This document shows positions 1-64,000 of a DNA stretch of 64,000 bases, piece after piece. The stretch comes from Stutzerimonas kunmingensis (GTDB lineage Bacteria; Pseudomonadota; Gammaproteobacteria; Pseudomonadales; Pseudomonadaceae). Position numbers and translations under genes: made by a program. The DNA lies in NCBI RefSeq assembly GCF_014764705.1, contig NZ_JACXXG010000004.1:124001-188000 (forward strand). The letters are read 5' to 3'. The notes beneath the pieces were generated by a model, which did no database searches, was not told where the DNA came from, and was given only the letters and a program-made list of their open reading frames with translations. Position 1 is the first letter of the stretch. Every line of letters starts with the position of its first letter.

Positions 1-1
1 G

Positions 2-226
2 CTGCAGGCTGCGTTCGTCAAGCACGATGCCTTCCAGTGCGGCTACTGCACGCCGGGGCAGATCTGCTCGGCAGCCGGGCTAGCAGCGGAGAATCGTGCC
101 AGCAGCCGCGATGAGATTCGCGAACACATGAGCGGCAACCTCTGCCGCTGCGGCGCCTATCCAAACATCCTCGCCGCCATTGAGGACGCACTGCCGACGC
201 TACGCGGCCAGGAGGGTGCGCAATGA
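2..226 (+). CDS. Aldehyde/xanthine dehydrogenase [2Fe-2S] subunit, C-terminal part (PaoA-like)
   Basis: Only the last 74 residues are inside the window; the 5' end lies upstream. The visible part holds the second [2Fe-2S] domain of molybdenum hydroxylases: a CGYCTPGQ motif about 14 residues into the fragment and a later CRCGAY motif, giving the usual four cysteine ligands (CxxC ... CxC). The stop TGA overlaps the ATG of the FAD subunit (ATGA at 223-226), so the two are translationally coupled. In this family the subunit relays electrons from the molybdenum centre to the flavin. The PaoA assignment rests on the downstream 4Fe-4S FAD subunit. A Tat signal, expected for PaoA, cannot be checked here. 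Confidence 0.9.
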
Positions 227-1209
227 CGCCGTTCAGCTATCAGCGCCCCGAACGTATCGACCAGGCCATCGCCCTGCACGGGCCGCAGAGCCGCTACATC
301 GCCGGCGGCACCAACCTGCTCGACCTGATGAAAGAGAACGTGCTGCAACCCGGCCAGCTCATCGACATCAACGGTCTGCCGCTGCGCGACATCGAGCAGA
401 CCGCCGAGGGTGGCCTGCGCATCGGTGCGCTGGTGAGCAATGCCGACCTGGCCTGGCACCCGCAGATCGAACAGCGCTACCCGCTGCTGAGCAAGGCGAT
501 CCTTGCCGGGGCATCGCCGCAGCTGCGCAACATGGCCAGCACCGGCGGCAACCTGCTGCAGCGCACCCGTTGCTACTACTTCTACGACACCGCCACGCCC
601 TGCAACAAACGCGAGCCGGGCTCCGGTTGCAGCGCGCGTGACGGGCGCAATCGCATCCACGCGATTCTCGGTGCCAGCGAACATTGCGTCGCCGTGCATC
701 CGTCGGACATGTGCGTGGCGCTGGCGGCGCTGGATGCCCGGGTGCATGTGGAAGGGCCGCACGGCCAGCGCCGCCTCGAACTGGTGGACTTCCACCGGCT
801 GCCCGGCGACCAGCCGCAGCAGGACAACGTACTCGTCGAGGGCGAGCTGATCACCGCCGTCGAGCTACCGGTGGAAGGTTTTGCCAGCCACTGCGCCTAT
901 CTCAAGGTGCGTGACCGCGCCTCCTACGCCTTCGCCCTGGTATCCGTCGCGGCGGCTCTGGAGATGGATGGCGACGTCATCCGCCGCGCGCGTATCGCGC
1001 TCGGTGGCGTGGCGCACAAACCCTGGCGCCTGGAAGAGGCCGAAGAACTGCTCAGCGGCAAGCGTGCCGAACCCGAATGTTTCGCCGCGGCGGCCGATCG
1101 CCTGCTGCAAGGCGCGCAACCGCTCGCCGACAACGCTTTCAAGATCGACCTGGCACGACGCGCCATTGTGCGCGCACTGACCGAAGCCGCCGGAGGAACC
1201 GTCCGATGA
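223..1209 (+). CDS. FAD-binding subunit of molybdenum hydroxylase with extra Fe-S cluster (PaoB/YagS-like)
   Basis: 328 residues, the usual size for the FAD-binding subunit of the xanthine dehydrogenase family. The FAD site shows as [12 protein letters not shown] (about 26-37) and [13 protein letters not shown] (about 105-117). Cysteines at about 117, 127, 136 and 155 frame the PCNKR..GSGC segment. In E. coli PaoB this insertion binds an additional [4Fe-4S] cluster, and ordinary xanthine dehydrogenase FAD subunits lack it. That points to a PaoABC-type aldehyde oxidoreductase rather than a purine oxidase. The ATG overlaps the upstream stop, and the stop overlaps the next ATG, so the three subunits are coupled. 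Substrate is not deducible from sequence. Confidence 0.9.
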
Positions 1210-3407
1210 ACAGCGTCAACTCTCCACTGGGCAAGCCGCTGGACCGCGTCGACGGCCCGCTCAAGGTCACCGGCAAGGCCTGCTACGCTGCTGAAGCCGA
1301 TGTTCCGGGGCTGCTGTATGGCGCCGTGGTGTCGAGCAGCATCGCCCGCGGCCGTATCAAGGGCATTGATGCCGCCGCGGCTGAAGCACTGCCCGGCGTG
1401 CGATTGGTGCTGACCCATCAGAATCGCCCACCGGTGGCCAGCTACGACGAGCCCTACGAGGACGACGATGCCGCCGACGGCTCGCCGTTCCGCCCGCTGT
1501 ACAACGACCGCGTGCTCTACAGCGGCCAGCCACTGGCGCTGGTCGTTGCTGAAACGCAGGCGCTGGCGCGGCACGGGGCGAGCCTGGTGCACGTCGAATA
1601 CGAGGTCGAAGCGCACCAGACCGATCTGCAGGCCGCGCGCGAACAGGCCCATGACGCACCGGCCGAGCTGCCAGAGCCGCGCGGTGATTTCGATTCGGCA
1701 TTCACGGCTGCCGATAATCGCATCGACAGCGAATACAGCACCCCGGTCGAGCATCACAACCCGATGGAGCCGCATGCCTCCATTGTCCAGTACCAGCCGG
1801 GCGGCGAGCTGCTGATCCATGACAAGACCCAGGGCGTGCAGAATTGCCAGCGCTATCTGGAGCAGGTGTTCGACATGGAGGGCAAGATTCGCGTGCTCGC
1901 GCCCTTTGTTGGCGGTGCCTTCGGCTCCGGCCTGCGCCCGCAGTACCAGCTGCCGCTGGCGGTGATGGCCGCACTCAAGCTGAAGGCCTCGGTGCGCGTC
2001 GAACTGACTCGGCAGCAGATGTTCACCTTTGGCTATCGCCCGCGAACCTTCCAACAGCTGAAGCTCGCGGCAGATGGCGAAGGACGGCTGCGGGCCATTG
2101 AGCACAAGGCCATCGGCCAGACCTCGCGCTTCGAGGACTTCACCGAGCACGAGGTGGAGTGGTCCGGCATGCTCTACGCCTGCGACAACGTGCGCCTCGG
2201 CTACCGCCTGGCGCCACTGGACGTCTACACCCCGCTGGACATGCGCGCACCCGGCGCGACCATCGGCGTCTATGCGCTGGAGTGCGCGATGGACGAACTG
2301 GCCCATGAAGTCGGTATCGATCCGCTGGAGCTGCGCCTGCGCAACTACACCGACATCAACGGCAATGAGGGCAAGCGCTATTCCAGCAAGGAGCTGCGTG
2401 CCTGCTACCAGCAGGGTGCCGAGCGCTTCGGCTGGTCGCGGCGTCCGGCGCAGCCGCGCAGCCTGCGTGACGGCCACCAGCTGGTCGGCATGGGCGTGGC
2501 CACCGGCGTATGGGAAGCCATGCAGATGCCGGCCAGTGCGCGCGCCTGCATCGATGCGGACGGCAAATTACTGGTAACCAGTGCCACCGCCGATATCGGC
2601 ACCGGCACCTACACCGCGATGACGCAGATCGCCGCCGATGCGATGGGCCTGTCGATGGCCGAGGTGGAGTTCCGCCTCGGCGATTCCAGCCTGCCGCAGG
2701 CGCCGCTGGAGGGTGGATCGGCCACCGTGTCCTCGGTCGGCAGTGCGGTGCAACGCGCATGCGCCGGCCTGCGGCAGAAGCTGCTGGACGCCGTACAGCA
2801 GTCGCCGGCTTCACCCTTTACCGGAGCGAATCTGGAGACGGTGGAGTTTGTCGATGGCCAACTGCGGCTGAAATCCGGCGAGCATGCCGTGCCGCTGCGC
2901 GATATCGTCCAGGTCAGCGGCGCATTGGAGGCCGAAGCCAGCGTCAAGCCGGATGAGAAGCGCGACGCCTGGGCCACGGGAACCCATTCGGCAGTGTTCG
3001 TCGAGGTACGCGTCGACGAGGACCTCGGCACCATCAAGGTCAGCCGTGTGGTCAGCGCGATTGCCGCGGGCCGCATCGTCAACCCGAAGACCGCCGGCAA
3101 CCAGATCGTCGGTGGCGTGGTCTGGGGCATCGGCCAGGCGCTGCACGAGGAGACGCTGATCGATCACAGGCTCGGCCGCTACATGAACCACAACCTTGCC
3201 GAGTACCACATCCCGGTGAACGCCGACATTCCCGAGATCGACGTGATCTTCGTCGAGGAACACGACGAGATTGTCAACGACCTCGGGTCCAAAGGCGTGG
3301 GCGAGATCGGCATTGTCGGCGTGGCGGCGGCGGTGGCCAATGCGATCTACAACGCGACGGGCAAACGCGTGCGGGATCTGCCGATCACCCTGGACAAGGT
3401 GCTGTAA
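1206..3407 (+). CDS. Molybdopterin-binding catalytic subunit of aldehyde oxidoreductase (PaoC/YagR-like)
   Basis: 733 residues from the ATG at 1206, which overlaps the FAD-subunit stop. I chose this over a longer in-frame reading because [23 protein letters not shown] starts exactly where this family starts. The N-terminal part is the aldehyde oxidase a/b hammerhead domain and the rest is the molybdopterin-binding domain. Glycine-rich FVGGAFGSG (about 235) and the C-terminal [12 protein letters not shown] segment are visible; its glutamate at about 700 is the expected catalytic base. It should hydroxylate aldehydes to acids using a molybdenum cofactor. A perfect palindrome follows the stop and may end transcription. 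Confidence 0.92.
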
Positions 3408-3438
3408 CGCGCCTTCGACGGCGGCTGCGATGTCCGTA

Positions 3439-3464
3439 CGGTTGGTGGGCTAGCCCACCAACCG
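3439..3464 (+). terminator. Perfect 12-bp-arm palindrome after the molybdenum hydroxylase operon
   Basis: Two perfectly complementary 12-nt arms (CGGTTGGTGGGC and its complement) are separated by only TA, 32 nt after the catalytic-subunit stop. It could act as a factor-independent terminator, but no T-run follows on either side. It may instead be a dispersed palindromic element of this genus. Confidence 0.5.
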
Positions 3465-3529
3465 CCACTGCGCCAGGGCACAGAATCTGTTGTCGGCCGG
3501 CTTAGCCACGTGGTGTGCTGGTTTGCCGA

Positions 3530-3922
3530 TCACGCATCTGGCAAAAGGCCCCGTTCGGCAAACACCGCCTTGACCGTGTGCATGCCGTTGAGCGCGGCCG
3601 GGAAGCCGGCGTAAACCGCCATCTGAATGACCACCTCGACGATCTGTTCCGGCGTGCAGCCGACGTTCAGCGCGCCGTGAACGTGCACGGCCAACTGCGG
3701 TTGGCAGTGGCCGAGCGCGGTAAGCGCCGCCACGGTCGCCAGCTCACGCTGGGCCAGGTCGAGGCCGGGGCGCTGGTAGATGTCACCGAAGGGAAATTCG
3801 ATCACGTAGCGCGCCAGATCTGGTGCAATGGCTTGCAGGCTGTCGATGACCTTGCGCCCGGCCGCGCCGTCAATCTCCTCGAGCTTGGCCAGGCCTTCGG
3901 TGTAGCGGGTCGATGCAGACAT
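3530..3922 (-). CDS. Carboxymuconolactone decarboxylase family protein
   Basis: 130 residues from the ATG at 3922, which has AGAGGA about 8 nt upstream. An in-frame ATG at 3940 is less likely because it would lie almost at the predicted transcription start. The central stretch [33 protein letters not shown] carries the AhpD-like fold signature (E, a single C, H and H), and [21 protein letters not shown] follows. The paired CxxC of AhpD is absent, so peroxidase activity is uncertain. Such small proteins act as lactone decarboxylases or unassigned AhpD-like proteins. The MerR gene just upstream and the MerR-type operator in between suggest it is induced by a small molecule or stress. Confidence 0.85.
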
Positions 3923-3952
3923 TGGTGCGTTCCTCTTCATGGGTCAGAGGAA

Positions 3953-3983
3953 AGCCTGCGGGTTGGAGTCGACTCCAGGTCAA
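3953..3983 (-). promoter_or_regulatory. MerR-type promoter/operator driving the carboxymuconolactone decarboxylase-like gene
   Basis: On the minus strand a -35 element TTGACC (3983-3978) is followed by a 19-nt spacer and a weak -10 CAGGCT (3958-3953). The spacer contains a perfect palindrome TGGAGTCGACTCCA (3964-3977). A 19-bp spacer with a dyad inside is the hallmark of promoters activated by DNA distortion by MerR-family regulators. The -35 overlaps the merR stop codon. Confidence 0.72.
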
Positions 3984-4357
3984 GCGGAAGTTTGCTGCCG
4001 ATACAGCGCGATCTTCGCCCGCAGCGCGTCGAGATGCTCATGGTCGCGCAGCAGACGTGCCTGCAAGGTGGCGGCATGGGTTTCGAGCAGCGCCTGACGT
4101 GCCGCAAGGGTTGCGTCGCCACATTCGCGCAGATCGGCGTAGCGGATGATGTCGTCCAGCGCCATGCCGGTGTCTTTCAGGCGCAGGATGAAGCCGATCC
4201 ACTCCAGGTCGCGTGGGCCATAGACGCGAAAACCGCTGGCGTCCCGAGCGACATGCCGTAGCAGACCGATCTTTTCGTAATAGCGCAGCGTATCGGCGGA
4301 CAGGCCGCAGCGCGCGGCGAACTGCCGGATGCTGAGGCGGACCGGCGCCTCGCTCAT
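3980..4357 (-). CDS. MerR family transcriptional regulator
   Basis: 125 residues. The N-terminus LSIRQFAARCGLSADTLRYYEKIGLL is the winged helix-turn-helix of the family, followed by FRVYGPRDLEWIGFILRLKDTGMALDDI and a C-terminal coiled coil (about 80-120) for dimerisation. No cysteine or histidine cluster is visible in the effector region, so a metal sensor of the CueR/ZntR kind is unlikely and an AdhR-like stress sensor is more plausible. Its ATG overlaps the rlmG stop (ATGA), so it is co-translated with rlmG. The MerR-type promoter lies across its own stop and points at the downstream decarboxylase-like gene, its probable target. Confidence 0.9.
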   Translation of the reverse strand: MSEAPVRLSIRQFAARCGLSADTLRYYEKIGLLRHVARDASGFRVYGPRDLEWIGFILRLKDTGMALDDIIRYADLRECGDATLAARQALLETHAATLQARLLRDHEHLDALRAKIALYRQQTSA

Positions 4358-5478
4358 GCCTTGATCGACCGCAGAATGACGAACTTCGGTGTGGCGGCCA
4401 CCTGCTCGGCGTTGCCGAACAGGCGCTTGAGCTTGAGGTGATAGCCGAGGTGGCGATTGCCGACGATCCATAGCTCACCACCCTTGGTCAGTGCCGCCTT
4501 GGCCTGGGTGAACATACGCCAGGCGAGGAAATCGCCGACCACCTGCTGCTGGTGGAACGGTGGATTGCACAGCACCAGATCCAGCGAGGCCGGCGGTTGC
4601 TCGGCCAGGCCGTCGCCGGCGCGAATCTCGACCGGACGCTGGCCATGGATTGCCTGCCAGTTCTCCCGTGCCGACTGCACAGCCATGTAGCTCTCGTCCA
4701 CCAATGTCAGTTCCGCCTGCGGATTGCCCAGCGCGTAGACGATGCCGAGCACGCCGTTGCCGCAGCCGAGATCGGCGACGCGCAGCGCACCGAGTGCCTG
4801 CGGCAGATGTGGCAGGAAGGCGCGGGTGCCGATATCGAGGCCTTCACGGCAGAACAGGTTAGCGTGGTTGAGCAGCTCCAGTTTTGGCTGATCAAGCTGG
4901 TAGCGGGTAGGGTAGGGCGACTGCGGCGCCGGTTTTGCGCACGGCGTTGCGCTGAGCAGACGTGCCTTCTTCACCGCCAGCGAGGCCTGCACCGGGCCGA
5001 TGTACTGCTCCAGCAGATCACCGGCGGCGCGCGGCAGGTGCTTGATCATCGCCGCAGCGATCACCTGCGCGCCGGGCGCCAGCTGGCCGTGCAGGCGGAT
5101 CAGCTGTTCTTCCAGCAGGGCAAGGGTTTTCGGTACGCGAATCAGCACCCGGTCGAACGGGCCCTGGGCGACCTCGCTGGCAGGTACGAAGCGCACGCGC
5201 TCGGCCGGCAGCTCGTGCGCCAGGTTCTTTTGCAATGCCAGGTGGCCGAGGTGCGAGTCGCCGCTGCTGGTGACCGCGACGTGTGCGGCCAGCGAGCAAG
5301 CCAGGGCGCCGAAGCTGTCATTGAGGATCAGCACTCGCGTGGCCGCTGGCAATCCCTGCTCATGCAGCTGGGCCAGCAGGTATTCGTCGGCGGCATCGAA
5401 GGCCTGCAGCGGCTCGTTGGGCTGCTCCGGCTGACGGATCAGGTCGAGGCTTGCATAGGGGGTGTCGAGAATAGGCAT
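4354..5478 (-). CDS. rlmG: 23S rRNA (guanine-1835-N2)-methyltransferase RlmG
   Basis: 374 residues, close to E. coli RlmG (378). An N-terminal degenerate methyltransferase-like half is followed by a catalytic half with the SAM motif VADLGCGNGVLG (about 236-247) and CNPPFH (about 300), typical of N2-guanine methyltransferases. The C-terminus GGELWIVGNRHLGYHLKLKRLFGN is characteristic of RlmG rather than of its paralogue RsmC. It should use SAM to methylate G1835 of 23S rRNA. It is first in a minus-strand unit with the MerR gene and is divergent from fpr. Confidence 0.9.
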   Translation of the reverse strand: MPILDTPYASLDLIRQPEQPNEPLQAFDAADEYLLAQLHEQGLPAATRVLILNDSFGALACSLAAHVAVTSSGDSHLGHLALQKNLAHELPAERVRFVPASEVAQGPFDRVLIRVPKTLALLEEQLIRLHGQLAPGAQVIAAAMIKHLPRAAGDLLEQYIGPVQASLAVKKARLLSATPCAKPAPQSPYPTRYQLDQPKLELLNHANLFCREGLDIGTRAFLPHLPQALGALRVADLGCGNGVLGIVYALGNPQAELTLVDESYMAVQSARENWQAIHGQRPVEIRAGDGLAEQPPASLDLVLCNPPFHQQQVVGDFLAWRMFTQAKAALTKGGELWIVGNRHLGYHLKLKRLFGNAEQVAATPKFVILRSIKA

Positions 5479-5575
5479 GAGAACTGGCGGTGTTTGTAAG
5501 CGTCGGAAAGGAGTATCAAGGATTCATACGGGCGCTGCGTGCAGTGGGCCCAAAGATGCTCGGAGGGAGCGAAGT

Positions 5576-6352
5576 ATGACCGCCAGCGAAGAGAAGTTCA
5601 CCCGCCAGCGCCTGCTAGAGGTGCAGACGCTGACGCCTAACCTGTTCACCCTGCGTACCAGCCGCGATCACGGTTTTCGCTTCACCGCCGGGCAGTTCGC
5701 CCGCCTCGGTGTGCGCAAGCCAAGCGGCTGCATCGTCTGGCGCGCCTATTCCATGGTCTCGGCGCCGCACGACGAGTTTCTCGATTTCTTCTCCATCGTC
5801 GTGCCGGACGGCGAATTCACCAGCGAGTTGAGCCGGTTGGCAGTCGGCGACGAGCTGCTGGTGGACAAGCAGGCCTTCGGCTTTCTCACCCTTGATCGCT
5901 TTCCCGATGGCCGTGATCTCTGGCTGCTGGCCACCGGCACCGGGATCGCGCCGTTCCTTTCGATCCTGCAGGACTTCGAGGCCTGGCAGCGCTTCGAGCG
6001 CATCATTCTGGTCTACAGCGTGCGCGAGGCGCGTGAGCTGGCCTATCAGCAGCTGATCGCCGAACTGCCGCAACGCGACTACCTGGAAGGTCTGGGCTCG
6101 AAGCTGCTGTACCTGCCGGTGGTAACGCGCGAACAGATACCCGGTGCGCTGCACGGGCGCATCACCACGCTGATCGAGAACGGCGAGCTGGAGCGCGCCG
6201 CCGATCTGCAGCTGGCGCCCGAGCATTCGCGAATCATGCTCTGCGGCAACCCGCAGATGATCGAGGACACCCGAGCAGTGCTGAAAGCGCGTGACCTGAA
6301 CCTGGCGATGACGCGCAGGCCCGGCCAGGTGGCGGTGGAGAACTACTGGTAG
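5576..6352 (+). CDS. fpr: Ferredoxin--NADP(+) reductase
   Basis: 258 residues, the standard length for the Pseudomonas short-chain Fpr. I start at ATG 5576, preceded by CGGAGGGAGCGAA; a longer upstream reading gives only low-complexity sequence. Motifs: RAYSMVSAP (FAD-binding RxYS), GTGIAPFLS (NADP-binding), CGNPQM, and the C-terminal EKQ-like end reading VAVENYW. It shuttles electrons between NADPH and ferredoxin or flavodoxin in redox stress and Fe-S assembly. It is monocistronic and ends at a bidirectional-looking terminator shared with gdhA. Confidence 0.95.
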   Translation: MTASEEKFTRQRLLEVQTLTPNLFTLRTSRDHGFRFTAGQFARLGVRKPSGCIVWRAYSMVSAPHDEFLDFFSIVVPDGEFTSELSRLAVGDELLVDKQAFGFLTLDRFPDGRDLWLLATGTGIAPFLSILQDFEAWQRFERIILVYSVREARELAYQQLIAELPQRDYLEGLGSKLLYLPVVTREQIPGALHGRITTLIENGELERAADLQLAPEHSRIMLCGNPQMIEDTRAVLKARDLNLAMTRRPGQVAVENYW

Positions 6353-6386
6353 GCGATTGCCGCGGGGAGTCTCGCGCAACAAAACA

Positions 6387-6423
6387 AAAGCCCCCGCCGG
6401 ACGATCCGACGGGGGCTTTGTCT
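6387..6423. terminator. Terminator between convergent fpr and gdhA
   Basis: Hairpin with arms AAAGCCCCCGCCGG and CCGACGGGGGCTTT (one mismatch) around a 5-nt loop, ending in TTTGTCTTT on the plus strand. The A-rich 5' flank gives a short T-run on the minus strand as well, so it may serve both convergent genes. Confidence 0.85.
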
Positions 6424-6455
6424 TTCTGGCTGAGGCTTGGCGGCGGGCGCAGCCG

Positions 6456-7794
<1,339 letters not shown>

Positions 7795-8070
7795 CAGGTA
7801 GGCCCTCGGCGACCGCGTGTCGGCAGTCATTAATAATTTTGGCCGGCGACTGTAGCAAACCTGATTTGCACCGCGGAAGTGCGACATGAGTCTGGCATGC
7901 CGCGAAATGGTGCGCTCGAGGGGCTGTGGGTGCTAAAGGTCTCGGCTTCGCGCGTGGCCTCTAGTTTTTATGTTTCCCGATGCTTCAGACTTTAAGAGGC
8001 GGAGGCGTTGCTCGATTTGCACGGAATTGGAGCGCTGGGTGCGTCATTCTTGTGCTTGGTCGGGTGACGG

Positions 8071-8856
8071 CTAGTCGGCCAGCTCACAGCGATTGCGACC
8101 ACTGCGCTTGGCTCTCAGCAGCGCGATGTCGGCGCGGTTGATGGTGCTCGAGTAGGTTTCGTCGGCGCGCAGCTCGGCGATACCCATGCTGGCGGTTACC
8201 CCGAGCAGGTCATCGTTTACCCGCACGCCGAGCGCGGCAATGCTGTCGCCAAGGCGGCGCATCACCGTGCAGGCCATCTCGGCGCTGCTTTCCGGCATCA
8301 GGATGAGGAATTCCTCGCCGCCCCAGCGCCCACAGAGGTCGTGCTCGCGAATCTCCGATTCCATGACGCGCACCACTTCGATGAGCACGCGGTCGCCGAC
8401 TTCGTGGCCGTACTCGTCGTTGATGACCTTGAAACGGTCGATGTCCAGCATGACCACGGCCAGCGGGCGGCCGTAGCGTTTGGCGCGCTCGCTTTCCTCA
8501 CGCAGGCGCTCGGTCAGCAGGCGGCGGTTGGCGATGCCGGTCAGGGTGTCGAGGGTCGAGGCTTCGCGCAGCGAGGCATTCAGGTCCTGCATCATCATCT
8601 GATAGCGGTCGGAGATGCGCGCGACCTTTTCCAGCTGGCGCAACTGCTTGTCGAAGCGGGCGGCCAGGCTCAGTTCGCGCTCGCGGGCGATGCTCTGGTA
8701 GCCGTCCGATACGCGGGCGATGCGCTCGATCCGGCCAAGCAGGTCATGGTGCGCTCCCCACAGCTGGCTCAGCGCTTCCTTCAGCGGGTGCCCCTCGAAC
8801 TGCGGATCGGCGAGGAGATTGATGACCTCTTGCTCTAGCGGCGATGGCCCACGCAT
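8071..8856 (-). CDS. siaD: Diguanylate cyclase SiaD
   Basis: 261 residues. The N-terminal about 95 residues are helical and coiled-coil; in the SiaABCD pathway this region binds unphosphorylated SiaC. The C-terminal GGDEF domain shows D-T-L-T-G-I-A-N-R-R at 103-112, the metal-binding LDIDRFK (137-143) and the active-site loop GGEEF at 179-183. An inhibitory-site RxxD (REHD, 170-173) lies exactly five residues before it, so product feedback inhibition is expected. It makes c-di-GMP for aggregation and biofilm formation. It is the last gene of the minus-strand operon siaABCD, 12 nt after siaC. Confidence 0.93.
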   Translation of the reverse strand: MRGPSPLEQEVINLLADPQFEGHPLKEALSQLWGAHHDLLGRIERIARVSDGYQSIARERELSLAARFDKQLRQLEKVARISDRYQMMMQDLNASLREASTLDTLTGIANRRLLTERLREESERAKRYGRPLAVVMLDIDRFKVINDEYGHEVGDRVLIEVVRVMESEIREHDLCGRWGGEEFLILMPESSAEMACTVMRRLGDSIAALGVRVNDDLLGVTASMGIAELRADETYSSTINRADIALLRAKRSGRNRCELAD

Positions 8857-8868
8857 ATCGACCTTCTG

Positions 8869-9246
8869 TCAGTCGTGACTCTGGATGGAAAAGGGGAAGG
8901 TGCAGTCTTCCTTGAACTCTTCGGCCAACTCCACGACGCGCTCGTTGCGGATGTCGTAGTACCAGTTGACCGCGACCTGCCGGCCTTCCTGATAGGCGGC
9001 TTCGAGCAGGTCGAAGATGTCCATCATCGCCTTGATGCTGCTGGTGTTCAGGTACAGCAGGCGCAGCTCAAGGTTGAGCGGATGTGCGGCTTCGCCGAGG
9101 AAGCGCTCGATCCATTCGTAGACCTGGTGGAACAGCTCGTAGGAATTTTCCGGGTACGAGTCGCCCTGCATCGAGACGATGCCTTTGTCCCAGTCGGACT
9201 GGATGGCGGGAGTGGACTGGCTGCCGGGGATTGAAAAATCGTTCAT
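8869..9246 (-). CDS. siaC: SiaC, phosphorylatable partner of the diguanylate cyclase (DUF1987)
   Basis: 125 residues, a single small domain of the DUF1987/SiaC family. The motif LYLNTSSIKAMMDIFDLLE places a threonine at residue 68, the same number as the phosphorylated Thr of P. aeruginosa SiaC. The family works as a switch: SiaB phosphorylates the threonine, SiaA removes the phosphate, and the unphosphorylated form activates SiaD. It lies between siaB and siaD with short gaps, as in P. aeruginosa. The role is from the family; the position is seen here. Confidence 0.93.
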   Translation of the reverse strand: MNDFSIPGSQSTPAIQSDWDKGIVSMQGDSYPENSYELFHQVYEWIERFLGEAAHPLNLELRLLYLNTSSIKAMMDIFDLLEAAYQEGRQVAVNWYYDIRNERVVELAEEFKEDCTFPFSIQSHD

Positions 9247-9263
9247 GGGGATGCTCTTGAGTT

Positions 9264-9806
9264 TCAGATGACGGCGCTCAGGCTGATGAAGGAAAGCTCG
9301 TCGGAGACCGGCTGCAACGAGGCCTTGAGCGGCTCGCTGGACTTGCGGGCAATATCAATCAGGCCGAGTCCGGCGCCGGTTGCCACGTGTTCGTCACGCG
9401 GCCTGCGCAATTGTTCCTTGTACAGGGCCTTGAGGCCGGCCTTGTCCTTTTTTGCCAGTTCGGCGACGGCGGTAAGCAGTTGCTGGCCGTCGGCGGTTTC
9501 GATCAGGTTGCCGGCCGAAACCACGTAGCGGCCCTGGTCATCGCGTGCGACCACGACCGTGGCGCCGGCCTGCTGATCGGACCAGTTCTTTTCGCGGGTG
9601 TAGTGGCGAATGTTCTGCGTCATCTCGATGTACACGGCGAACACGTCCATGGCCGAGGACGGGTGCGCCTGTTCTTCGCTCATGTAATTGCGCAGGGCAT
9701 TGCCGATCTCTTCGATCAGGCTGCGGGAGATGGGGCCGTTGAAGCACAGCATGATCTGTTGCTGGTTGTAGCATTCGCGCATCGCGAACATGTCAATGGG
9801 GGCCAT
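9264..9806 (-). CDS. siaB: SiaB, SiaC threonine kinase (DUF6272)
   Basis: 180 residues from ATG 9806 (GGAG 7 nt upstream); a TTG two codons earlier is the alternative. The fold is GHKL-like: HYTREKNWSD near residue 75 and the glycine-rich ATGAGLGLIDIARKS near 145 look like the N and G boxes of an ATPase/kinase domain. In P. aeruginosa SiaB phosphorylates SiaC and so keeps the cyclase off. It is the second gene of siaABCD, 15 nt after siaA. Confidence 0.92.
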   Translation of the reverse strand: MAPIDMFAMRECYNQQQIMLCFNGPISRSLIEEIGNALRNYMSEEQAHPSSAMDVFAVYIEMTQNIRHYTREKNWSDQQAGATVVVARDDQGRYVVSAGNLIETADGQQLLTAVAELAKKDKAGLKALYKEQLRRPRDEHVATGAGLGLIDIARKSSEPLKASLQPVSDELSFISLSAVI

Positions 9807-9821
9807 GGCCAACTCCCTGTC

Positions 9822-11813
9822 TCAATCGAAGCGGAAACATAACATCGTGATGTCATCGCGCTGTGGGAATTCACCCTGATAGCGCGCCAGTGCGAGGCTG
9901 AAGGCTTCGCCCTGTTCGGCCAGGGGAAGCCGTGCATGCTCGCGGATCATGCTGGCGAAGCGGCTGTTGCCAAAGCCGAACCCGTCGTCGCCGCCGGCCT
10001 GGTCGAGGAAACCGTCGGTGGTCATGTAGAAGGTCCGCCCCGGTTGCAGGTCGACGCTGGTGTTGCGGTAGTCGCCGATGCGTTTATCGCCGATGGCGCG
10101 CCGCGCTGCCTTGATCTCGTGCACCTCTTCGCCATCACAGTAGTACAACGCAATCTTCGCGCCGGAATAATGCACCTTGCGCTGGCGCAAATCGACATAG
10201 GCGAGGCCGATATCCATGTTGGTCGCCAGGGCATGGGAGTCCTGCTCTTCGCGCAGCATGTTGCGCACGATCGCATCGGTACGCGCGAGCGCGGCGGCGG
10301 GGTCGTCCAGGCCGGTCGTGCCGAGCGCCTGATCGATGGCGGCGTGGGCCAGCATCGTCATCAACGCGCCGGGCACGCCGTGACCCGCGCAGTCGACGAT
10401 TCCGAACAGGCAGCCATGTTCGTCGGCGCGATATACATAGAAGTCGCCGCCGACGACATCACGTGGCCGCCAGAGCACCGCATGGCGATCACCCATGGCG
10501 GTGACCAGCTGCCGGTTGGGCAGGATCGAGCGCTGGATAAGGCTGGCGTAGTCGATCGAGTCGTCGATCTTCTTGTGCGCGGCGGCCATCTCCAGGTTGG
10601 CCTGTTCCAGGTCGCGGGTGCGCTCACGCACGCGATTCTCCAGCTCGCTGGTGTGGCTGCGAACCTGCTGCGCCATGGCACCGAAGGCTGCGCTGAGTTC
10701 GCCGATCTCGTCCTGCCGGTGCAGGGGCAGGGGGGCATCGTACTGTCCAGCCGCCAGAGCCTGGGCGCTGCGTCTCAGCTGGCGCAGCGGTTTGAGCACA
10801 CGCTTCTCGACCAGCCAGGCACCACCACCGATCAGCAGCAGGAACAGCACCAGAAACAGGGCGATTGCCGGCAGCAGCGGACGCACCTCGACGACCTGTG
10901 CGGTGCCCAGGTCCACGGCGCTGGCGACGAACCACTGCAGCTCGGGAATCCAGCTCAGCGCCAGCAAGCGGGGCGCGCCATCCAGGGTGACGCGCAACGT
11001 CGCCACCGTGCCGGGGTTCGCGCGGCTTTCCGCCATGGCCTGACGCACTGCCGAGGCCGCGCCGAGGTCGTCGAGCTGGCCGAGGATACTCGTCGACAAG
11101 GAGCGTCCACGCGCGGTTTCGGCGTTGAGCGTGACCAGATTCTGATTAGGGTGAACGAGGATGGAGCCGTAGGCATCGAGCACCATCGACTCGACGCCGA
11201 CCTTGTTCGCCTCGATGAAGTCATCCAGAAATGCTTGCAGGCTGATGCCGGAACCGACCAGGCCCAGGCGTCGATCGCCGTCACGCACCTGCACGTTGAA
11301 CCACACCTTGAGCTCCTCGGTGACCACCGAGCGGTCGACGTTGATGGCGTAGGGGGTATCGGCCTGCAGTGTCTGGAAGAACCATTCGTCGCGCGGGGCG
11401 TCCGGGGCCATCACATAGCGAGGCGCATCGCTGGGTGGCTGGTCGGGTCCGTTCGAGTAGTAGCCGTTGCTGCTCGCCGAGGCGGCGAAGTAGGCGTGGT
11501 CGCCGAAGGCCTGCTGGTAGCCGGCCGCTTCCTGGAAAAAGATCTTGCGCTTGGCCGGGTCCTGCTCGTCGTTCAACCAGGCCAGCGTCAGCTGCGAAGC
11601 CGCCAGCCGTTGAGCCAGTGCCAGTTCGCGTGAAACCGGTGCGAACAGGCGTTCGCGGTTGAGTTGGACCACATTACGCGCATAGGCCTCGCCGAAGCGA
11701 CTCAGCACGCCGAGCAGCGCCTCTCGGCCAATGAAACCGGCAAAGACGAAAGCAAGCAGGCAACTGAGCAACAATGCCAGCAGTGATTTGCCGCGCAGTC
11801 CAAGTGCCGCCAT
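9822..11813 (-). CDS. siaA: SiaA, membrane-anchored PP2C-type phosphatase with sensor domain
   Basis: 663 residues. Membrane segments lie at about 8-30 and 310-330; between them is a periplasmic Cache-like sensor (about 35-305). Then come a HAMP domain (about 332-385), a coiled-coil linker, and a SpoIIE/PP2C phosphatase domain (about 430-663). Phosphatase motifs visible are VVGGDFY, DCAGHGVPGA, TTDGFLDQ and RDDITMLCF, whose aspartates bind the metals. It dephosphorylates SiaC in response to a periplasmic signal (reported for P. aeruginosa; the ligand cannot be read from sequence). It is the first gene of the operon, and no clear promoter motif was identified in the gap to ettA. Confidence 0.93.
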   Translation of the reverse strand: MAALGLRGKSLLALLLSCLLAFVFAGFIGREALLGVLSRFGEAYARNVVQLNRERLFAPVSRELALAQRLAASQLTLAWLNDEQDPAKRKIFFQEAAGYQQAFGDHAYFAASASSNGYYSNGPDQPPSDAPRYVMAPDAPRDEWFFQTLQADTPYAINVDRSVVTEELKVWFNVQVRDGDRRLGLVGSGISLQAFLDDFIEANKVGVESMVLDAYGSILVHPNQNLVTLNAETARGRSLSTSILGQLDDLGAASAVRQAMAESRANPGTVATLRVTLDGAPRLLALSWIPELQWFVASAVDLGTAQVVEVRPLLPAIALFLVLFLLLIGGGAWLVEKRVLKPLRQLRRSAQALAAGQYDAPLPLHRQDEIGELSAAFGAMAQQVRSHTSELENRVRERTRDLEQANLEMAAAHKKIDDSIDYASLIQRSILPNRQLVTAMGDRHAVLWRPRDVVGGDFYVYRADEHGCLFGIVDCAGHGVPGALMTMLAHAAIDQALGTTGLDDPAAALARTDAIVRNMLREEQDSHALATNMDIGLAYVDLRQRKVHYSGAKIALYYCDGEEVHEIKAARRAIGDKRIGDYRNTSVDLQPGRTFYMTTDGFLDQAGGDDGFGFGNSRFASMIREHARLPLAEQGEAFSLALARYQGEFPQRDDITMLCFRFD

Positions 11814-11934
11814 GCGAATTGTCCTTTGTCGGTCGCGGGGGTCGGCATGGTGCGATTGCCGCGCCTGCCGGAGGGATCAGTAATTCACGCAGGCGGCATT
11901 GTGCCACTATTTGTGGGTGCTTTCTCTAGACACG

Positions 11935-11961
11935 ACAACGGAGCCTGTCCGGCTCCGTTGT
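11935..11961 (-). terminator. Hairpin after ettA
   Basis: Perfect 11-bp stem (ACAACGGAGCC / GGCTCCGTTGT) with loop TGTCC, 14 nt past the ettA stop. The T-run that should follow on the minus strand is weak, so this is a probable rather than a strong intrinsic terminator. Confidence 0.6.
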
Positions 11962-11974
11962 TGTGATCTACCGC

Positions 11975-13642
11975 TTACTGCGCCAGCTTCTTGTACTTGA
12001 CGCGGTGTGGCTGGGAGGCCGCGTCACCGAGGCGCTTCTTGCGATCGGCTTCATACTCGGTGTAGTTGCCTTCGAAGAACACGACACCGCCATCGTCCTC
12101 GTAGGAGAGGATGTGGGTGGCGACGCGGTCGAGGAACCAGCGGTCGTGGGAGATCACGATGGCCGAGCCGGGGAAGTCCAGCAGTGCCTCTTCCAGCGAG
12201 CGCAGGGTTTCCACGTCGAGGTCGTTGGACGGTTCGTCGAGCAGCAGCACGTTGGCGCCCTGCTTGAGGGTCAGCGCCAGGTGCAGACGACCGCGCTCAC
12301 CGCCGGAGAGATCCTTGACGAACTTCTGCTGGTCGGCGCCCTTGAAGTTGAAGCGGCCAACGTAACCGCGCGATGGCACCTCGTAGTTGCCGATGCGAAT
12401 CTGGTCCAAGCCATCGGAGACCGCTTCCCATACGGTCTTGCCACCGTCCAGGTCGTCGCGGCTCTGGTCCACGCAGGCCAACTGCACGGTATCGCCGATC
12501 TCGATGCTGCCGGAATCCGGGGTTTCCTTGCCCATCAGCATGCGGAACAGGGTCGACTTACCGGCACCGTTGCCACCGATCACGCCAACGATGGCGCCTT
12601 TCGGCACGCTGAAGGAGAGGTCGTCGATCAGTACGCGGTCGCCATAGCCCTTGGTGACGTTCTTGAATTCGATGACCTTGTCGCCCAGGCGCCGGCCGGC
12701 CGGGATGTAGATCTCGTTGGTCTCGGCGCGTTTCTGGAATTCCTGCGACTGCATTTCCTCGAAACGCTGCAGACGGGCCTTGGATTTGGACTGGCGGGCC
12801 TTGGCGCCTTTGCGCACCCACTCCAGCTCTTCCTTCATGGCTTTTTCGTGGGCCGACTGCTGCTTGGACTCCTGGGCCAGACGCTCGGACTTGGCTTCCA
12901 GCCAGCCGGAGTAGTTGCCCTCGTACGGGATGCCGGCGCCGCGGTCGAGCTCGAGAATCCAGCCGGCGACGTTGTCGAGGAAGTAGCGGTCGTGGGTGAT
13001 GGCCACTACGGTGCCCGGGAAGTCATGGAGGAAGCGCTCCAGCCAGGCCACCGAGTCGGCGTCCAGGTGGTTGGTCGGTTCGTCCAGCAGCAGCATGTCC
13101 GGGGCCGACAGCAGCAGGCGGCACAGGGCGACGCGGCGCTTCTCGCCGCCGGACAGGTGCGCGACCTTGGCATCCCAGGCCGGTAGACGCAGTGCGTCGG
13201 CGGCGACTTCCAGCTGGCGCTCCAGGTTATGGCCGTCGGATGCCTGCAGGATCGCTTCGAGCTTGGCCTGCTCGGCAGCCAGGGCATCGAAATCGGCGTC
13301 CGGCTCGGCGTAGGCGGCGTAGACGGCATCCAGGCGGGCCTGGGCGTCCTTGATCACACCAACCGCCTCCTCGACGATTTCGCGCACGGTCTTTTCCGGG
13401 TCGAGCTGCGGTTCCTGCGGCAGGTAGCCGACATTGATGCCCGGCATGGCACGGGCCTCGCCGTCGAACTCGGTGTCGACGCCGGCCATGATGCGCAGCA
13501 GGGTGGATTTACCGGCGCCGTTCAGGCCGAGCACGCCAATCTTGGCGCCGGGGAAGAACGACAGGGAGATGTTCTTGAGGATCTCACGCTTCGGCGGAAC
13601 GACCTTGCTCAGCCGGTGCATGGTGTAGACGTATTGAGCCAT
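11975..13642 (-). CDS. ettA: Energy-dependent translational throttle protein EttA (ABC-F ATPase)
   Basis: 555 residues from ATG 13642 (MAQYVYTMHRLSKVVPPKR), the exact family length; an in-frame upstream start only adds low-quality sequence. Two ABC domains carry Walker A motifs GLNGAGKST and GGNGAGKST, signatures HLSGGEKRR and DLSGGERGR, and Walker B LLLDEPTNHLD and LLLDEPSNDLD. Between them is the arm/linker rich in K, R and E. No membrane segment is present, which excludes a transporter. EttA sits in the ribosomal E site and gates entry into elongation according to ADP/ATP. It is divergent from glyA. Confidence 0.96.
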   Translation of the reverse strand: MAQYVYTMHRLSKVVPPKREILKNISLSFFPGAKIGVLGLNGAGKSTLLRIMAGVDTEFDGEARAMPGINVGYLPQEPQLDPEKTVREIVEEAVGVIKDAQARLDAVYAAYAEPDADFDALAAEQAKLEAILQASDGHNLERQLEVAADALRLPAWDAKVAHLSGGEKRRVALCRLLLSAPDMLLLDEPTNHLDADSVAWLERFLHDFPGTVVAITHDRYFLDNVAGWILELDRGAGIPYEGNYSGWLEAKSERLAQESKQQSAHEKAMKEELEWVRKGAKARQSKSKARLQRFEEMQSQEFQKRAETNEIYIPAGRRLGDKVIEFKNVTKGYGDRVLIDDLSFSVPKGAIVGVIGGNGAGKSTLFRMLMGKETPDSGSIEIGDTVQLACVDQSRDDLDGGKTVWEAVSDGLDQIRIGNYEVPSRGYVGRFNFKGADQQKFVKDLSGGERGRLHLALTLKQGANVLLLDEPSNDLDVETLRSLEEALLDFPGSAIVISHDRWFLDRVATHILSYEDDGGVVFFEGNYTEYEADRKKRLGDAASQPHRVKYKKLAQ

Positions 13643-13895
13643 GGAAACGAATGCCCGTGACAGTGGTGAATGATGCCTGACCCAGGCCGTGGGGGGCCGA
13701 AAATGGGGTGGCATGGAAAGGGCGCAAAGCTACCCGAATGCACCGGTCAGGGCAAACCGCGACAGTGCGCCGTCGCGGCTGCGGAAGCGGCGGCTGTTCA
13801 TCTTGTGCATGACTATCGCTCATACCCGCAACCGGTCGGATGAGGTAGAATCCGCGCCTCTCTTTTATACCGCCAGCTGATCTCAGAGGACTGCC

Positions 13896-15149
<1,254 letters not shown>

Positions 15150-15169
15150 GACGTTACATCGCTGCATCG

Positions 15170-15192
15170 AAAGCCCGCGAAAGCGGGCTTTT
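15170..15192 (+). terminator. Rho-independent terminator of glyA
   Basis: AAAGCCCGC / GCGGGCTTT stem with a GAAA-type tight loop followed by a T-run (TTTTT), 20 nt after the glyA stop. Confidence 0.9.
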
Positions 15193-15284
15193 TGCTGTCT
15201 GGCGGTTGTCGCGACACATCTTCCTGATCCCTGGCGATTGCGGCGCGCTAGACTGCCGTGTCCTGTTCCTCCGGAGTCCGACTC

Positions 15285-15746
15285 ATGTTCAAGCGCGCCA
15301 CGGGTGTGATCCTGCCGCCACCGGTCATCTATCTGCTGTTTCTCGCGGCAGCCTGGCTGCTGGAGTCGGCGTTGCCGATCGCCTTGCCGCGCAATCTCTG
15401 GACTCACTACCTGGGCTGGGGGCTGATCGACGCGGGCGTGTTGCTGATGCTCTGGGCCGGCTTGCTGATGCTCTGGCGCAGGACCACGGTCAATCCCTAT
15501 GGCAAGCCCGCGAAGCTGCTGGAAGAGGGGCCGTTCGGTTTCTCGCGCAACCCGATCTATCTGGCCGACAGCCTGATCTACTGTGGCATCGCGCTGCTCT
15601 GGGGCACGCTGTGGCCCTGGCTGTTGCTGCCTGCCCTGATCTTCACCATGCAGCGCGCCGTGATCATGCATGAGGAGCGCTTGCTGACCCAGCTGTTTGG
15701 CGACGACTATCTGGCGTACTGTGGACGGGTGCGCCGCTGGTTGTAA
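15285..15746 (+). CDS. Isoprenylcysteine carboxyl methyltransferase-like membrane protein
   Basis: 153 residues from ATG 15285, with CCGGAG upstream. Hydrophobic segments lie near residues 8-27, 42-63 and 100-125. The block KLLEEGPFGFSRNPIYLADSLIY holds the conserved G-P-F..SRNP.Y signature of the ICMT/phospholipid methyltransferase (PEMT) superfamily, and the end has MHEERLLTQLFGDDYLAYCGRVRRWL, the usual E-E..L...F...Y..Y..V.RW. It probably uses SAM on a small hydrophobic substrate in the inner membrane. Bacterial members of this type are mostly uncharacterised. Confidence 0.85.
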   Translation: MFKRATGVILPPPVIYLLFLAAAWLLESALPIALPRNLWTHYLGWGLIDAGVLLMLWAGLLMLWRRTTVNPYGKPAKLLEEGPFGFSRNPIYLADSLIYCGIALLWGTLWPWLLLPALIFTMQRAVIMHEERLLTQLFGDDYLAYCGRVRRWL

Positions 15747-15803
15747 CGGCGATGTCGAGAGTTGTTGTCCTATAGTGAATTCAGACACCGCGGAGTGATG
15801 CTC

Positions 15804-16172
15804 ATGACTGATTCCCCCAGTGATCGCCGGCGCTTCCAGCGTATCGAGTTCGATGCCGCCACTGAGTTGGTGCAGGGCGACCGGCGCTGGCCGGTCGAGC
15901 TGCATGACCTGTCCCTGAAAGGCCTGCTGGTTCGCCGCCCGGAAGGCTGGGATGCCGATGCTAAACAGCCGTTCGAAGCGCGGGTGCGCCTGGCCGATGA
16001 TGCCGAGGTGCGCATGGAGGTGGCGATGACCCATGAAGAGGGCGATCTGATCGGCTTCGTCTGCCAGCATATCGATCTCGACTCGATCGCCCACCTGCGG
16101 CGCCTGGTCGAACTCAACCTCGGCGACGACGCACTGCTGGAACGCGAGCTGGCCGCACTTGGCGGCCAGTAA
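15804..16172 (+). CDS. PilZ domain protein (c-di-GMP binding)
   Basis: 122 residues from ATG 15804 (CGGAG about 8 nt before); ATG 15798 is an alternative. The c-di-GMP signature is complete: an arginine-rich start [10 protein letters not shown] (RxxxR) and later DLSLKGLLV (D-x-S-x-x-G). This is a stand-alone PilZ domain with a short C-terminal helix ([13 protein letters not shown]). It is a possible receptor for c-di-GMP; any link to the SiaD cyclase 7 kb away is speculation. It lies convergent to radA with a 3-nt gap. Confidence 0.9.
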
Positions 16173-16175
16173 CGA

Positions 16176-17537
16176 TCACTCGAACAGCGCGTCGAGCGCC
16201 TGCTCCAGGCGGGTCACGGCGATGATCTGCAAACCGGCGGGGGCTTCCTTCGGCGCATTGCCCTTGGGCACGATGGCGCGCTTGAAGCCGTGCTTGGCGG
16301 CCTCCTTCAGACGCTCCTGACCACTTGGCACCGGGCGGATCTCGCCCGACAGGCCCACTTCACCGAACACCAGCAGATCGGTATCCAGCGGCCGGTTGCG
16401 CAGGCTGGAGATCACCGCGGCCATCAGCGCCAGATCCGCCGCGGTTTCCAGCACCTTCACGCCGCCGACCACGTTGATGAACACGTCCTGATCGTAGGTG
16501 GGAATGCTGCCATGCCGATGCAGCACGGCCAGCAGCATGGCCAGGCGGTTCTGGTCGAGGCCCAGGGTGACGCGGCGCGGGTTGGCCAGGTGGCTGGTAT
16601 CGACCAGCGCCTGCACCTCCACCAGCATCGGCCGGGTGCCTTCCCAGGTAGCCATCACCACGCTGCCCGGCACCGCTTCCTGGGCGCGGGTTAGGAAGAT
16701 CGCCGACGGGTTGGTGACTTCTTTCAGACCCTTGTCGGTCATGCCGAACACACCGAGCTCGTTGACCGCGCCGAAGCGGTTCTTCACTGCGCGCAAGAGG
16801 CGCAGGCGACCGTCGGACTCGCCCTCGAAATACAGCACCGTATCGACCATGTGCTCGAGCACACGCGGCCCGGCGAGGGCGCCTTCCTTGGTCACGTGGC
16901 CGACGAGGAAGATTGCCGTGCCGCTCTGCTTGGCGAAACGGACCAGCAGCGCCGCGCTCTCGCGCACCTGAGCCACACCGCCCGGCGCGGACTGCAGCTG
17001 CTCGGTGAAGATGGTCTGGATCGAGTCGATCACCATCACCTTGGGCTTTTCCAGCCGCGCGGTAGCGATGATTGATTCGATGCAGGTCTCGGTCATCACC
17101 TTGAGCCGGTCCTGCGGCAGGTCCAGACGACGCGCACGCATGGCCACCTGCTGCTGGGATTCTTCACCGGTGACGTAGAGTGCCGGATACTGCTGGGCGA
17201 TGGCGCAGAGGGTCTGCAGCAGGATCGTCGACTTGCCGATACCCGGATCACCGCCGATCAGCACTACCGAGCCGTCCACCAGCCCCCCTCCGAGTACGCG
17301 ATCCAGCTCGCCGGAAGCGGTGGAAAAGCGCGGTACTTCCTCGACGCTGACCTCGGCGAGCGTCCTGATGTTGGCCTGCTCCCCGGCCCAGCCTGCGCGG
17401 CCGGATGGCGGTGCCGCACCCTCGATGATCGTTTCCACCAGCGTATTCCAGGCGCCACAGTCACCGCACTGGCCGGCCCATTTCGGGAAGGTCGAGCCGC
17501 ATTCGGTGCAGCCATACATGCGCTTGGCCTTGGCCAT
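16176..17537 (-). CDS. radA: DNA repair protein RadA
   Basis: 453 residues from ATG 17537 (MAKAKRMYGC). N-terminal four-cysteine zinc finger (CTEC ... CGDC, about 9-27), RecA-like ATPase with Walker A GGDPGIGKST (about 95-104), the RadA-specific KNRFG motif (AVKNRFGAVNELG), and a C-terminal Lon-like (S16 fold) domain. RadA is a branch-migration helicase in recombinational repair and natural transformation. It ends 3 nt from the convergent PilZ gene. Confidence 0.97.
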   Translation of the reverse strand: MAKAKRMYGCTECGSTFPKWAGQCGDCGAWNTLVETIIEGAAPPSGRAGWAGEQANIRTLAEVSVEEVPRFSTASGELDRVLGGGLVDGSVVLIGGDPGIGKSTILLQTLCAIAQQYPALYVTGEESQQQVAMRARRLDLPQDRLKVMTETCIESIIATARLEKPKVMVIDSIQTIFTEQLQSAPGGVAQVRESAALLVRFAKQSGTAIFLVGHVTKEGALAGPRVLEHMVDTVLYFEGESDGRLRLLRAVKNRFGAVNELGVFGMTDKGLKEVTNPSAIFLTRAQEAVPGSVVMATWEGTRPMLVEVQALVDTSHLANPRRVTLGLDQNRLAMLLAVLHRHGSIPTYDQDVFINVVGGVKVLETAADLALMAAVISSLRNRPLDTDLLVFGEVGLSGEIRPVPSGQERLKEAAKHGFKRAIVPKGNAPKEAPAGLQIIAVTRLEQALDALFE

Positions 17538-17653
17538 GGGAAACTCCGGGTCTGATTGGTGGTGTCGCATGATAACGGCTGACTTGATCGCCATCAGCCA
17601 CAAGCGGCGAGGCAGCGGCCAGACTGTAAACAAATCGAACAGGAGTGAGCGCC

Positions 17654-18088
17654 ATGCGACATCTGTTGTTTCTGCATCTACTGGGCGCCAGTGTCTGGGT
17701 TGGCGGGCATCTGGTACTGCTGTTCAGTGTGCTGCCGGGTGCCCTGCGTCGCCGCGATGTGCAACCGGTACGCCAGTTCGAACAACTCTATGAGCGCGTC
17801 GGGATACCTGCGCTGCTGGTGCAGATCGTCAGCGGGCTCTGGCTGGCCAGCCTCTGGCTGCCCCATGGGCAATGGTTCGATTCGTCGCCCATGGCGCATC
17901 TGGTGCAAGCCAAGCTGGTACTGCTCGGATTTACCGCGCTGCTCGGCGTGCATGCGCGGCTGGCACTGATTCCCAAGCTGGATGCGCAGCGCCTGCCGCA
18001 ACTGGGGCTACACATCGTGCTGATCACCTTGACTGCGGTTGCCTTCGTCTGGGTCGGCTCCGGGTTCCGCTTCGGTGGATTGTTCTAG
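17654..18088 (+). CDS. CopD-family membrane protein
   Basis: 144 residues from ATG 17654 with a perfect AGGAG 8 nt upstream; the GTG at 17645 is less likely. Four membrane segments (about 2-24, 48-70, 80-100, 118-140). The first helix reads HLLFLHLLGASVWVGGHLVLL, with the H...H spacing seen in CopD/DUF2269-like proteins that bind heme or copper. It is stand-alone with no CopC beside it, so a role in copper uptake is not assured. It ends at a terminator shared with the convergent YdcH-like gene. Confidence 0.75.
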   Translation: MRHLLFLHLLGASVWVGGHLVLLFSVLPGALRRRDVQPVRQFEQLYERVGIPALLVQIVSGLWLASLWLPHGQWFDSSPMAHLVQAKLVLLGFTALLGVHARLALIPKLDAQRLPQLGLHIVLITLTAVAFVWVGSGFRFGGLF

Positions 18089-18103
18089 CGGGCCAGACAG
18101 CAA

Positions 18104-18126
18104 GAAGCCCGCACATGGCGGGCTTC
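18104..18126. terminator. Terminator between CopD-like and YdcH-like genes
   Basis: GAAGCCCGC / GCGGGCTTC stem with a 5-nt loop, placed between two convergent genes. The T-run is short (TTCCCTT on plus; TTCTTGCTG on minus). Confidence 0.75.
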
Positions 18127-18145
18127 CCTTCACGGGTAGGCGCTA

Positions 18146-18415
18146 TCAGCCGCAGCAACCGCCGCAGCAGCTGCCCGAGGCGCGCTTGATGTCGCGGGCG
18201 ATGTCGTCCTTCATCGCCACGCGCTCCTGCTTGAGGGCATTGAGCGCGCTGTCGTCTAGAGTTTCGACACCGTCTTCGACGCGGCAGATGCGCTTGTCCA
18301 GCGCTTCGTATTCATCCGCTTTGCGGGCGAAGGCCGGATCTTCCTGACGCAGTTTCTGCAACTGCTCGCGTTTCTCAGGGAAATCCTTGATCAGTGGGTG
18401 ATGTTCGACGTGCAT
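18146..18415 (-). CDS. YdcH/DUF465 family protein with a cysteine-rich tail
   Basis: 89 residues. The central helical hairpin FAAKADEYEALDKRI-like (FARKADEYEALDKRICRVE) and LKQERVAMKDDI match the YdcH/DUF465 family of small coiled-coil proteins of unknown function. Members are usually about 70 residues; this one adds an N-terminal HPLIKDFPEKREQL stretch and ends in CCGGCCG, four cysteines in two pairs. The tail could bind a metal or form disulfides. Function not known. Confidence 0.85.
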   Translation of the reverse strand: MHVEHHPLIKDFPEKREQLQKLRQEDPAFARKADEYEALDKRICRVEDGVETLDDSALNALKQERVAMKDDIARDIKRASGSCCGGCCG

Positions 18416-18638
18416 GGAAACCGCTCCGGTTTGTCAGGAAGGCGTTCACCTTAGTCTCCTTCCTCCGAGAACCGGTTGACGGCGATCAAGCGAACCTCAT
18501 TCGCAATAACCGGTCGATGAAAGGCGTTCTGTCGTGGCCTGCGCCGGCAAGCTCGCCTATGCTCTACCACGGCGTTCACCGCCATGTCCGCGGGGGCATG
18601 GCGGGCGGCCCGGTCATCCACTAAAGGAAAATCTACGT

Positions 18639-19049
18639 ATGAGTCTGATCAACGAATTCAAGGCGTTTGCCGTGCGGGGAAATGTCGTCGACATGGCCGT
18701 GGGTATCGTCATCGGCGCTGCGTTCGGCAAGATTGTGTCGTCGTTCGTCGACGGGGTGATCATGCCGCCGCTGGGGCTGCTGATCGGCGGGGTGGACTTC
18801 TCGGATCTGGCGATAGTGCTCAAGGACGCCGTCGGCGAGGCCCCAGCGGTGGTGTTGCGGTACGGTGCATTCATTCAGACCGTGGTGGATTTCGTGATCA
18901 TCGCCTTCGCCATCTTCATGGCGATCAAGGCGATCAACCATCTCAAGCGCAAGGAAGCCGAGGCGCCATCTGCGCCGCCAGCGCCCTCCAAGGAAGAGTT
19001 GTTGCTGACCGAGATACGCGACCTGCTCAAGGAGCAGAGGGGAAGCTGA
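18639..19049 (+). CDS. mscL: Large-conductance mechanosensitive channel
   Basis: 136 residues, family length. It starts [22 protein letters not shown], has TM1 (about 15-45, with the gate [14 protein letters not shown]) and TM2 (about 75-100), and a cytoplasmic C-terminal helix ending EIRDLLKEQ. It forms a homopentamer that releases solutes on hypo-osmotic shock. I chose ATG 18639 with AAAGGAAA upstream. It is followed by a strong hairpin. Confidence 0.97.
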
Positions 19050-19057
19050 AACGGGGG

Positions 19058-19088
19058 CCGTTACCCGGCGGCTGGCGCCGGGTAACGG
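19058..19088. terminator. Hairpin between mscL and ccpA
   Basis: 13-bp stem (CCGTTACCCGGCG / CGCCGGGTAACGG) with loop GCTGG between two convergent genes, 9 nt after mscL and 8 nt before the ccpA stop. The stem is very stable; T-runs are poor on both sides. Confidence 0.7.
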
Positions 19089-19095
19089 GGAGCGA

Positions 19096-20132
19096 TCACT
19101 CTGGCTTCGGAGTGTTCGCGGTGCTGGCGGGAAGTACCGGATAGGCGACTTGCGGCTGCTCGCCGGTCACGCTGTGCAGGAACGCGGTAATCGCGCTGAC
19201 TTCGTCCTTGTCCAGTTTACGGCCCAGTTGGCTGTCACCCATGATCGCAACGGCCTGTTCGAGCTCCCAGACCTCACCACTGTGGAAGTACGGCGGGGTC
19301 AGCGCGACATTGCGCAGCGGCGCGGCACGGAAGACGTACTCGTCGCTGGCGGTATTGGTCACCGCGAAGCGTCCCTTGTCGCCGGTCGGCAGTACTTCGG
19401 CTCCGGGCTTCTTGATCACGCCGAAGGGGAAGTAACCCTGACCGCCAAGGTTGACGCCGTTGTGGCAGGAAGAGCAGCCGGCGTCCATGAACAGGGCGAG
19501 CCCCTGTTTCTGCTTGTCGTCCAGCGCCCCGTCCTCACCTTTGAGGAAGCGGTCGAACGGCGAGTTCGGCGTGGTCAGGCTGACTTCGAAGGCTTCCAGG
19601 GCGTAGGCCATGTTGTCGAAACTGACCGGCTCCTTGTCGTTGGGGAAGGCCTTCTTGAACTCGGCGGCGTACTCCGGAATGCTCTGCAGCGTCGAGACGA
19701 CACGCTCGGGCGTACTGTTCATTTCCACGCTTGCCTGGACCGGCCCCTTGGCCTGTTCCTGCAGATCCTTGGCGCGTCCGTCCCAGAACTGCGCGGCGTT
19801 GAATACGGCGTTCAGCACGGTGGGCGAGTTGCGCGGGCCCTTCTGCCAGCCGTGACCGATCGAGGTTGGCACGTTGTCGCTGCCGCCGATGCTCAGGTTG
19901 TGGCAGGTGTTGCAGCTGATGACGTGACTGCTGGACAGGCGCGGGTCGAACCAGAGTTTGTGACCGAGCATTGCCTGATCTTCGCTGACCTTCTGACCTT
20001 CTGACCGCGGACCTCGGTGACCTTGTCCGGAATCGGTTTGAACATCGCGTTGGCGCGCTCACGCAGCTCATCAGCGTTCGCTGCGCTGGTCATTAGTAGG
20101 CTGCTAAGCAATAACGGAATAGAAGGGCGCAT
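19096..20132 (-). pseudogene. ccpA: Di-heme cytochrome c peroxidase, broken by an 8-bp tandem duplication
   Basis: Start ATG 20132 with AAAGGAGC upstream and a signal peptide (RPSIPLLLSSLLMTSAANA). The protein reads normally to TEVRGQKV. It then leaves frame because TTCTGACC (plus strand) occurs twice, at 19991-19998 and 19999-20006, where the intact gene needs it once. Removing one copy restores a normal 342-residue enzyme continuing SEDQAMLGHKLWFDPRLS. Heme sites CNTCH (low-potential heme) and CSSCH are both downstream of the break. As written, only a 79-residue product ending at 19893 is made. CcpA reduces hydrogen peroxide in the periplasm using cytochrome c or azurin. Real mutation, phase variation or error are all possible. 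Confidence 0.85.
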
Positions 20133-20191
20133 CACGGAAGCTCCTTTTGTGTTGGCTGGCTCTAGGAGGCGCCTTTTCGTCAAGCGACCGC

Positions 20192-20205
20192 TTGACCTGC
20201 ATCAA
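20192..20205 (-). promoter_or_regulatory. ANR/FNR-like box upstream of ccpA
   Basis: TTGACCTGCATCAA matches the FNR/ANR consensus TTGAT-N4-ATCAA at 9 of 10 fixed bases. Its centre is about 66 nt upstream of the ccpA start codon, which would fit activation from -41.5 with a leader of about 25 nt. Low-oxygen induction by ANR is established for the homologous peroxidase of P. aeruginosa. Confidence 0.7.
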
Positions 20206-20398
20206 GGCGGTCGGGCGTTGTGGGTGCGACGAAATGTTTCTGCTTGTGTCAATTCGCAGTCGGCTCGCGATTTCCATCCATGTGGCTCGGCTATGCAGCG
20301 GCTGGGTTAGCCGGGTATCAGCCTTGCGGCGCGACCGGCGCAGCGCCAGAATGACGGCATCAATCGTGGCCAACGAGCCACCCCAGCAAGGATTCCCG

Positions 20399-22837
20399 AT
20401 GCCTGAAACTGTCGCTGCCGGCTTGCGCCTGGCACCCGATGCGCTGACCCGTCCCTTCGAGCCCAGCCAATTCAACTTCAACGACACCTCTGAACTGGAG
20501 CCGTTTCTCGGTGTGCTCGGCCAGGAGCGCGCGGTCGAGGCGCTGCAGTTCGGCGTGGCCATGCCGCGTCCGGGATACAACGTCTACGTCATGGGTGAGC
20601 CGGGCACCGGACGTTTCTCGTTCGTACGGCGCTACCTCAAGGCCGAAGGCAAGCGTCTGGATACGCCGTCGGACTGGGTTTACGTGAACAACTTCGACGA
20701 GCCTCGCGAGCCGCGTGTGCTGGAGTTGCCTCACGGCGGCGCAACGGCGTTCATCGCCGATATCAATCAGTTGATCGACAACCTGCTGGCGACCTTTCCG
20801 GCGGTATTCGAGCATCCGAGTTTCCAGCAGAAGAAGAGCGCCATCGACCGCGGCTTCAATCAGCGCTACGACAAAGCGCTGGATGTGATCGAGAAGCTCG
20901 CCCTGGAAAAGGAGATCGCTCTCTATCGCGACAGCACCAATATCGCCTTCACGCCCATGAAGGAAGGCAAGGCGCTGGACGAAACCGAGTTCGCCCAGCT
21001 GCCCGAAGCCGAGCGCGAGCGTTATCACGAAGACATTTCCGCGCTGGAAGTGCGTCTGAACGAGGAGCTCGCCAGCTTGCCGCAGTGGAAGCGCGAGTCG
21101 ACCAACCAGCTGCGCCAGCTCAATGACGAGACCATCAGCCAGGCACTGCAGCCGCTGCTGGCACCGTTGTCGGAGAAGTATGCGGAGAACGCCGGTATCG
21201 AAGCGTACCTGCAGGCCGTGCAGGTCAATCTGCTGAAGACTGTGGTCGAGCAGCTGGTGGACGAAAACCGTCCGGAAGCGCAGAACCGTGTATTGCTGGA
21301 AGAGCAATACAGCCCGAGCCTGGTGGTCGGTCACCCGGTCGATGGTGGCGCGCCGGTGGTGTTCGAGCCGCACCCGACCTATGACAATCTGTTCGGTCGC
21401 ATCGAGTACAACACCGACCAGGGCGCGCTCTACACCAGCTATCGCCAGTTGCGTCCAGGCGCGCTGCACCGCGCCAACGGCGGCTTCCTGATGCTGGAGG
21501 CGGAAAAGCTGCTCAGCGAGCCCTTCGTCTGGGAAGCGCTCAAGCGCGCCCTGCAATCGCGCAAGCTGAAGATGGAATCGCCACTCGCCGAGCTCGGCCG
21601 CCTGGCCACCGTGACGCTGACGCCGCAGGTGATCCCGCTTAACGTCAAGGTGATCATCATCGGCTCGCGCCAGCTCTATTACACGCTGCAGGACCTGGAT
21701 CCGGACTTCCAGGAAATGTTCCGCGTGCTGGTGGACTTCGACGAGGACATCCCGCTGGCCGAAGACAGCCTCGAACAGTTCGCCCAGCTGATGAAGACCC
21801 GCACCTCCGAAGAGGGCATGGCGCCGCTTACTGCCGCTGCCGTTGCGCGTCTGGCGACCTATAGCGCGCGCCTGGCTGAACATCAGGGGCGGCTGTCGGC
21901 GCGTATCGGCGATCTGTTCCAGCTGGTCAGCGAAGCCGATTTCATTCGCCAGCTGGCCAAGGACGAAGTGACGGACGTCGGTCATATCGAGCGTGCACTG
22001 AAAGCCAAGGCCACGCGCACCGGTCGCGTCTCGGCGAGGATTCTCGAAGACATTCTGGCCGGAGTGATTCTGATCGACAGCGAAGGTGCGGCGATCGGCA
22101 AGTGCAACGGGCTGACCGTGCTGGAAGTCGGCGACTCGGCATTCGGCATGCCGGCGCGTATCTCTGCCACCGTCTATCCCGGCGGTTCAGGGATCGTCGA
22201 CATCGAGCGCGAGGTCAATCTCGGTCAACCGATTCACTCCAAGGGCGTGATGATCCTCACCGGCTACCTCGGCAGCCGCTACGCCCAAGAGTTTCCGCTG
22301 GAAATCTCGGCAAGCATCGCGCTCGAGCAGTCCTACGGCTACGTCGACGGTGACAGTGCCTCGCTGGGTGAGTGCTGCGCGCTGATCTCGGCGCTCTCAC
22401 GCACGCCGCTCAAGCAATGCTTCGCCATCACCGGCTCGATCAACCAGTTCGGTGAAGTGCAGGCGGTCGGCGGGGTCAACGAGAAGATCGAGGGCTTTTT
22501 CCGCCTGTGCGAGGCACGCGGGCTGACCGGCGAGCAGGGGGTAATCATTCCCTTCGCCAATGTCACCACGCTGATGCTCGACGAACGCGTGCTGGAGGCC
22601 GTACGCCAGCAGCAGTTCCACGTCTATGCTGTCAGGCAGGTGGACGAAGCGTTGTCGCTGCTGGTCGGTGAAGATGTGGGTACAACCAACGAGCAGGGCC
22701 ATTTCCCCAAGGGCAGCGTGAATGCCCGGGTGGTCGAGCGGTTGCGCGACATTGCCGAGATCGAGCTTGAGGAAGAAGGCAAGAGCGAGCCGGCACAAGC
22801 GGAGCAAGGAGCGTCCGAGTCCGAGGGGAGCAAGTAA
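20399..22837 (+). CDS. Lon-related ATP-dependent protease (AAA_32/S16 type)
   Basis: 812 residues from ATG 20399 (AAGGA 7 nt upstream); ATG 20351 is an in-frame alternative. The N-terminal half is the AAA_32-type P-loop region with GEPGTGRFSFVRR, in which the Walker A lysine position is arginine, and GGFLMLEAEKL as the Walker B-like strand. The C-terminal half is a Lon S16 protease domain. The Ser of the Ser-Lys dyad is in DGDSASLGECCALISALS, and the Lys is in VQAVGGVNEKIEGFF. No N-terminal LON substrate domain is present. It is close to the E. coli YcbZ type, whose physiological substrates are poorly known. The tail is acidic. Confidence 0.9.
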   Translation: MPETVAAGLRLAPDALTRPFEPSQFNFNDTSELEPFLGVLGQERAVEALQFGVAMPRPGYNVYVMGEPGTGRFSFVRRYLKAEGKRLDTPSDWVYVNNFDEPREPRVLELPHGGATAFIADINQLIDNLLATFPAVFEHPSFQQKKSAIDRGFNQRYDKALDVIEKLALEKEIALYRDSTNIAFTPMKEGKALDETEFAQLPEAERERYHEDISALEVRLNEELASLPQWKRESTNQLRQLNDETISQALQPLLAPLSEKYAENAGIEAYLQAVQVNLLKTVVEQLVDENRPEAQNRVLLEEQYSPSLVVGHPVDGGAPVVFEPHPTYDNLFGRIEYNTDQGALYTSYRQLRPGALHRANGGFLMLEAEKLLSEPFVWEALKRALQSRKLKMESPLAELGRLATVTLTPQVIPLNVKVIIIGSRQLYYTLQDLDPDFQEMFRVLVDFDEDIPLAEDSLEQFAQLMKTRTSEEGMAPLTAAAVARLATYSARLAEHQGRLSARIGDLFQLVSEADFIRQLAKDEVTDVGHIERALKAKATRTGRVSARILEDILAGVILIDSEGAAIGKCNGLTVLEVGDSAFGMPARISATVYPGGSGIVDIEREVNLGQPIHSKGVMILTGYLGSRYAQEFPLEISASIALEQSYGYVDGDSASLGECCALISALSRTPLKQCFAITGSINQFGEVQAVGGVNEKIEGFFRLCEARGLTGEQGVIIPFANVTTLMLDERVLEAVRQQQFHVYAVRQVDEALSLLVGEDVGTTNEQGHFPKGSVNARVVERLRDIAEIELEEEGKSEPAQAEQGASESEGSK

Positions 22838-22925
22838 CGCTCGCCATTGTGCGGTTTTTGAACGGAACGATAGCGCGCGCGGCGGGTCTGCAGTGGAGGA
22901 GGGCATCCACCCTCCATCCACAGGA

Positions 22926-22934
22926 TTATCCACA
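22926..22934 (+). promoter_or_regulatory. Perfect DnaA-box sequence
   Basis: TTATCCACA, identical to the strong DnaA box, in the gap between the Lon-related gene and the next small gene. An imperfect copy (CCATCCACA) sits 12 nt before it, and GGGGATAAA shortly after is a weak reverse copy. It could be a DnaA titration site or a regulatory site. Chance occurrence of one 9-mer is not excluded. Confidence 0.4.
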
Positions 22935-23012
22935 GCTTCAGGGGATAAACAGGCTCTCGCGCTACATCCGCACAGGATGTTCCCGCGTCGGCCCGACGCG
23001 AGGACTGCCGTC

Positions 23013-23348
23013 ATGCCACACAATCTTTGTCTGAACCGCCAGTGCCTGGGCCTGGTTACCCGAATCGAATGCGTCATACGCCCGCTTGCCGGCGGCAATG
23101 GGCTGTGGACATTGCTCTGTGCGGCTGGACTTGCAGACGGGCAGCCCACGGCAATCAAGGTCCAGGGCCCATTCCATGGGCCTGCGATGGCCGAATCGGT
23201 CCTGGCGGCGATCGCCGACAACCTGATGGGGCAGGGCTACTGCGAATCCGATGACCCGTCCATCTGGCAGTTGCACATGCAGGCTGAGCTGCGTCGAGTG
23301 AACGCCAACCAGGCGCGCTTTCTCGGTGGCTGGGAGTCGCGCCCCTAA
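23013..23348 (+). CDS. Conserved small protein of unknown function
   Basis: 111 residues from ATG 23013, with GAGGA 8 nt upstream. No signal peptide or membrane segment. The sequence is mixed alpha/beta in appearance: ECVIRPLAGGNGLWTLLCAAGLADGQPTAIKVQGPFHGPAMAESVLAAIADNLMGQGY, ending in a basic helix. I do not recognise a family. Four cysteines are scattered and form no motif. DnaA-box sequences flank the gene on both sides (22926 and 23420). Confidence 0.7.
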   Translation: MPHNLCLNRQCLGLVTRIECVIRPLAGGNGLWTLLCAAGLADGQPTAIKVQGPFHGPAMAESVLAAIADNLMGQGYCESDDPSIWQLHMQAELRRVNANQARFLGGWESRP

Positions 23349-23419
23349 GCGTGCCTCATTGCAAACCGTTCGCGTTTCTGGCTGGCTGCAGCGGCGCCTC
23401 ACCGGAGCCGATGAATTTC

Positions 23420-23428
23420 TTATCCACA
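23420..23428 (+). promoter_or_regulatory. Second perfect DnaA-box sequence
   Basis: TTATCCACA again, same orientation, 494 nt from the first and about 25 nt upstream of the -35 of the next gene. It could let DnaA affect that promoter. Low evidence. Confidence 0.35.
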
Positions 23429-23453
23429 TGCGCTGAACGCACCTTGGCCTGCC

Positions 23454-23482
23454 TTGGTGCGCTCGGCGCGGCTGCGTATACT
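23454..23482 (+). promoter_or_regulatory. Sigma-70 promoter of the YqhA-like gene
   Basis: TTGGTG (-35) and TATACT (-10) with an exact 17-nt spacer, 33 nt before the start codon. Four of six and five of six matches to consensus. Confidence 0.65.
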
Positions 23483-23514
23483 CGCGCCTTCCTCATTTTC
23501 TGCTGTGAGACCTC

Positions 23515-24003
23515 ATGGAGCGCATCCTCGAAAATGCCATGTACGCCGCCCGCTGGCTGCTGGCGCCCATCTATTTCGGTCTGGCGTTCGCGCTGCTGGC
23601 GCTGGCGATCAAGTTCTTTCAGGAAATCTTCCATATCCTCCCGGCGATTCTCGCGCTCAGTGAGGCCGAGCTGATTCTCAAGCTCCTGTCGCTGATCGAC
23701 ATGGCGCTGGTTGGCGGGCTGCTGGTGATGGTGATGATCTCCGGCTACGAGAACTTCGTTTCTCAGCTCGATATCGAGGAAGGCAAGGAAAAGCTCGACT
23801 GGCTCGGCAAGATGGATTCCGGATCGCTGAAGATGAAGGTCGCTGCCTCCATCGTCGCAATCTCGTCGATTCACCTGCTACGCATGTTCATGGATGCCCA
23901 GCAGCTCGATAGCGAAAAGCTGATGTGGTACGTGATCATCCACCTGACCTTCGTGGTCTCGGCGTTCGCCATGGGCTATCTCGACAAGCTCACCAAGCAC
24001 TGA
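23515..24003 (+). CDS. YqhA family membrane protein (TIGR00645)
   Basis: 162 residues, start ATG 23515. Four hydrophobic segments at about 12-35, 50-75, 105-125 and 135-155. The family signature is clear: [22 protein letters not shown] and [15 protein letters not shown], followed by the D[22 protein letters not shown] stretch. It is a conserved inner-membrane protein of unknown function. It is monocistronic, and the large inverted repeat at 24029-24078 lies just downstream. Confidence 0.9.
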
Positions 24004-24028
24004 GCGTCCCTCCGCAGGTGCTAAACCT

Positions 24029-24078
24029 GAAAAGCTGTACAGAATTGGTTTTTTGTTAAATATTCTGTACTGCTTTTC
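24029..24078. repeat. Long inverted repeat, 17-nt arms with one mismatch
   Basis: Arms GAAAAGCTGTACAGAAT (24029-24045) and ATTCTGTACTGCTTTTC (24062-24078) flank a T-rich 16-nt loop. It lies 26 nt after the YqhA-like gene and 15 nt before the DUF6482 gene, in an AT-rich island. It may be a terminator-like hairpin, a large operator or an mRNA leader structure of the next gene. No transposase is nearby. Confidence 0.75.
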
Positions 24079-24093
24079 AAATGGGCAAGCGCC

Positions 24094-24399
24094 ATGAACC
24101 TTCAGAATCTCGCCACTCATGCCCACGCTGGGCGTATCGACGCTCTCGAGCTGATTTCGCTCGAGGGCGGCATCTATCTTCTCGACATCTACCTGCAGGG
24201 TCAGCGCCATAGTTTGATCGACGCGCGCGGCGATGTGTGGCATCTGCGGTCCGTCGAGCACGCTCGTGATCTGTTACGCGAGCTACCGGAGCTGCCCTTT
24301 TATCTGGTGCAGCAATCACCGTACGACGAGATGTGCGGTCTTGCCGAGGGCGTCCGCGAGCCGTTGCGCGTGCCGGTCGGCATGCGGTCCCAGTGGTGA
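24094..24399 (+). CDS. DUF6482-like small protein
   Basis: 101 residues, start ATG 24094 with only a weak GGGCAAG upstream. The visible core is IDALELISLEGGIYLLDIYLQGQRHSLIDARGDVWHLRSVEHARDLL, a beta-rich segment followed by a helix, and a second part PFYLVQQSPYDEMCGLAEG.REPLRVP. I match it to the DUF6482 family of pseudomonads, which has no known function. It lacks a signal peptide. The leader is dominated by the inverted repeat at 24029-24078, so expression may be controlled there. Confidence 0.8.
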   Translation: MNLQNLATHAHAGRIDALELISLEGGIYLLDIYLQGQRHSLIDARGDVWHLRSVEHARDLLRELPELPFYLVQQSPYDEMCGLAEGVREPLRVPVGMRSQW

Positions 24400-24457
24400 C
24401 GGCCGGCGGCAGGCGCGTCGGTAGCGCCCTGTTCGGTAAGCATCAAGAGAACTGGTC

Positions 24458-25993
24458 GTGAGCGTCGCCGCACTGCGCCTGGTGCTCGGCGACCAGTTGA
24501 GCTTCGAGCTCTCCGCCCTGGATGGGCTCGATCCGACGCGTGACCGGGTGCTGCTCGCTGAGGTCGCTGAAGAAGCCGGACACGTCCCGCATCACCCGCA
24601 GAAGATCATCTTTCTGTTCAGCGCCATGCGGCACTTCGCTGAGGCGTTGCGCAAACGCGGAATCACGGTGGATTACGTGACGCTCGACGATCCTACCAAC
24701 AGCGGTTCGCTGGCCGGGGAGCTGGCGCGCTTCGCCGCATGGTATCGACCTGACGAAATTCATGTCACCGAGGCCGGTGACTGGCGGGTCGAACAGGCGC
24801 TCAAGAGCAGTGGGCTTTCGATCACTTGGCATGTCGACCGCCGCTTCCTCTGCTCGCGGACCGGGTTCGCGGGTTGGGCCAGTGGCAAGCGACAGCTGCG
24901 CATGGAGTTCTTCTATCGCGAGATGCGTCGCCAAACGGGCCTTCTGCTGAATCCGGATGGCACACCGGAGGGCGGTGTATGGAATCTCGATACGGACAAC
25001 CGCAAGCCGCTGCCACGCGGATTGCACGGCCCGATCACCTTGCGCTTCGCCGCTGACGAAACCACGCGCGCAGTGCAGGCGTTGGTGAGCGCGCATTTCG
25101 CGCATCACTACGGCCGTCTGGACGGCTTCGATTACCCCGTCACCCACGCCGAGGCCGAACAGCTCTGGCTGCATTTTCTCGATTTCGGCTTGGCCGCTTT
25201 CGGTGACTACCAGGACGCCATGGCCAGCGGCGAACCGTTCCTGTTCCATGCTCGCGTCGGCGCCGCGCTCAATGTCGGCCTGCTTGACCTGCGCCGCCTG
25301 TGTGATGACGTGGACGCGGCCTACCGGCAGGGGCGAGTCGGGCTGAACGCTGCCGAGGGCTTCATTCGCCAGTTGATTGGCTGGCGTGAGTATGTGCGCG
25401 GTATCTATTGGTTGCAGATGCCTGACTATGCGCAACGCAATGTCCTCGGCAATTCCAGGCCGCTGCCGGGGTTCTACTGGACCGGGCAGACGCGCATGAA
25501 CTGCATGCGCCAGGTGATCGGGCAGACGCTGGAGCATGCTTACGCTCACCATATCCAGCGGCTGATGGTGACCGGTAATTTCGCGCTGCTCGCCGGTATC
25601 GCGCCGCCCGCGCTGTGCGATTGGTACCTGGCGGTCTATATGGATGCGTTTGACTGGGTGGAACTGCCCAACGTGCTGGGCATGGTGCTGCACGCCGACG
25701 GCGGCTACCTGGGCTCCAAGCCCTACTGTGCCAGTGGCCAGTACATCAAACGCATGTCCAACTATTGTCAGGATTGCTCTTACAAGGTGCGCGAGAGCAC
25801 GACAGACGATGCCTGCCCGTTCAACGCGTTGTACTGGCACTTTCTCATGCGCCACCGCGAGCAGTTGCAGGGTAATCCGCGGATGAGCATGGTCTATCGC
25901 AACCTCGCGCGCATGGAAGGCAGCAAGCAGCAGGCGCTGTGGGAGCGTGGCGAGTCGCTGCTGGCGCGGCTGGATGCCGAGGACGCGCTGTGA
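24458..25993 (+). CDS. Iron-sulfur (6-4) photolyase / cryptochrome (FeS-BCP, PhrB-CryB type)
   Basis: 511 residues from GTG 24458. The N-terminal Rossmann domain starts RLVLGDQLS, typical of the deoxyribodipyrimidine photolyase-related branch, followed by the helical FAD domain ([40 protein letters not shown]). Four cysteines at 349, 437, 440 and 453 ([20 protein letters not shown]) have the same spacing as the [4Fe-4S] ligands of Agrobacterium PhrB. It should repair (6-4) photoproducts with light or act as a photoreceptor. The stop overlaps the start of the DUF2256 gene. Confidence 0.92.
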
Positions 25994-26130
25994 GAAGGAA
26001 AGCGGACCTGCCATTCAAGTGCTGTGCCGCCTGCAACTTGCCGTTTGCCTGGCGAAAGAAGTGGTCGCGCTGCTGGGATGAGGTGCGTTATTGCTCCGAA
26101 CGCTGTCGGCGCAATCGGCAGGGCAGGTAA
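25990..26130 (+). CDS. DUF2256 small zinc-ribbon-like protein, coupled to the photolyase
   Basis: 46 residues, starting at GTG 25990, whose GTGA overlaps the photolyase stop TGA. The sequence has the DUF2256 signature: K-C-C[13 protein letters not shown], then [17 protein letters not shown]. Cysteines at about 11/12, 15, 28, 35 and 39 suggest a small metal-binding fold. DUF2256 proteins are often next to photolyase/cryptochrome genes, but their job is not established. A chaperone or DNA-contact role is only a guess. Confidence 0.88.
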
Positions 26131-26226
26131 TGGAGGCACTGCCGGCGGCAATGCGGTATGGGTGGCTGCGTCCGCTCGCTTCAGCTGTGCTAGGCTGGCC
26201 GACCTTTTTTCCTCTCGGAGCCCGGC

Positions 26227-26844
26227 ATGACCGACCTCAATCTATCCACTGACGAAACCCGTGTGAGCTACGGCATCGGCCGCCAGCTGGGCGACCAGCT
26301 GCGTGACAATCCCCCGCCGGGCGTCAGTCTCGATGCGGTGATCGCCGGTATTCGTGATGCGTTTGCCGGTGTTGCCAGCCAGGTCAGCCCGGAAGCGCTG
26401 AACGCCAGCTTCGCGGTGATCCGCGAGCGCATGCAGGCCGAGGCGCAGCAGAAAGCCGAAGCTGCCGCAGCAGAAGGTCGCGCCTTCCTTGTCGAGAATG
26501 CCAAGCGCGAAGGCGTTGTGGTGCTGGAGTCGGGTCTGCAATACGAAGTGCTGACGACCGGTGAGGGCGCCAAACCGTCCCGCGAGGACAGTGTGCGCAC
26601 GCATTACCACGGCACGCTGATCGACGGCAGTGTGTTCGACAGCTCCTACCAGCGTGGCCAGCCTGCCGAGTTCCCGGTAGGCGGCGTGATCGCCGGCTGG
26701 ACCGAAGCACTACAGCTGATGAATGCCGGCAGCAAGTGGCGCCTGTATGTACCGAGCGAGCTGGCCTATGGTGCTCAGGGCGTTGGCAGTATCCCGCCGC
26801 ACAGCACGCTGGTATTCGACGTCGAACTGCTGGACGTGCTCTGA
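26227..26844 (+). CDS. fklB: FKBP-type peptidyl-prolyl isomerase FklB
   Basis: 205 residues. The N-terminal helical dimerisation domain (about 1-100, STDETRVSYGIGRQLGDQL) is followed by the FKBP fold (about 108-205). It shows VRTHYHGTLIDGSVFDSSYQRGQPAEFPV, VIAGWTEALQLMNAGSKWRLYVPSELAYG and STLVFDVELLDV. Most of the binding-pocket residues (Y, F, D, W) are present. There is no signal peptide, so it is cytoplasmic like E. coli FklB. It catalyses proline isomerisation and assists folding. Confidence 0.93.
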   Translation: MTDLNLSTDETRVSYGIGRQLGDQLRDNPPPGVSLDAVIAGIRDAFAGVASQVSPEALNASFAVIRERMQAEAQQKAEAAAAEGRAFLVENAKREGVVVLESGLQYEVLTTGEGAKPSREDSVRTHYHGTLIDGSVFDSSYQRGQPAEFPVGGVIAGWTEALQLMNAGSKWRLYVPSELAYGAQGVGSIPPHSTLVFDVELLDVL

Positions 26845-26960
26845 GTCCGGCTGCTGGGGCGTAGCGTCTGTGGTCGGCGACTAATCGGTTACCGACAAGC
26901 TGCTGGTGAGCCCTGACCGCTTGCCCGTGTGCGGCTCTCGATCTCGGTATTACGTACTGG

Positions 26961-27188
26961 TCAGGGCCGCAGCGCGCGGGCATAGCTGAAGAGGAACAGG
27001 TTTCGAACCTGTTCCTTGAGCACGCAGGGTTCACTCGTGCTCAACTCCTGCACATCGAGATCACCTTGTTCTCGCAACTCTTCCAGTGCATCCCCTTCGA
27101 GTGAAACGCATACGGCGCCGGTATTCCGGTCGAGTATGCGCAGGTAGGGTTGCGGGCGATCCAGCCAGGCATCTATCAGATAAGTCAT
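26961..27188 (-). CDS. 75-aa protein behind a Fur-like site
   Basis: 75 residues with a very strong ribosome site (GGAGGTGAC before ATG 27188). Sequence MTYLIDAWLDRPQPYLRILDRNTGAVCVSLEGDALEELREQG, with a C-terminal helix VRNLFLFSYARALRP. No known domain. It occupies the place of a small hypothetical gene next to ispB in P. aeruginosa (PA4570, from memory). A promoter with a Fur-like operator precedes it, so iron-starvation induction is a reasonable inference. Confidence 0.8.
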   Translation of the reverse strand: MTYLIDAWLDRPQPYLRILDRNTGAVCVSLEGDALEELREQGDLDVQELSTSEPCVLKEQVRNLFLFSYARALRP

Positions 27189-27202
27189 GCGTCACCTCCA
27201 AT

Positions 27203-27247
27203 TCATTCTCGTAATGAGAATAATTGTTATTTGCAAATATGCAAGCG
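27203..27247 (-). promoter_or_regulatory. Promoter with Fur-like operator for the 75-aa protein
   Basis: On the minus strand TTGCAT (-35, near 27247) and TATTCT (-10, near 27222) lie 16 nt apart. Over the -10 region lies AATGAGAATAATTGTTATT (27213-27231), 12 of 19 matches to the Fur box, next to an ATTCTC-GTAAT-GAGAAT inverted repeat. The position would let Fe-Fur block RNA polymerase. Confidence 0.55.
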
Positions 27248-27336
27248 CAAATATTCCCCTGATGAGGGTGGAGGTGAGGGGTCAACGGGCGGGGTGAAGG
27301 CTGCGCTCGAAGCGCAGCGTCGACATTGCTGGGGTG

Positions 27337-28305
27337 TCAGTGGGTGCGCGCTACGGCGAAGCGGCAAAGCTCGACCAGGGCATCGCGATACTGATTGGCG
27401 GGGATCACTTCGAGGCAGGCAATAGCGCGTTCGGCATAGTCGCGGGCAAGCTTGGCGGTGTAGTCCAGCGCACCTGATGCCTCGACAGCGGCGCGGATGC
27501 TTTCCAGGTCTTCGAGGCCGCCTTTCTGGATGGCTTTGCGCACCAGAGCGGCCTGTTCGGTGGTACCTTCGCGCATGGTGTAGATCAGCGGAAGGGTAGG
27601 CTTGCCTTCGGCGAGGTCGTCACCGACGTTTTTGCCGAGGGTTTCCGTGTCGCCCTGGTAATCGAGCAGATCGTCGACCAGCTGGAAGGCGATGCCTAGG
27701 TGATCGCCGAAGGTGCGCAGTGCCTCACGCTGTTCCTCGCTGGCGCCGGCCAGGGTGGCGGCGCTGTGGGTCGAGGCTTCGAAGAGCATCGCGGTCTTGC
27801 CGCGGATGACCTCCATGTAGATTTCTTCGGTGGTGCTGGCGTCGCGGACCTTCGACAGCTGCAGTACTTCGCCTTCGGCAATGACGCGCGTTGCCTGGGA
27901 GATGATGCGCATCACCGGCATGGAATCCAGTTCCACCATCATTTCGAACGAACGTGCATATAGAAAGTCGCCAACCAGTACGCTTGGCGCATTTCCCCAC
28001 AGGGCGTTGGCGGTGGAGCGGCCGCGGCGCATGCCGGACATGTCGACCACATCATCATGTAGCAGCGTGGAGGTGTGCAGGAACTCGATGATGGCAGCCA
28101 GCAAGCGTAATTGATCGCCCTGATGCCCGAGTGCACTGCCGCTGAGCAGTACCAGCAGAGGGCGCAGGCGCTTGCCGCCGGCCGAGGTGATGTAGTCCCC
28201 GATCTTTTCCACCAGAGGAACGCGCGAAGTCAGTTGCTTGCGGATGATGCCGTCGACAGCGGCAAAATCGTCCGCCACAACTTGATAGAAAGGCTGGGGT
28301 TGCAT
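27337..28305 (-). CDS. ispB: Polyprenyl diphosphate synthase (octaprenyl/nonaprenyl) IspB
   Basis: 322 residues, full length. Two aspartate-rich motifs are visible: LLHDDVVD (about 82-89) and [11 protein letters not shown] (about 210-220), plus GGKRLRP near 43 for substrate binding. It elongates farnesyl diphosphate with isopentenyl units to make the ubiquinone side chain. It is divergent from rplU; the 242-bp gap holds the rplU promoter. Confidence 0.95.
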
Positions 28306-28378
28306 CGGGGACTCCTCGCAGATTGCGCGGCATGCTAGGGGGCGGGTCTGGCACTGTCAAGGCAACTCCAGTTGGCTA

Positions 28379-28407
28379 TTGCGCGGGGTGTATCGCATGC
28401 GTACAAT
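28379..28407 (+). promoter_or_regulatory. Sigma-70 promoter of rplU-rpmA
   Basis: TTGCGC and TACAAT separated by 17 nt, 140 nt upstream of the rplU start. The long leader could carry regulation, but I see no clear riboswitch in it. Confidence 0.6.
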
Positions 28408-28547
28408 CGCGGACCCTGAACTTCCCCCTGGGCATTTCCCTGCCTTACGCAATTGCACGGGCGTCACCTTCCGGCCCCATGCAGCCATGCCAGCCACTAA
28501 TCATTCTTTCAAAGCGCTGGGTGAGCAGGATCAACGGAGATACACAG

Positions 28548-28859
28548 ATGTACGCAGTTATCGTAACCGGCGGCAAGCAATACAAGGTCGCCGAAGGCGA
28601 ATACCTCAAGATTGAAAAACTCGAAGTTGCGACTGGCGAAGCTGTCACTTTTGACCGCGTTCTGCTGATCGGCAACGGCGATGATGTAAAGATCGGCGCT
28701 CCGGTGGTCGATGGTGCCAAGGTTACCGCTGAAGTGATCGCCCAGGGCCGTCACGACAAGGTCACCATCATCAAATTCCGCCGTCGTAAGCACCACATGA
28801 AGCGTCAGGGCCACCGTCAGTGGTTCACTGAGGTCAAAATCACCGGTATTCAGGGCTAA
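28548..28859 (+). CDS. rplU: 50S ribosomal protein L21
   Basis: 103 residues from ATG 28548 (CGGAGA upstream); a longer in-frame reading is not supported. Family sequence throughout: [25 protein letters not shown] and the C-terminal [26 protein letters not shown], which binds 23S rRNA. Forms an operon with rpmA 35 nt downstream. Confidence 0.98.
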
Positions 28860-28894
28860 TCGGGCCTGAATCCCCTTATAGGAGTATTGAACTC

Positions 28895-29152
28895 ATGGCA
28901 CACAAAAAAGCTGGCGGTTCTACCCGCAACGGTCGCGACTCAGAAGCCAAACGCCTTGGCGTGAAGATGTACGGCGGCCAGGCCATCAAGGCCGGCAACA
29001 TCATCGTGCGTCAGCGCGGCACCCAGTTCCATGCCGGTTACGGCGTTGGCATGGGTAAGGATCACACCCTGTTCGCAAAAGTGGAAGGCGTGATCAAGTT
29101 CGAAGTGAAGGGCGCTTTTGGCCGTCGCTACGTGAGCGTCGTCGCAGCCTAA
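28895..29152 (+). CDS. rpmA: 50S ribosomal protein L27
   Basis: 85 residues, starting [24 protein letters not shown], the N-terminus that reaches the peptidyl-transferase centre. Full length. Followed by a strong terminator before obgE. Confidence 0.98.
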
Positions 29153-29169
29153 CTGCGTCGTTGCTGGAA

Positions 29170-29197
29170 AAGCCCTGTCATGCGACGGGGCTTTTTT
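29170..29197 (+). terminator. Rho-independent terminator of rplU-rpmA
   Basis: AAGCCCTGTC / GACGGGGCTT stem (one G-T pair), loop ATGC, followed by TTTTTTG. About 17 nt past the rpmA stop. Confidence 0.9.
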
Positions 29198-29294
29198 GTT
29201 TCTGTATCCTGTGAGGCTCTTGCAAAGAACTGCTCGGTGCTCATTCAGTTTTCGCTGGGTTTTTTGCAAGACCCTTACGTTTCTTGTTTCCTAA

Positions 29295-30539
<1,245 letters not shown>

Positions 30540-30644
30540 GTCGAACCCCGGGCCGCTGCGCGGCCTGGTCAGGCGAGTGGTCGGTGGGCTGCCTCGTGCG
30601 CAGTCCGATCCGGAAGTGTTTTGGCCGTATAGAAGGCGGGAACG

Positions 30645-31763
30645 ATGCGGGACAAGGTGAGCGGTGCGCGGCGCTGGGTGGTCAAGATCGGCAGTGCGCT
30701 GCTGACCGCCGACGGCCGCGGGCTCGATCAGGCTGCGATGGCGGTCTGGGTCGATCAGATGGTGGCCTTGCGCGAGGCTGGTGTGGAGCTCGTGCTGGTG
30801 TCGTCGGGTGCGGTTGCTGCGGGCATGAGTCGTCTTGGCTGGAGCTCTCGACCGAAGGCTGTGCATGAGTTGCAGGCGGCCGCCGCTGTCGGACAGATGG
30901 GCTTGATTCGCGCCTGGGAATCCAGCTTCGCTCGCTGCGATCAGCAGACGGCGCAAATTCTTGTCACCCACGACGATCTCTCGGACCGCAAGCGCTATCT
31001 CAATGCGCGCAGCACGCTGCGTACGCTCATCGATCTCGGTGTGGTGCCGGTCATCAACGAGAACGACACGGTGGTCACTGACGAAATCCGCTTTGGCGAC
31101 AACGACACGCTTGCTGCACTGGTCGCCAACCTGGTCGAGGCCGATCTGCTGGTCATCCTGACCGACCGGGACGGCATGTTCGACGCCGACCCGCGTTTCA
31201 GTCCTCAAGCCAATCTCATCAGTGAGGCGCGCGCCGACGATCCTGCGTTGGATGCAGTGGCTGGCGGCACGGGAGGGGCGCTGGGGCGTGGCGGCATGCA
31301 GACCAAGCTTCGTGCGGCGCGTCTGGCAGCGCGCTCTGGCGCGCATACGGTGATCGTTGGTGGGCGCATCGAGCAGGTGCTGGCGCGGCTCAAGGCGGGT
31401 GATCGCCTGGGTACGCTGCTGGCGCCGGAGTGCAGTCGGCATGCGGCGCGCAAGCAATGGTTGGCTGGGCACCTGCAGACTCGTGGCACGCTGACGCTGG
31501 ACGACGGTGCTGTGCACGCGCTGCGCCAGGGTAACCGCAGTCTGCTGCCGGTTGGGGTCAGGGCTGTGCAGGGGGCGTTTCGTCGTGGCGAGATGGTCGT
31601 CTGTGTCGGCCCGCAGGGTTCGGAGGTCGCGCGCGGTCTGGTGAACTACAGTGCAGCCGAGGCGCAGCGCATCCTTGGGCGGCCATCAGATGAAATTGAA
31701 AAGCTGCTCGGGTATGTCGACGAACCGGAGCTTATCCATCGCGACAACATGATTCTGGTCTGA
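30645..31763 (+). CDS. proB: Glutamate 5-kinase
   Basis: 372 residues. Amino-acid kinase domain (about 1-260) with [24 protein letters not shown] and [12 protein letters not shown]; a C-terminal PUA domain (about 280-372). First step of proline synthesis, phosphorylating glutamate, usually feedback-inhibited by proline. Lies 105 nt after obgE; the gap contains a GC-rich hairpin but no T-run. Confidence 0.97.
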
Positions 31764-31770
31764 GGTGAGG

Positions 31771-32235
31771 ATGCGTTTAGCCAATTTTTCGCTGGTTTTT
31801 GGATTGCTCATCCCTTCGCTGGCGTTGGCCGAGCAGGTCGGTGAGGTGGATACGGTCTTCAAGTGGCTCGGGCCGAATCACAAGATCGTCGTGGAGGCGT
31901 TCGACGATCCCTTGGTCGATGGTGTGACCTGCTATCTGTCTCGCGCCAAGACCGGTGGAATCAAGGGCGGGCTGGGGCTCGCGGAGGATCGTGCCGAGGC
32001 GTCCATCGCCTGTCGCCAGGTCGGGCCGATTCGCATCAACGGCAAGCTCAAGGATGGCGATGTAGTGTTCAAGGAGCGCACCTCGCTGGTGTTCAAGACC
32101 ATGCAGGTGGTGCGCTTCTTTGATGAGTCGCGTAATACCTTGGTTTATCTGGTCTACAGCGATCGCGTCATCGAGGGTAGTCCGCAGAATGCGGTGACGG
32201 CGATTCCGATTTTGCCTTGGCCGGTTGCGCCGTAA
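31771..32235 (+). CDS. creA: CreA family periplasmic protein
   Basis: 154 residues from ATG 31771, 7 nt after proB. A signal peptide ([18 protein letters not shown]) is cut near residue 20. Family sequence: [67 protein letters not shown], with the two conserved cysteines of CreA. Function unknown; exported to the periplasm. Confidence 0.93.
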
Positions 32236-32282
32236 CTTGCGCATCGGCCCATCCTTCGCGAGTGGGGCAAAATTTGGGCATA

Positions 32283-32309
32283 AAAAAACCGGCACTAGGC
32301 CGGTTTTTT
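32283..32309. terminator. Bidirectional terminator between creA and rpsT
   Basis: AAAAAACCGGC / GCCGGTTTTTT with loop ACTAG. T-runs exist on both strands, so it can stop both convergent units. Confidence 0.93.
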
Positions 32310-32322
32310 CAAGAACCTGCTG

Positions 32323-32601
32323 TTAGGCTGCAGCAGCTTCACCGAGGGCCTTGATGTGGCCGTTCAGGCGGCTCTTGTGACGAGCAGCTTTGTTCTTGTG
32401 GATGATGCCTTTGTCGGCCATGCGGTCAATGACCGGCACAGCAGCAGTGTAGGCTGCGCGAGCCTTGTCCAGGTCTTTGGCGTCGATGGCCTTGACCACA
32501 TTCTTGATGTAGGTACGAACCATGGAGCGCAAGCTGGCATTGTGGCTGCGACGCTTCTCAGCCTGAATTGCGCGTTTTTTGGCGGAAGGGCTGTTGGCCA
32601 C
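32323..32601 (-). CDS. rpsT: 30S ribosomal protein S20 (GTG start)
   Basis: 92 residues. The true N-terminus is (M)[25 protein letters not shown], which begins at GTG 32601 with GAGGAG 7 nt upstream. An ATG further upstream gives a non-family extension. In E. coli S20 also uses a non-ATG start, and that weak start is part of its autogenous control; the same may hold here. Binds 16S rRNA early in 30S assembly. Confidence 0.96.
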
Positions 32602-32823
32602 CGTCGAACTCCTCGAAAACTTGGGGGATTGCAAAGCAAATAAGGCCGCGAATCATGCCGACGCGAAGGGCGCTTGTCAAGCCCGGTCGAATGGCTTGAG
32701 AAGCTGGTCGGACAGAAGGGCTGCGGCTAAACTCGCCGCCTCTTTTCGTGTCGTAACTGGCCATCGATCCGGCCGGCGCTGAGCGCTCGGTCGATCAATC
32801 TCGCTGCAATTCTAGGAAGACAA

Positions 32824-34371
32824 ATGTCCGAAAAAACCGGCAAGGGCGGATTGTTGCGCTCCAGCGCCGTGGTCAGTGTCATGACCCTGCTGTCACGCGT
32901 GTTGGGCATGGTACGCGATATGGTCGTCGCCAGCTACTTCGGTTCGGGGGCTGCGGCCGACGCATTCTTCATTGCGTTCAAGATTCCCAACTTTCTGCGC
33001 CGGCTGTTTGCCGAGGGCGCATTCGCTCAGGCGTTCGTTCCGGTGCTTTCGGAATATCGCACCAAGCGCACGCTGCAGGACGTCAAGCAGTTGGTGGATC
33101 GCACCGCCGGCATGCTAGGGCTCATCCTTGCCGGGCTGACTGCGCTGGGCGTGCTGTTTGCGCCCTATGTGGTAATGGTCTTCGCGCCCGGCTTTCATGA
33201 TGATCCGGAGAAGATGCAGCTGGCTGGCGAGCTGCTGCGCATCACCTTTCCCTACCTGATGCTGATCTCGCTGACGGCGTTCACCTCCGGCGTGCTCAAC
33301 AGTTACGGGCATTTCGCGGTGCCGGGCTTCACGCCGGTGCTGCTCAATGTCTGCATGATCGCCTCGGCTGTGTTTCTCACGCCCTATTTCGATCAGCCGA
33401 TCATGGCGCTTGCCTGGGGCGTGTTCATTGCCGGTTTCGCCCAGCTGGCCTTCCAGCTGCCGTATGTCGCCAAGCTTGGCCTGCTGCCGCGGCCAAAGGT
33501 AAAGCGGGGCGACGAGGGCGTTCGACGCATCATGCTGCTGATGGTGCCGGCGCTGTTCGGTGTCTCGGTCAGTCAGATCAATCTGTTGCTGGATACAGTG
33601 CTGGCTTCCTTTCTGCAGACCGGCAGCGTGTCCTGGTTGTATTACGCCGATCGCCTGTCAGAGCTGCCGTTGGGGGCGTTTGGCATCGCGATTGGCACGG
33701 TGATCTTGCCGAGCTTGTCGCGCCAGCATGCCGGAGAAGATCCAAAGGCGTTCTCCGCAACGGTCGATTGGGCATTGCGCATGGTGCTGCTGGTAGGCGT
33801 TCCCGCTGCGCTGGCGCTGGGTATTCTCGCCGAGCCAATGATCGCCAGCCTGTTCTATTACGGCGCCATGAGCGAGGAGGCGGTGGTGCAATCGGCCAGG
33901 GCGCTGCAGGCCTATTCTCTCGGCGTGCTGGCGTTCATGCTGATCAAGGTGCTGGCGCCGGGTTTCTTCGCTCGTCAGGATCTGAAGACGCCGGTACGCG
34001 TCGCGGTCATTTGCATGGTCGCGAACATGGTAATGAACCTGATCCTGATCTGGCCGTTACAGCATGTCGGGCTGGCGCTGGCGACTTCGTTGTCGTCGAT
34101 GCTCAACGCTGTGCTGCTGTTCTGGGGGTTGTACAAGGTTGGCGTCTACCGTCCTGCACCGGGCTGGTGGCTGTTCGGGTTACGCCTGGCAGCTGCCTGT
34201 GCGGCGATGGTGGCGACGGTCTGGTGGCTTAACGTGCCGGCGCAGGAGTGGTTCGTCTGGGGCTGGCAGCAGCGAGCGCTGCGGTTGGGGATTCTCGTTT
34301 GCGCAGGGCTCGCGGCATTCGCCGCCGGGTTGTTGCTGACCGGGCTGCGACCGCGGCATTTGCGGCATTGA
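32824..34371 (+). CDS. murJ: Lipid II flippase MurJ (MviN)
   Basis: 515 residues, about 14 membrane helices. Starts with LLRSSAVVSVMTLLSRVLGMVRDMVVASYFG, the family signature with the essential arginine. FKIPNFLRRLFAEGAFAQAFVPVLSEY follows. It moves lipid II across the inner membrane for peptidoglycan synthesis. Divergent from rpsT; SD AGGAAGA. Confidence 0.97.
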   Translation: MSEKTGKGGLLRSSAVVSVMTLLSRVLGMVRDMVVASYFGSGAAADAFFIAFKIPNFLRRLFAEGAFAQAFVPVLSEYRTKRTLQDVKQLVDRTAGMLGLILAGLTALGVLFAPYVVMVFAPGFHDDPEKMQLAGELLRITFPYLMLISLTAFTSGVLNSYGHFAVPGFTPVLLNVCMIASAVFLTPYFDQPIMALAWGVFIAGFAQLAFQLPYVAKLGLLPRPKVKRGDEGVRRIMLLMVPALFGVSVSQINLLLDTVLASFLQTGSVSWLYYADRLSELPLGAFGIAIGTVILPSLSRQHAGEDPKAFSATVDWALRMVLLVGVPAALALGILAEPMIASLFYYGAMSEEAVVQSARALQAYSLGVLAFMLIKVLAPGFFARQDLKTPVRVAVICMVANMVMNLILIWPLQHVGLALATSLSSMLNAVLLFWGLYKVGVYRPAPGWWLFGLRLAAACAAMVATVWWLNVPAQEWFVWGWQQRALRLGILVCAGLAAFAAGLLLTGLRPRHLRH

Positions 34372-34421
34372 TCGACGATTCACGAGCGGAGCAAACCTGT
34401 CCGGGATGCGCGGCACGTGCG

Positions 34422-34427
34422 TATAAT
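34422..34427 (+). promoter_or_regulatory. -10 element before ribF
   Basis: A perfect TATAAT 29 nt upstream of the ribF start. The -35 region (GTCCGG at 17-nt spacing) is weak, so an activator or extended -10 (TGCGTATAAT) may compensate. Confidence 0.55.
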
Positions 34428-34455
34428 CGGCCACTTTTCAAGCAAGAAGTGCGGT

Positions 34456-35406
34456 ATGCAGCTGGTTCGAGGCCTTCACAATCTGCGACCCCGGCATCGG
34501 GGCTGCGTCGCCACCATCGGCAATTTCGACGGCGTGCACCGGGGGCATCAGGCCATCCTGGCGCGGCTGCGCGAGCGTGCGGCCGAATTGGGGCTGCCCA
34601 GCTGCGTAGTGATCTTCGAGCCGCAACCGCGTGAGTTCTTTTCGCCGGACAAGGCGCCGGCGCGGCTCACCCGCTTGCGTGAAAAACTGCAGCTGTTGAG
34701 CGAGCAGGGCGTCGATCTGGTGTTGTGTCTGGCCTTCAATCGCCGCCTGCGAGAGCTGAGTGCCGCTGAATTCGTCCACGCCACGCTGGTGGAAGGGTTG
34801 GGTGTACGGCATTTGGAAGTCGGTGACGATTTCCGTTTCGGTTGCGACCGTGCCGGCGATTTCGACTTCCTGCTCAAGGCCGGCGCGGCCGAAGGCTTCT
34901 CGGTCGAGGCCGCCACCACCATTGAGGTGGACGGCGAGCGGGTCAGTAGCACGCGGCTGCGCCAGGTGCTGGCGGAGGGTGACCTGGCCTGCGCCGAAGC
35001 ACTGCTCGGCAGACCGTTCGGTATCACCGGCCGGGTCATGCACGGGCAGAAACTGGGCCGCCAGCTCGGCGCGCCAACTGCCAATGTGCAGCTCAAACGC
35101 CGCAACACGCCGCTGAGTGGCGTGTTTCTGGTCAGTCTCGAGCTGGACGACAAGTCGCTTGCCGGTGTCGCCAACATCGGCATGCGACCCACGGTCGAAA
35201 GTGACGGTAAACCACACTTGGAAGTGCATCTGCTCGATTATCAGGGCGACCTGTATGGGCGTCTGGTGCAGGTCACCTTCCATCGCAAGCTGCGCGACGA
35301 GCAGCGTTTCGCCTCGCTGGAGGCGCTCAAGACGGCGATCGAAGCCGACATCGCCGCTGCCCGTGAATACTGGCGGGCTTCACCCCTCATGACGAGTCAG
35401 GACTGA
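34456..35406 (+). CDS. ribF: Bifunctional riboflavin kinase / FAD synthetase
   Basis: 316 residues from ATG 34456 ([12 protein letters not shown]). N-terminal nucleotidyl-transferase with [14 protein letters not shown] (HxGH-like) and C-terminal flavokinase with [29 protein letters not shown] and the [10 protein letters not shown] motif. Makes FMN and FAD from riboflavin. Ends 1 nt before ileS, in an operon with ileS-lspA-fkpB-ispH. Confidence 0.96.
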
Positions 35407-35407
35407 A

Positions 35408-38239
35408 ATGACCGATTACAAAGCGACCCTCAATCTGCCGTCCACGGCATTTCCGATGAAGGCCGGTCTGCCACAGCGCGAGCCGGAGATTCTGCAGCGC
35501 TGGAACAGCATTGACCTGTACCGGAAGCTGCGGCAGATCGGCGAAGGTCGCCCGAAGTTCGTCCTGCACGATGGCCCGCCGTATGCCAACGGCAATATTC
35601 ACATTGGCCACGCGGTGAACAAGGTGATCAAGGACATGATCGTCCGCTCGCGCACCCTGGCTGGTTTCGACGCGCCCTATGTGCCGGGTTGGGATTGCCA
35701 CGGTCTGCCGATCGAGCACAAGGTCGAGACCACCTTCGGCAAGAACCAGCCGGCCGATCTGACCCGCGAGCGTTGCCGTGCCTACGCGGCCGAACAGATC
35801 GAAGGGCAGAAGGCCGACTTCATCCGCCTCGGCGTCCTGGGTGACTGGGACAACCCGTACAAGACCATGGACTTTGCCAATGAAGCGGGCGAAATCCGTG
35901 CCCTGGCAAAACTGGTCGAAGGCGGCTTCGTCTTCAAGGGCCTGAAGCCGGTGAACTGGTGCTTCGACTGCGGTTCGGCGCTGGCCGAGGCGGAGGTCGA
36001 ATATCAGGACAAGAAATCCGATGCCATCGACGTCGCCTTCGAAGTCGAGGATGCCGACAAGCTGGCTGTTGCGTTCGGTCTGCCGAATCTGGCCAAGCCT
36101 GCCAGCATCGTGATCTGGACCACCACGCCCTGGACCATTCCGGCCAACCAGGCACTGAACGTGCACCCCGAGTTCGTCTATGCGCTGGTCGACACCGGCG
36201 AGCGCCTGCTGGTGCTGGCCGAGGAACTGGTCGAGTCCTGCCTGCAGCGCTACGGTCTGACTGGTGACATCATCGCCCGTTGCGAAGGCAAGGTGCTGGA
36301 GCTGATCCGCTTCCGTCATCCGTTCTATGAGCGCTTCGCCCCGATCTACCTGGCCGATTACGTGGAAACCGGTGCCGGTACCGGTATCGTCCACTCGGCG
36401 CCGGCCTACGGCGAGGACGACTTCCGCTCCTGCAAGCACTACGGGATGGAGAACGACGACATCCTTGGCCCGGTGCAGAGCAACGGCGTCTACGTCTCCG
36501 ACCTGCCGTTCTTTGGTGGACAGTTCATCTGGAAAGCGAACCCGGCTATTGTCGAGAAGCTCGCCGAGGTCGGCGCGCTGCTCAAGCACGAGTCGATCCA
36601 GCACAGCTACATGCACTGCTGGCGGCACAAGACGCCGCTGATCTACCGCGCCACGGCGCAGTGGTTCGTCGGTATGGACAAGGTCGCCCATGACGGCAGC
36701 TCGCTGCGCCGCCGTGCACTGGATGCCATCGAGCAGACCGAGTTCGTCCCGGCCTGGGGCCAGGCGCGCCTGCACGGCATGATCGCCGGGCGTCCGGACT
36801 GGTGCATCTCGCGCCAGCGCACCTGGGGCGTGCCGATCCCGTTCTTCCTGCACAAGGAAAGCGGCGAGCTGCATCCGCGTACCGTCGAGCTGATGGAAGC
36901 CGTGGCGCAGCGTGTGGAGCAGGGCGGTATCGAGGCCTGGTCGAAGCTCGACGCAGCCGAGTTGCTCGGCGACGAAGCGGCGCAGTACGAGAAGATCACC
37001 GACACCCTCGATGTCTGGTTCGATTCCGGCACCACCCACTGGCATGTGATGCGCGGCTCGCACCCCATGGGTCACGAAAGCGGCCCGCGTGCCGATCTCT
37101 ATCTGGAAGGCTCCGACCAGCATCGCGGCTGGTTCCATTCATCGCTGCTGACCGGCGCGGCCATCGATGGTCATGCACCGTACAAGGGCCTGCTGACCCA
37201 CGGCTTCACCGTGGACGAGAACGGCCGCAAGATGTCCAAATCCCTCGGCAACGTCATCGCGCCGCAGGAAATAACCGACAGCATGGGCGCCGACATCCTG
37301 CGTCTGTGGGTCTCGGCCACCGACTATTCCGGCGAGATGGCGGTATCCAAGCAGATCCTGCAGCGCAGCGCCGATGCCTACCGTCGTATCCGCAACACCG
37401 CACGCTTCCTGCTCTCGAATCTCGACGGCTTCGATCCCGCGCAGCACATGGTGCCGAATGATCAGCTGATCGCCCTGGACCGCTGGGCCATCGACCGCGC
37501 ACTGCTGCTGCAGCAGGAGATCGAGGAGGCCTACACCACCTATCGCTTCTGGAACGTCTACCAGAAGGTGCACAACTTCTGCGTGCAGGAGTTGGGCGGC
37601 TTCTATCTGGACATCATCAAGGACCGCCAATACACCACTGGTGCGGACAGCCTGCCGCGTCGCTCCTGCCAGACCGCGCTGTATCACATCGCCGAGGCGC
37701 TGGTGCGCTGGATCGCGCCGATCCTGGCCTTCACCGCCGAGGAAATCTGGCAGTACCTGCCGGGCGAGCGCAACGAATCGGTGATGCTCAATACCTGGTA
37801 CACGGGCCTGACCGCGCTACCACAGGAAGCCGAGCTCGATCGCGCTTTCTGGGACAAGGTCATGGCGGTCAAGACCGCGGTGAACAAGGAACTGGAAAAC
37901 CAGCGTGCGGCCAAGACCATTGGCGGCAATCTGCAGGCGGAAGTCACGCTGTATGCAGAAGGCGCGCTGGCTGCGGAGTTGGCCAAGCTGGGCAACGAAC
38001 TGCGCTTCGTGCTGATCACCTCTGCCGTAGATATCGCACCACTGGCTCAGGCCCCAGCCGAGGCCGTGGAGAGCGAGCTGGCCGGCCTCAAGCTGGTGGT
38101 CCGCAAGACCGGACATAGCAAGTGTGGTCGTTGCTGGCACCATCTGCCGGACGTTGGTACGCATGCCGAGCATCCGGACATCTGCGGTCGCTGTGTGGAG
38201 AATATCGAAGGCGCTGGTGAGGTCCGTCACTATGCGTGA
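35408..38239 (+). CDS. ileS: Isoleucyl-tRNA synthetase
   Basis: 943 residues. HIGH motif in [15 protein letters not shown] (about 57-71), KMSKS in [12 protein letters not shown] (about 603), editing domain in between ([17 protein letters not shown]) and a C-terminal zinc site with CGRCWHHLP and CGRCVENI. Charges tRNA-Ile and edits valine. Confidence 0.98.
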
Positions 38240-38275
38240 TATGCGCCGGACGATCAGCGGGCCGGAGGCTGTGCA

Positions 38276-38779
38276 ATGAGTGCGCGTTTCGGTCGGCTCG
38301 CCTGGCTGTGGCTCAGTGTGCTGGTGATCGCCTTCGATCAGGCGACCAAACACTACTTTGAGGCCAACTTCAGCCTGTACCAGAAGGTCGACGTGATTCC
38401 GGGCTACTTCGCCTGGACGCTGGCCTACAACACGGGGGCGGCGTTCAGCTTCCTTGCCGATCATGGTGGCTGGCAGCGTTGGCTGTTTGCGGTGATCGCA
38501 GTTGGTGTCAGTGTCGTGCTGGTGGTCTGGCTGAAGCGACTGAAAGCAAACGAAACCTGGCTGGCAGTAGCGTTGGCGCTGGTGTTGGGCGGCGCGCTGG
38601 GCAATCTCTACGATCGCGTGGTGTTAGGCCATGTAGTCGATTTCATTCTGGTGCATTGGCAGAACCGCTGGTATTTCCCGGCGTTCAATATCGCTGATAG
38701 CGCCATCACCGTCGGTGCCGTCATGCTGGCGCTGGACATGTTCAAGGGCAACAAGACCGGAGAAGCTGCACATGACTGA
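38276..38779 (+). CDS. lspA: Lipoprotein signal peptidase
   Basis: 167 residues, four membrane helices. The catalytic aspartates are in GNLYDRVVLGHVVDFI and FNIADSAITVG. Cuts prolipoproteins ahead of the lipid-modified cysteine in the inner membrane. The stop overlaps the fkpB start by 8 nt. Confidence 0.97.
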   Translation: MSARFGRLAWLWLSVLVIAFDQATKHYFEANFSLYQKVDVIPGYFAWTLAYNTGAAFSFLADHGGWQRWLFAVIAVGVSVVLVVWLKRLKANETWLAVALALVLGGALGNLYDRVVLGHVVDFILVHWQNRWYFPAFNIADSAITVGAVMLALDMFKGNKTGEAAHD

Positions 38780-39209
38780 ACAGCGCATTGGGCCGGACAA
38801 GGAAGTCACCCTGCATTTCGCGCTTGGCCTGGAAACGGGCGAGCTGGTTGACAGCACGTTCGACAAGAAGCCAGCAACCTTCAAGGTGGGTGACGGCAAC
38901 CTGCTGCCAGGCTTCGAGCAGCAGCTCTACGGCCTCAAGGTGGGCGACAAACGCACCCTGCAGATTGCTCCGGAGCAGGGCTTCGGCCAGGTCAACCCGC
39001 AGAATGTGCAGGTCATGCCGCGCAGCCAGTTCGAAGGAATGGAGCTCTCGGAGGGTTTGATGGTGAGCTTCCAGGATGCGGCGCGTACCGAGCTGCCGGG
39101 TGTGGTGAAGGCGTTCGACGAGAGTCAGGTCACCGTAGACTTCAATCATCCATTGGCTGGCAAGATCCTGACCTTCGAGGTCGAGATCATCGACGTCAAA
39201 CCGGTGTAA
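38772..39209 (+). CDS. fkpB: FKBP-type peptidyl-prolyl isomerase FkpB/SlpA
   Basis: 145 residues from ATG 38772. Sequence VTLHFALGLETGELVDSTFDKKPATFKVGDGNLLPGFEQQLYGLKVGDK, then the insert-in-flap domain EQGFGQVNPQNVQVMPRSQF and the terminal DFNHPLAGKILTFEVEI. SlyD-type without a histidine-rich tail. Standard position between lspA and ispH. Confidence 0.95.
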   Translation: MTEQRIGPDKEVTLHFALGLETGELVDSTFDKKPATFKVGDGNLLPGFEQQLYGLKVGDKRTLQIAPEQGFGQVNPQNVQVMPRSQFEGMELSEGLMVSFQDAARTELPGVVKAFDESQVTVDFNHPLAGKILTFEVEIIDVKPV

Positions 39210-39325
39210 CCGGAAGCCGGGAGGATTGCTTCCCTCCCGCTGGCTGATACAGGGCGTCGGAGTACGCCTGTGCCGTATCGCGTTACACTCACCCGTCATC
39301 AAGCCTTCGCGTGCCGAGACTTACC

Positions 39326-40270
39326 ATGCAAATCAAACTCGCCAACCCTCGCGGCTTCTGCGCGGGTGTGGATCGCGCCATCGAAATCGTCAACCGGGCC
39401 CTGGAAGTTTTCGGGCCGCCGATCTATGTGCGGCATGAAGTGGTGCACAACAAGTTCGTGGTCGAAGACCTGCGTGCGCGTGGGGCGATCTTCGTCGAAG
39501 AGCTGGACCAGGTGCCGGACGACGTCATTGTCATCTTCAGTGCCCATGGCGTCTCCCAGGCTGTGCGGCTGGAGGCGGAGAAGCGTGGTTTGAAGGTTTT
39601 CGACGCCACCTGTCCGCTGGTGACCAAGGTGCATCTGGAAGTCGCCAAGTACAGTCGTGATGGGCGTGAGTGCATCTTGATCGGTCATCAGGGCCACCCG
39701 GAAGTCGAAGGCACTATGGGCCAGTACGATGCGCGCAACGGTGGCGCGATCTACCTGGTTGAAGACGAGGAAGACGTCGCCCAGCTGCAAGTGCGCGACC
39801 CCGAGGCGCTGGCCTTTGTCACCCAGACAACGCTCTCCATGGATGACACCAGCCGTGTCATCGACGCGCTGCGCAGCAAGTTCCCAAGCATCGGCGGCCC
39901 GCGCAAGGATGACATCTGCTACGCCACCCAGAATCGCCAGGATGCGGTGAAGCAACTGGCCGATGAATGCGATGTGGTTCTGGTCGTGGGCAGCCCGAAT
40001 AGCTCGAACTCTAACCGCCTGCGCGAACTCGCCGAGCGGATGAGCACGCCGGCTTATCTCATCGACGGCGCCGAAGACCTTAAGCGCGAATGGTTCGAGA
40101 ACATCGAGCGTATCGGTATCACCGCCGGTGCATCAGCCCCTGAAGTGCTGGTGCGTGGGGTGATCGAGCGGCTCCGTGAGTGGGGCGCTACTGGGATGGA
40201 CGAGCTGGAAGGGCGGCCGGAGAACGTGACGTTCTCCATGCCGAAGGACTTGCGGGTCAAAGCGCTCTAG
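39326..40270 (+). CDS. ispH: 4-hydroxy-3-methylbut-2-enyl diphosphate reductase
   Basis: 314 residues from ATG 39326. The three [4Fe-4S] cysteines are in [11 protein letters not shown] (12), [11 protein letters not shown] (near 96) and [11 protein letters not shown] (near 200). Last step of the MEP isoprenoid pathway, giving IPP and DMAPP. Its TAG stop shares the CTAG palindrome with the stop of the convergent fimT gene. Confidence 0.97.
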
Positions 40271-40779
40271 AAGGCTTCGCAACCGCTGACGGCGATCGCC
40301 GAAACCCGCCCTGCATTGTTCAGGCGCAACTTGTAGCCCTTGCCGCCGTCGTTCTGGCAGAGCGCCAGCGTGCCCATCTGGTAGGCGCCATTGACCAGGG
40401 TAGCCCTGCCGCTCGGGGTGTAGCGAATGTAGCTTTGCACGGGGGTGTTGCCGGAAAGGGACAGCCCGTTTCGCACTGGCGCCGCATCCCTCAGCACTCG
40501 CTCGTGTGCTTGCACGATGCCGTCATGGTTGGCATCGAGGAAGACCTGCCATCCATTCTGCCAGCGGCTCTGCTTGGGGGTGATCGATACGCTGCTGCCG
40601 GTGCGGATCGCTTCCTGCCGCGCGTAGGCCAGGCTTCCCCGTAGCGTTGAAAGATAGTTGGAAAGCTCTTGGTCCTGTCTCAGCCTACCCATCCCCGGTA
40701 TTGCGATCAGGGAAAGAATGCTGATTATCGAAAGTGTGACAAGTAACTCTACGAGACTAAGTCCCTTTGATGTAAGCAT
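40267..40779 (-). CDS. fimT: FimT-like type IV pseudopilin (GspH/FimT)
   Basis: 170 residues. Prepilin peptidase site [26 protein letters not shown] with Glu at +5, then a GspH-type globular domain and a C-terminal disulfide pair (LCQND ... SGCEAF). Convergent with ispH and divergent from fimU. FimT of other species binds DNA at the pilus tip during natural transformation. The C-terminal motif here reads NAGRVSAI rather than the GRxR reported for DNA-binding FimT, so DNA binding is uncertain. Could also be named a second FimU-like minor pilin. Confidence 0.85.
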
Positions 40780-40910
40780 GGCGTCCTGCCTGTCTGTGAT
40801 CTGGCAGATGAGTGCCAGTCGTCTGGCTTTCGCCTCCGACCATCTGCCTTGGAATGAATATCCAAACGGACCAGAGAATACTGTCAGCGCATCTCAAGGG
40901 GAAGGTTTGC

Positions 40911-41408
40911 ATGCGGCGAAGTCTTGGATTCACGTTGACCGAACTAATGGTGACGATGGCCATTCTGGCAATCGTGTTGAGTATTGCCGTGCCGGAATTC
41001 GGCAACCTTATCCGCCAGAATCGCGCGCAGACCCAGGCGGGGCTGCTACTCAATGCGCTCAACTTGGCGCGAAGCGAGTCTGTCAAGCGAGGAGGGCAGG
41101 TCAGGGTCACGTCCTCTAATAACGGCAACTGGCATGCCGGGTGGCGTATATGGGCGGATGCAAATGTCAATTCCACGCTCGATGATGGTGAGTTGATCAG
41201 GGTCTTTCCTGGGCTCGACGGGAATGCAAGTCTGACGTCGACTGCGAGTGAAGTCATATTCAACGGGCAAGGACGGCTGGATAGTGTTGCTGCCGGTACA
41301 ACCGTGAGTTTCGCCTATACGATTCCGAATCTCGAATGTCGCTATGAGCGAATAGTCAGCGTTAACGCGATGGGAAGAGCGGCGGTTGCGCGAAAGGAGT
41401 GCCAATAA
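40911..41408 (+). CDS. fimU: Minor pseudopilin FimU
   Basis: 165 residues from ATG 40911 (AAGGGGAAGG upstream). Cleavage site RSLG|FTLTELMVTMAILAIVLSIAVPEFG. GspH-type domain with YTIPNLECRYERIVSVNAMGRAAVARKEC and one C-terminal disulfide pair. First gene of the minor-pilin operon fimU-pilVWX-pilY1-pilE, which primes type IV pilus assembly. It lies 131 nt from fimT, with promoters presumably facing both ways. Confidence 0.9.
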   Translation: MRRSLGFTLTELMVTMAILAIVLSIAVPEFGNLIRQNRAQTQAGLLLNALNLARSESVKRGGQVRVTSSNNGNWHAGWRIWADANVNSTLDDGELIRVFPGLDGNASLTSTASEVIFNGQGRLDSVAAGTTVSFAYTIPNLECRYERIVSVNAMGRAAVARKECQ

Positions 41409-41409
41409 G

Positions 41410-41847
41410 ATGGAAAGAAGAATGGAGGGCTTCGGGCTTATCGAAGTTCTCGTGTCGATGTTGATATTGGGAGTCGGGATTCTCGGCATGATAGGTCTTC
41501 AGTTGAACGCTCTTCAGTTCAACCAGACCGCAGCCTTTCGCTCGCATGCGACTTTCCTGGCGTACGACATTGCCGATCGTATGCGAGCCAATGCGCCAGC
41601 CGCGCTGGCGGGAAGTTACTCGATTGGCCTTAGCGACAGCGCTCCGACCGGTAGCGGTATCGCTGAGACGGACCTGCGGGAATGGAAGGCAGCGATGGCG
41701 ACCCAGTTGCCCGCGGGTAATGGAAGCGTGGGCAAGAATGGCGATATCTACTCGATAACCGTGCAATGGGATGAGACCAAGTCGGGTGGCGAGGCGGCCC
41801 AGCAGTTCGTCTTTACCACCCGGCTTTGCGAGAGGGACTGTCTGTGA
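41410..41847 (+). CDS. pilV: Minor pilin PilV
   Basis: 145 residues from ATG 41410 (AGGAG 10 nt upstream); ATG 41422 is the alternative. The leader ends MEG|FGLIEVLVSMLILGVGILGMIGLQ. Conserved YDIADRMRANAPAAL typical of PilV, and a terminal cysteine pair (RLCERDCL). Its stop overlaps the GTG of pilW. Confidence 0.92.
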   Translation: MERRMEGFGLIEVLVSMLILGVGILGMIGLQLNALQFNQTAAFRSHATFLAYDIADRMRANAPAALAGSYSIGLSDSAPTGSGIAETDLREWKAAMATQLPAGNGSVGKNGDIYSITVQWDETKSGGEAAQQFVFTTRLCERDCL

Positions 41848-42866
41848 ATTTCAAGCGGAGCCAAGGCCTGAGTCTGGTCGAACTCATGGTGGCACTTGTC
41901 CTCAGCCTAGTGATCGGGGCTGCGGTCATGCAGATGTTCCTGTCGAGCAAAACGACCTACCGGGTTCAGGATGCAATGTCCCGGCTGCAGGAAAATGGGC
42001 GATTCGCCGTCGGCCTGCTGGCTGCCGAGAGTCGGATGGCAGGCTACATGGGATGCGGCAACATCGAAGAGATCGACATCAATGTCATCGCGTCTCCTGC
42101 TCCGCTGGATGCGACGAACCCGCTGGGGGCGATCATGGGCGGGGCGAACAACGTGGCTTCCAGCAATAGCTGGAACGCAAGTGCCGGGACCGATGTGCTG
42201 ACCATCCGCAAGGCCTCCAACCTCGGTCTGCAACTGACCGGCAACATGGCCGTCGACAACGCCAATATCCAGGTCGTGGACAATCGGCTGGGGCTCGAGG
42301 CAGGCGATACCTTGTTCATCGCTGATTGCGTGTCGGCTGACGTCTTCCGTGCGACCAGTGTTTCCTCGGCAGGCGGAAAAACCACGGTTGCCCATGCGAG
42401 CAACATGAACACCAGCAACCGCCTCAGCAAGGCGTACGGAACGGATGCCGAGGTAATGGCCTTCGAAGAGGTTGCGTTTTTCGTAAGGGATACCGCACGA
42501 ATCTCGAACGACGGAACGCCTATACGGGCGCTTTGGATCCAGCGGCGCTTTGCCAATCGATCCGACACCAGCGCCAATCCCGCCGAGTTAGTGGATGGCG
42601 TCGAGGACTTCCAAGTGGAGTACGGCATCAAGACGGGCAATAACCCCGTCGCCAATGTATACCGCTCGGCCAATGACGTTACGGACTGGTCGAGGGTGGT
42701 TAGCGTGCGCTTCCGCCTTCTGTTGAGCAGCACGGACGACAACGTCGTGGCAAAAGCGGGCGAGGCGGTGCAATCGATCAACTTCAACGGCGCCGCAGTC
42801 GCTGCCGATGGCCGTCTACGGCAAACCTTCGGCAGCGTTGTCGCTATTCGTAATCGGGTTCGGTGA
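41844..42866 (+). CDS. pilW: Minor pilin PilW
   Basis: 340 residues from GTG 41844 (AGAGGGAC upstream), coupled to pilV by GTGA. Leader RSQG|LSLVELMVALVLSLVIGAAVMQMFLSSK, followed by RLQENGRFAVGLLAAESRMAGYMGC, the PilW signature. The large globular region includes VEDFQVEYGI and the late VVSVRFRLLLSS. Part of the tip complex with PilV, PilX, FimU and PilY1. Confidence 0.93.
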   Translation: MNFKRSQGLSLVELMVALVLSLVIGAAVMQMFLSSKTTYRVQDAMSRLQENGRFAVGLLAAESRMAGYMGCGNIEEIDINVIASPAPLDATNPLGAIMGGANNVASSNSWNASAGTDVLTIRKASNLGLQLTGNMAVDNANIQVVDNRLGLEAGDTLFIADCVSADVFRATSVSSAGGKTTVAHASNMNTSNRLSKAYGTDAEVMAFEEVAFFVRDTARISNDGTPIRALWIQRRFANRSDTSANPAELVDGVEDFQVEYGIKTGNNPVANVYRSANDVTDWSRVVSVRFRLLLSSTDDNVVAKAGEAVQSINFNGAAVAADGRLRQTFGSVVAIRNRVR

Positions 42867-42871
42867 GAGTT

Positions 42872-43360
42872 ATGCAAAAACACATGCAGAACGGCTCGGC
42901 GTTGATCATCAGCCTGGTATTCCTGCTGATACTGACGATGATCGGAATTGCCTCTATCCAGGACTCCACGCTCCAGGAGCGGATGGCGGGCAACGAGCGC
43001 GACAAGAACCTCGCGTTCCAGGCTGCCGAAGCGGCCCTGCGCGTAGGTGAGGATCATCTGCGCCAGACAGGGGTGCTGTTCTCCGCGGCCGGCACCAGCG
43101 GGTTGATAAGTCCCGATTACACGGGTGTTCGGCCTGTCGAGGACAACTACCCGTGGGCTGAACGTTCCCAGCAGGTTTCCGACAGTTATGCCGGGGTGCA
43201 GGCTGTTCCCAGATACACCATCGAATGGCTCACGACCCAGACCTTCGCGCCGAGCGATGAAGGTGAAGTTCCTGTCGTCAATTCCTACCGCGTTACGGCG
43301 CGTGCCGGAGGTGGTTCGGGTGATGCCGTGGTGGTACTGCAGTCGACAGTGAGTCGTTAA
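42872..43360 (+). CDS. pilX: Minor pilin PilX
   Basis: 162 residues from ATG 42872 with GGTGAG 5 nt upstream; GTG 42863, overlapping the pilW stop, is the alternative. The leader MQNG|SALIISLVFLLILTMIGIASIQ lacks Glu at +5, as is usual for PilX and GspK-type pilins. RMAGNERDKNLAFQAAEAALR is the family signature. Confidence 0.9.
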   Translation: MQKHMQNGSALIISLVFLLILTMIGIASIQDSTLQERMAGNERDKNLAFQAAEAALRVGEDHLRQTGVLFSAAGTSGLISPDYTGVRPVEDNYPWAERSQQVSDSYAGVQAVPRYTIEWLTTQTFAPSDEGEVPVVNSYRVTARAGGGSGDAVVVLQSTVSR

Positions 43361-43368
43361 GGATGCAT

Positions 43369-46300
43369 ATGGACAAATATAGAGCTTCGGCTTTTGGGGC
43401 GGCTTTTTCCCTTTACCTGGCCTCTCCGGTATACGCAATCGGGCCTTTTCCAAACGAGCCACTTTCCATTTCTGGAAGCGTTCCGCCCAATGTCATGTTA
43501 TTGGTGGATAATTCGGGCAGCATGTACAACGCCATTCCGCCGCTCGGTGTGGATTCGAGTGACTTGCCGCCACCCTATTATATCTACTCAAGCGGTGGAA
43601 ATAGTTATTGGGGGGGAGGGGTGTTTGATGGAAATATCTCACTTTCCACGCTTAGTAAATGGACTTGCGCCTCAGGTTATAAAGCGCTTTACGCTTCTAC
43701 CGATGGAAATGGTCGTCGTTGTTATGCGTTGCCAGATCCCGCAGGTAATGGCAATACGCGCTATACGTCAAAGTATCTAGCATATATATATAATACCTAT
43801 ACCTCAGGCGGTGACAGCGGAAACGATCTGCGCACAATATTGCCAAACGAATACCGAATGGCGGTTGCGCGCGATGCGGCTAAGGCGATTGTCTCGGCAA
43901 ACCGAGGTATGCGGATGGGGTTGTCGGCATTCAACGCAGCGACCCACTCTAACGCGGGTCCGGGCGGAAGCATTCTGAATCAGGTTGTGGCGCTTTCCCC
44001 TTCACAGGGCATTACTCAGGCACAGGCGGACCAGAACTACGCCAATTTGATCGCTGGTATCGATCAGCTGCAGCCAACTGCTAATACGCCCCTTGCTGAA
44101 AGCTACTACGAAGTGTCGCGCTACTTCCGAGGAATGAGCCGTTATCAAGGAACTGGCTCAGGCGATTACACCAGTCCCATACAGTACCGGTGCCAGAAAA
44201 ATTTTGGCGTGATTCTTACTGATGGCTTGCCGACTCACGATGCGTCGTTTCCCGATAATGATCCGGATCGAGACAACCCAGAGGTGGCCGGAGCAAATAA
44301 CATTCCTGACTGGGATGGCAAAAATGAGCCTAGTGACATGCCTTATTCCGATGGAACGTTATCGGGTACGGGTGAGGGTAGCACCTTTTATTTGGACGAT
44401 ATCGCCAAGTTCGCCTACGACATTGACCTGATCAAGAGCGGCACCGATCTGGCCGGCAAGAGCTTCAACGACAGTGCTCACTTGAAGCAGAACCTGCACA
44501 CCTACACGGTTGGCTTCGCCGTCGATAACCAGATGCTCGAAGATGCTGCCGAATATGGGCATGGTGCCTACTACACGGCGAATGATTCGAATCAATTGAC
44601 CAATGCTCTTAACAGCGCCCTGCAATCTATCCGCCAGCAGATCAGCTCCGCTTCCGCAGTATCGGCCAACACCAAGCGCATCCAGGAAGGGGCACTCATC
44701 TACCAGGCTCGTTACAATAGCACCGAGTGGACCGGTGAAGTGCTTGCCTATCGGGTAAACATGGATGGAACGGTTGGAAGTGTCGCCTGGCGGACGTCAG
44801 ATAGCGGAACCTTCCCAGAGCCGGCCGACCGGCGCATCTTTACATACAACGATGATGCCAACTTTACCGGTAGTCGCGGGCAGGCGCTGACTTGGAGTAA
44901 TCTCAATGCTGCTCAGCAGGCCAGCCTGACCAAGACAGGCGAGACCGATAACGCAAATGCGCTTAAGCGGCTGAGCTGGTTAAGGGGGGGCAGCGATGGC
45001 GTCGCGCTTGAGGCGCCCTATGCTGGCCAGCGCCTTCGCAGCCGGAGCTCGCTGCTTGGCGATATCGTTAATTCGGATCCTGTCTATGTTGGGAAGCAGA
45101 ACAACGGCTACAACGTGCCGAACGATGCTACTGACGACACCGAGCCTGCGGACAGTTACTTAGCTTATGTCGATGGTAAGGCCGATGAAACCTCCCTGCT
45201 TGTTGTGGGTGCCAACGACGGCATGCTGCACGGTTTCGATGCGGCAACGGGTGTTGAGTCCTTCGCTTATGTCCCCGCGAGTGTCTTTCGCAAGCGCGCC
45301 ATCAGCCCCGGAGCCACCCCCGGACTGATGGCGCTGACGGAGTCGGATTACAGCCATCAATTCTACGTCGATGGCTCCTTTGGTCTGGGCGATCTATATG
45401 ACAACGGCTGGAAAACCTATCTGGTCGGCGCGCTAGGCTATGGCGGTCGGGGTATCTTCGCTCTGGACATGACGGATCGGTCGTTCGATGAGTCCGATAT
45501 CAGATGGGAGCGCACCGCGCCGGATACGAATCTATCGACCGATCCGTGGAACGACCTCGGCTATCAGTTCGGCGAGCCCACAGTGGCCCGTATGCTGATC
45601 GGCCAGAGTGATCGCTACGTCACCATCTTCGGCAACGGCTACGATAGCAACGCCGGTCGAGCGGCGCTCTATGTGGTCGATTCGATCACCGGTGAGGTGA
45701 TCAAGAAGCTCGTAGTGACCGACCCCGATGGCAGTACTGCGCCCAATGGGCTTTCTACCGCCACGGCATTCTACGATGCCAATCGGCGCGTCACTCATGT
45801 CTATGCCGGTGATGTGCTGGGGAATCTTTGGAAGTTTAATCTGAGCTCCAGCAACACTAATCAATGGTCGAGTAGTCTGCTATTCAAGGCGCGCGACTCG
45901 GACACTCGGCAGCCAATCACGGCTAAGGTTCGTGTTCGGCAGCATCCTGAAGGCGGGCGTCTGGTGATATTCGGGACTGGCCAATATCTGGTTTCCGGCG
46001 ACAAGTTGAACACCGAGCTACAGACGATCTACGGCATCTGGGACCGTGACCTTTCTGGCAACAACGTAGTGTCGAAGCTGAGGTTGCTCGAACAGGAGTT
46101 CGTCAATGAGACGACGTCCAACGGCCAGCAGTACCGTGTGTTGACGCAGAAACCAATTGATTGGGCTACCCATCATGGCTGGTATATAAACCTGCGTGTC
46201 GGCAATGCGGCTCTGGACGGCGAGCGTATTGTGGCAACCCCATCGCTGTCGAAGGAGCGGGTATTGTTTACCACCTTCATCCCGCGTAGCGATCCGTGCC

Positions 46301-46605
46301 TGTCCGGGGGGGAAAGTTGGCTGCTGGGCGTTGATGGGCTCAGCGGCGGGCGATTGGCAGATAGCTTGTTCGACGTGAACAATGACCGCTACTTTGACTC
46401 GGCTGACATCGTCAGCTGCGGCACTGCGCAATGCGCGCCCAGTGGATTCAAGCTGCCGGACGGTACGATGGATGCGCCGGGTAATCTGTTCGGAGATGGA
46501 TCCGATTACGGTTACAACTCTGGTCTTGGTGGAGAAGTCGATCAGTTCGATCTATCAGGTAGCGGCGGCAGCCCCGGCCGTATGTCGTGGAGACAAATCA
46601 AATGA
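43369..46605 (+). CDS. pilY1: Type IV pilus tip adhesin / biogenesis factor PilY1
   Basis: 1078 residues from ATG 43369 (AAGGA 5 nt upstream); ATG 43363 is the other choice. Signal peptide to PVYA (about 24). N-terminal von Willebrand A domain with MIDAS DNSGSM at about 47-52. C-terminal PilY1 beta-propeller (about 560-1000) with [20 protein letters not shown]. An EF-hand-like loop [12 protein letters not shown] lies at about 1002-1013. It acts in pilus extension, adhesion and surface sensing. No pilY2 is seen between it and pilE. The first about 1 kb is AT-richer than its surroundings. Confidence 0.92.
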
Positions 46606-47018
46606 AGCGCCAACAGGGATTCACCTTGATCGAGTTGATGGTGGTAGTGGCGATCGTCGGCATACTGGCCGCCATCGCCTATCCCAGCTATACGGAGTCC
46701 GTCCGCAAGAGCAAGCGCGCGGAGGCCAAGGCCGCCTTGTTGAGTGGTGCTCAAGCACTTGAGCGTTTCTACTCGGCGAACAATACCTATCTTGCAGCGG
46801 ATGGTGAGGTGGCTGCGGTATTCCAAGTGGATGTGCCTTCCAGTGGGACGGTCAACTATCAAATAGGGGCAGTGGCTGCGACGGCCACGACCTTCAGGTT
46901 GCGCGCCACCCGTACTGGGTCGATGGCGTCCGATGCATGCGGCAACTTTGAGATCACTCATGCGGGCGAACGCGCACTTAACAGCAATAATGGCAAGGGG
47001 ATCGCCGATTGTTGGTGA
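46602..47018 (+). CDS. pilE: Minor pilin PilE
   Basis: 138 residues from ATG 46602 (overlapping the pilY1 stop; TGGAGA upstream). Leader [45 protein letters not shown], the classic type IV pilin N-terminus, and two terminal cysteines. PilE joins the minor pilins to the PilA shaft. Last gene of the operon, followed by a strong terminator. Confidence 0.93.
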
Positions 47019-47037
47019 AGATTTAATGTTGTTATAT

Positions 47038-47064
47038 AACGGGCCACTTTTTGTGGCCCGTTTT
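47038..47064 (+). terminator. Rho-independent terminator of the minor-pilin operon
   Basis: AACGGGCCAC / GTGGCCCGTT stem with a TTTTT loop and a TTTTC tail, 20 nt after pilE. Confidence 0.9.
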
Positions 47065-47077
47065 CATTGGGGGAAGA

Positions 47078-48181
47078 ATGCAGAGCGTAATTGTCGGCGC
47101 GGGTGTGATTGGAATGCTGTCGGCTTATCGCCTGGCCCAGGCAGGCTGCGATGTCGTGATGTTAGAGGCGGGCACAGCCGGCCGCGAAGCCTCCTGGGCC
47201 GGCGGCGGGATCGTTTCGCCGCTTTATCCGTGGCGCTACAGCCCGGCGGTCACGGCGCTGGCGCATTGGTCGCAGGATTTCTATCCGCAGCTTGGCGAGC
47301 GGCTTCTGGAAGAGACGGGGGTGGACCCCGAGGTGCATGTCACCGGCCTTTACTGGCTGGATTTGCATGACGAGGCGGAGGCGCTGAATTGGGCTGAGCG
47401 TTATGGCCGGCCGCTGACGTCGGTGTCGATGGAAACCTTGCGCCAGGCAGTGCCTTCGCTGGGTGAGGGTTACGAGCGCGCCGTCTATATGGAGGGTGTC
47501 GCCAACATTCGCAATCCCCGTCTGTTGCGCGCCTTGCGCGAAGCGCTGCGGCAGCTGCCGAATGTGACTGTGATCGAGCAGTGCCCGGTCGAGGGTTTCC
47601 TCCGCGACGGTTCGCGTATCGTGGGCGTGCAGACGGCGCAGGGCGAGATGCGAGCGGATCAGGTTGTAGTGGCTGCGGGCGCCTGGAGCGCACAGTTGCT
47701 GGCGACGCTGGGGCTGGAGATTCCGGTCAAGCCGATGAAGGGGCAGATGATTCTATTCAAGTGCGCCGAGGACTTCCTGCCGAGCATGGTGCTGGCCAAG
47801 CGGCGCTATGCGATTCCGCGGCGCGACGGCCATATCCTGGTTGGCAGCACGCTGGAAGATGTCGGCTTCGACAAGACGCCGACCGAAGACGCGCTGGAAA
47901 GCCTGAGGGCAACAGCGATCGAGCTGTTGCCCGCGCTGGCCGATGCGCAAGTGGTCAAGCACTGGGCAGGTCTGCGACCCGGTTCGCCGGACGGCGTGCC
48001 TTATGTAGGACCGGTGAGCGGTTTCGACGGACTGTGGCTGAACTGCGGGCACTTCCGCAACGGGTTGGTGCTGGCACCGGCGTCCTGTCAGCTGCTGGTC
48101 GATCTGATGCTTGGGCAGGCGCCGATCGTGGACCCATCGCCCTATGCACCGGCCGGGCGTATCGCCGATCAGGAGAGCTGA
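47078..48181 (+). CDS. thiO: Glycine oxidase ThiO
   Basis: 367 residues from ATG 47078 (GGGGGAAG upstream). N-terminal FAD site SVIVGAGVIGMLSAYRLAQAGCDVVMLEAG, and EASWAGGGIVSPLYPWRY, typical of the ThiO branch of the DAO family. C-terminal HWAGLRPGSPDGVPYVGPV. Oxidises glycine to the imine used for thiazole ring synthesis in thiamine. It is on its own, away from other thi genes. Confidence 0.9.
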   Translation: MQSVIVGAGVIGMLSAYRLAQAGCDVVMLEAGTAGREASWAGGGIVSPLYPWRYSPAVTALAHWSQDFYPQLGERLLEETGVDPEVHVTGLYWLDLHDEAEALNWAERYGRPLTSVSMETLRQAVPSLGEGYERAVYMEGVANIRNPRLLRALREALRQLPNVTVIEQCPVEGFLRDGSRIVGVQTAQGEMRADQVVVAAGAWSAQLLATLGLEIPVKPMKGQMILFKCAEDFLPSMVLAKRRYAIPRRDGHILVGSTLEDVGFDKTPTEDALESLRATAIELLPALADAQVVKHWAGLRPGSPDGVPYVGPVSGFDGLWLNCGHFRNGLVLAPASCQLLVDLMLGQAPIVDPSPYAPAGRIADQES

Positions 48182-48329
48182 TCGGCCCTTCGCGGTACTA
48201 CGGTTTCACGAGCAGTCCGGGTTTCATATCCGTCGCCCGGACTCTGTTCTGCTACCAACTCGCATTGCTGGTAAATTAGCCGGCACTTCGGCTCTGCCAG
48301 GCAGAGCCAGATTGGCGAGTGAGGTTTGT

Positions 48330-48701
48330 GTGGCGAAGAAAACCACTTCCCTGGCCGGCCTGAGCGGGCTGGTCTATTCCACCGATGCCGGTCGGCATTG
48401 TCCTGAGTGCAGCCAACCGCTGGGTAGTTGCATCTGCAAACAAAGCGTTCTGCCTGACGGCGACGGTATTGCGCGGGTGCGCCGCGAGAGCAAGGGCCGA
48501 GGCGGCAAGACGGTGACGACCATCAGTGGCGTTCCCTTGCCCGAGACCGACCTCAAGGAACTTGCCAGCGCGCTGAAACGTCGCTGCGGCACGGGTGGTG
48601 CGCTGAAGGATGGCGTCATCGAGATTCAGGGCGATCACGTTCAGCTGCTGATCGACGAGCTGAGCAAACGTGGCTTCAAGGCCAAGAAGTCCGGTGGCTG
48701 A
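48330..48701 (+). CDS. yciH: SUI1/YciH translation initiation factor-like protein
   Basis: 123 residues from GTG 48330 (GTGAGG upstream). N-terminal cysteine pairs CPEC ... CICK (about 24-38) and a C-terminal SUI1 (eIF1) domain with RRESKGRGGKTVTTISGVPL and KRRCGTGGALKDGVIEIQGDHVQLLIDEL. In E. coli YciH binds the 30S subunit and affects initiation fidelity or stress translation. Position upstream of speA is as in P. aeruginosa. Confidence 0.92.
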   Translation: MAKKTTSLAGLSGLVYSTDAGRHCPECSQPLGSCICKQSVLPDGDGIARVRRESKGRGGKTVTTISGVPLPETDLKELASALKRRCGTGGALKDGVIEIQGDHVQLLIDELSKRGFKAKKSGG

Positions 48702-48823
48702 GCACCGATGTGACACCTCCACCGATTTTCACCATTTTCCGCATATCGGCTGTCGAAGCCGCATAGCCTTCGCCGCGCGGTTCTGCTCGCTGCGAAACAC
48801 TCAATTTCTTCCGGGAGGCCTTG

Positions 48824-50737
48824 ATGCCTGTACGACGCACACGTAAAGACGACGGTAGCCAGTGGACCGCTGCCGACAGCCGCAGCATCTACGGTATCCG
48901 CCACTGGGGCGCTGGGTATTTCGCAATCAACGACCAGGGCAATGTCGAAGTGCGCCCGCAAGGGCCGAGCGGCGAGCCGATCGAGTTCAACGGCCTGATC
49001 GAGCAATTACGCGAGGCGGGGCTGTCGCTGCCGTTGCTGGTGCGTTTCCCCGGCATCCTGCAGGACCGCGTACGGCGCCTGACCGGTGCCTTCGATGCCA
49101 ACATCGAGCGCATGGAGTACGCCGGCAAGTACACCGCGTTGTACCCGATCAAGGTCAACCAGCAGGAAGCGGTGGTGGAGAACATCATCGCCACGCAGAA
49201 CGTTTCCATCGGCCTGGAGGCAGGTTCCAAGCCGGAGCTGATGGCTGTGCTGGCGCTGGCGCCGAAGGGCGGCACCATCGTCTGCAATGGCTACAAGGAC
49301 CGCGAGTTCATCCGCCTGGCACTGATGGGCCAGAAGCTCGGCCACAAGGTATTCATCGTCATCGAGAAGGAGTCCGAGGTCGGGTTGGTGATCGAGGAGG
49401 CCAACGAGCTCAAGCTGACCCCGCAGGTCGGCCTGCGTGTGCGCCTGTCGTCGCTGGCATCGTCGAAGTGGGCCGATACCGGTGGCGAGCGCTCCAAGTT
49501 CGGCCTGTCCGCGGCGCAGCTGCTCTCGGTGATCGAACGCTTCCGCGCCGCAGAAATGGACCAGGGCATTCGCTTGCTGCACTTCCACATGGGTTCGCAG
49601 ATCGCCAATCTGGCCGACTATCGTCAGGGCTTCCGTGAGGCGATTCGTTACTACGCCGAGCTACGGGCGTTGAACCTGCCGGTGGATTACATCGATGTGG
49701 GCGGCGGACTGGGGGTCGACTACGACGGCACCCACTCGCGCAATGCCAGCTCGATCAACTACGACATCGACGAATACGCCGGTACCGTGGTCGGCATGCT
49801 CAAGGAGTTCTGCGAGGCACAGGGGCTGCCGCACCCGAACATCTTCTCCGAAAGCGGGCGTGCCATGACGGCGCATCATGCGGTGTTGGTCATGCAGGTC
49901 ACCGACGTCGAGCGGCACAACGATGAGCTGCCGGTGATCGACAACTACGACGAACTGCCGGAGATCGTGCAGTCGCTGGCTGACCTGCTCGGACCGACCG
50001 ACCCGGAAATGGTCACCGAGACCTACTGGCGCGCTACCCACTACATGAGCGAGTCCAGCGCGCAGTACGCCTCCGGCAAGCTGACGCTGGCGCAGAAGGC
50101 ACTGGCCGAGCAGAGCTACTTCGCCATCTGCCGACGCCTGTACAACCAGCTCAAGGCCCGTCAGCGCTCGCATCGGGCGGTGCTCGACGAGCTCAACGAC
50201 AAGCTGGCGGACAAGTACATCTGCAACTTCTCGGTATTCCAGAGCCTTCCGGATACCTGGGCGATCGACCAGATCCTGCCGATCGTGCCGCTGCAGCGGC
50301 TGAGCGAGGAGCCGGTGAGGCGCGCTGTGCTGCAGGACCTGACCTGCGACTCGGATGGCAAGATCAAGCACTACGTCGACGAGCAGAGCATCGAAAGCAG
50401 CATGCCGGTGCACGAGGTCGCGCCTGGCGAGGAGTACTTCCTCGGCGTGTTCCTGGTCGGTGCCTATCAGGAGATTCTCGGCGACATGCACAACCTGTTC
50501 GGCGATACCGACTCGGTGAACGTCTATCAGCGTGAGGACGGCAGCTACTACCACGCCGGCATCGAGACCCACGACACCATCGAGGACATGCTGCGCTACG
50601 TGCACCTGTCGCCCGAGGAGCTGATGACCTATTACCGCGACAAGGTCGCCAGCGCCAAGCTGAGTGCCAAGGAGCGCACCCAGTACATCGACGCGTTACG
50701 TCTGGGGCTGACGCGCTCGTCCTATCTGACGCCTTGA
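48824..50737 (+). CDS. speA: Biosynthetic arginine decarboxylase
   Basis: 637 residues from ATG 48824 (GGGAGG upstream). Pyridoxal-phosphate lysine at about 110 in [17 protein letters not shown], glycine-rich [17 protein letters not shown], and late active-site aspartate region [15 protein letters not shown]. Fold III decarboxylase that makes agmatine, the first step to putrescine. Confidence 0.97.
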
Positions 50738-50744
50738 GCCGCGA

Positions 50745-50762
50745 GCCCGGCGTCAGCCGGGC
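50745..50762. terminator. Small GC-rich hairpin at the speA / DUF2214 junction
   Basis: GCCCGGC / GCCGGGC stem with loop GTCA between convergent genes; overlaps the DUF2214 stop. No T-run, so termination is uncertain. Confidence 0.4.
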
Positions 50763-51211
50763 ATTACGCCAAAGCCCCGTGCCATCAGCGACGCCAGCAA
50801 GGGGATCAGCAGGAGTAGCAGCAGCTCCAGGCGGATGGTCAGCTTGACCCACCTGGCGCTGCTGTCCGAGATGATCGGTGCCTGGCCTGCGGACAAGGCC
50901 GGGCGCCAGCGCAGGAACGTCAGGGTCGGATAGATGGAGAGCACCGCGACCACCACGAACAGGCCGATCTTGGCGTGGAACAGGCTGTTCTTCAGGTAGT
51001 AGTCCAGGCCTTTGCCATAGAGGATGGCCCGGGCCGCTCCGCTGGCCAGTACCGCCGCCGCGGTGATACCGAAGGCGATGTCGATACGGAACAGGCTGCG
51101 CGCTCGCTCCAGCGTCAGCGGCTGACGGAACAGCTGGTGCTCCAGCAGCAGCAGGGCAAAGAGCAGGAATATCGCCAGAAAATGCAGGTAGGCGGCGATG
51201 GCGTAGGCCAT
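50753..51211 (-). CDS. DUF2214 family membrane protein
   Basis: 152 residues with four hydrophobic helices (about 3-24, 44-65, 82-102, 125-148). Starts MAYAIAAYLHFLAIFLLFALLLLEHQLF and has SLFRIDIAFGITAAAVLASGAARAILYGKG, both typical of DUF2214. Function unknown. It begins 2 nt after the MATE gene, so the two are one transcript. Confidence 0.88.
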   Translation of the reverse strand: MAYAIAAYLHFLAIFLLFALLLLEHQLFRQPLTLERARSLFRIDIAFGITAAAVLASGAARAILYGKGLDYYLKNSLFHAKIGLFVVVAVLSIYPTLTFLRWRPALSAGQAPIISDSSARWVKLTIRLELLLLLLIPLLASLMARGFGVMPG

Positions 51212-51213
51212 GT

Positions 51214-52587
51214 TCAGTGTCCTTCGGAGTGTGTGGTGCTCGGCGCGCCCATGTTAAACCAGGCTCCGCGGCGCTGCAGGCGCTGAGCGAGCACGCCCAG
51301 GCAGACGCCGCGCATCAGCATGAAGCTCAGAAACGCCAGCCACAAGCCGTGATTGCCAAGCCCTTGCAGCAGCCAGCCCAGTGGCAGCGTCAGGCCTACC
51401 GCCAGGAGCATGCTGTTGCGCATCTCCCGCGCGCGGGTAGCGCCGATGAACAGCCCGTCAAGCAGATAGCTCCAGACCGCGATCAGCGGCAATGCCGCCA
51501 GATAGGGCAGGTAGGTCAGCGCGGTCTGGCGTACCTCGGGAATGTCGGTCTGCAACTGGATGAACAGCTGGCCGCCAAGCAGGAAGAACAGGCCGAAGGC
51601 GACGCTGGCCAGCAGTGACCAGCCCCCGGCGACCACCATCACCCGCTGCAGCGCGTTGCGGTCGCGGGCACCGATGGCATGCCCGCTCAAGGCTTCCACG
51701 GCATGCGCCAGTCCGTCGAGGGCGTGCGCGGTCAGCAGCAGGCCATTGAGCAGCAGGGCGTTGGCGGCGACCGTCGCATCACCCAGGCGGGTGCCCTGGA
51801 CAGTCACCAGGAAGAACACCAGTTGCAGCGCCAGCGAGCGCAGGAAGATGTCGCGGTTGACCGCCATCAGCGGCCGCCAGCTCAACCAGCGGCGCAGCGC
51901 GCGGGTATCGACTCGACCGGGATAGCGGGCCAGCGCCTTGCGGGTGAGCGCCAGGCCGAGCAGCGCGCCGCTCCATTCGGCGATCACCGAGGCGCGTGCG
52001 GCGCCGGCTACGCCCCAGTCGAGGCCGAGCACGAACCACAGGTCCAGCGCCACGTTGATCAGATTGGTGGTCAGCAGGATGGCCAGTGGCGCGCGAGCGT
52101 TCTGCGTGCCGAGGAACCAGCCGATCAGCGCATAGCTGGCCAGCGCCGCGGGCAGGCCGAACAGCCGCGTGTGGAAATAATCACGGGTGAGTTCGTTCAG
52201 TTCGGCCGAGGGCTGCATGAGCTGCAGGGCCGCGCCTTTCAGCGGCACGCCGAGCACCCCGAGCAACAGCGCGAAACCCAGGGCCAGCAGCAGCCCCTGC
52301 AGGAGGATCTGGCGCAGGGCGCCGCCGTCGTTGCGACCAGCGGCCTGGGCGGCGAAGCCCGTCGTGCCCATGCGCAGAAAGCCCATCACCCACACCAGCA
52401 GCGTATACAGGCTACCGCCGACCGCCACTGCGCCCAGCTGATGCGCGTGCGGCAGATGGCCGATCACGCTGCTGTCCACCAGTGCGACCAGCGGAACGGA
52501 TAGGTTCGACAGGATCATCGGCGCCGCCAGCGCCCACACCTTGCTGTGGGTTGGGGCGTGGCGCCAGGCGGCAAGCATGCTGGACAT
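51214..52587 (-). CDS. MATE family efflux transporter (DinF-like)
   Basis: 457 residues from ATG 52587 (GGAGG upstream). About 12 membrane helices in two homologous halves. The first half begins KVWALAAPMILSNLSVPLVALVDSSVIGHL, the signature of the DinF branch, with the SSVIGHL motif. Exports drugs or metabolites in exchange for Na+ or H+; substrate not deducible. Followed by the DUF2214 gene. Confidence 0.92.
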   Translation of the reverse strand: MSSMLAAWRHAPTHSKVWALAAPMILSNLSVPLVALVDSSVIGHLPHAHQLGAVAVGGSLYTLLVWVMGFLRMGTTGFAAQAAGRNDGGALRQILLQGLLLALGFALLLGVLGVPLKGAALQLMQPSAELNELTRDYFHTRLFGLPAALASYALIGWFLGTQNARAPLAILLTTNLINVALDLWFVLGLDWGVAGAARASVIAEWSGALLGLALTRKALARYPGRVDTRALRRWLSWRPLMAVNRDIFLRSLALQLVFFLVTVQGTRLGDATVAANALLLNGLLLTAHALDGLAHAVEALSGHAIGARDRNALQRVMVVAGGWSLLASVAFGLFFLLGGQLFIQLQTDIPEVRQTALTYLPYLAALPLIAVWSYLLDGLFIGATRAREMRNSMLLAVGLTLPLGWLLQGLGNHGLWLAFLSFMLMRGVCLGVLAQRLQRRGAWFNMGAPSTTHSEGH

Positions 52588-52663
52588 TACGGGCCTCCGG
52601 GACGGCCCGGCACTATACGTGGCATGCAATGAAAGAGGGAAAGTCCGAGCTTTAGGCTGCGCG

Positions 52664-52957
52664 TCAGTGAATCAACCAGCTCAGCAGCCACAGCCCGAGG
52701 AACAGCCAGATCAGCCCGCCGATGATCGAGCCGCGAAAGAACGCGCGGACCGCCGCAACCAGCAACAGCAGGCCGATCGCCAGTGCTACCAGGCTGATCA
52801 GCGAGCGGTCCATGCCCAGCGTACGCGATAACCCCTCGAGGAAATTGTGCCCGGCCCTGGCAAACAGGCCGAAGAAGTCGCCCAGCGCCTCGACGATGAA
52901 ACGTATGACCGCGCCCAGCGCCTGTCCCAGCCATTCGAAGAATCCTTCTACCCGCAT
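52664..52957 (-). CDS. Small membrane protein of unknown function
   Basis: 97 residues. N-terminal amphipathic part (FFEWLGQALGAVIRFIVEALGDFFGLF) and two hydrophobic helices near residues 53-72 and 75-95, ending SWLIH. No recognised family. It lies 76 nt upstream of the MATE start on the same strand, so it may belong to the same unit, with its own ribosome site GGAGAG. Confidence 0.7.
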   Translation of the reverse strand: MRVEGFFEWLGQALGAVIRFIVEALGDFFGLFARAGHNFLEGLSRTLGMDRSLISLVALAIGLLLLVAAVRAFFRGSIIGGLIWLFLGLWLLSWLIH

Positions 52958-53187
52958 GTATCACTCTCCTGAACGTTCGATTGCGGTGCCCAAGCACGGC
53001 TCTGGGCATTGGGCTCTCGAGTGCGCCCGAGAGTTCCGAACGGTCGCCGCTGCGCTGGAACCACCAGCGCAGGAGGCGGTCGGAATGTCGCTGTGAGTCC
53101 TTTACGCATCATGCGTTCCCGACCTTCATGCAACTGCAACAAGCGCCAGGCAGCCTGCCTACCATTCCCTGAGCGAGAAGACCAACG

Positions 53188-54120
53188 ATGCTGGCCATTG
53201 CCAGAGCGCGCCTGGAACGAATCACGACACTGCGCCCGGCATGGGCCTATGGCTGCGTCTTTTTCGGCCTGCTCTACGTTGTCACCGCCACTCATCTGGA
53301 TGAGCGGCTGTTCTATACGCTGAAAACCACCTGGCATGAAAGCAGCTGGGAAAGGCACAGCCTCTGGCTACCCGAATACCGGGTGAAGATCGACGCGCTG
53401 CCGGTGGCCACGGTGGAAGACAATCTTTCCGGGCTGACCTACGACGAACGCCGCGATCATCTCTGGGGCGTCGTCAATAACCCCGAAGAGCTGCTGGCGC
53501 TGGACAAGGACGGCGGCTTCCTCGCGCGCTACCCGCTGCGCGGGTTCCAGGACGTCGAGGGCGTGACCTATCTGGGTGATGACCTGCTTGTAGTGACCGA
53601 AGAGCGCAAGCAGGCGCTGGTGATCGTGCAGGTTCCCAGGATTGCCGGGCCGCTGCAGCGTACCGACGCCCGCTCCATCACTCTGGCCCTGAACGACGAG
53701 GACAATACCGGTTTCGAGGGCGTCGGGTACGACCGCGCCGGTGATCGGCTGTTCGTGGTCAAGGAGCATTCACCGCGCAAGCTCTACGAGATCCAGGGCA
53801 TCAAGCGCAGTCTGGCAGGTGACATGGACATCAAAATCATCGACCGTGAGGCCTGGATCGAGAAGCTGGACATGGCCAGTGACCTGTCCTCGGTGCACTT
53901 CGACGAGCGTACCGGCCATCTGGTGCTGCTCAGCGACGAGGCGAAGATGGTGCTGGAACTCGATGCCGAGGGCGAGCTGGTCAGCTTCCGCTCGCTCTGG
54001 AGCGGGTTTGCCGGACTCGAGCGCAGCGTGCCGCAGGCTGAAGGGATGACCTTCGATGCACAGGGCAATCTCTACCTGGTCAGCGAGCCCAACCTGTTCT
54101 ACGCCTTCGAGCACGAGTGA
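53188..54120 (+). CDS. SdiA-regulated-like (YjiK) beta-propeller protein
   Basis: 310 residues. One N-terminal membrane anchor (YGCVFFGLLYVVTATHLD, about 21-38), then a six-bladed propeller-like region: NLSGLTYDERRDHLWGVVNNPEELLALDKDG, FQDVEGVTYLGDDLLVVTEERKQALVIVQV, NTGFEGVGYDRAGDRLFVVKEHSPRKLYEI, DLSSVHFDERTGHLVLLSDEAKMVLELD and AEGMTFDAQGNLYLVSEPNLFY. This is the SdiA-regulated (PF06977) pattern. It is anchored facing the periplasm; the role is unknown. Confidence 0.88.
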   Translation: MLAIARARLERITTLRPAWAYGCVFFGLLYVVTATHLDERLFYTLKTTWHESSWERHSLWLPEYRVKIDALPVATVEDNLSGLTYDERRDHLWGVVNNPEELLALDKDGGFLARYPLRGFQDVEGVTYLGDDLLVVTEERKQALVIVQVPRIAGPLQRTDARSITLALNDEDNTGFEGVGYDRAGDRLFVVKEHSPRKLYEIQGIKRSLAGDMDIKIIDREAWIEKLDMASDLSSVHFDERTGHLVLLSDEAKMVLELDAEGELVSFRSLWSGFAGLERSVPQAEGMTFDAQGNLYLVSEPNLFYAFEHE

Positions 54121-54137
54121 CGCCCGCCGCGCACCTG

Positions 54138-54587
54138 CTAGCCGCGCTGGATCAGCCAGACGCCGGCGAAGATCAGCAGCAGACCGGAGACCTTGCCTAA
54201 GCTGATGCTGGACTGGCGAAAGCCGGCCCAGCCGAAGTGATCCAGCAGCAAGGCGACGAACAGCTGGCCGGCCAGCAATAGCGCCATGAACAGCAGCGCT
54301 CCCGTGCGCGGTGCGGCGAAGGCGGCCGTGGCGATGAAAAAGGCCCCCAGCAGCCCACCACACCATTGCCACCAGTGCAGGCCTTTGAGGGTCTGCAACG
54401 CCGGGATATCGCGCTGGACTGCCACGATGACGAACAGCGCCAGTGTTCCCACGGTAAACGAAAGCAGTGCCGCGCCCATCACGTTGCCGAGGTGACGCGC
54501 GACCTGGCCGTTGATTCCGGCCTGCAGGGGCAGCATCGCGCCGGCAATGAACGGAAGGGTGAGTAACCACCAGGCAACGGCAGGCAT
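54138..54587 (-). CDS. DMT-superfamily small membrane protein (DUF606/YdcZ)
   Basis: 149 residues, five hydrophobic helices. Motif IAGAMLPLQAGINGQVARHLGNVMGAALLSFTVG is typical of DUF606, half-size relatives of EamA transporters. GLHWWQWCGGLLGAFFIATAAFAAPRTGAL follows. Substrate unknown. Convergent with the SdiA-regulated-like gene, 17 nt apart. Confidence 0.88.
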   Translation of the reverse strand: MPAVAWWLLTLPFIAGAMLPLQAGINGQVARHLGNVMGAALLSFTVGTLALFVIVAVQRDIPALQTLKGLHWWQWCGGLLGAFFIATAAFAAPRTGALLFMALLLAGQLFVALLLDHFGWAGFRQSSISLGKVSGLLLIFAGVWLIQRG

Positions 54588-54672
54588 TTCGGATCTCCGG
54601 AATCAGGGCGCGACAGTATGGCGAGCCGGGATACGACTCGCCATAGCGGGACAGCGGTTCGCTGCGCTTGGC

Positions 54673-55230
54673 TCAGCGCGGCGGGTATTGCGACAGCACC
54701 CGTGTCACCAGCTCGCGCATGCTGCCGGCGCGTTGCTCGGGGGTGCCTTGGCGGTTGCTCAGGGTCTGCTCGGCGCTGCCGCGCCAGACCAGTTTGCCGT
54801 CAGCGGCGTCATACAGGTCGATCTGCAGCGTGCCGACCTGGTAGTCGATGGTGCGGGTGTCGGTGAACATCGGCCCACCCCAGTAGCCGTACCAGGGATT
54901 GCCCCAGGCGCCGGAGGTGGTCGTGTACTGCTGGGTACGCTGGTCGACGATGTACCAGGCCTGCACCTTGAGGTCCGCCGCTTTGCCGGCCGTGGCGGGA
55001 CGCAGTCCCTGCTGATCGAGCTGTTCGGCGATCGCCGCGCGGATGCGTTGTTCGGTGAGGTCGCTTTTGATTCGTGGATCGTCAGGTCGGTACTGCAGCG
55101 CCGGTTCCTGCCAGCCCCAGGCCCGATAGGCCGAGAAATCCCGCGTCGGATCGAAATCGCGCTGCACCTGCGGGCCCTGGCAGGCGGCTAGCGCGAAGAG
55201 CAGAGGTATCAGCAACAGGCGGCGCAACAT
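54673..55230 (-). CDS. DUF4136 lipoprotein, copy 1
   Basis: 185 residues. Lipobox LLFALAAC (Cys 17) after a short signal. DUF4136 features: DFDPTRDFSAYRAWGWQEP, then IRAAIAEQLDQQGLRPATAGKADL-type repeat and LQIDLYDAADGKLVWRGSAEQTL. Residue +2 after Cys is Gln, so outer-membrane sorting is expected. Function unknown. The next gene upstream on the strand is a paralogue. Confidence 0.88.
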   Translation of the reverse strand: MLRRLLLIPLLFALAACQGPQVQRDFDPTRDFSAYRAWGWQEPALQYRPDDPRIKSDLTEQRIRAAIAEQLDQQGLRPATAGKAADLKVQAWYIVDQRTQQYTTTSGAWGNPWYGYWGGPMFTDTRTIDYQVGTLQIDLYDAADGKLVWRGSAEQTLSNRQGTPEQRAGSMRELVTRVLSQYPPR

Positions 55231-55302
55231 GATCGTTCTCCGGGGGTGGAATCTGTTCAGTCTAGGCCTCGGCGCGGTGCTGAGTCTGCATCGCCGTCAC
55301 GC

Positions 55303-55911
55303 TCAGCGCGGCGGGTAGTCCGCCAGCGCCCGCTGCACCGCCTCGCGCAGCGCATCCTGCTGCTTGGCGCGGCTGCCGCCGCTACGTGCTTCGGCGCGAT
55401 TGCTCCAGATCGATTGGCCGGAAGCCGCGTCGAACATCTCGATACGCACCGAGAGCACCTCTTCCTCGTAGTTGCGCACGATGGGTACGCTCGTCCCCAC
55501 GCCATAACCTGAGCCGTATCCGTAGCCGCCACCGTAGCGGCCTACGCCGACATGCGGGCCGTAATCATCGTAAGTCTGCCGAATGCGGGTCTCCTTGCTG
55601 GCGCGGGCGCTGATCAACAGCTCGCCCTTGCGCTCGGCCTGCGCAGGGCGCAAGCCGAGTTGATCGAGCGCGCCGGCGACCATTTCCTGCAGCTCCTCGC
55701 CGGTGATCGACGCGGTGCCGGCCGGTGGTGCTTGCCAGCTCCAGTTCTGGTAGCTGGAAAAGTCCCTTGGCGCCGCCGGATAGATCGGTGACTGGATCTG
55801 CTCGATCGGTGGCGCCGGAGGAATCGGCGCAGATTCGTCGGTATAGGGGTTCTGGCTCTGGCAGGCTGCAAGGCCCAGGCAGAGCACCGGCAGCATGGCG
55901 CGGATCGACAT
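55303..55911 (-). CDS. DUF4136 lipoprotein, copy 2 (paralogue)
   Basis: 202 residues. Lipobox LGLAAC (Cys 17) followed by Gln, so outer-membrane sorting is expected. DFSSYQNWSWQAP, LDQLGLRPAQAERKGELLISARAS and VRIEMFDAASGQSIWSNRAEAR align with the copy downstream, and both end ADYPPR/SQYPPR. A glycine/tyrosine-rich loop (GRYGGGYGYGSGYGVG) is unique to this copy. A tandem duplication that has diverged; function unknown. Confidence 0.88.
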   Translation of the reverse strand: MSIRAMLPVLCLGLAACQSQNPYTDESAPIPPAPPIEQIQSPIYPAAPRDFSSYQNWSWQAPPAGTASITGEELQEMVAGALDQLGLRPAQAERKGELLISARASKETRIRQTYDDYGPHVGVGRYGGGYGYGSGYGVGTSVPIVRNYEEEVLSVRIEMFDAASGQSIWSNRAEARSGGSRAKQQDALREAVQRALADYPPR

Positions 55912-55929
55912 CGGTACCTCCCGGTCGGC

Positions 55930-56679
55930 TCAGAGCGGCCGACACATCCAGTGCAGGTAGCGCCCGAGACCGGCAAATTGTGGATGGCGGCGGTAGGCCA
56001 GTTCCATCTCGATCAGTTCGGCAGGCTCGGTGCGGGCCTGGAAATCGGCGGGCATGTAGTCATGGAATACGCGCACGCCACTGGTTGTTTCGACCTGCCA
56101 GTGCGGTGCGAGTTGCGCCGCCAGCTCGCGTGGGTCCAGCGGCTGCTGAGGCGTCAGGCTCTGGCGCTCGCCGGCATAGGTCTGGCTGCGCAGCTTCTTG
56201 AAATGGCCCTTGAGCAGGTTGCGGTAGATCAACGCGTCGCGGTTGTAGAAGGCCAGCGATAGCCAGCCATCGGCCGATGTCAGGCGATGCAGCACCGGCA
56301 GGATCGCCTGGGGCTCGGCCAGCCATTCCAGCACCGCGTGGCAGATCACCAGATCGAAACGGCCCTCGACCTGGCTTTCGACTGTCTGCCAGGGCGCCTG
56401 AATGAAGGTTGCCTGCTGGCCGGCTGCGGCAAACTGTTTGCGCGCGCCTTCCAGCATCGGCTCTGCCGGTTCTGCCAAGGTCACATCATGGCCCTGCTGG
56501 GCCAGCCACAGACTCATATGGCCGAGGCCGGCGCCGATATCCAGCACCCGCAGTGGCCGTTGCGGCAGGGCTTCCGTCAGGTCGGCCTGCAGCACGGCAA
56601 GGCGGATCGCGCCTTTGGCGCCGCCGTAGATCTTCTCGGCGAAGCGCGTCGCCAGCTCGTCGAAATGCCGGTCGCTCAT
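55930..56679 (-). CDS. cmoM: tRNA 5-carboxymethoxyuridine methyltransferase CmoM (SmtA)
   Basis: 249 residues from ATG 56679, coupled to the upstream MazG-like stop. SAM motif RVLDIGAGLGHMSLWLAQQGHDVTLAEP (about 44-71), DLVICHAVLEWL for motif IV and SLAFYNRDALIYRNLLKGHFKKL, characteristic of CmoM. It methylates the carboxyl of cmo5U34 in tRNAs. Confidence 0.9.
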   Translation of the reverse strand: MSDRHFDELATRFAEKIYGGAKGAIRLAVLQADLTEALPQRPLRVLDIGAGLGHMSLWLAQQGHDVTLAEPAEPMLEGARKQFAAAGQQATFIQAPWQTVESQVEGRFDLVICHAVLEWLAEPQAILPVLHRLTSADGWLSLAFYNRDALIYRNLLKGHFKKLRSQTYAGERQSLTPQQPLDPRELAAQLAPHWQVETTSGVRVFHDYMPADFQARTEPAELIEMELAYRRHPQFAGLGRYLHWMCRPL

Positions 56680-56981
56680 CGGGCGAACCGCCGCTCGTTG
56701 TCGGCCAGCTTGGCCAGCAGCGCCTGTTCCATATCGATGCCCAGCTCGCTGCACATCAAGAGCAGGTACATGAGGATGTCGCCGACTTCCTGACCGGCAT
56801 GCTCAAGTTTGTCGGCTGAGAGCTGGCGCGACTCGTCCTCGGTCTGCCACTGGAAGATTTCCACCAGCTCGGCCATTTCCACGCTGGCGGCCATGGCGAG
56901 ATTCTTGGGGCTGTGAAAGCGCTGCCAGTCGTTCTGATCGCGGATGGCGTGCAGGCGTTGGGTGATCTGTTCGATGTTCAT
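56676..56981 (-). CDS. MazG-like nucleotide pyrophosphohydrolase
   Basis: 101 residues from ATG 56981. The metal-binding pattern is clear: NLAMAASVEMAELVEIFQW (E..xE helix) and HAGQEVGDILMYLLLMCSELGID (ExxD). All-alpha NTP-PPase of the RS21-C6/MazG-like branch, cleaning non-canonical or damaged nucleotides, perhaps dCTP analogues. Overlaps cmoM by ATGA. Confidence 0.9.
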   Translation of the reverse strand: MNIEQITQRLHAIRDQNDWQRFHSPKNLAMAASVEMAELVEIFQWQTEDESRQLSADKLEHAGQEVGDILMYLLLMCSELGIDMEQALLAKLADNERRFAR

Positions 56982-57049
56982 CTGGGAGGGTGGGCGTGTT
57001 CGAAAGACGACAAGCTTCCGCCAGCGCGGCAGCGCCCGCAAGGGGCGGA

Positions 57050-58039
57050 TCAGAGACGCCGCACTTTCAGCTCACGCTCGATGGCGATCACGCCGGGACG
57101 GTAATCGCCCTGCTCGATGGCGCGGATTGCCTGTTCCAGGGTTTGCTCGGCGATCTGCTCGTGCTGCTGGGAAATCGCATTGACCCGGATCGGCAGGAAA
57201 TCCAGCAACTGCGCGTCACCAAAGGTCGCCAGCCGCAGCTGCTTTGGCCACAGCAGGCTCCGCTCGCGCAGCGCATCGAAGACGCCTTCGAGCAAGACGT
57301 AGGCGGTGGTGATCAGCGCATCGGGCAGCGGGCCGCGGTCGAGCAGGGCGAGCATCTGTTCACGGCCGCACGCCCGGCTGAACTGTTCGGCCTGCAGGAT
57401 GCTGACCTGACCGCTGTGCTGCGACAGTGCCTGGCGAAAACCTTCCTCGCGCTGCTGGCTGATGGGCAATGCCGGGCGTGCGCTGATCAGGGCGATATGG
57501 GCGGCGGCCGGAACTGCCAGCGAGCGGGTGAGCAGGGCGGCCGCTTCGCAATCATCGCTGACCACCGAGCAGAAGTGCTCGGCGTCCAGCGCGCGGTCGA
57601 GGGCGATCACCGGCGTGCCAGCCGCCTGCACCTTGCGATAGCTCTGGTCGTCGGCCGGTAGGCAGCTGGCGACGATCAGCGCATCGCAGCGGCGCGAGCG
57701 CAGCAGCTGGATGACCTGGCGCTCGGTGTCCGGCTCGTCGTCCGTCCCGGCGATCAGCAACTGGTAGCCGCGCTGTCGCGCACGCTGCTCGAGCAGTTTG
57801 GCCAGACGCGCGTAGCTGGGGTTTTCCAGATCCGGAACGATGAAGCCGAGGGTGCGCGACTGCCCGCGGCGCAGGCCAGCCGCCTGCTGGTCGAGCTGAA
57901 AGCCCTGCTGTTCGGCCACGGCCATCACCCGCTCGACCGTGGCCGCGCTGATACGGCGCTGCGCGGCCTTGCCATTGAGCACATAGCTGGCGGTGGTTAC
58001 CGAAACGTTGGCGAGGCGGGCGATGTCGGTCAGTTTCAA
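57050..58039 (-). CDS. fruR: Fructose repressor FruR/Cra (TTG start)
   Basis: 329 residues from TTG 58039 (AGGA 8 nt upstream); no ATG or GTG gives a complete helix-turn-helix. LacI family: LTDIARLANVSVTTASYVLNGKAAQRRISAATVERV at the N-terminus and a periplasmic-binding-like effector domain with IVPDLENPSYARLAKLLEQRAR. It represses fruBKA; fructose 1-phosphate releases it. A perfect Cra operator lies in the gap to fruB. Confidence 0.93.
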   Translation of the reverse strand: MKLTDIARLANVSVTTASYVLNGKAAQRRISAATVERVMAVAEQQGFQLDQQAAGLRRGQSRTLGFIVPDLENPSYARLAKLLEQRARQRGYQLLIAGTDDEPDTERQVIQLLRSRRCDALIVASCLPADDQSYRKVQAAGTPVIALDRALDAEHFCSVVSDDCEAAALLTRSLAVPAAAHIALISARPALPISQQREEGFRQALSQHSGQVSILQAEQFSRACGREQMLALLDRGPLPDALITTAYVLLEGVFDALRERSLLWPKQLRLATFGDAQLLDFLPIRVNAISQQHEQIAEQTLEQAIRAIEQGDYRPGVIAIERELKVRRL

Positions 58040-58115
58040 CAGAGGGTCCTGAGACGGGTGGTATGAACTCGGGCTTCTAGAATTACCCAATATTGCGTAA
58101 TGTGCCAGCCTTAGG

Positions 58116-58127
58116 TGAAACGTTTCA
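58116..58127. promoter_or_regulatory. Cra/FruR operator
   Basis: Perfect 12-bp palindrome TGAAACGTTTCA, differing by one base from the TTAAACGTTTCA recognised by Cra of P. putida. It lies 77 nt upstream of the fruR TTG and 93 nt upstream of the fruB ATG, so it can serve both divergent genes. Confidence 0.85.
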
Positions 58128-58219
58128 GCAGTGTTTCGGTCTGAAGCGCCAGCCCAGGATTCGGGCAAAGCCGGCTTGACCGTCGGCCACAACAATCGCG
58201 AGCCCCGCAGGAGTTCTCC

Positions 58220-61096
58220 ATGCTTGAGTTGAATGCACAGCACATCCACATGCATCAGGCCGCGGCGGACAAGCCAGCGGCGCTGGCCCTGCTGGGTGAA
58301 GTTCTGGTCGCCGACGGGCTGGTCGCGCCGGGTTATCTGGACGGGCTGCGTGCGCGTGAAGCGCAGGGCTCGACCTTTCTCGGTCAGGGCCTTGCGATTC
58401 CCCATGGCACGCCGGAAACCCGCGATCAGGTGTTCACCACTGGCGTGCGGCTGCTGCATTTTCCGGCCGGCGTCGACTGGGGCAGCGGCCAGCTGGTGTA
58501 TCTGGCCATCGGTATCGCTGCGCGTTCCGACGAACACCTGCGCCTGCTACAGCTGCTGACCCGAGCATTGGGTGAAGGCGATCTGAGCGAGGCGCTGCAG
58601 AAAGCCGAAAGCCGCGAAGCCATCATCGACCTGCTGCAGGGTGCGCCACAGGCGCTAGCGCTGGATGGCGAGCTGGTCTCGCTGGGTGTCGCTGCGGATG
58701 ATTTCGACGAGCTGGCATGGCAGGGCGTCAAGCTGCTCAAGCGCGCGCAGTGCGTGGAGCCGGGTTTCAACGCCAGTCTGCCGCTTGGCCAGGCGCTGCC
58801 GCTGGGGGATGGCCTCTGGTGGCTGAGTAGCGAGCAGGCGGTGCAGCGTCCTGGTCTCGCCTTCGTCACGCCAGCTTCCCATCTCGAGCATCAGGGGCAG
58901 CCGCTCAATGGTCTTTTCGTGCTGGCCAGCCTGGGCGAAGCGCATCGGGCGATGCTCGAGCGCCTGTGCAATCTGCTGATCGAAGGCCGCGGGCAGGAGC
59001 TGAGCCAGGCGACGTCCAGTCGCACAGTGCTCGAAGCCCTGGGCGGCGAAGTGCCGGCAGACTGGCCGAGTGCCCAGGTGCCACTGGCTAACGCCCATGG
59101 CTTGCATGCCCGCCCGGCCAAGGTGCTGACCGAGGTCGCACAGGCCTTCGCCGGCGAGATCCGAGTGCGTCTGGCTGGTAGCCAGAGCGCGGGTGTTTCG
59201 GCCAAGAGCCTGAGCAAGCTGCTGGCGATGGGCTCGCATCGCGGCCAGGTGCTGGAGTTCATCGCCGAGCCCTCGATCGCCGACGATGCGTTGCCGGCGC
59301 TGGTCCGCGCCGTGGAGGAAGGGCTGGGCGAGGAAATCGAGCCGCTGCCGGCCGGCGGGGCGCCGGCGGAGCAGCGGGCCGTGCAACTGAATGAGGCAGC
59401 CCAGGACGTGCCCGTCTTGCGGGCCGGCGAGCAGGTCATCGGCATCGCCGCCGCGCCAGGCATCGCCATCGGTCCGGTCCTGGTACGCAAGCCGCAGGTG
59501 ATCGACTACCCCAAGCGCGGCGAGTCTCCGGTGATCGAACTGCAGCGGCTGGATGCGGCGCTGGACAAGGTCCATGCGGAGATCGGCACGCTGATCGATG
59601 AGAGTCAGGTCGCCAGCATCCGCGACATCTTCACCACCCATCAGGCCATGCTGCGCGACCCGGCGCTGCGCGAGGAAGTTCAGGCGCGTCTGCAAAAAGG
59701 TTTGAGTGCCGAAGCCGCCTGGATGGAGGAAATCAAAATTGCGGCGCAGCAGCAGGAGGCCTTGCACGACAAGCTGCTGGCCGAGCGTGCCGCCGACCTG
59801 CGTGACGTGGGTCGCCGCGTGCTGGCCTGCCTGACTGGTGTGGAAGCCGATCAGGCCCCAGATGAGCCCTACATCCTGGTGATGGACGAGGTGGCGCCTT
59901 CGGACGTCGCCACGCTCAATGCCCAGCGGGTCGCAGGCATTCTTACCGCTGGCGGCGGCGCCACTTCGCACAGCGCCATCATCGCCCGCGCGCTGGGCAT
60001 TCCGGCGATAGTCGGTGCTGGGCCGGGTGTGCTTGGGCTAGCGCCAAACACCTTGCTGCTGCTTGACGGCGAGCGCGGTGAACTGCTGGTCGCCCCAACC
60101 GATGCGCAGCTGGAGCAAGCCCGCAACGAGCGCGCCACCCGCGAGGAGCGCAAGCGCCTGGCAAATGAGCGTCGCCTGGAGCCGGCCATCACCCGCGACG
60201 GCCATCTGGTAGAGATCGCTGCCAACATCGGCGCTGCTGGCGAAACCCCGGAAGCGGTGGCGATGGGCGCCGAAGGCATCGGCCTGCTGCGTACCGAACT
60301 GGTGTTCATGAATCATTCCCAGGCGCCGGATCAGGCGACTCAGGAAGCCGAGTACCGCCGCGTGCTGGAAGCCCTCCAAGGGCGCCCCTTGGTGGTGCGC
60401 ACTTTGGACGTTGGTGGTGACAAGCCGCTTCCATACTGGCCGATGCCCGCCGAAGAAAATCCTTTCCTCGGCGTGCGCGGCATTCGCCTGAGTTTGCAGC
60501 GCCCGGACATCCTCGAAACCCAGCTGCGTGCCTTGCTCGCATCGGCCGATGGCCGCCCGTTGCGGATCATGTTCCCCATGGTCGGCAATATCGACGAGTG
60601 GCGCACCGCCAAGGCCATGGTCGACCGCCTGCGCGTTGAGCTGCCGGTGGCCGATCTGCAGGTCGGCATCATGATCGAGATCCCCTCAGCAGCTTTGATC
60701 GCGCCGGTGCTGGCGCAGGAAGTCGACTTCTTTAGCATCGGCACCAATGACCTGACGCAATACACCCTGGCCATCGACCGCGGGCATCCGACGCTTTCAG
60801 GGCAGGCCGACGGCTTGCATCCGGCGGTTTTGCGCCTGATCGGCATGACGGTTGAGGCCGCCCATGCCCACGGCAAGTGGGTGGGCGTCTGTGGTGAGCT
60901 GGCTGCCGATGCGCTGGCGGTGCCGATCCTGGTGGGCCTGGGCGTGGACGAACTTAGCGTTTCGGCGCGCAGCATCGCCTTGGTGAAGGCGCGCGTTCGC
61001 GAGCTGGATTTCGCGGCCTGCCAGAGGCTGGCCCAGCAAGCCCTGATGCTGCCCGGCGCCCATGAAGTCCGCGCCTTCGTCGGGGAGCACTGCTGA
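58220..61096 (+). CDS. fruB: Fructose PTS multiphosphoryl transfer protein (EIIA-HPr-EI)
   Basis: 958 residues, three fused domains. EIIA-Fru (about 1-145) with phospho-His 62 in IPHGTPE; a linker; HPr (about 283-372) with His 296 in NAHGLHARPAK; EI (about 395-958) with His 584 in GGGATSHSAIIARALGIPAIVG and the EI catalytic IGTNDLTQYTLAIDR. Carries phosphate from PEP to FruA. The stop overlaps the fruK ATG (TGATG). Confidence 0.96.
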   Translation: MLELNAQHIHMHQAAADKPAALALLGEVLVADGLVAPGYLDGLRAREAQGSTFLGQGLAIPHGTPETRDQVFTTGVRLLHFPAGVDWGSGQLVYLAIGIAARSDEHLRLLQLLTRALGEGDLSEALQKAESREAIIDLLQGAPQALALDGELVSLGVAADDFDELAWQGVKLLKRAQCVEPGFNASLPLGQALPLGDGLWWLSSEQAVQRPGLAFVTPASHLEHQGQPLNGLFVLASLGEAHRAMLERLCNLLIEGRGQELSQATSSRTVLEALGGEVPADWPSAQVPLANAHGLHARPAKVLTEVAQAFAGEIRVRLAGSQSAGVSAKSLSKLLAMGSHRGQVLEFIAEPSIADDALPALVRAVEEGLGEEIEPLPAGGAPAEQRAVQLNEAAQDVPVLRAGEQVIGIAAAPGIAIGPVLVRKPQVIDYPKRGESPVIELQRLDAALDKVHAEIGTLIDESQVASIRDIFTTHQAMLRDPALREEVQARLQKGLSAEAAWMEEIKIAAQQQEALHDKLLAERAADLRDVGRRVLACLTGVEADQAPDEPYILVMDEVAPSDVATLNAQRVAGILTAGGGATSHSAIIARALGIPAIVGAGPGVLGLAPNTLLLLDGERGELLVAPTDAQLEQARNERATREERKRLANERRLEPAITRDGHLVEIAANIGAAGETPEAVAMGAEGIGLLRTELVFMNHSQAPDQATQEAEYRRVLEALQGRPLVVRTLDVGGDKPLPYWPMPAEENPFLGVRGIRLSLQRPDILETQLRALLASADGRPLRIMFPMVGNIDEWRTAKAMVDRLRVELPVADLQVGIMIEIPSAALIAPVLAQEVDFFSIGTNDLTQYTLAIDRGHPTLSGQADGLHPAVLRLIGMTVEAAHAHGKWVGVCGELAADALAVPILVGLGVDELSVSARSIALVKARVRELDFAACQRLAQQALMLPGAHEVRAFVGEHC

Positions 61097-62034
61097 TGGC
61101 TCGCGTGCTGACCGTCACTCTCAACCCGGCCCTGGACCTGACCGTGCAGCTGTCCGCGCTGCGCCTGGGCCAGGTCAATCGCAGCGAAAGCCTGCAGATG
61201 CATGCCGCCGGAAAGGGGCTCAACGTCGCGCAGGTGCTGGACGACCTCGGTCATCAGCTGACCGTCACCGGCTTTCTCGGCGAGGGCAATCCGCAGGCCT
61301 TCGAGCAGTTGTTCGCCGCGCGTGGATTTGCCGACGAATTCGTCCGCGTGCCGAGCGATACCCGCAGCAACATCAAACTCGCCGAAGCGGACGGGCAGGT
61401 CACCGACATCAACGGCCCAGGGCTGACGGTGAGCGAGGCGCACTGCACGGAGCTGCTGACGCGCCTCCAGCGGCTGGCGCCTGCTCATGACCTCGTGGTC
61501 GTCGCCGGCAGCTTGCCGCGTGGCATCGACAGTCAGTGGTTCGTGGAGATGCTGAATACGCTCAAAGCGCTCGGCATGCGGGTGGCGCTAGATACCAGTG
61601 GCGCCGCTTTGCGTGACGGGCTGGCGACCCGGCCGTGGCTGATCAAGCCCAACGAGGAGGAACTGGCCGAGGCCCGTGGCGTTGAGCTCATCGGGTCGTC
61701 GGCGCTGGTTGGCGAAGCGCGGCGGCTGCAAGGCGAAGGCATCGAGCACGTGGTTATTTCGCAGGGCGCCAATGGCGTCAGCTGGTTCTCGCCAGGCGCC
61801 ACGCTGCATGCCAGTCCGCCAAAGGTTCAGGTCGTCAGCACCGTTGGTGCGGGCGACTCACTGCTCGCCGGCATGCTCCACGGTCTGCTGGAAAGCTGGC
61901 CGGCCGAGCGCACCCTCACACACGCCACCGCCATTGCCGCGCAGGCGGTTGGGCAGGTCGGCTTTGGCATCACCGACACGGATGGACTTGCGGACCTGGA
62001 GGCCAGGGTCCGGCTCCAGCCGCTGAGCCAATAA
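61096..62034 (+). CDS. fruK: 1-phosphofructokinase
   Basis: 312 residues. PfkB family: VTLNPALDLTVQLSALRLGQVNR at the N-terminus, AAGKGLNVAQVLDDLG for sugar binding, and catalytic TVGAGDSLLAG at about 251-261. It turns fructose 1-phosphate into fructose 1,6-bisphosphate. Translationally coupled to fruB; fruA follows 20 nt later. Confidence 0.96.
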   Translation: MARVLTVTLNPALDLTVQLSALRLGQVNRSESLQMHAAGKGLNVAQVLDDLGHQLTVTGFLGEGNPQAFEQLFAARGFADEFVRVPSDTRSNIKLAEADGQVTDINGPGLTVSEAHCTELLTRLQRLAPAHDLVVVAGSLPRGIDSQWFVEMLNTLKALGMRVALDTSGAALRDGLATRPWLIKPNEEELAEARGVELIGSSALVGEARRLQGEGIEHVVISQGANGVSWFSPGATLHASPPKVQVVSTVGAGDSLLAGMLHGLLESWPAERTLTHATAIAAQAVGQVGFGITDTDGLADLEARVRLQPLSQ

Positions 62035-62054
62035 ATCGAACAAGAGGTGAAGGA

Positions 62055-63794
62055 ATGAATCTTCTCATCGTTACGGCCTGCCCCAACGGAATGGTCACCA
62101 GCGTGCTGACTTCACGCCTGCTCGAAGCGGCCGCCCATCGTCTGGGCTGGTCGACCGCCGTGGAAGTCCACGATCCCAAGGCCATCGGTTCGCCGCTGAT
62201 GCCCGCGCAGATCGCCAATGCCGATCTGGTGGTGGTGGTGAAAACCGGGCCGCTGTCGCTGCAACGCTTCGTCGGCAAGCGCGTCGCCCAGTCCACTCCA
62301 TCCGAGGCGCTGCTCGACCCGGAAGCCTTCCTGCGCAGTGCCGCGGACACCGCCAGCGAGCTGCAGCAGGCCGACGAAGCGGATGCGGCGCATTCCAGCG
62401 GCAAGCCCAAACTTGTCGCCATCACCGCCTGTCCGACCGGCGTCGCACACACCTTCATGGCGGCTGAAGCCCTGCAGCAGGCGGCGATCCGCAAGGGTTA
62501 CGACCTGCAGGTGGAAACCCGCGGTTCGGTGGGTGCGCGCAACGTGCTGGAAGCGGACGCCATCGCCGCGGCCGACGTGGTGCTGCTGGCCGCCGATATC
62601 GAGGTGGATGTCGCCCGTTTCGCCGGCAAGCGCGTGTTTCGCTGCGGCACCGGCGTGGCCCTCAAACAACCCGACGCAACGCTGGATCGCGCGCTGGAAG
62701 AAGGCGCTGTGCTAGCCGGAGGCGCCACAGCCAATACCGGCGGCGGCGAACAGAAGGGCGAAAAGACCGGTGTCTACAAGCACCTGCTGACCGGCGTGTC
62801 CTACATGCTGCCGATGGTGGTGGCGGGCGGTTTGCTGATCGCGCTGTCGTTCGTCTTCGGCATCGAGGCGTTCAAGGAGGAGGGCACACTGGCCGCCGCG
62901 CTGATGAAGATCGGTGGCGAAACGGCCTTCCAGTTGATGGTGCCGCTGCTGGCGGGATACATCGCCTATTCCATCGCGGATCGCCCAGGTCTGGCGCCCG
63001 GCATGATCGGCGGCTTGCTGGCCGGCACCCTGGGTGCGGGCTTTATCGGCGGGATAATCGCGGGCTTCGTGGCGGGCTATGCGGCCAAGGCAGTGAGCCG
63101 CTGGATTCCCTTGCCGGCGAGCATCGAATCGCTCAAGCCGATCCTGATCATTCCGTTGCTGGCGAGCCTGGTTACCGGCCTGGTGATGATTTACGTGGTC
63201 GGCACGCCGGTGGCGAAGATGCTCGCCGGGCTCACCGAATTCCTCGACACCATGGGCACCTCCAACGCCATCCTGCTCGGTCTGCTGCTCGGCACCATGA
63301 TGTGCGTCGACCTCGGCGGACCGGTGAACAAGGCCGCTTATGCTTTCTCCGTCGGGCTGCTCGCGTCCCAGAGTTACGCGCCGATGGCCGCAACCATGGC
63401 GGCGGGGATGGTGCCGCCAATCGGCATGGGCATCGCCACGCTGATCGCCCGACGCAAGTTCGCCCAGACCGAGCGCGAAGCTGGCAAGGCCGCGCTGGTG
63501 CTGGGCTGCTGCTTCATTTCCGAAGGCGCGATTCCGTTCGCTGCGAAAGACCCGTTGCGGGTGATTCCGGCCAGCATTGCCGGTGGAGCGCTGACCGGCG
63601 CGCTGTCCATGGCCTTCGGCGCAAAGCTGCTGGCGCCCCACGGCGGGCTGTTCGTGCTGCTGATCCCCAACGCCATCAATCACGCGCTGTTGTATCTGGC
63701 TGCAATCCTCGCCGGCAGCTTGGTAACCGGGGTGATCTACGCAGTAATCAAGCGGCCTGAAACGCAGCCTCTCAGTGTCGGGGCGACGGCGTAA
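62055..63794 (+). CDS. fruA: Fructose PTS permease EIIBC with two EIIB domains
   Basis: 579 residues (GAGGTGAAGGA upstream). Two EIIB domains come first: B' (about 1-100) keeps Cys 9 in TACPNGM, and the active B (about 117-210) has Cys 126 in ITACPTGVAHTFMAAEAL. Then the EIIC membrane domain (about 235-575) with about 8-10 helices and GLLLGTMMCVDLGGPVNKAAYAFSVGLL. Imports fructose as fructose 1-phosphate. Ends at a strong terminator. Confidence 0.96.
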   Translation: MNLLIVTACPNGMVTSVLTSRLLEAAAHRLGWSTAVEVHDPKAIGSPLMPAQIANADLVVVVKTGPLSLQRFVGKRVAQSTPSEALLDPEAFLRSAADTASELQQADEADAAHSSGKPKLVAITACPTGVAHTFMAAEALQQAAIRKGYDLQVETRGSVGARNVLEADAIAAADVVLLAADIEVDVARFAGKRVFRCGTGVALKQPDATLDRALEEGAVLAGGATANTGGGEQKGEKTGVYKHLLTGVSYMLPMVVAGGLLIALSFVFGIEAFKEEGTLAAALMKIGGETAFQLMVPLLAGYIAYSIADRPGLAPGMIGGLLAGTLGAGFIGGIIAGFVAGYAAKAVSRWIPLPASIESLKPILIIPLLASLVTGLVMIYVVGTPVAKMLAGLTEFLDTMGTSNAILLGLLLGTMMCVDLGGPVNKAAYAFSVGLLASQSYAPMAATMAAGMVPPIGMGIATLIARRKFAQTEREAGKAALVLGCCFISEGAIPFAAKDPLRVIPASIAGGALTGALSMAFGAKLLAPHGGLFVLLIPNAINHALLYLAAILAGSLVTGVIYAVIKRPETQPLSVGATA

Positions 63795-63842
63795 GCGGTC
63801 GCCAAACGGCTGAACTAAAGCCCCGCCTATCGTATCCACTAC

Positions 63843-63885
63843 AAGCTGGCGAGACTTTGTGTCAGAAAGTTTCGCCAGCTTTTTG
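63843..63885 (+). terminator. Rho-independent terminator of fruBKA
   Basis: AAGCTGGCGAGACTT / AAGTTTCGCCAGCTT stem (one G-T pair), 9-nt loop, tail TTTTGCTTTTTG. 49 nt after fruA. Confidence 0.92.
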
Positions 63886-63923
63886 CTTTTTGTTTTGAAG
63901 ATGAATTGGCTGGAGAGCGTTGC

Positions 63924-64000
63924 ATGAGTATCGATTACGGGCCGCGGCCCATGCGCATCACCCTGACCGCCGTGGTGGTTCTGCTGCTGGGAGCGCTGAT
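63924..64000 (+). CDS. Start of a membrane or exported protein, cut by the window end
   Basis: Only 25 codons are present: MSIDYGPRPMRITLTAVVVLLLGAL, with TGGAGAG upstream of ATG 63924. A single hydrophobic helix begins near residue 12. It may be a periplasmic adaptor or small anchored protein; too short to name. Confidence 0.6.
   Translation, partial: MSIDYGPRPMRITLTAVVVLLLGAL

Follow-up and report, generated by a model that had tools for sequence, protein, structure and literature searches.

Photolyases are usually studied as single-protein enzymes. The closest described relatives of the enzyme considered here are the prokaryotic (6-4) photolyases of the iron-sulfur subtype (FeS-BCP, PF04244) from Agrobacterium, Caulobacter and Synechococcus; what is cited on these and other systems refers to the consulted parts of the respective reports. 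In Agrobacterium PhrB, the cluster cysteines are residues 350, 438, 441 and 454 (PMC3204975). His366 of PhrB is catalytic and Tyr424 is lesion-binding. The purified protein repairs the (6-4) lesion, which it binds at 13 nM when the DNA is single-stranded. SePhrB from Synechococcus, expressed in E. coli, has an Fe content of about 3.5 per mole, with about 4.2 acid-labile S, and shows (6-4) repair activity (PMC9178010). The (6-4) photolyase of Caulobacter carries a [4Fe-4S] cluster when expressed in E. coli BL21(DE3) (PMC12082625). A cluster-free subgroup of the prokaryotic (6-4) photolyases is already known (PMC9178010).

The second family of interest is DUF2256 (PF10013). It is listed in the TRASH superfamily (PMC4047054) and among the high-frequency Pfam domains in bacterial proteins of up to 50 aa (PMC11796252), and one paper lists PF10013 with a persistence of 0.57 in non-pathogenic versus 0.31 in pathogenic Xanthomonas (enrichment p 0.08). 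Searches of the open-licence literature for DUF2256, COG4338 and the Pfam, PIRSF and InterPro numbers retrieved no functional study, in line with the preliminary description of this DNA, which regarded the family as having no assigned function. The consulted part of the work on purified PhrB does not mention DUF2256 and reports repair, so any help from DUF2256 would be non-essential in vitro. Both families are already known; the present analysis adds how far their link extends and what it does not amount to. The role that we favour, tentatively and with a little less than even confidence, is that of a dedicated small accessory of the prokaryotic (6-4) photolyase, which would act through protein and/or DNA contact within a light-response programme.

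The photolyase gene and the overlapping DUF2256 gene

The window, that is, the whole stretch of 64,000 nucleotides analysed here, contains a photolyase gene on the + strand at 24458..25993, with a GTG start and a product of 511 aa that matches PF04244 (DPRP, E 3.1e-78). Its best PDB matches include 9hnk (E 5.4e-174) and Agrobacterium PhrB, 4dja (E 1.9e-166), and it is alike to these photolyases over nearly its full length. The four cluster cysteines that had been proposed to match those of PhrB are indeed present as Cys349 (codon 25502..25504, + strand) and Cys437, Cys440 and Cys453 (segment 25766..25816, + strand), with the PhrB set shifted by one. With this shift, taken from the cysteines, His365, Tyr423 and Trp389 of the window enzyme would correspond to His366, Tyr424 and Trp390 of PhrB. 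All three residues are invariant in an 84-row alignment, in which the window protein is counted twice. By its profile match, similarity, cysteines and His/Tyr pair, the enzyme is classified from sequence as a prokaryotic (6-4) photolyase of the iron-sulfur subtype. In contrast to the PhrB-type enzymes, its gene comes after a DUF6482 gene and overlaps a DUF2256 gene.

The DUF2256 gene (25990..26130, + strand) begins with GTG inside the photolyase gene, and its stop ends at 26130. The 46-aa product scores 70 bits, against a Pfam cut-off of 25, and covers the whole 40-position PF10013 model; it is an ordinary family member, and the single PF10013 match of the window genome in the profile search. 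The stop/start overlap between the photolyase and a 46-aa cysteine-rich protein, noticed in the preliminary description, was confirmed by eye as GTGA at 25990..25993 (+ strand), where the start of DUF2256 meets the photolyase stop (TGA, 25991-25993). A Shine-Dalgarno-like GAGGA, also read by eye, lies within the photolyase gene at 25979..25983 (+ strand), 6 nt before the GTG. Such overlapping translation would have DUF2256 made together with, and beside, the enzyme.

The unit probably starts one gene earlier, with the DUF6482 protein (24094..24399, + strand, 101 aa, PF20090, E 2.8e-23). A DUF6482 gene lies upstream of the photolyase-DUF2256 pair on the same strand in five genomes, including that of the window; the other four belong to the same family as the window genome. 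Downstream of DUF2256, the gene of an FKBP-type isomerase starts at 26227.

Sequence and predicted fold of DUF2256

The window protein contains a knuckle of CxxC (residues 12 and 15) and CSxxC (35 and 39) and the conserved residues W21, R22, W25 and W29. Among 102 sequences, the family has a median length of 51 aa and a net charge of +10 (range 6 to 15). In an alignment of 31 of these 102, hand-picked for spread, C12, C15, W21, R22, W25, W29, C35, S36 and C39 are invariant; one sequence outside the alignment (G210) has Tyr in place of W25. In a second alignment of 76 sequences (the window protein and 75 loci), the invariant residues are K4, P8, C12, C15, W21, R22, K24, W25, W29, V32, C35, S36 and C39, the invariance of the middle block being partly built in, since the loci were found via patterns containing WR[KR]KW. 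All four cysteines are invariant in both alignments.

A search of the window protein against the PDB sequences gave nothing better than E 1.1. The AlphaFold2 model (mean pLDDT 82.5, pTM 0.51) consists of a two-strand knuckle and a C-terminal helix. No Foldseek match to this model passed E 0.001. The nearest solved structures were the YacG chains of the gyrase complex 4tma (best E 0.33, probability 0.90), which occupy ranks 1, 2, 3 and 6 of 17 matches, with FCS and MYND fingers lower down. In VIA-align, Z was at most 3.6, with 3.6 for the FCS finger 2w0t and 3.2 for YacG, and chains of ribosome entries reached values similar to that of YacG. A single profile comparison of DUF2256 with 10 YacG sequences gave a probability of 93.1% (E 3.2e-7) over 28 columns, in which the cysteines and Trp21 are paired and a ten-residue stretch of DUF2256 is set against CPTCGAPVEW. 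The alignment stops after the knuckle and leaves the IDLGxW part of YacG unmatched; at E 0.001, only PF10013, and not the YacG family PF03884, was reported for the window protein.

DUF2256 resembles YacG, a small zinc protein that inhibits DNA gyrase, in its CxxC...CSxRC knuckle and in the aligned Trp that follows, but it lacks the IDLGxW tail and has an additional WRKKWxxxW block and, as a family, a net charge of about +10. The window genome encodes a separate YacG. With the TRASH treble-clef fingers (FCS, MYND and others), the model shares its matches to 2w0t and to fingers in ribosome entries, whereas DUF2256 differs from other TRASH fingers in being a stand-alone protein of 46 aa and in having a conserved Trp/Arg block of its own. 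We predict, with weak fold scores, that DUF2256 is a YacG-like treble-clef knuckle. The protein is probably zinc-binding, as a putative assignment, and the four cysteines would hold one structural zinc in this knuckle.

The likeness raises the alternative that DUF2256 is a gyrase binder, which would dock on GyrB via its knuckle tryptophan and restrain or protect gyrase during the repair of UV lesions. The YacG chains are the closest PDB matches to the model, the profile comparison points the same way, and, according to a review, a critical tryptophan mediates the contact of the YacG finger with GyrB, YacG being stress-induced and protective to cells (PMC10886550). However, the structural matches are weak, FCS finger and ribosome-entry chains reach similar Z values, and the C-terminal region by which YacG extends to GyrA is missing from DUF2256. 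A plain gyrase role would also leave the tie of DUF2256 to one photolyase family, described below, unexplained. We consider a gyrase role unlikely.

Co-occurrence of DUF2256 with (6-4) photolyases in three phyla

Genomes were searched with both profiles at a threshold of E 0.001. Among 398 Pseudomonadota, DUF2256 was found in 105 and the photolyase in 108. Both occurred in 90 genomes, DUF2256 alone in 15, the photolyase alone in 18 and neither in 275 (odds ratio 92, p 2.6e-54). The corresponding counts were 46, 4, 3 and 95 for 148 Bacteroidota (odds ratio 364, p 7.8e-30) and 10, 2, 11 and 132 for 155 Verrucomicrobiota (odds ratio 60, p 1.2e-8). Summed over the 701 genomes, DUF2256 is present in 167, the photolyase in 178 and both in 146; the photolyase thus occurs without DUF2256 in 32 of 178 genomes, and DUF2256 without such a photolyase in 21 of 167. 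These counts carry a small bias, since the sample centres G000, G398 and G401, together with G402, were chosen or reached for holding DUF2256, and they keep three DUF2256 fragments (G415, G486 and G596) and one truncated DUF2256 (G004).

Stratified tests on the 233 Pseudomonadota genomes with some photolyase, which answer the relatedness of the genomes only in part, gave Mantel-Haenszel odds ratios of 43.5 (z 8.2) within 16 families and 87 (z 4.4) within 13 genera. When the 54 Pseudomonadota genomes with the pair within 50 kb were removed, the counts became 36, 15, 18 and 275 (odds ratio 37, p 1.5e-23). The link survives the removal of the genomes with linked genes and is therefore not accounted for by co-loss of one operon. 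Of the 46 Bacteroidota genomes with both genes, 22 have them no more than 6 kb apart, always on one strand.

DUF2256 is also associated with PF03441 proteins (other photolyases and cryptochromes), which were found in 232 of the 398 Pseudomonadota. Here, both occur in 104 genomes, DUF2256 alone in 1, PF03441 alone in 128 and neither in 165 (odds ratio 134). Among Pseudomonadota without the (6-4) photolyase, a PF03441 protein is present in all 15 genomes with DUF2256, one of them (G167) counted on a weak match (E 1.1e-4), versus 110 of 275 without it (p 2e-6). Given a PF03441 protein, the (6-4) photolyase raises the odds of DUF2256 36-fold in this phylum. The partner of DUF2256 may accordingly exceed the (6-4) family alone. 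In Bacteroidota without the (6-4) photolyase, by contrast, the link between DUF2256 and PF03441 was not significant (3 of 4 versus 42 of 95, p 0.33). The PF03441 link thus differs between the two phyla. Taken together, these counts point to the (6-4) photolyase as the likely main partner of DUF2256, and in Pseudomonadota further members of the family may be second partners.

A comparison of photolyase alignment columns by the absence or presence of DUF2256 (89 versus 17 sequences) revealed no clear change, with one weak column (452) and one reversed column (145). In the control genome of Haloferax volcanii, the photolyase family is present and DUF2256 absent.

DUF2256 and the iron-sulfur cluster

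A cysteine-rich protein coupled to an iron-sulfur enzyme, as in the window, might be a maturation factor that inserts or protects the [4Fe-4S] cluster, and cluster insertion had been put forward in the preliminary description. Of the 157 Pseudomonadota and Bacteroidota genomes with such a photolyase, we checked 155 for the cysteines, leaving out G308 (a fragment) and G390. All four cysteines are present in 134 photolyases, 115 of them in genomes with DUF2256 and 19 in genomes without it, and 21 photolyases lack the set. A maturation factor is expected only where its client holds a cluster, whereas 20 of the 21 genomes with a cysteine-less photolyase carry DUF2256. In nine of these 20, the two genes are adjacent, with DUF2256 at most 160 nt upstream in eight and directly downstream in one (G519); four further genomes have them at most 6 kb apart on one strand, and in the other seven the distance is larger. 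Conversely, 19 of the 20 photolyases checked in genomes without DUF2256 keep all four cysteines.

The heterologously produced enzymes lead to the same conclusion. In a search of 14 control genomes, DUF2256 was matched in Synechococcus elongatus and Caulobacter vibrioides only, E. coli being among the non-matching genomes. According to the consulted parts of the two reports above, the photolyase clusters from two DUF2256-bearing species thus form in E. coli, without DUF2256. The comparison shows, at the level of sequence, that the occurrence of DUF2256 is independent of the photolyase cluster. Cluster insertion is contradicted, and a role in iron-sulfur maturation is largely refuted and was rejected as an explanation; we regard it as highly improbable. 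Since DUF2256 is present even with cluster-less photolyases, it is probably a repair helper rather than an iron-sulfur assembly factor.

The delivery of zinc or another metal to the photolyase, also suggested earlier, would account for four conserved cysteines in a small protein. We found no evidence for it. The consulted part of the photolyase literature mentions no zinc site, and the cysteines would fit a structural knuckle of DUF2256 itself, like that of YacG. We therefore regard metal delivery as highly improbable.

Arrangement of the gene pairs and their neighbours

The claim that DUF2256 genes recur beside photolyases holds on a larger scale, and the link reaches beyond adjacency. The 398 Pseudomonadota contain 32 adjacent same-strand pairs, in which DUF2256 comes last in 22 and first in 10; an eleventh DUF2256-first case (G142) has another gene in between. 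Overlaps were found in 15 of the 22 pairs with DUF2256 directly downstream, namely eight of 4 nt (ATGA or GTGA), five of 14 nt, one of 31 nt and one TAATG, counts that depend on our choice of start codons, as a farther start would make G202 a sixteenth. The pair appears to have been assembled repeatedly, since DUF2256 can come first or last and the overlaps are of several kinds.

Seven pairs have DUF2256 and the photolyase in one frame, five of them with a single stop in between. In genome G222 (locus L059), the frame of DUF2256 continues that of the photolyase beyond its stop TGA, and no intervening start codon was found; the junction has a run of A's, which could reflect slippage, read-through or a sequence error. 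Across 119 loci, no open reading frame fuses DUF2256 to any of five neighbour-gene profiles.

We read 106 of the 108 places with DUF2256 in Pseudomonadota, leaving out two weak second matches (G319 and G277). Within 400 nt on the same strand, 32 of these loci have the (6-4) photolyase, 18 a PF03441 gene, 5 both and 61 neither. By the same measure, 16 of 80 named loci have the (6-4) photolyase and 21 a PF03441 gene (1 has both), and 44 have neither. One genome (G237) has a second, frameshifted DUF2256 copy. Further recurrent neighbours encode a flavin amine-oxidase-like protein, a short-chain dehydrogenase and a DCC1-like thiol oxidoreductase; the CPF, SDR, FADOX and DCC profiles, derived from neighbouring genes of these loci themselves, served for detection only.

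Several loci differ in the type of photolyase. A PF03441-type photolyase lies directly upstream of DUF2256 in six alphaproteobacterial loci (L176, L178, L189, L201, L240 and L250) and in genome G313, and in relatives of G313 DUF2256 is retained among conserved housekeeping-type neighbours, with that photolyase absent from the site. For the PF03441 partners with an HFxQKLED motif, the label PhrSph98-like was considered and dropped, as the model of PhrSph98 is based on a class II photolyase. The photolyase-like proteins adjoining DUF2256 in two Verrucomicrobiales loci (L181 and L210) seem to lack the N-terminal antenna domain, as does a photolyase-like protein encoded upstream of the photolyase in G268 (L153).

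Possible light regulation

An 18-nt inverted repeat, with arms 94% complementary and 16 nt between them, lies directly upstream of the unit at 24028..24079. It encloses TGTACA-N24-TGTACT (24036-24071), upstream of DUF6482, and may, as read from the sequence, act as a LitR-type operator, as a terminator for the gene before it, or as both. LitR sites follow the consensus TGTACA-N12-TGTACA (PMC9758184). When the region upstream of the window unit was scanned for T(G/A)TACA-N12-TGTA(C/T)A, the N12 form was not found even with one mismatch allowed. A LitR operator was thus rejected for the window, where the half-sites are present at the wrong spacing (N24, not N12).

The N12 form with at most one mismatch was found in four of 23 Pseudomonas-type loci scanned. 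In three of these (L209, L214 and L231), TGTACA-N12-GGTACA precedes the photolyase match by 67 to 145 nt; in the fourth (L149), an exact TGTACA-N12-TGTACA site lies about 1.5 kb before it. Four further Pseudomonas-type loci, read by eye and with no shuffles, have TGTACA and then TGTATA-like elements shortly before the first gene. In Pseudomonas mendocina, the PME7070-cryB unit is light-induced (PMC9758184). The gene order in the window suggests, by analogy, that PME7070 is DUF6482. Light control of the DUF6482-photolyase-DUF2256 unit is plausible and unproven.

DUF2256 might then act elsewhere, in flavin, redox or RNA chemistry, and travel with the photolyase only as a member of the same light regulon. 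The recurrent flavin, dehydrogenase and thiol-oxidoreductase neighbours, together with the other photolyases and cryptochromes, are consistent with such a light-stress set, as are the light-induced unit of P. mendocina, the TGTACA elements of some Pseudomonas loci and the PF03441 protein present in every DUF2256-only Pseudomonadota genome. Against it stand the Bacteroidota, in which DUF2256 is linked to the (6-4) photolyase and not clearly to PF03441, and the recurrence of direct overlaps with the photolyase gene. Co-membership in a light regulon is the most ordinary of the rival readings, as the gyrase role is the most novel, and we hold it to be a serious contender with perhaps one chance in a few.

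A possible accessory role in photorepair

The accessory role remains the reading to which we lean, without firm confidence. It is favoured by the co-occurrence in three phyla, the two gene orders, the recurrent overlaps, the independence from the cluster, the basic charge, the conserved residues and the treble-clef-like model. The 61 of 106 loci with neither photolyase type nearby on the same strand tell against it, and so do the 32 of 178 genomes with the photolyase and no DUF2256, with Haloferax volcanii likewise, the 21 of 167 in the opposite state, the prophage-like contigs without a photolyase profile match described below, the lack of a clearly changed photolyase column and the lack of any fusion among 119 loci.

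In such a role, the face of Lys, Trp and Arg residues (W21-R22-x-K24-W25-x3-W29) and the charge of about +10 would suit docking on the photolyase and/or the lesion DNA. Once docked, DUF2256 might help the photolyase to find, bind or leave the damage in the cell, and this action would be independent of the iron-sulfur cluster. A complex on damaged DNA, the third suggestion of the preliminary description, comes near to this reading and may form.

With DUF2256 tied to (6-4) photolyases in three phyla, and the cluster cysteines not needed for this tie, attention turns away from how the cluster is assembled and towards repair itself. A conserved small partner, if true, would change how photorepair in the cell is studied, and its inclusion in assays with purified enzyme is suggested.

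Copies in prophages and plasmids

DUF2256 was found in 39 viral contigs. In two of them (L256:5998-6120 and L276:5986-6120), it stands alone between a cI-type repressor and ERF, on the strand opposite those genes, and L256 has an N-type antiterminator nearby. Including L256 itself, 14 of the 39 contigs match at least one of its three proteins (repressor, ERF and antiterminator), some as short pieces. A DUF2256-only genome (G377, L113) has its copy in the same lambdoid-type prophage setting. Two other contigs, L255 and L271, show bacterial-type neighbours, a photolyase in the one and a short-chain dehydrogenase and a DCC1-like protein in the other, and may be host DNA.

The photolyase profiles had no match in the examined sequence of the prophage-like DUF2256 contigs. 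Neither DUF2256 nor the photolyase was matched in 50,697 phage records, and one prophage DUF2256 region (161 bases) had no match in an E. coli genome collection. Because prophage-like contigs carry DUF2256 by itself, either the protein can persist without an adjacent photolyase gene or it works with the photolyase of the host.

These prophage-like copies also speak for the gyrase binder considered above. A more speculative extension is that DUF2256, as a YacG-like protein, links (6-4) photorepair to DNA topology: during the work of the photolyase, it would keep gyrase, or some other machine on the DNA, either at the UV lesions or away from them, and lambdoid phages would have taken it up to do the same in their hosts. 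We think this improbable, more so than a gyrase role as such. On plasmids, 133 records with DUF2256 were found, 57 of them from Pantoea.
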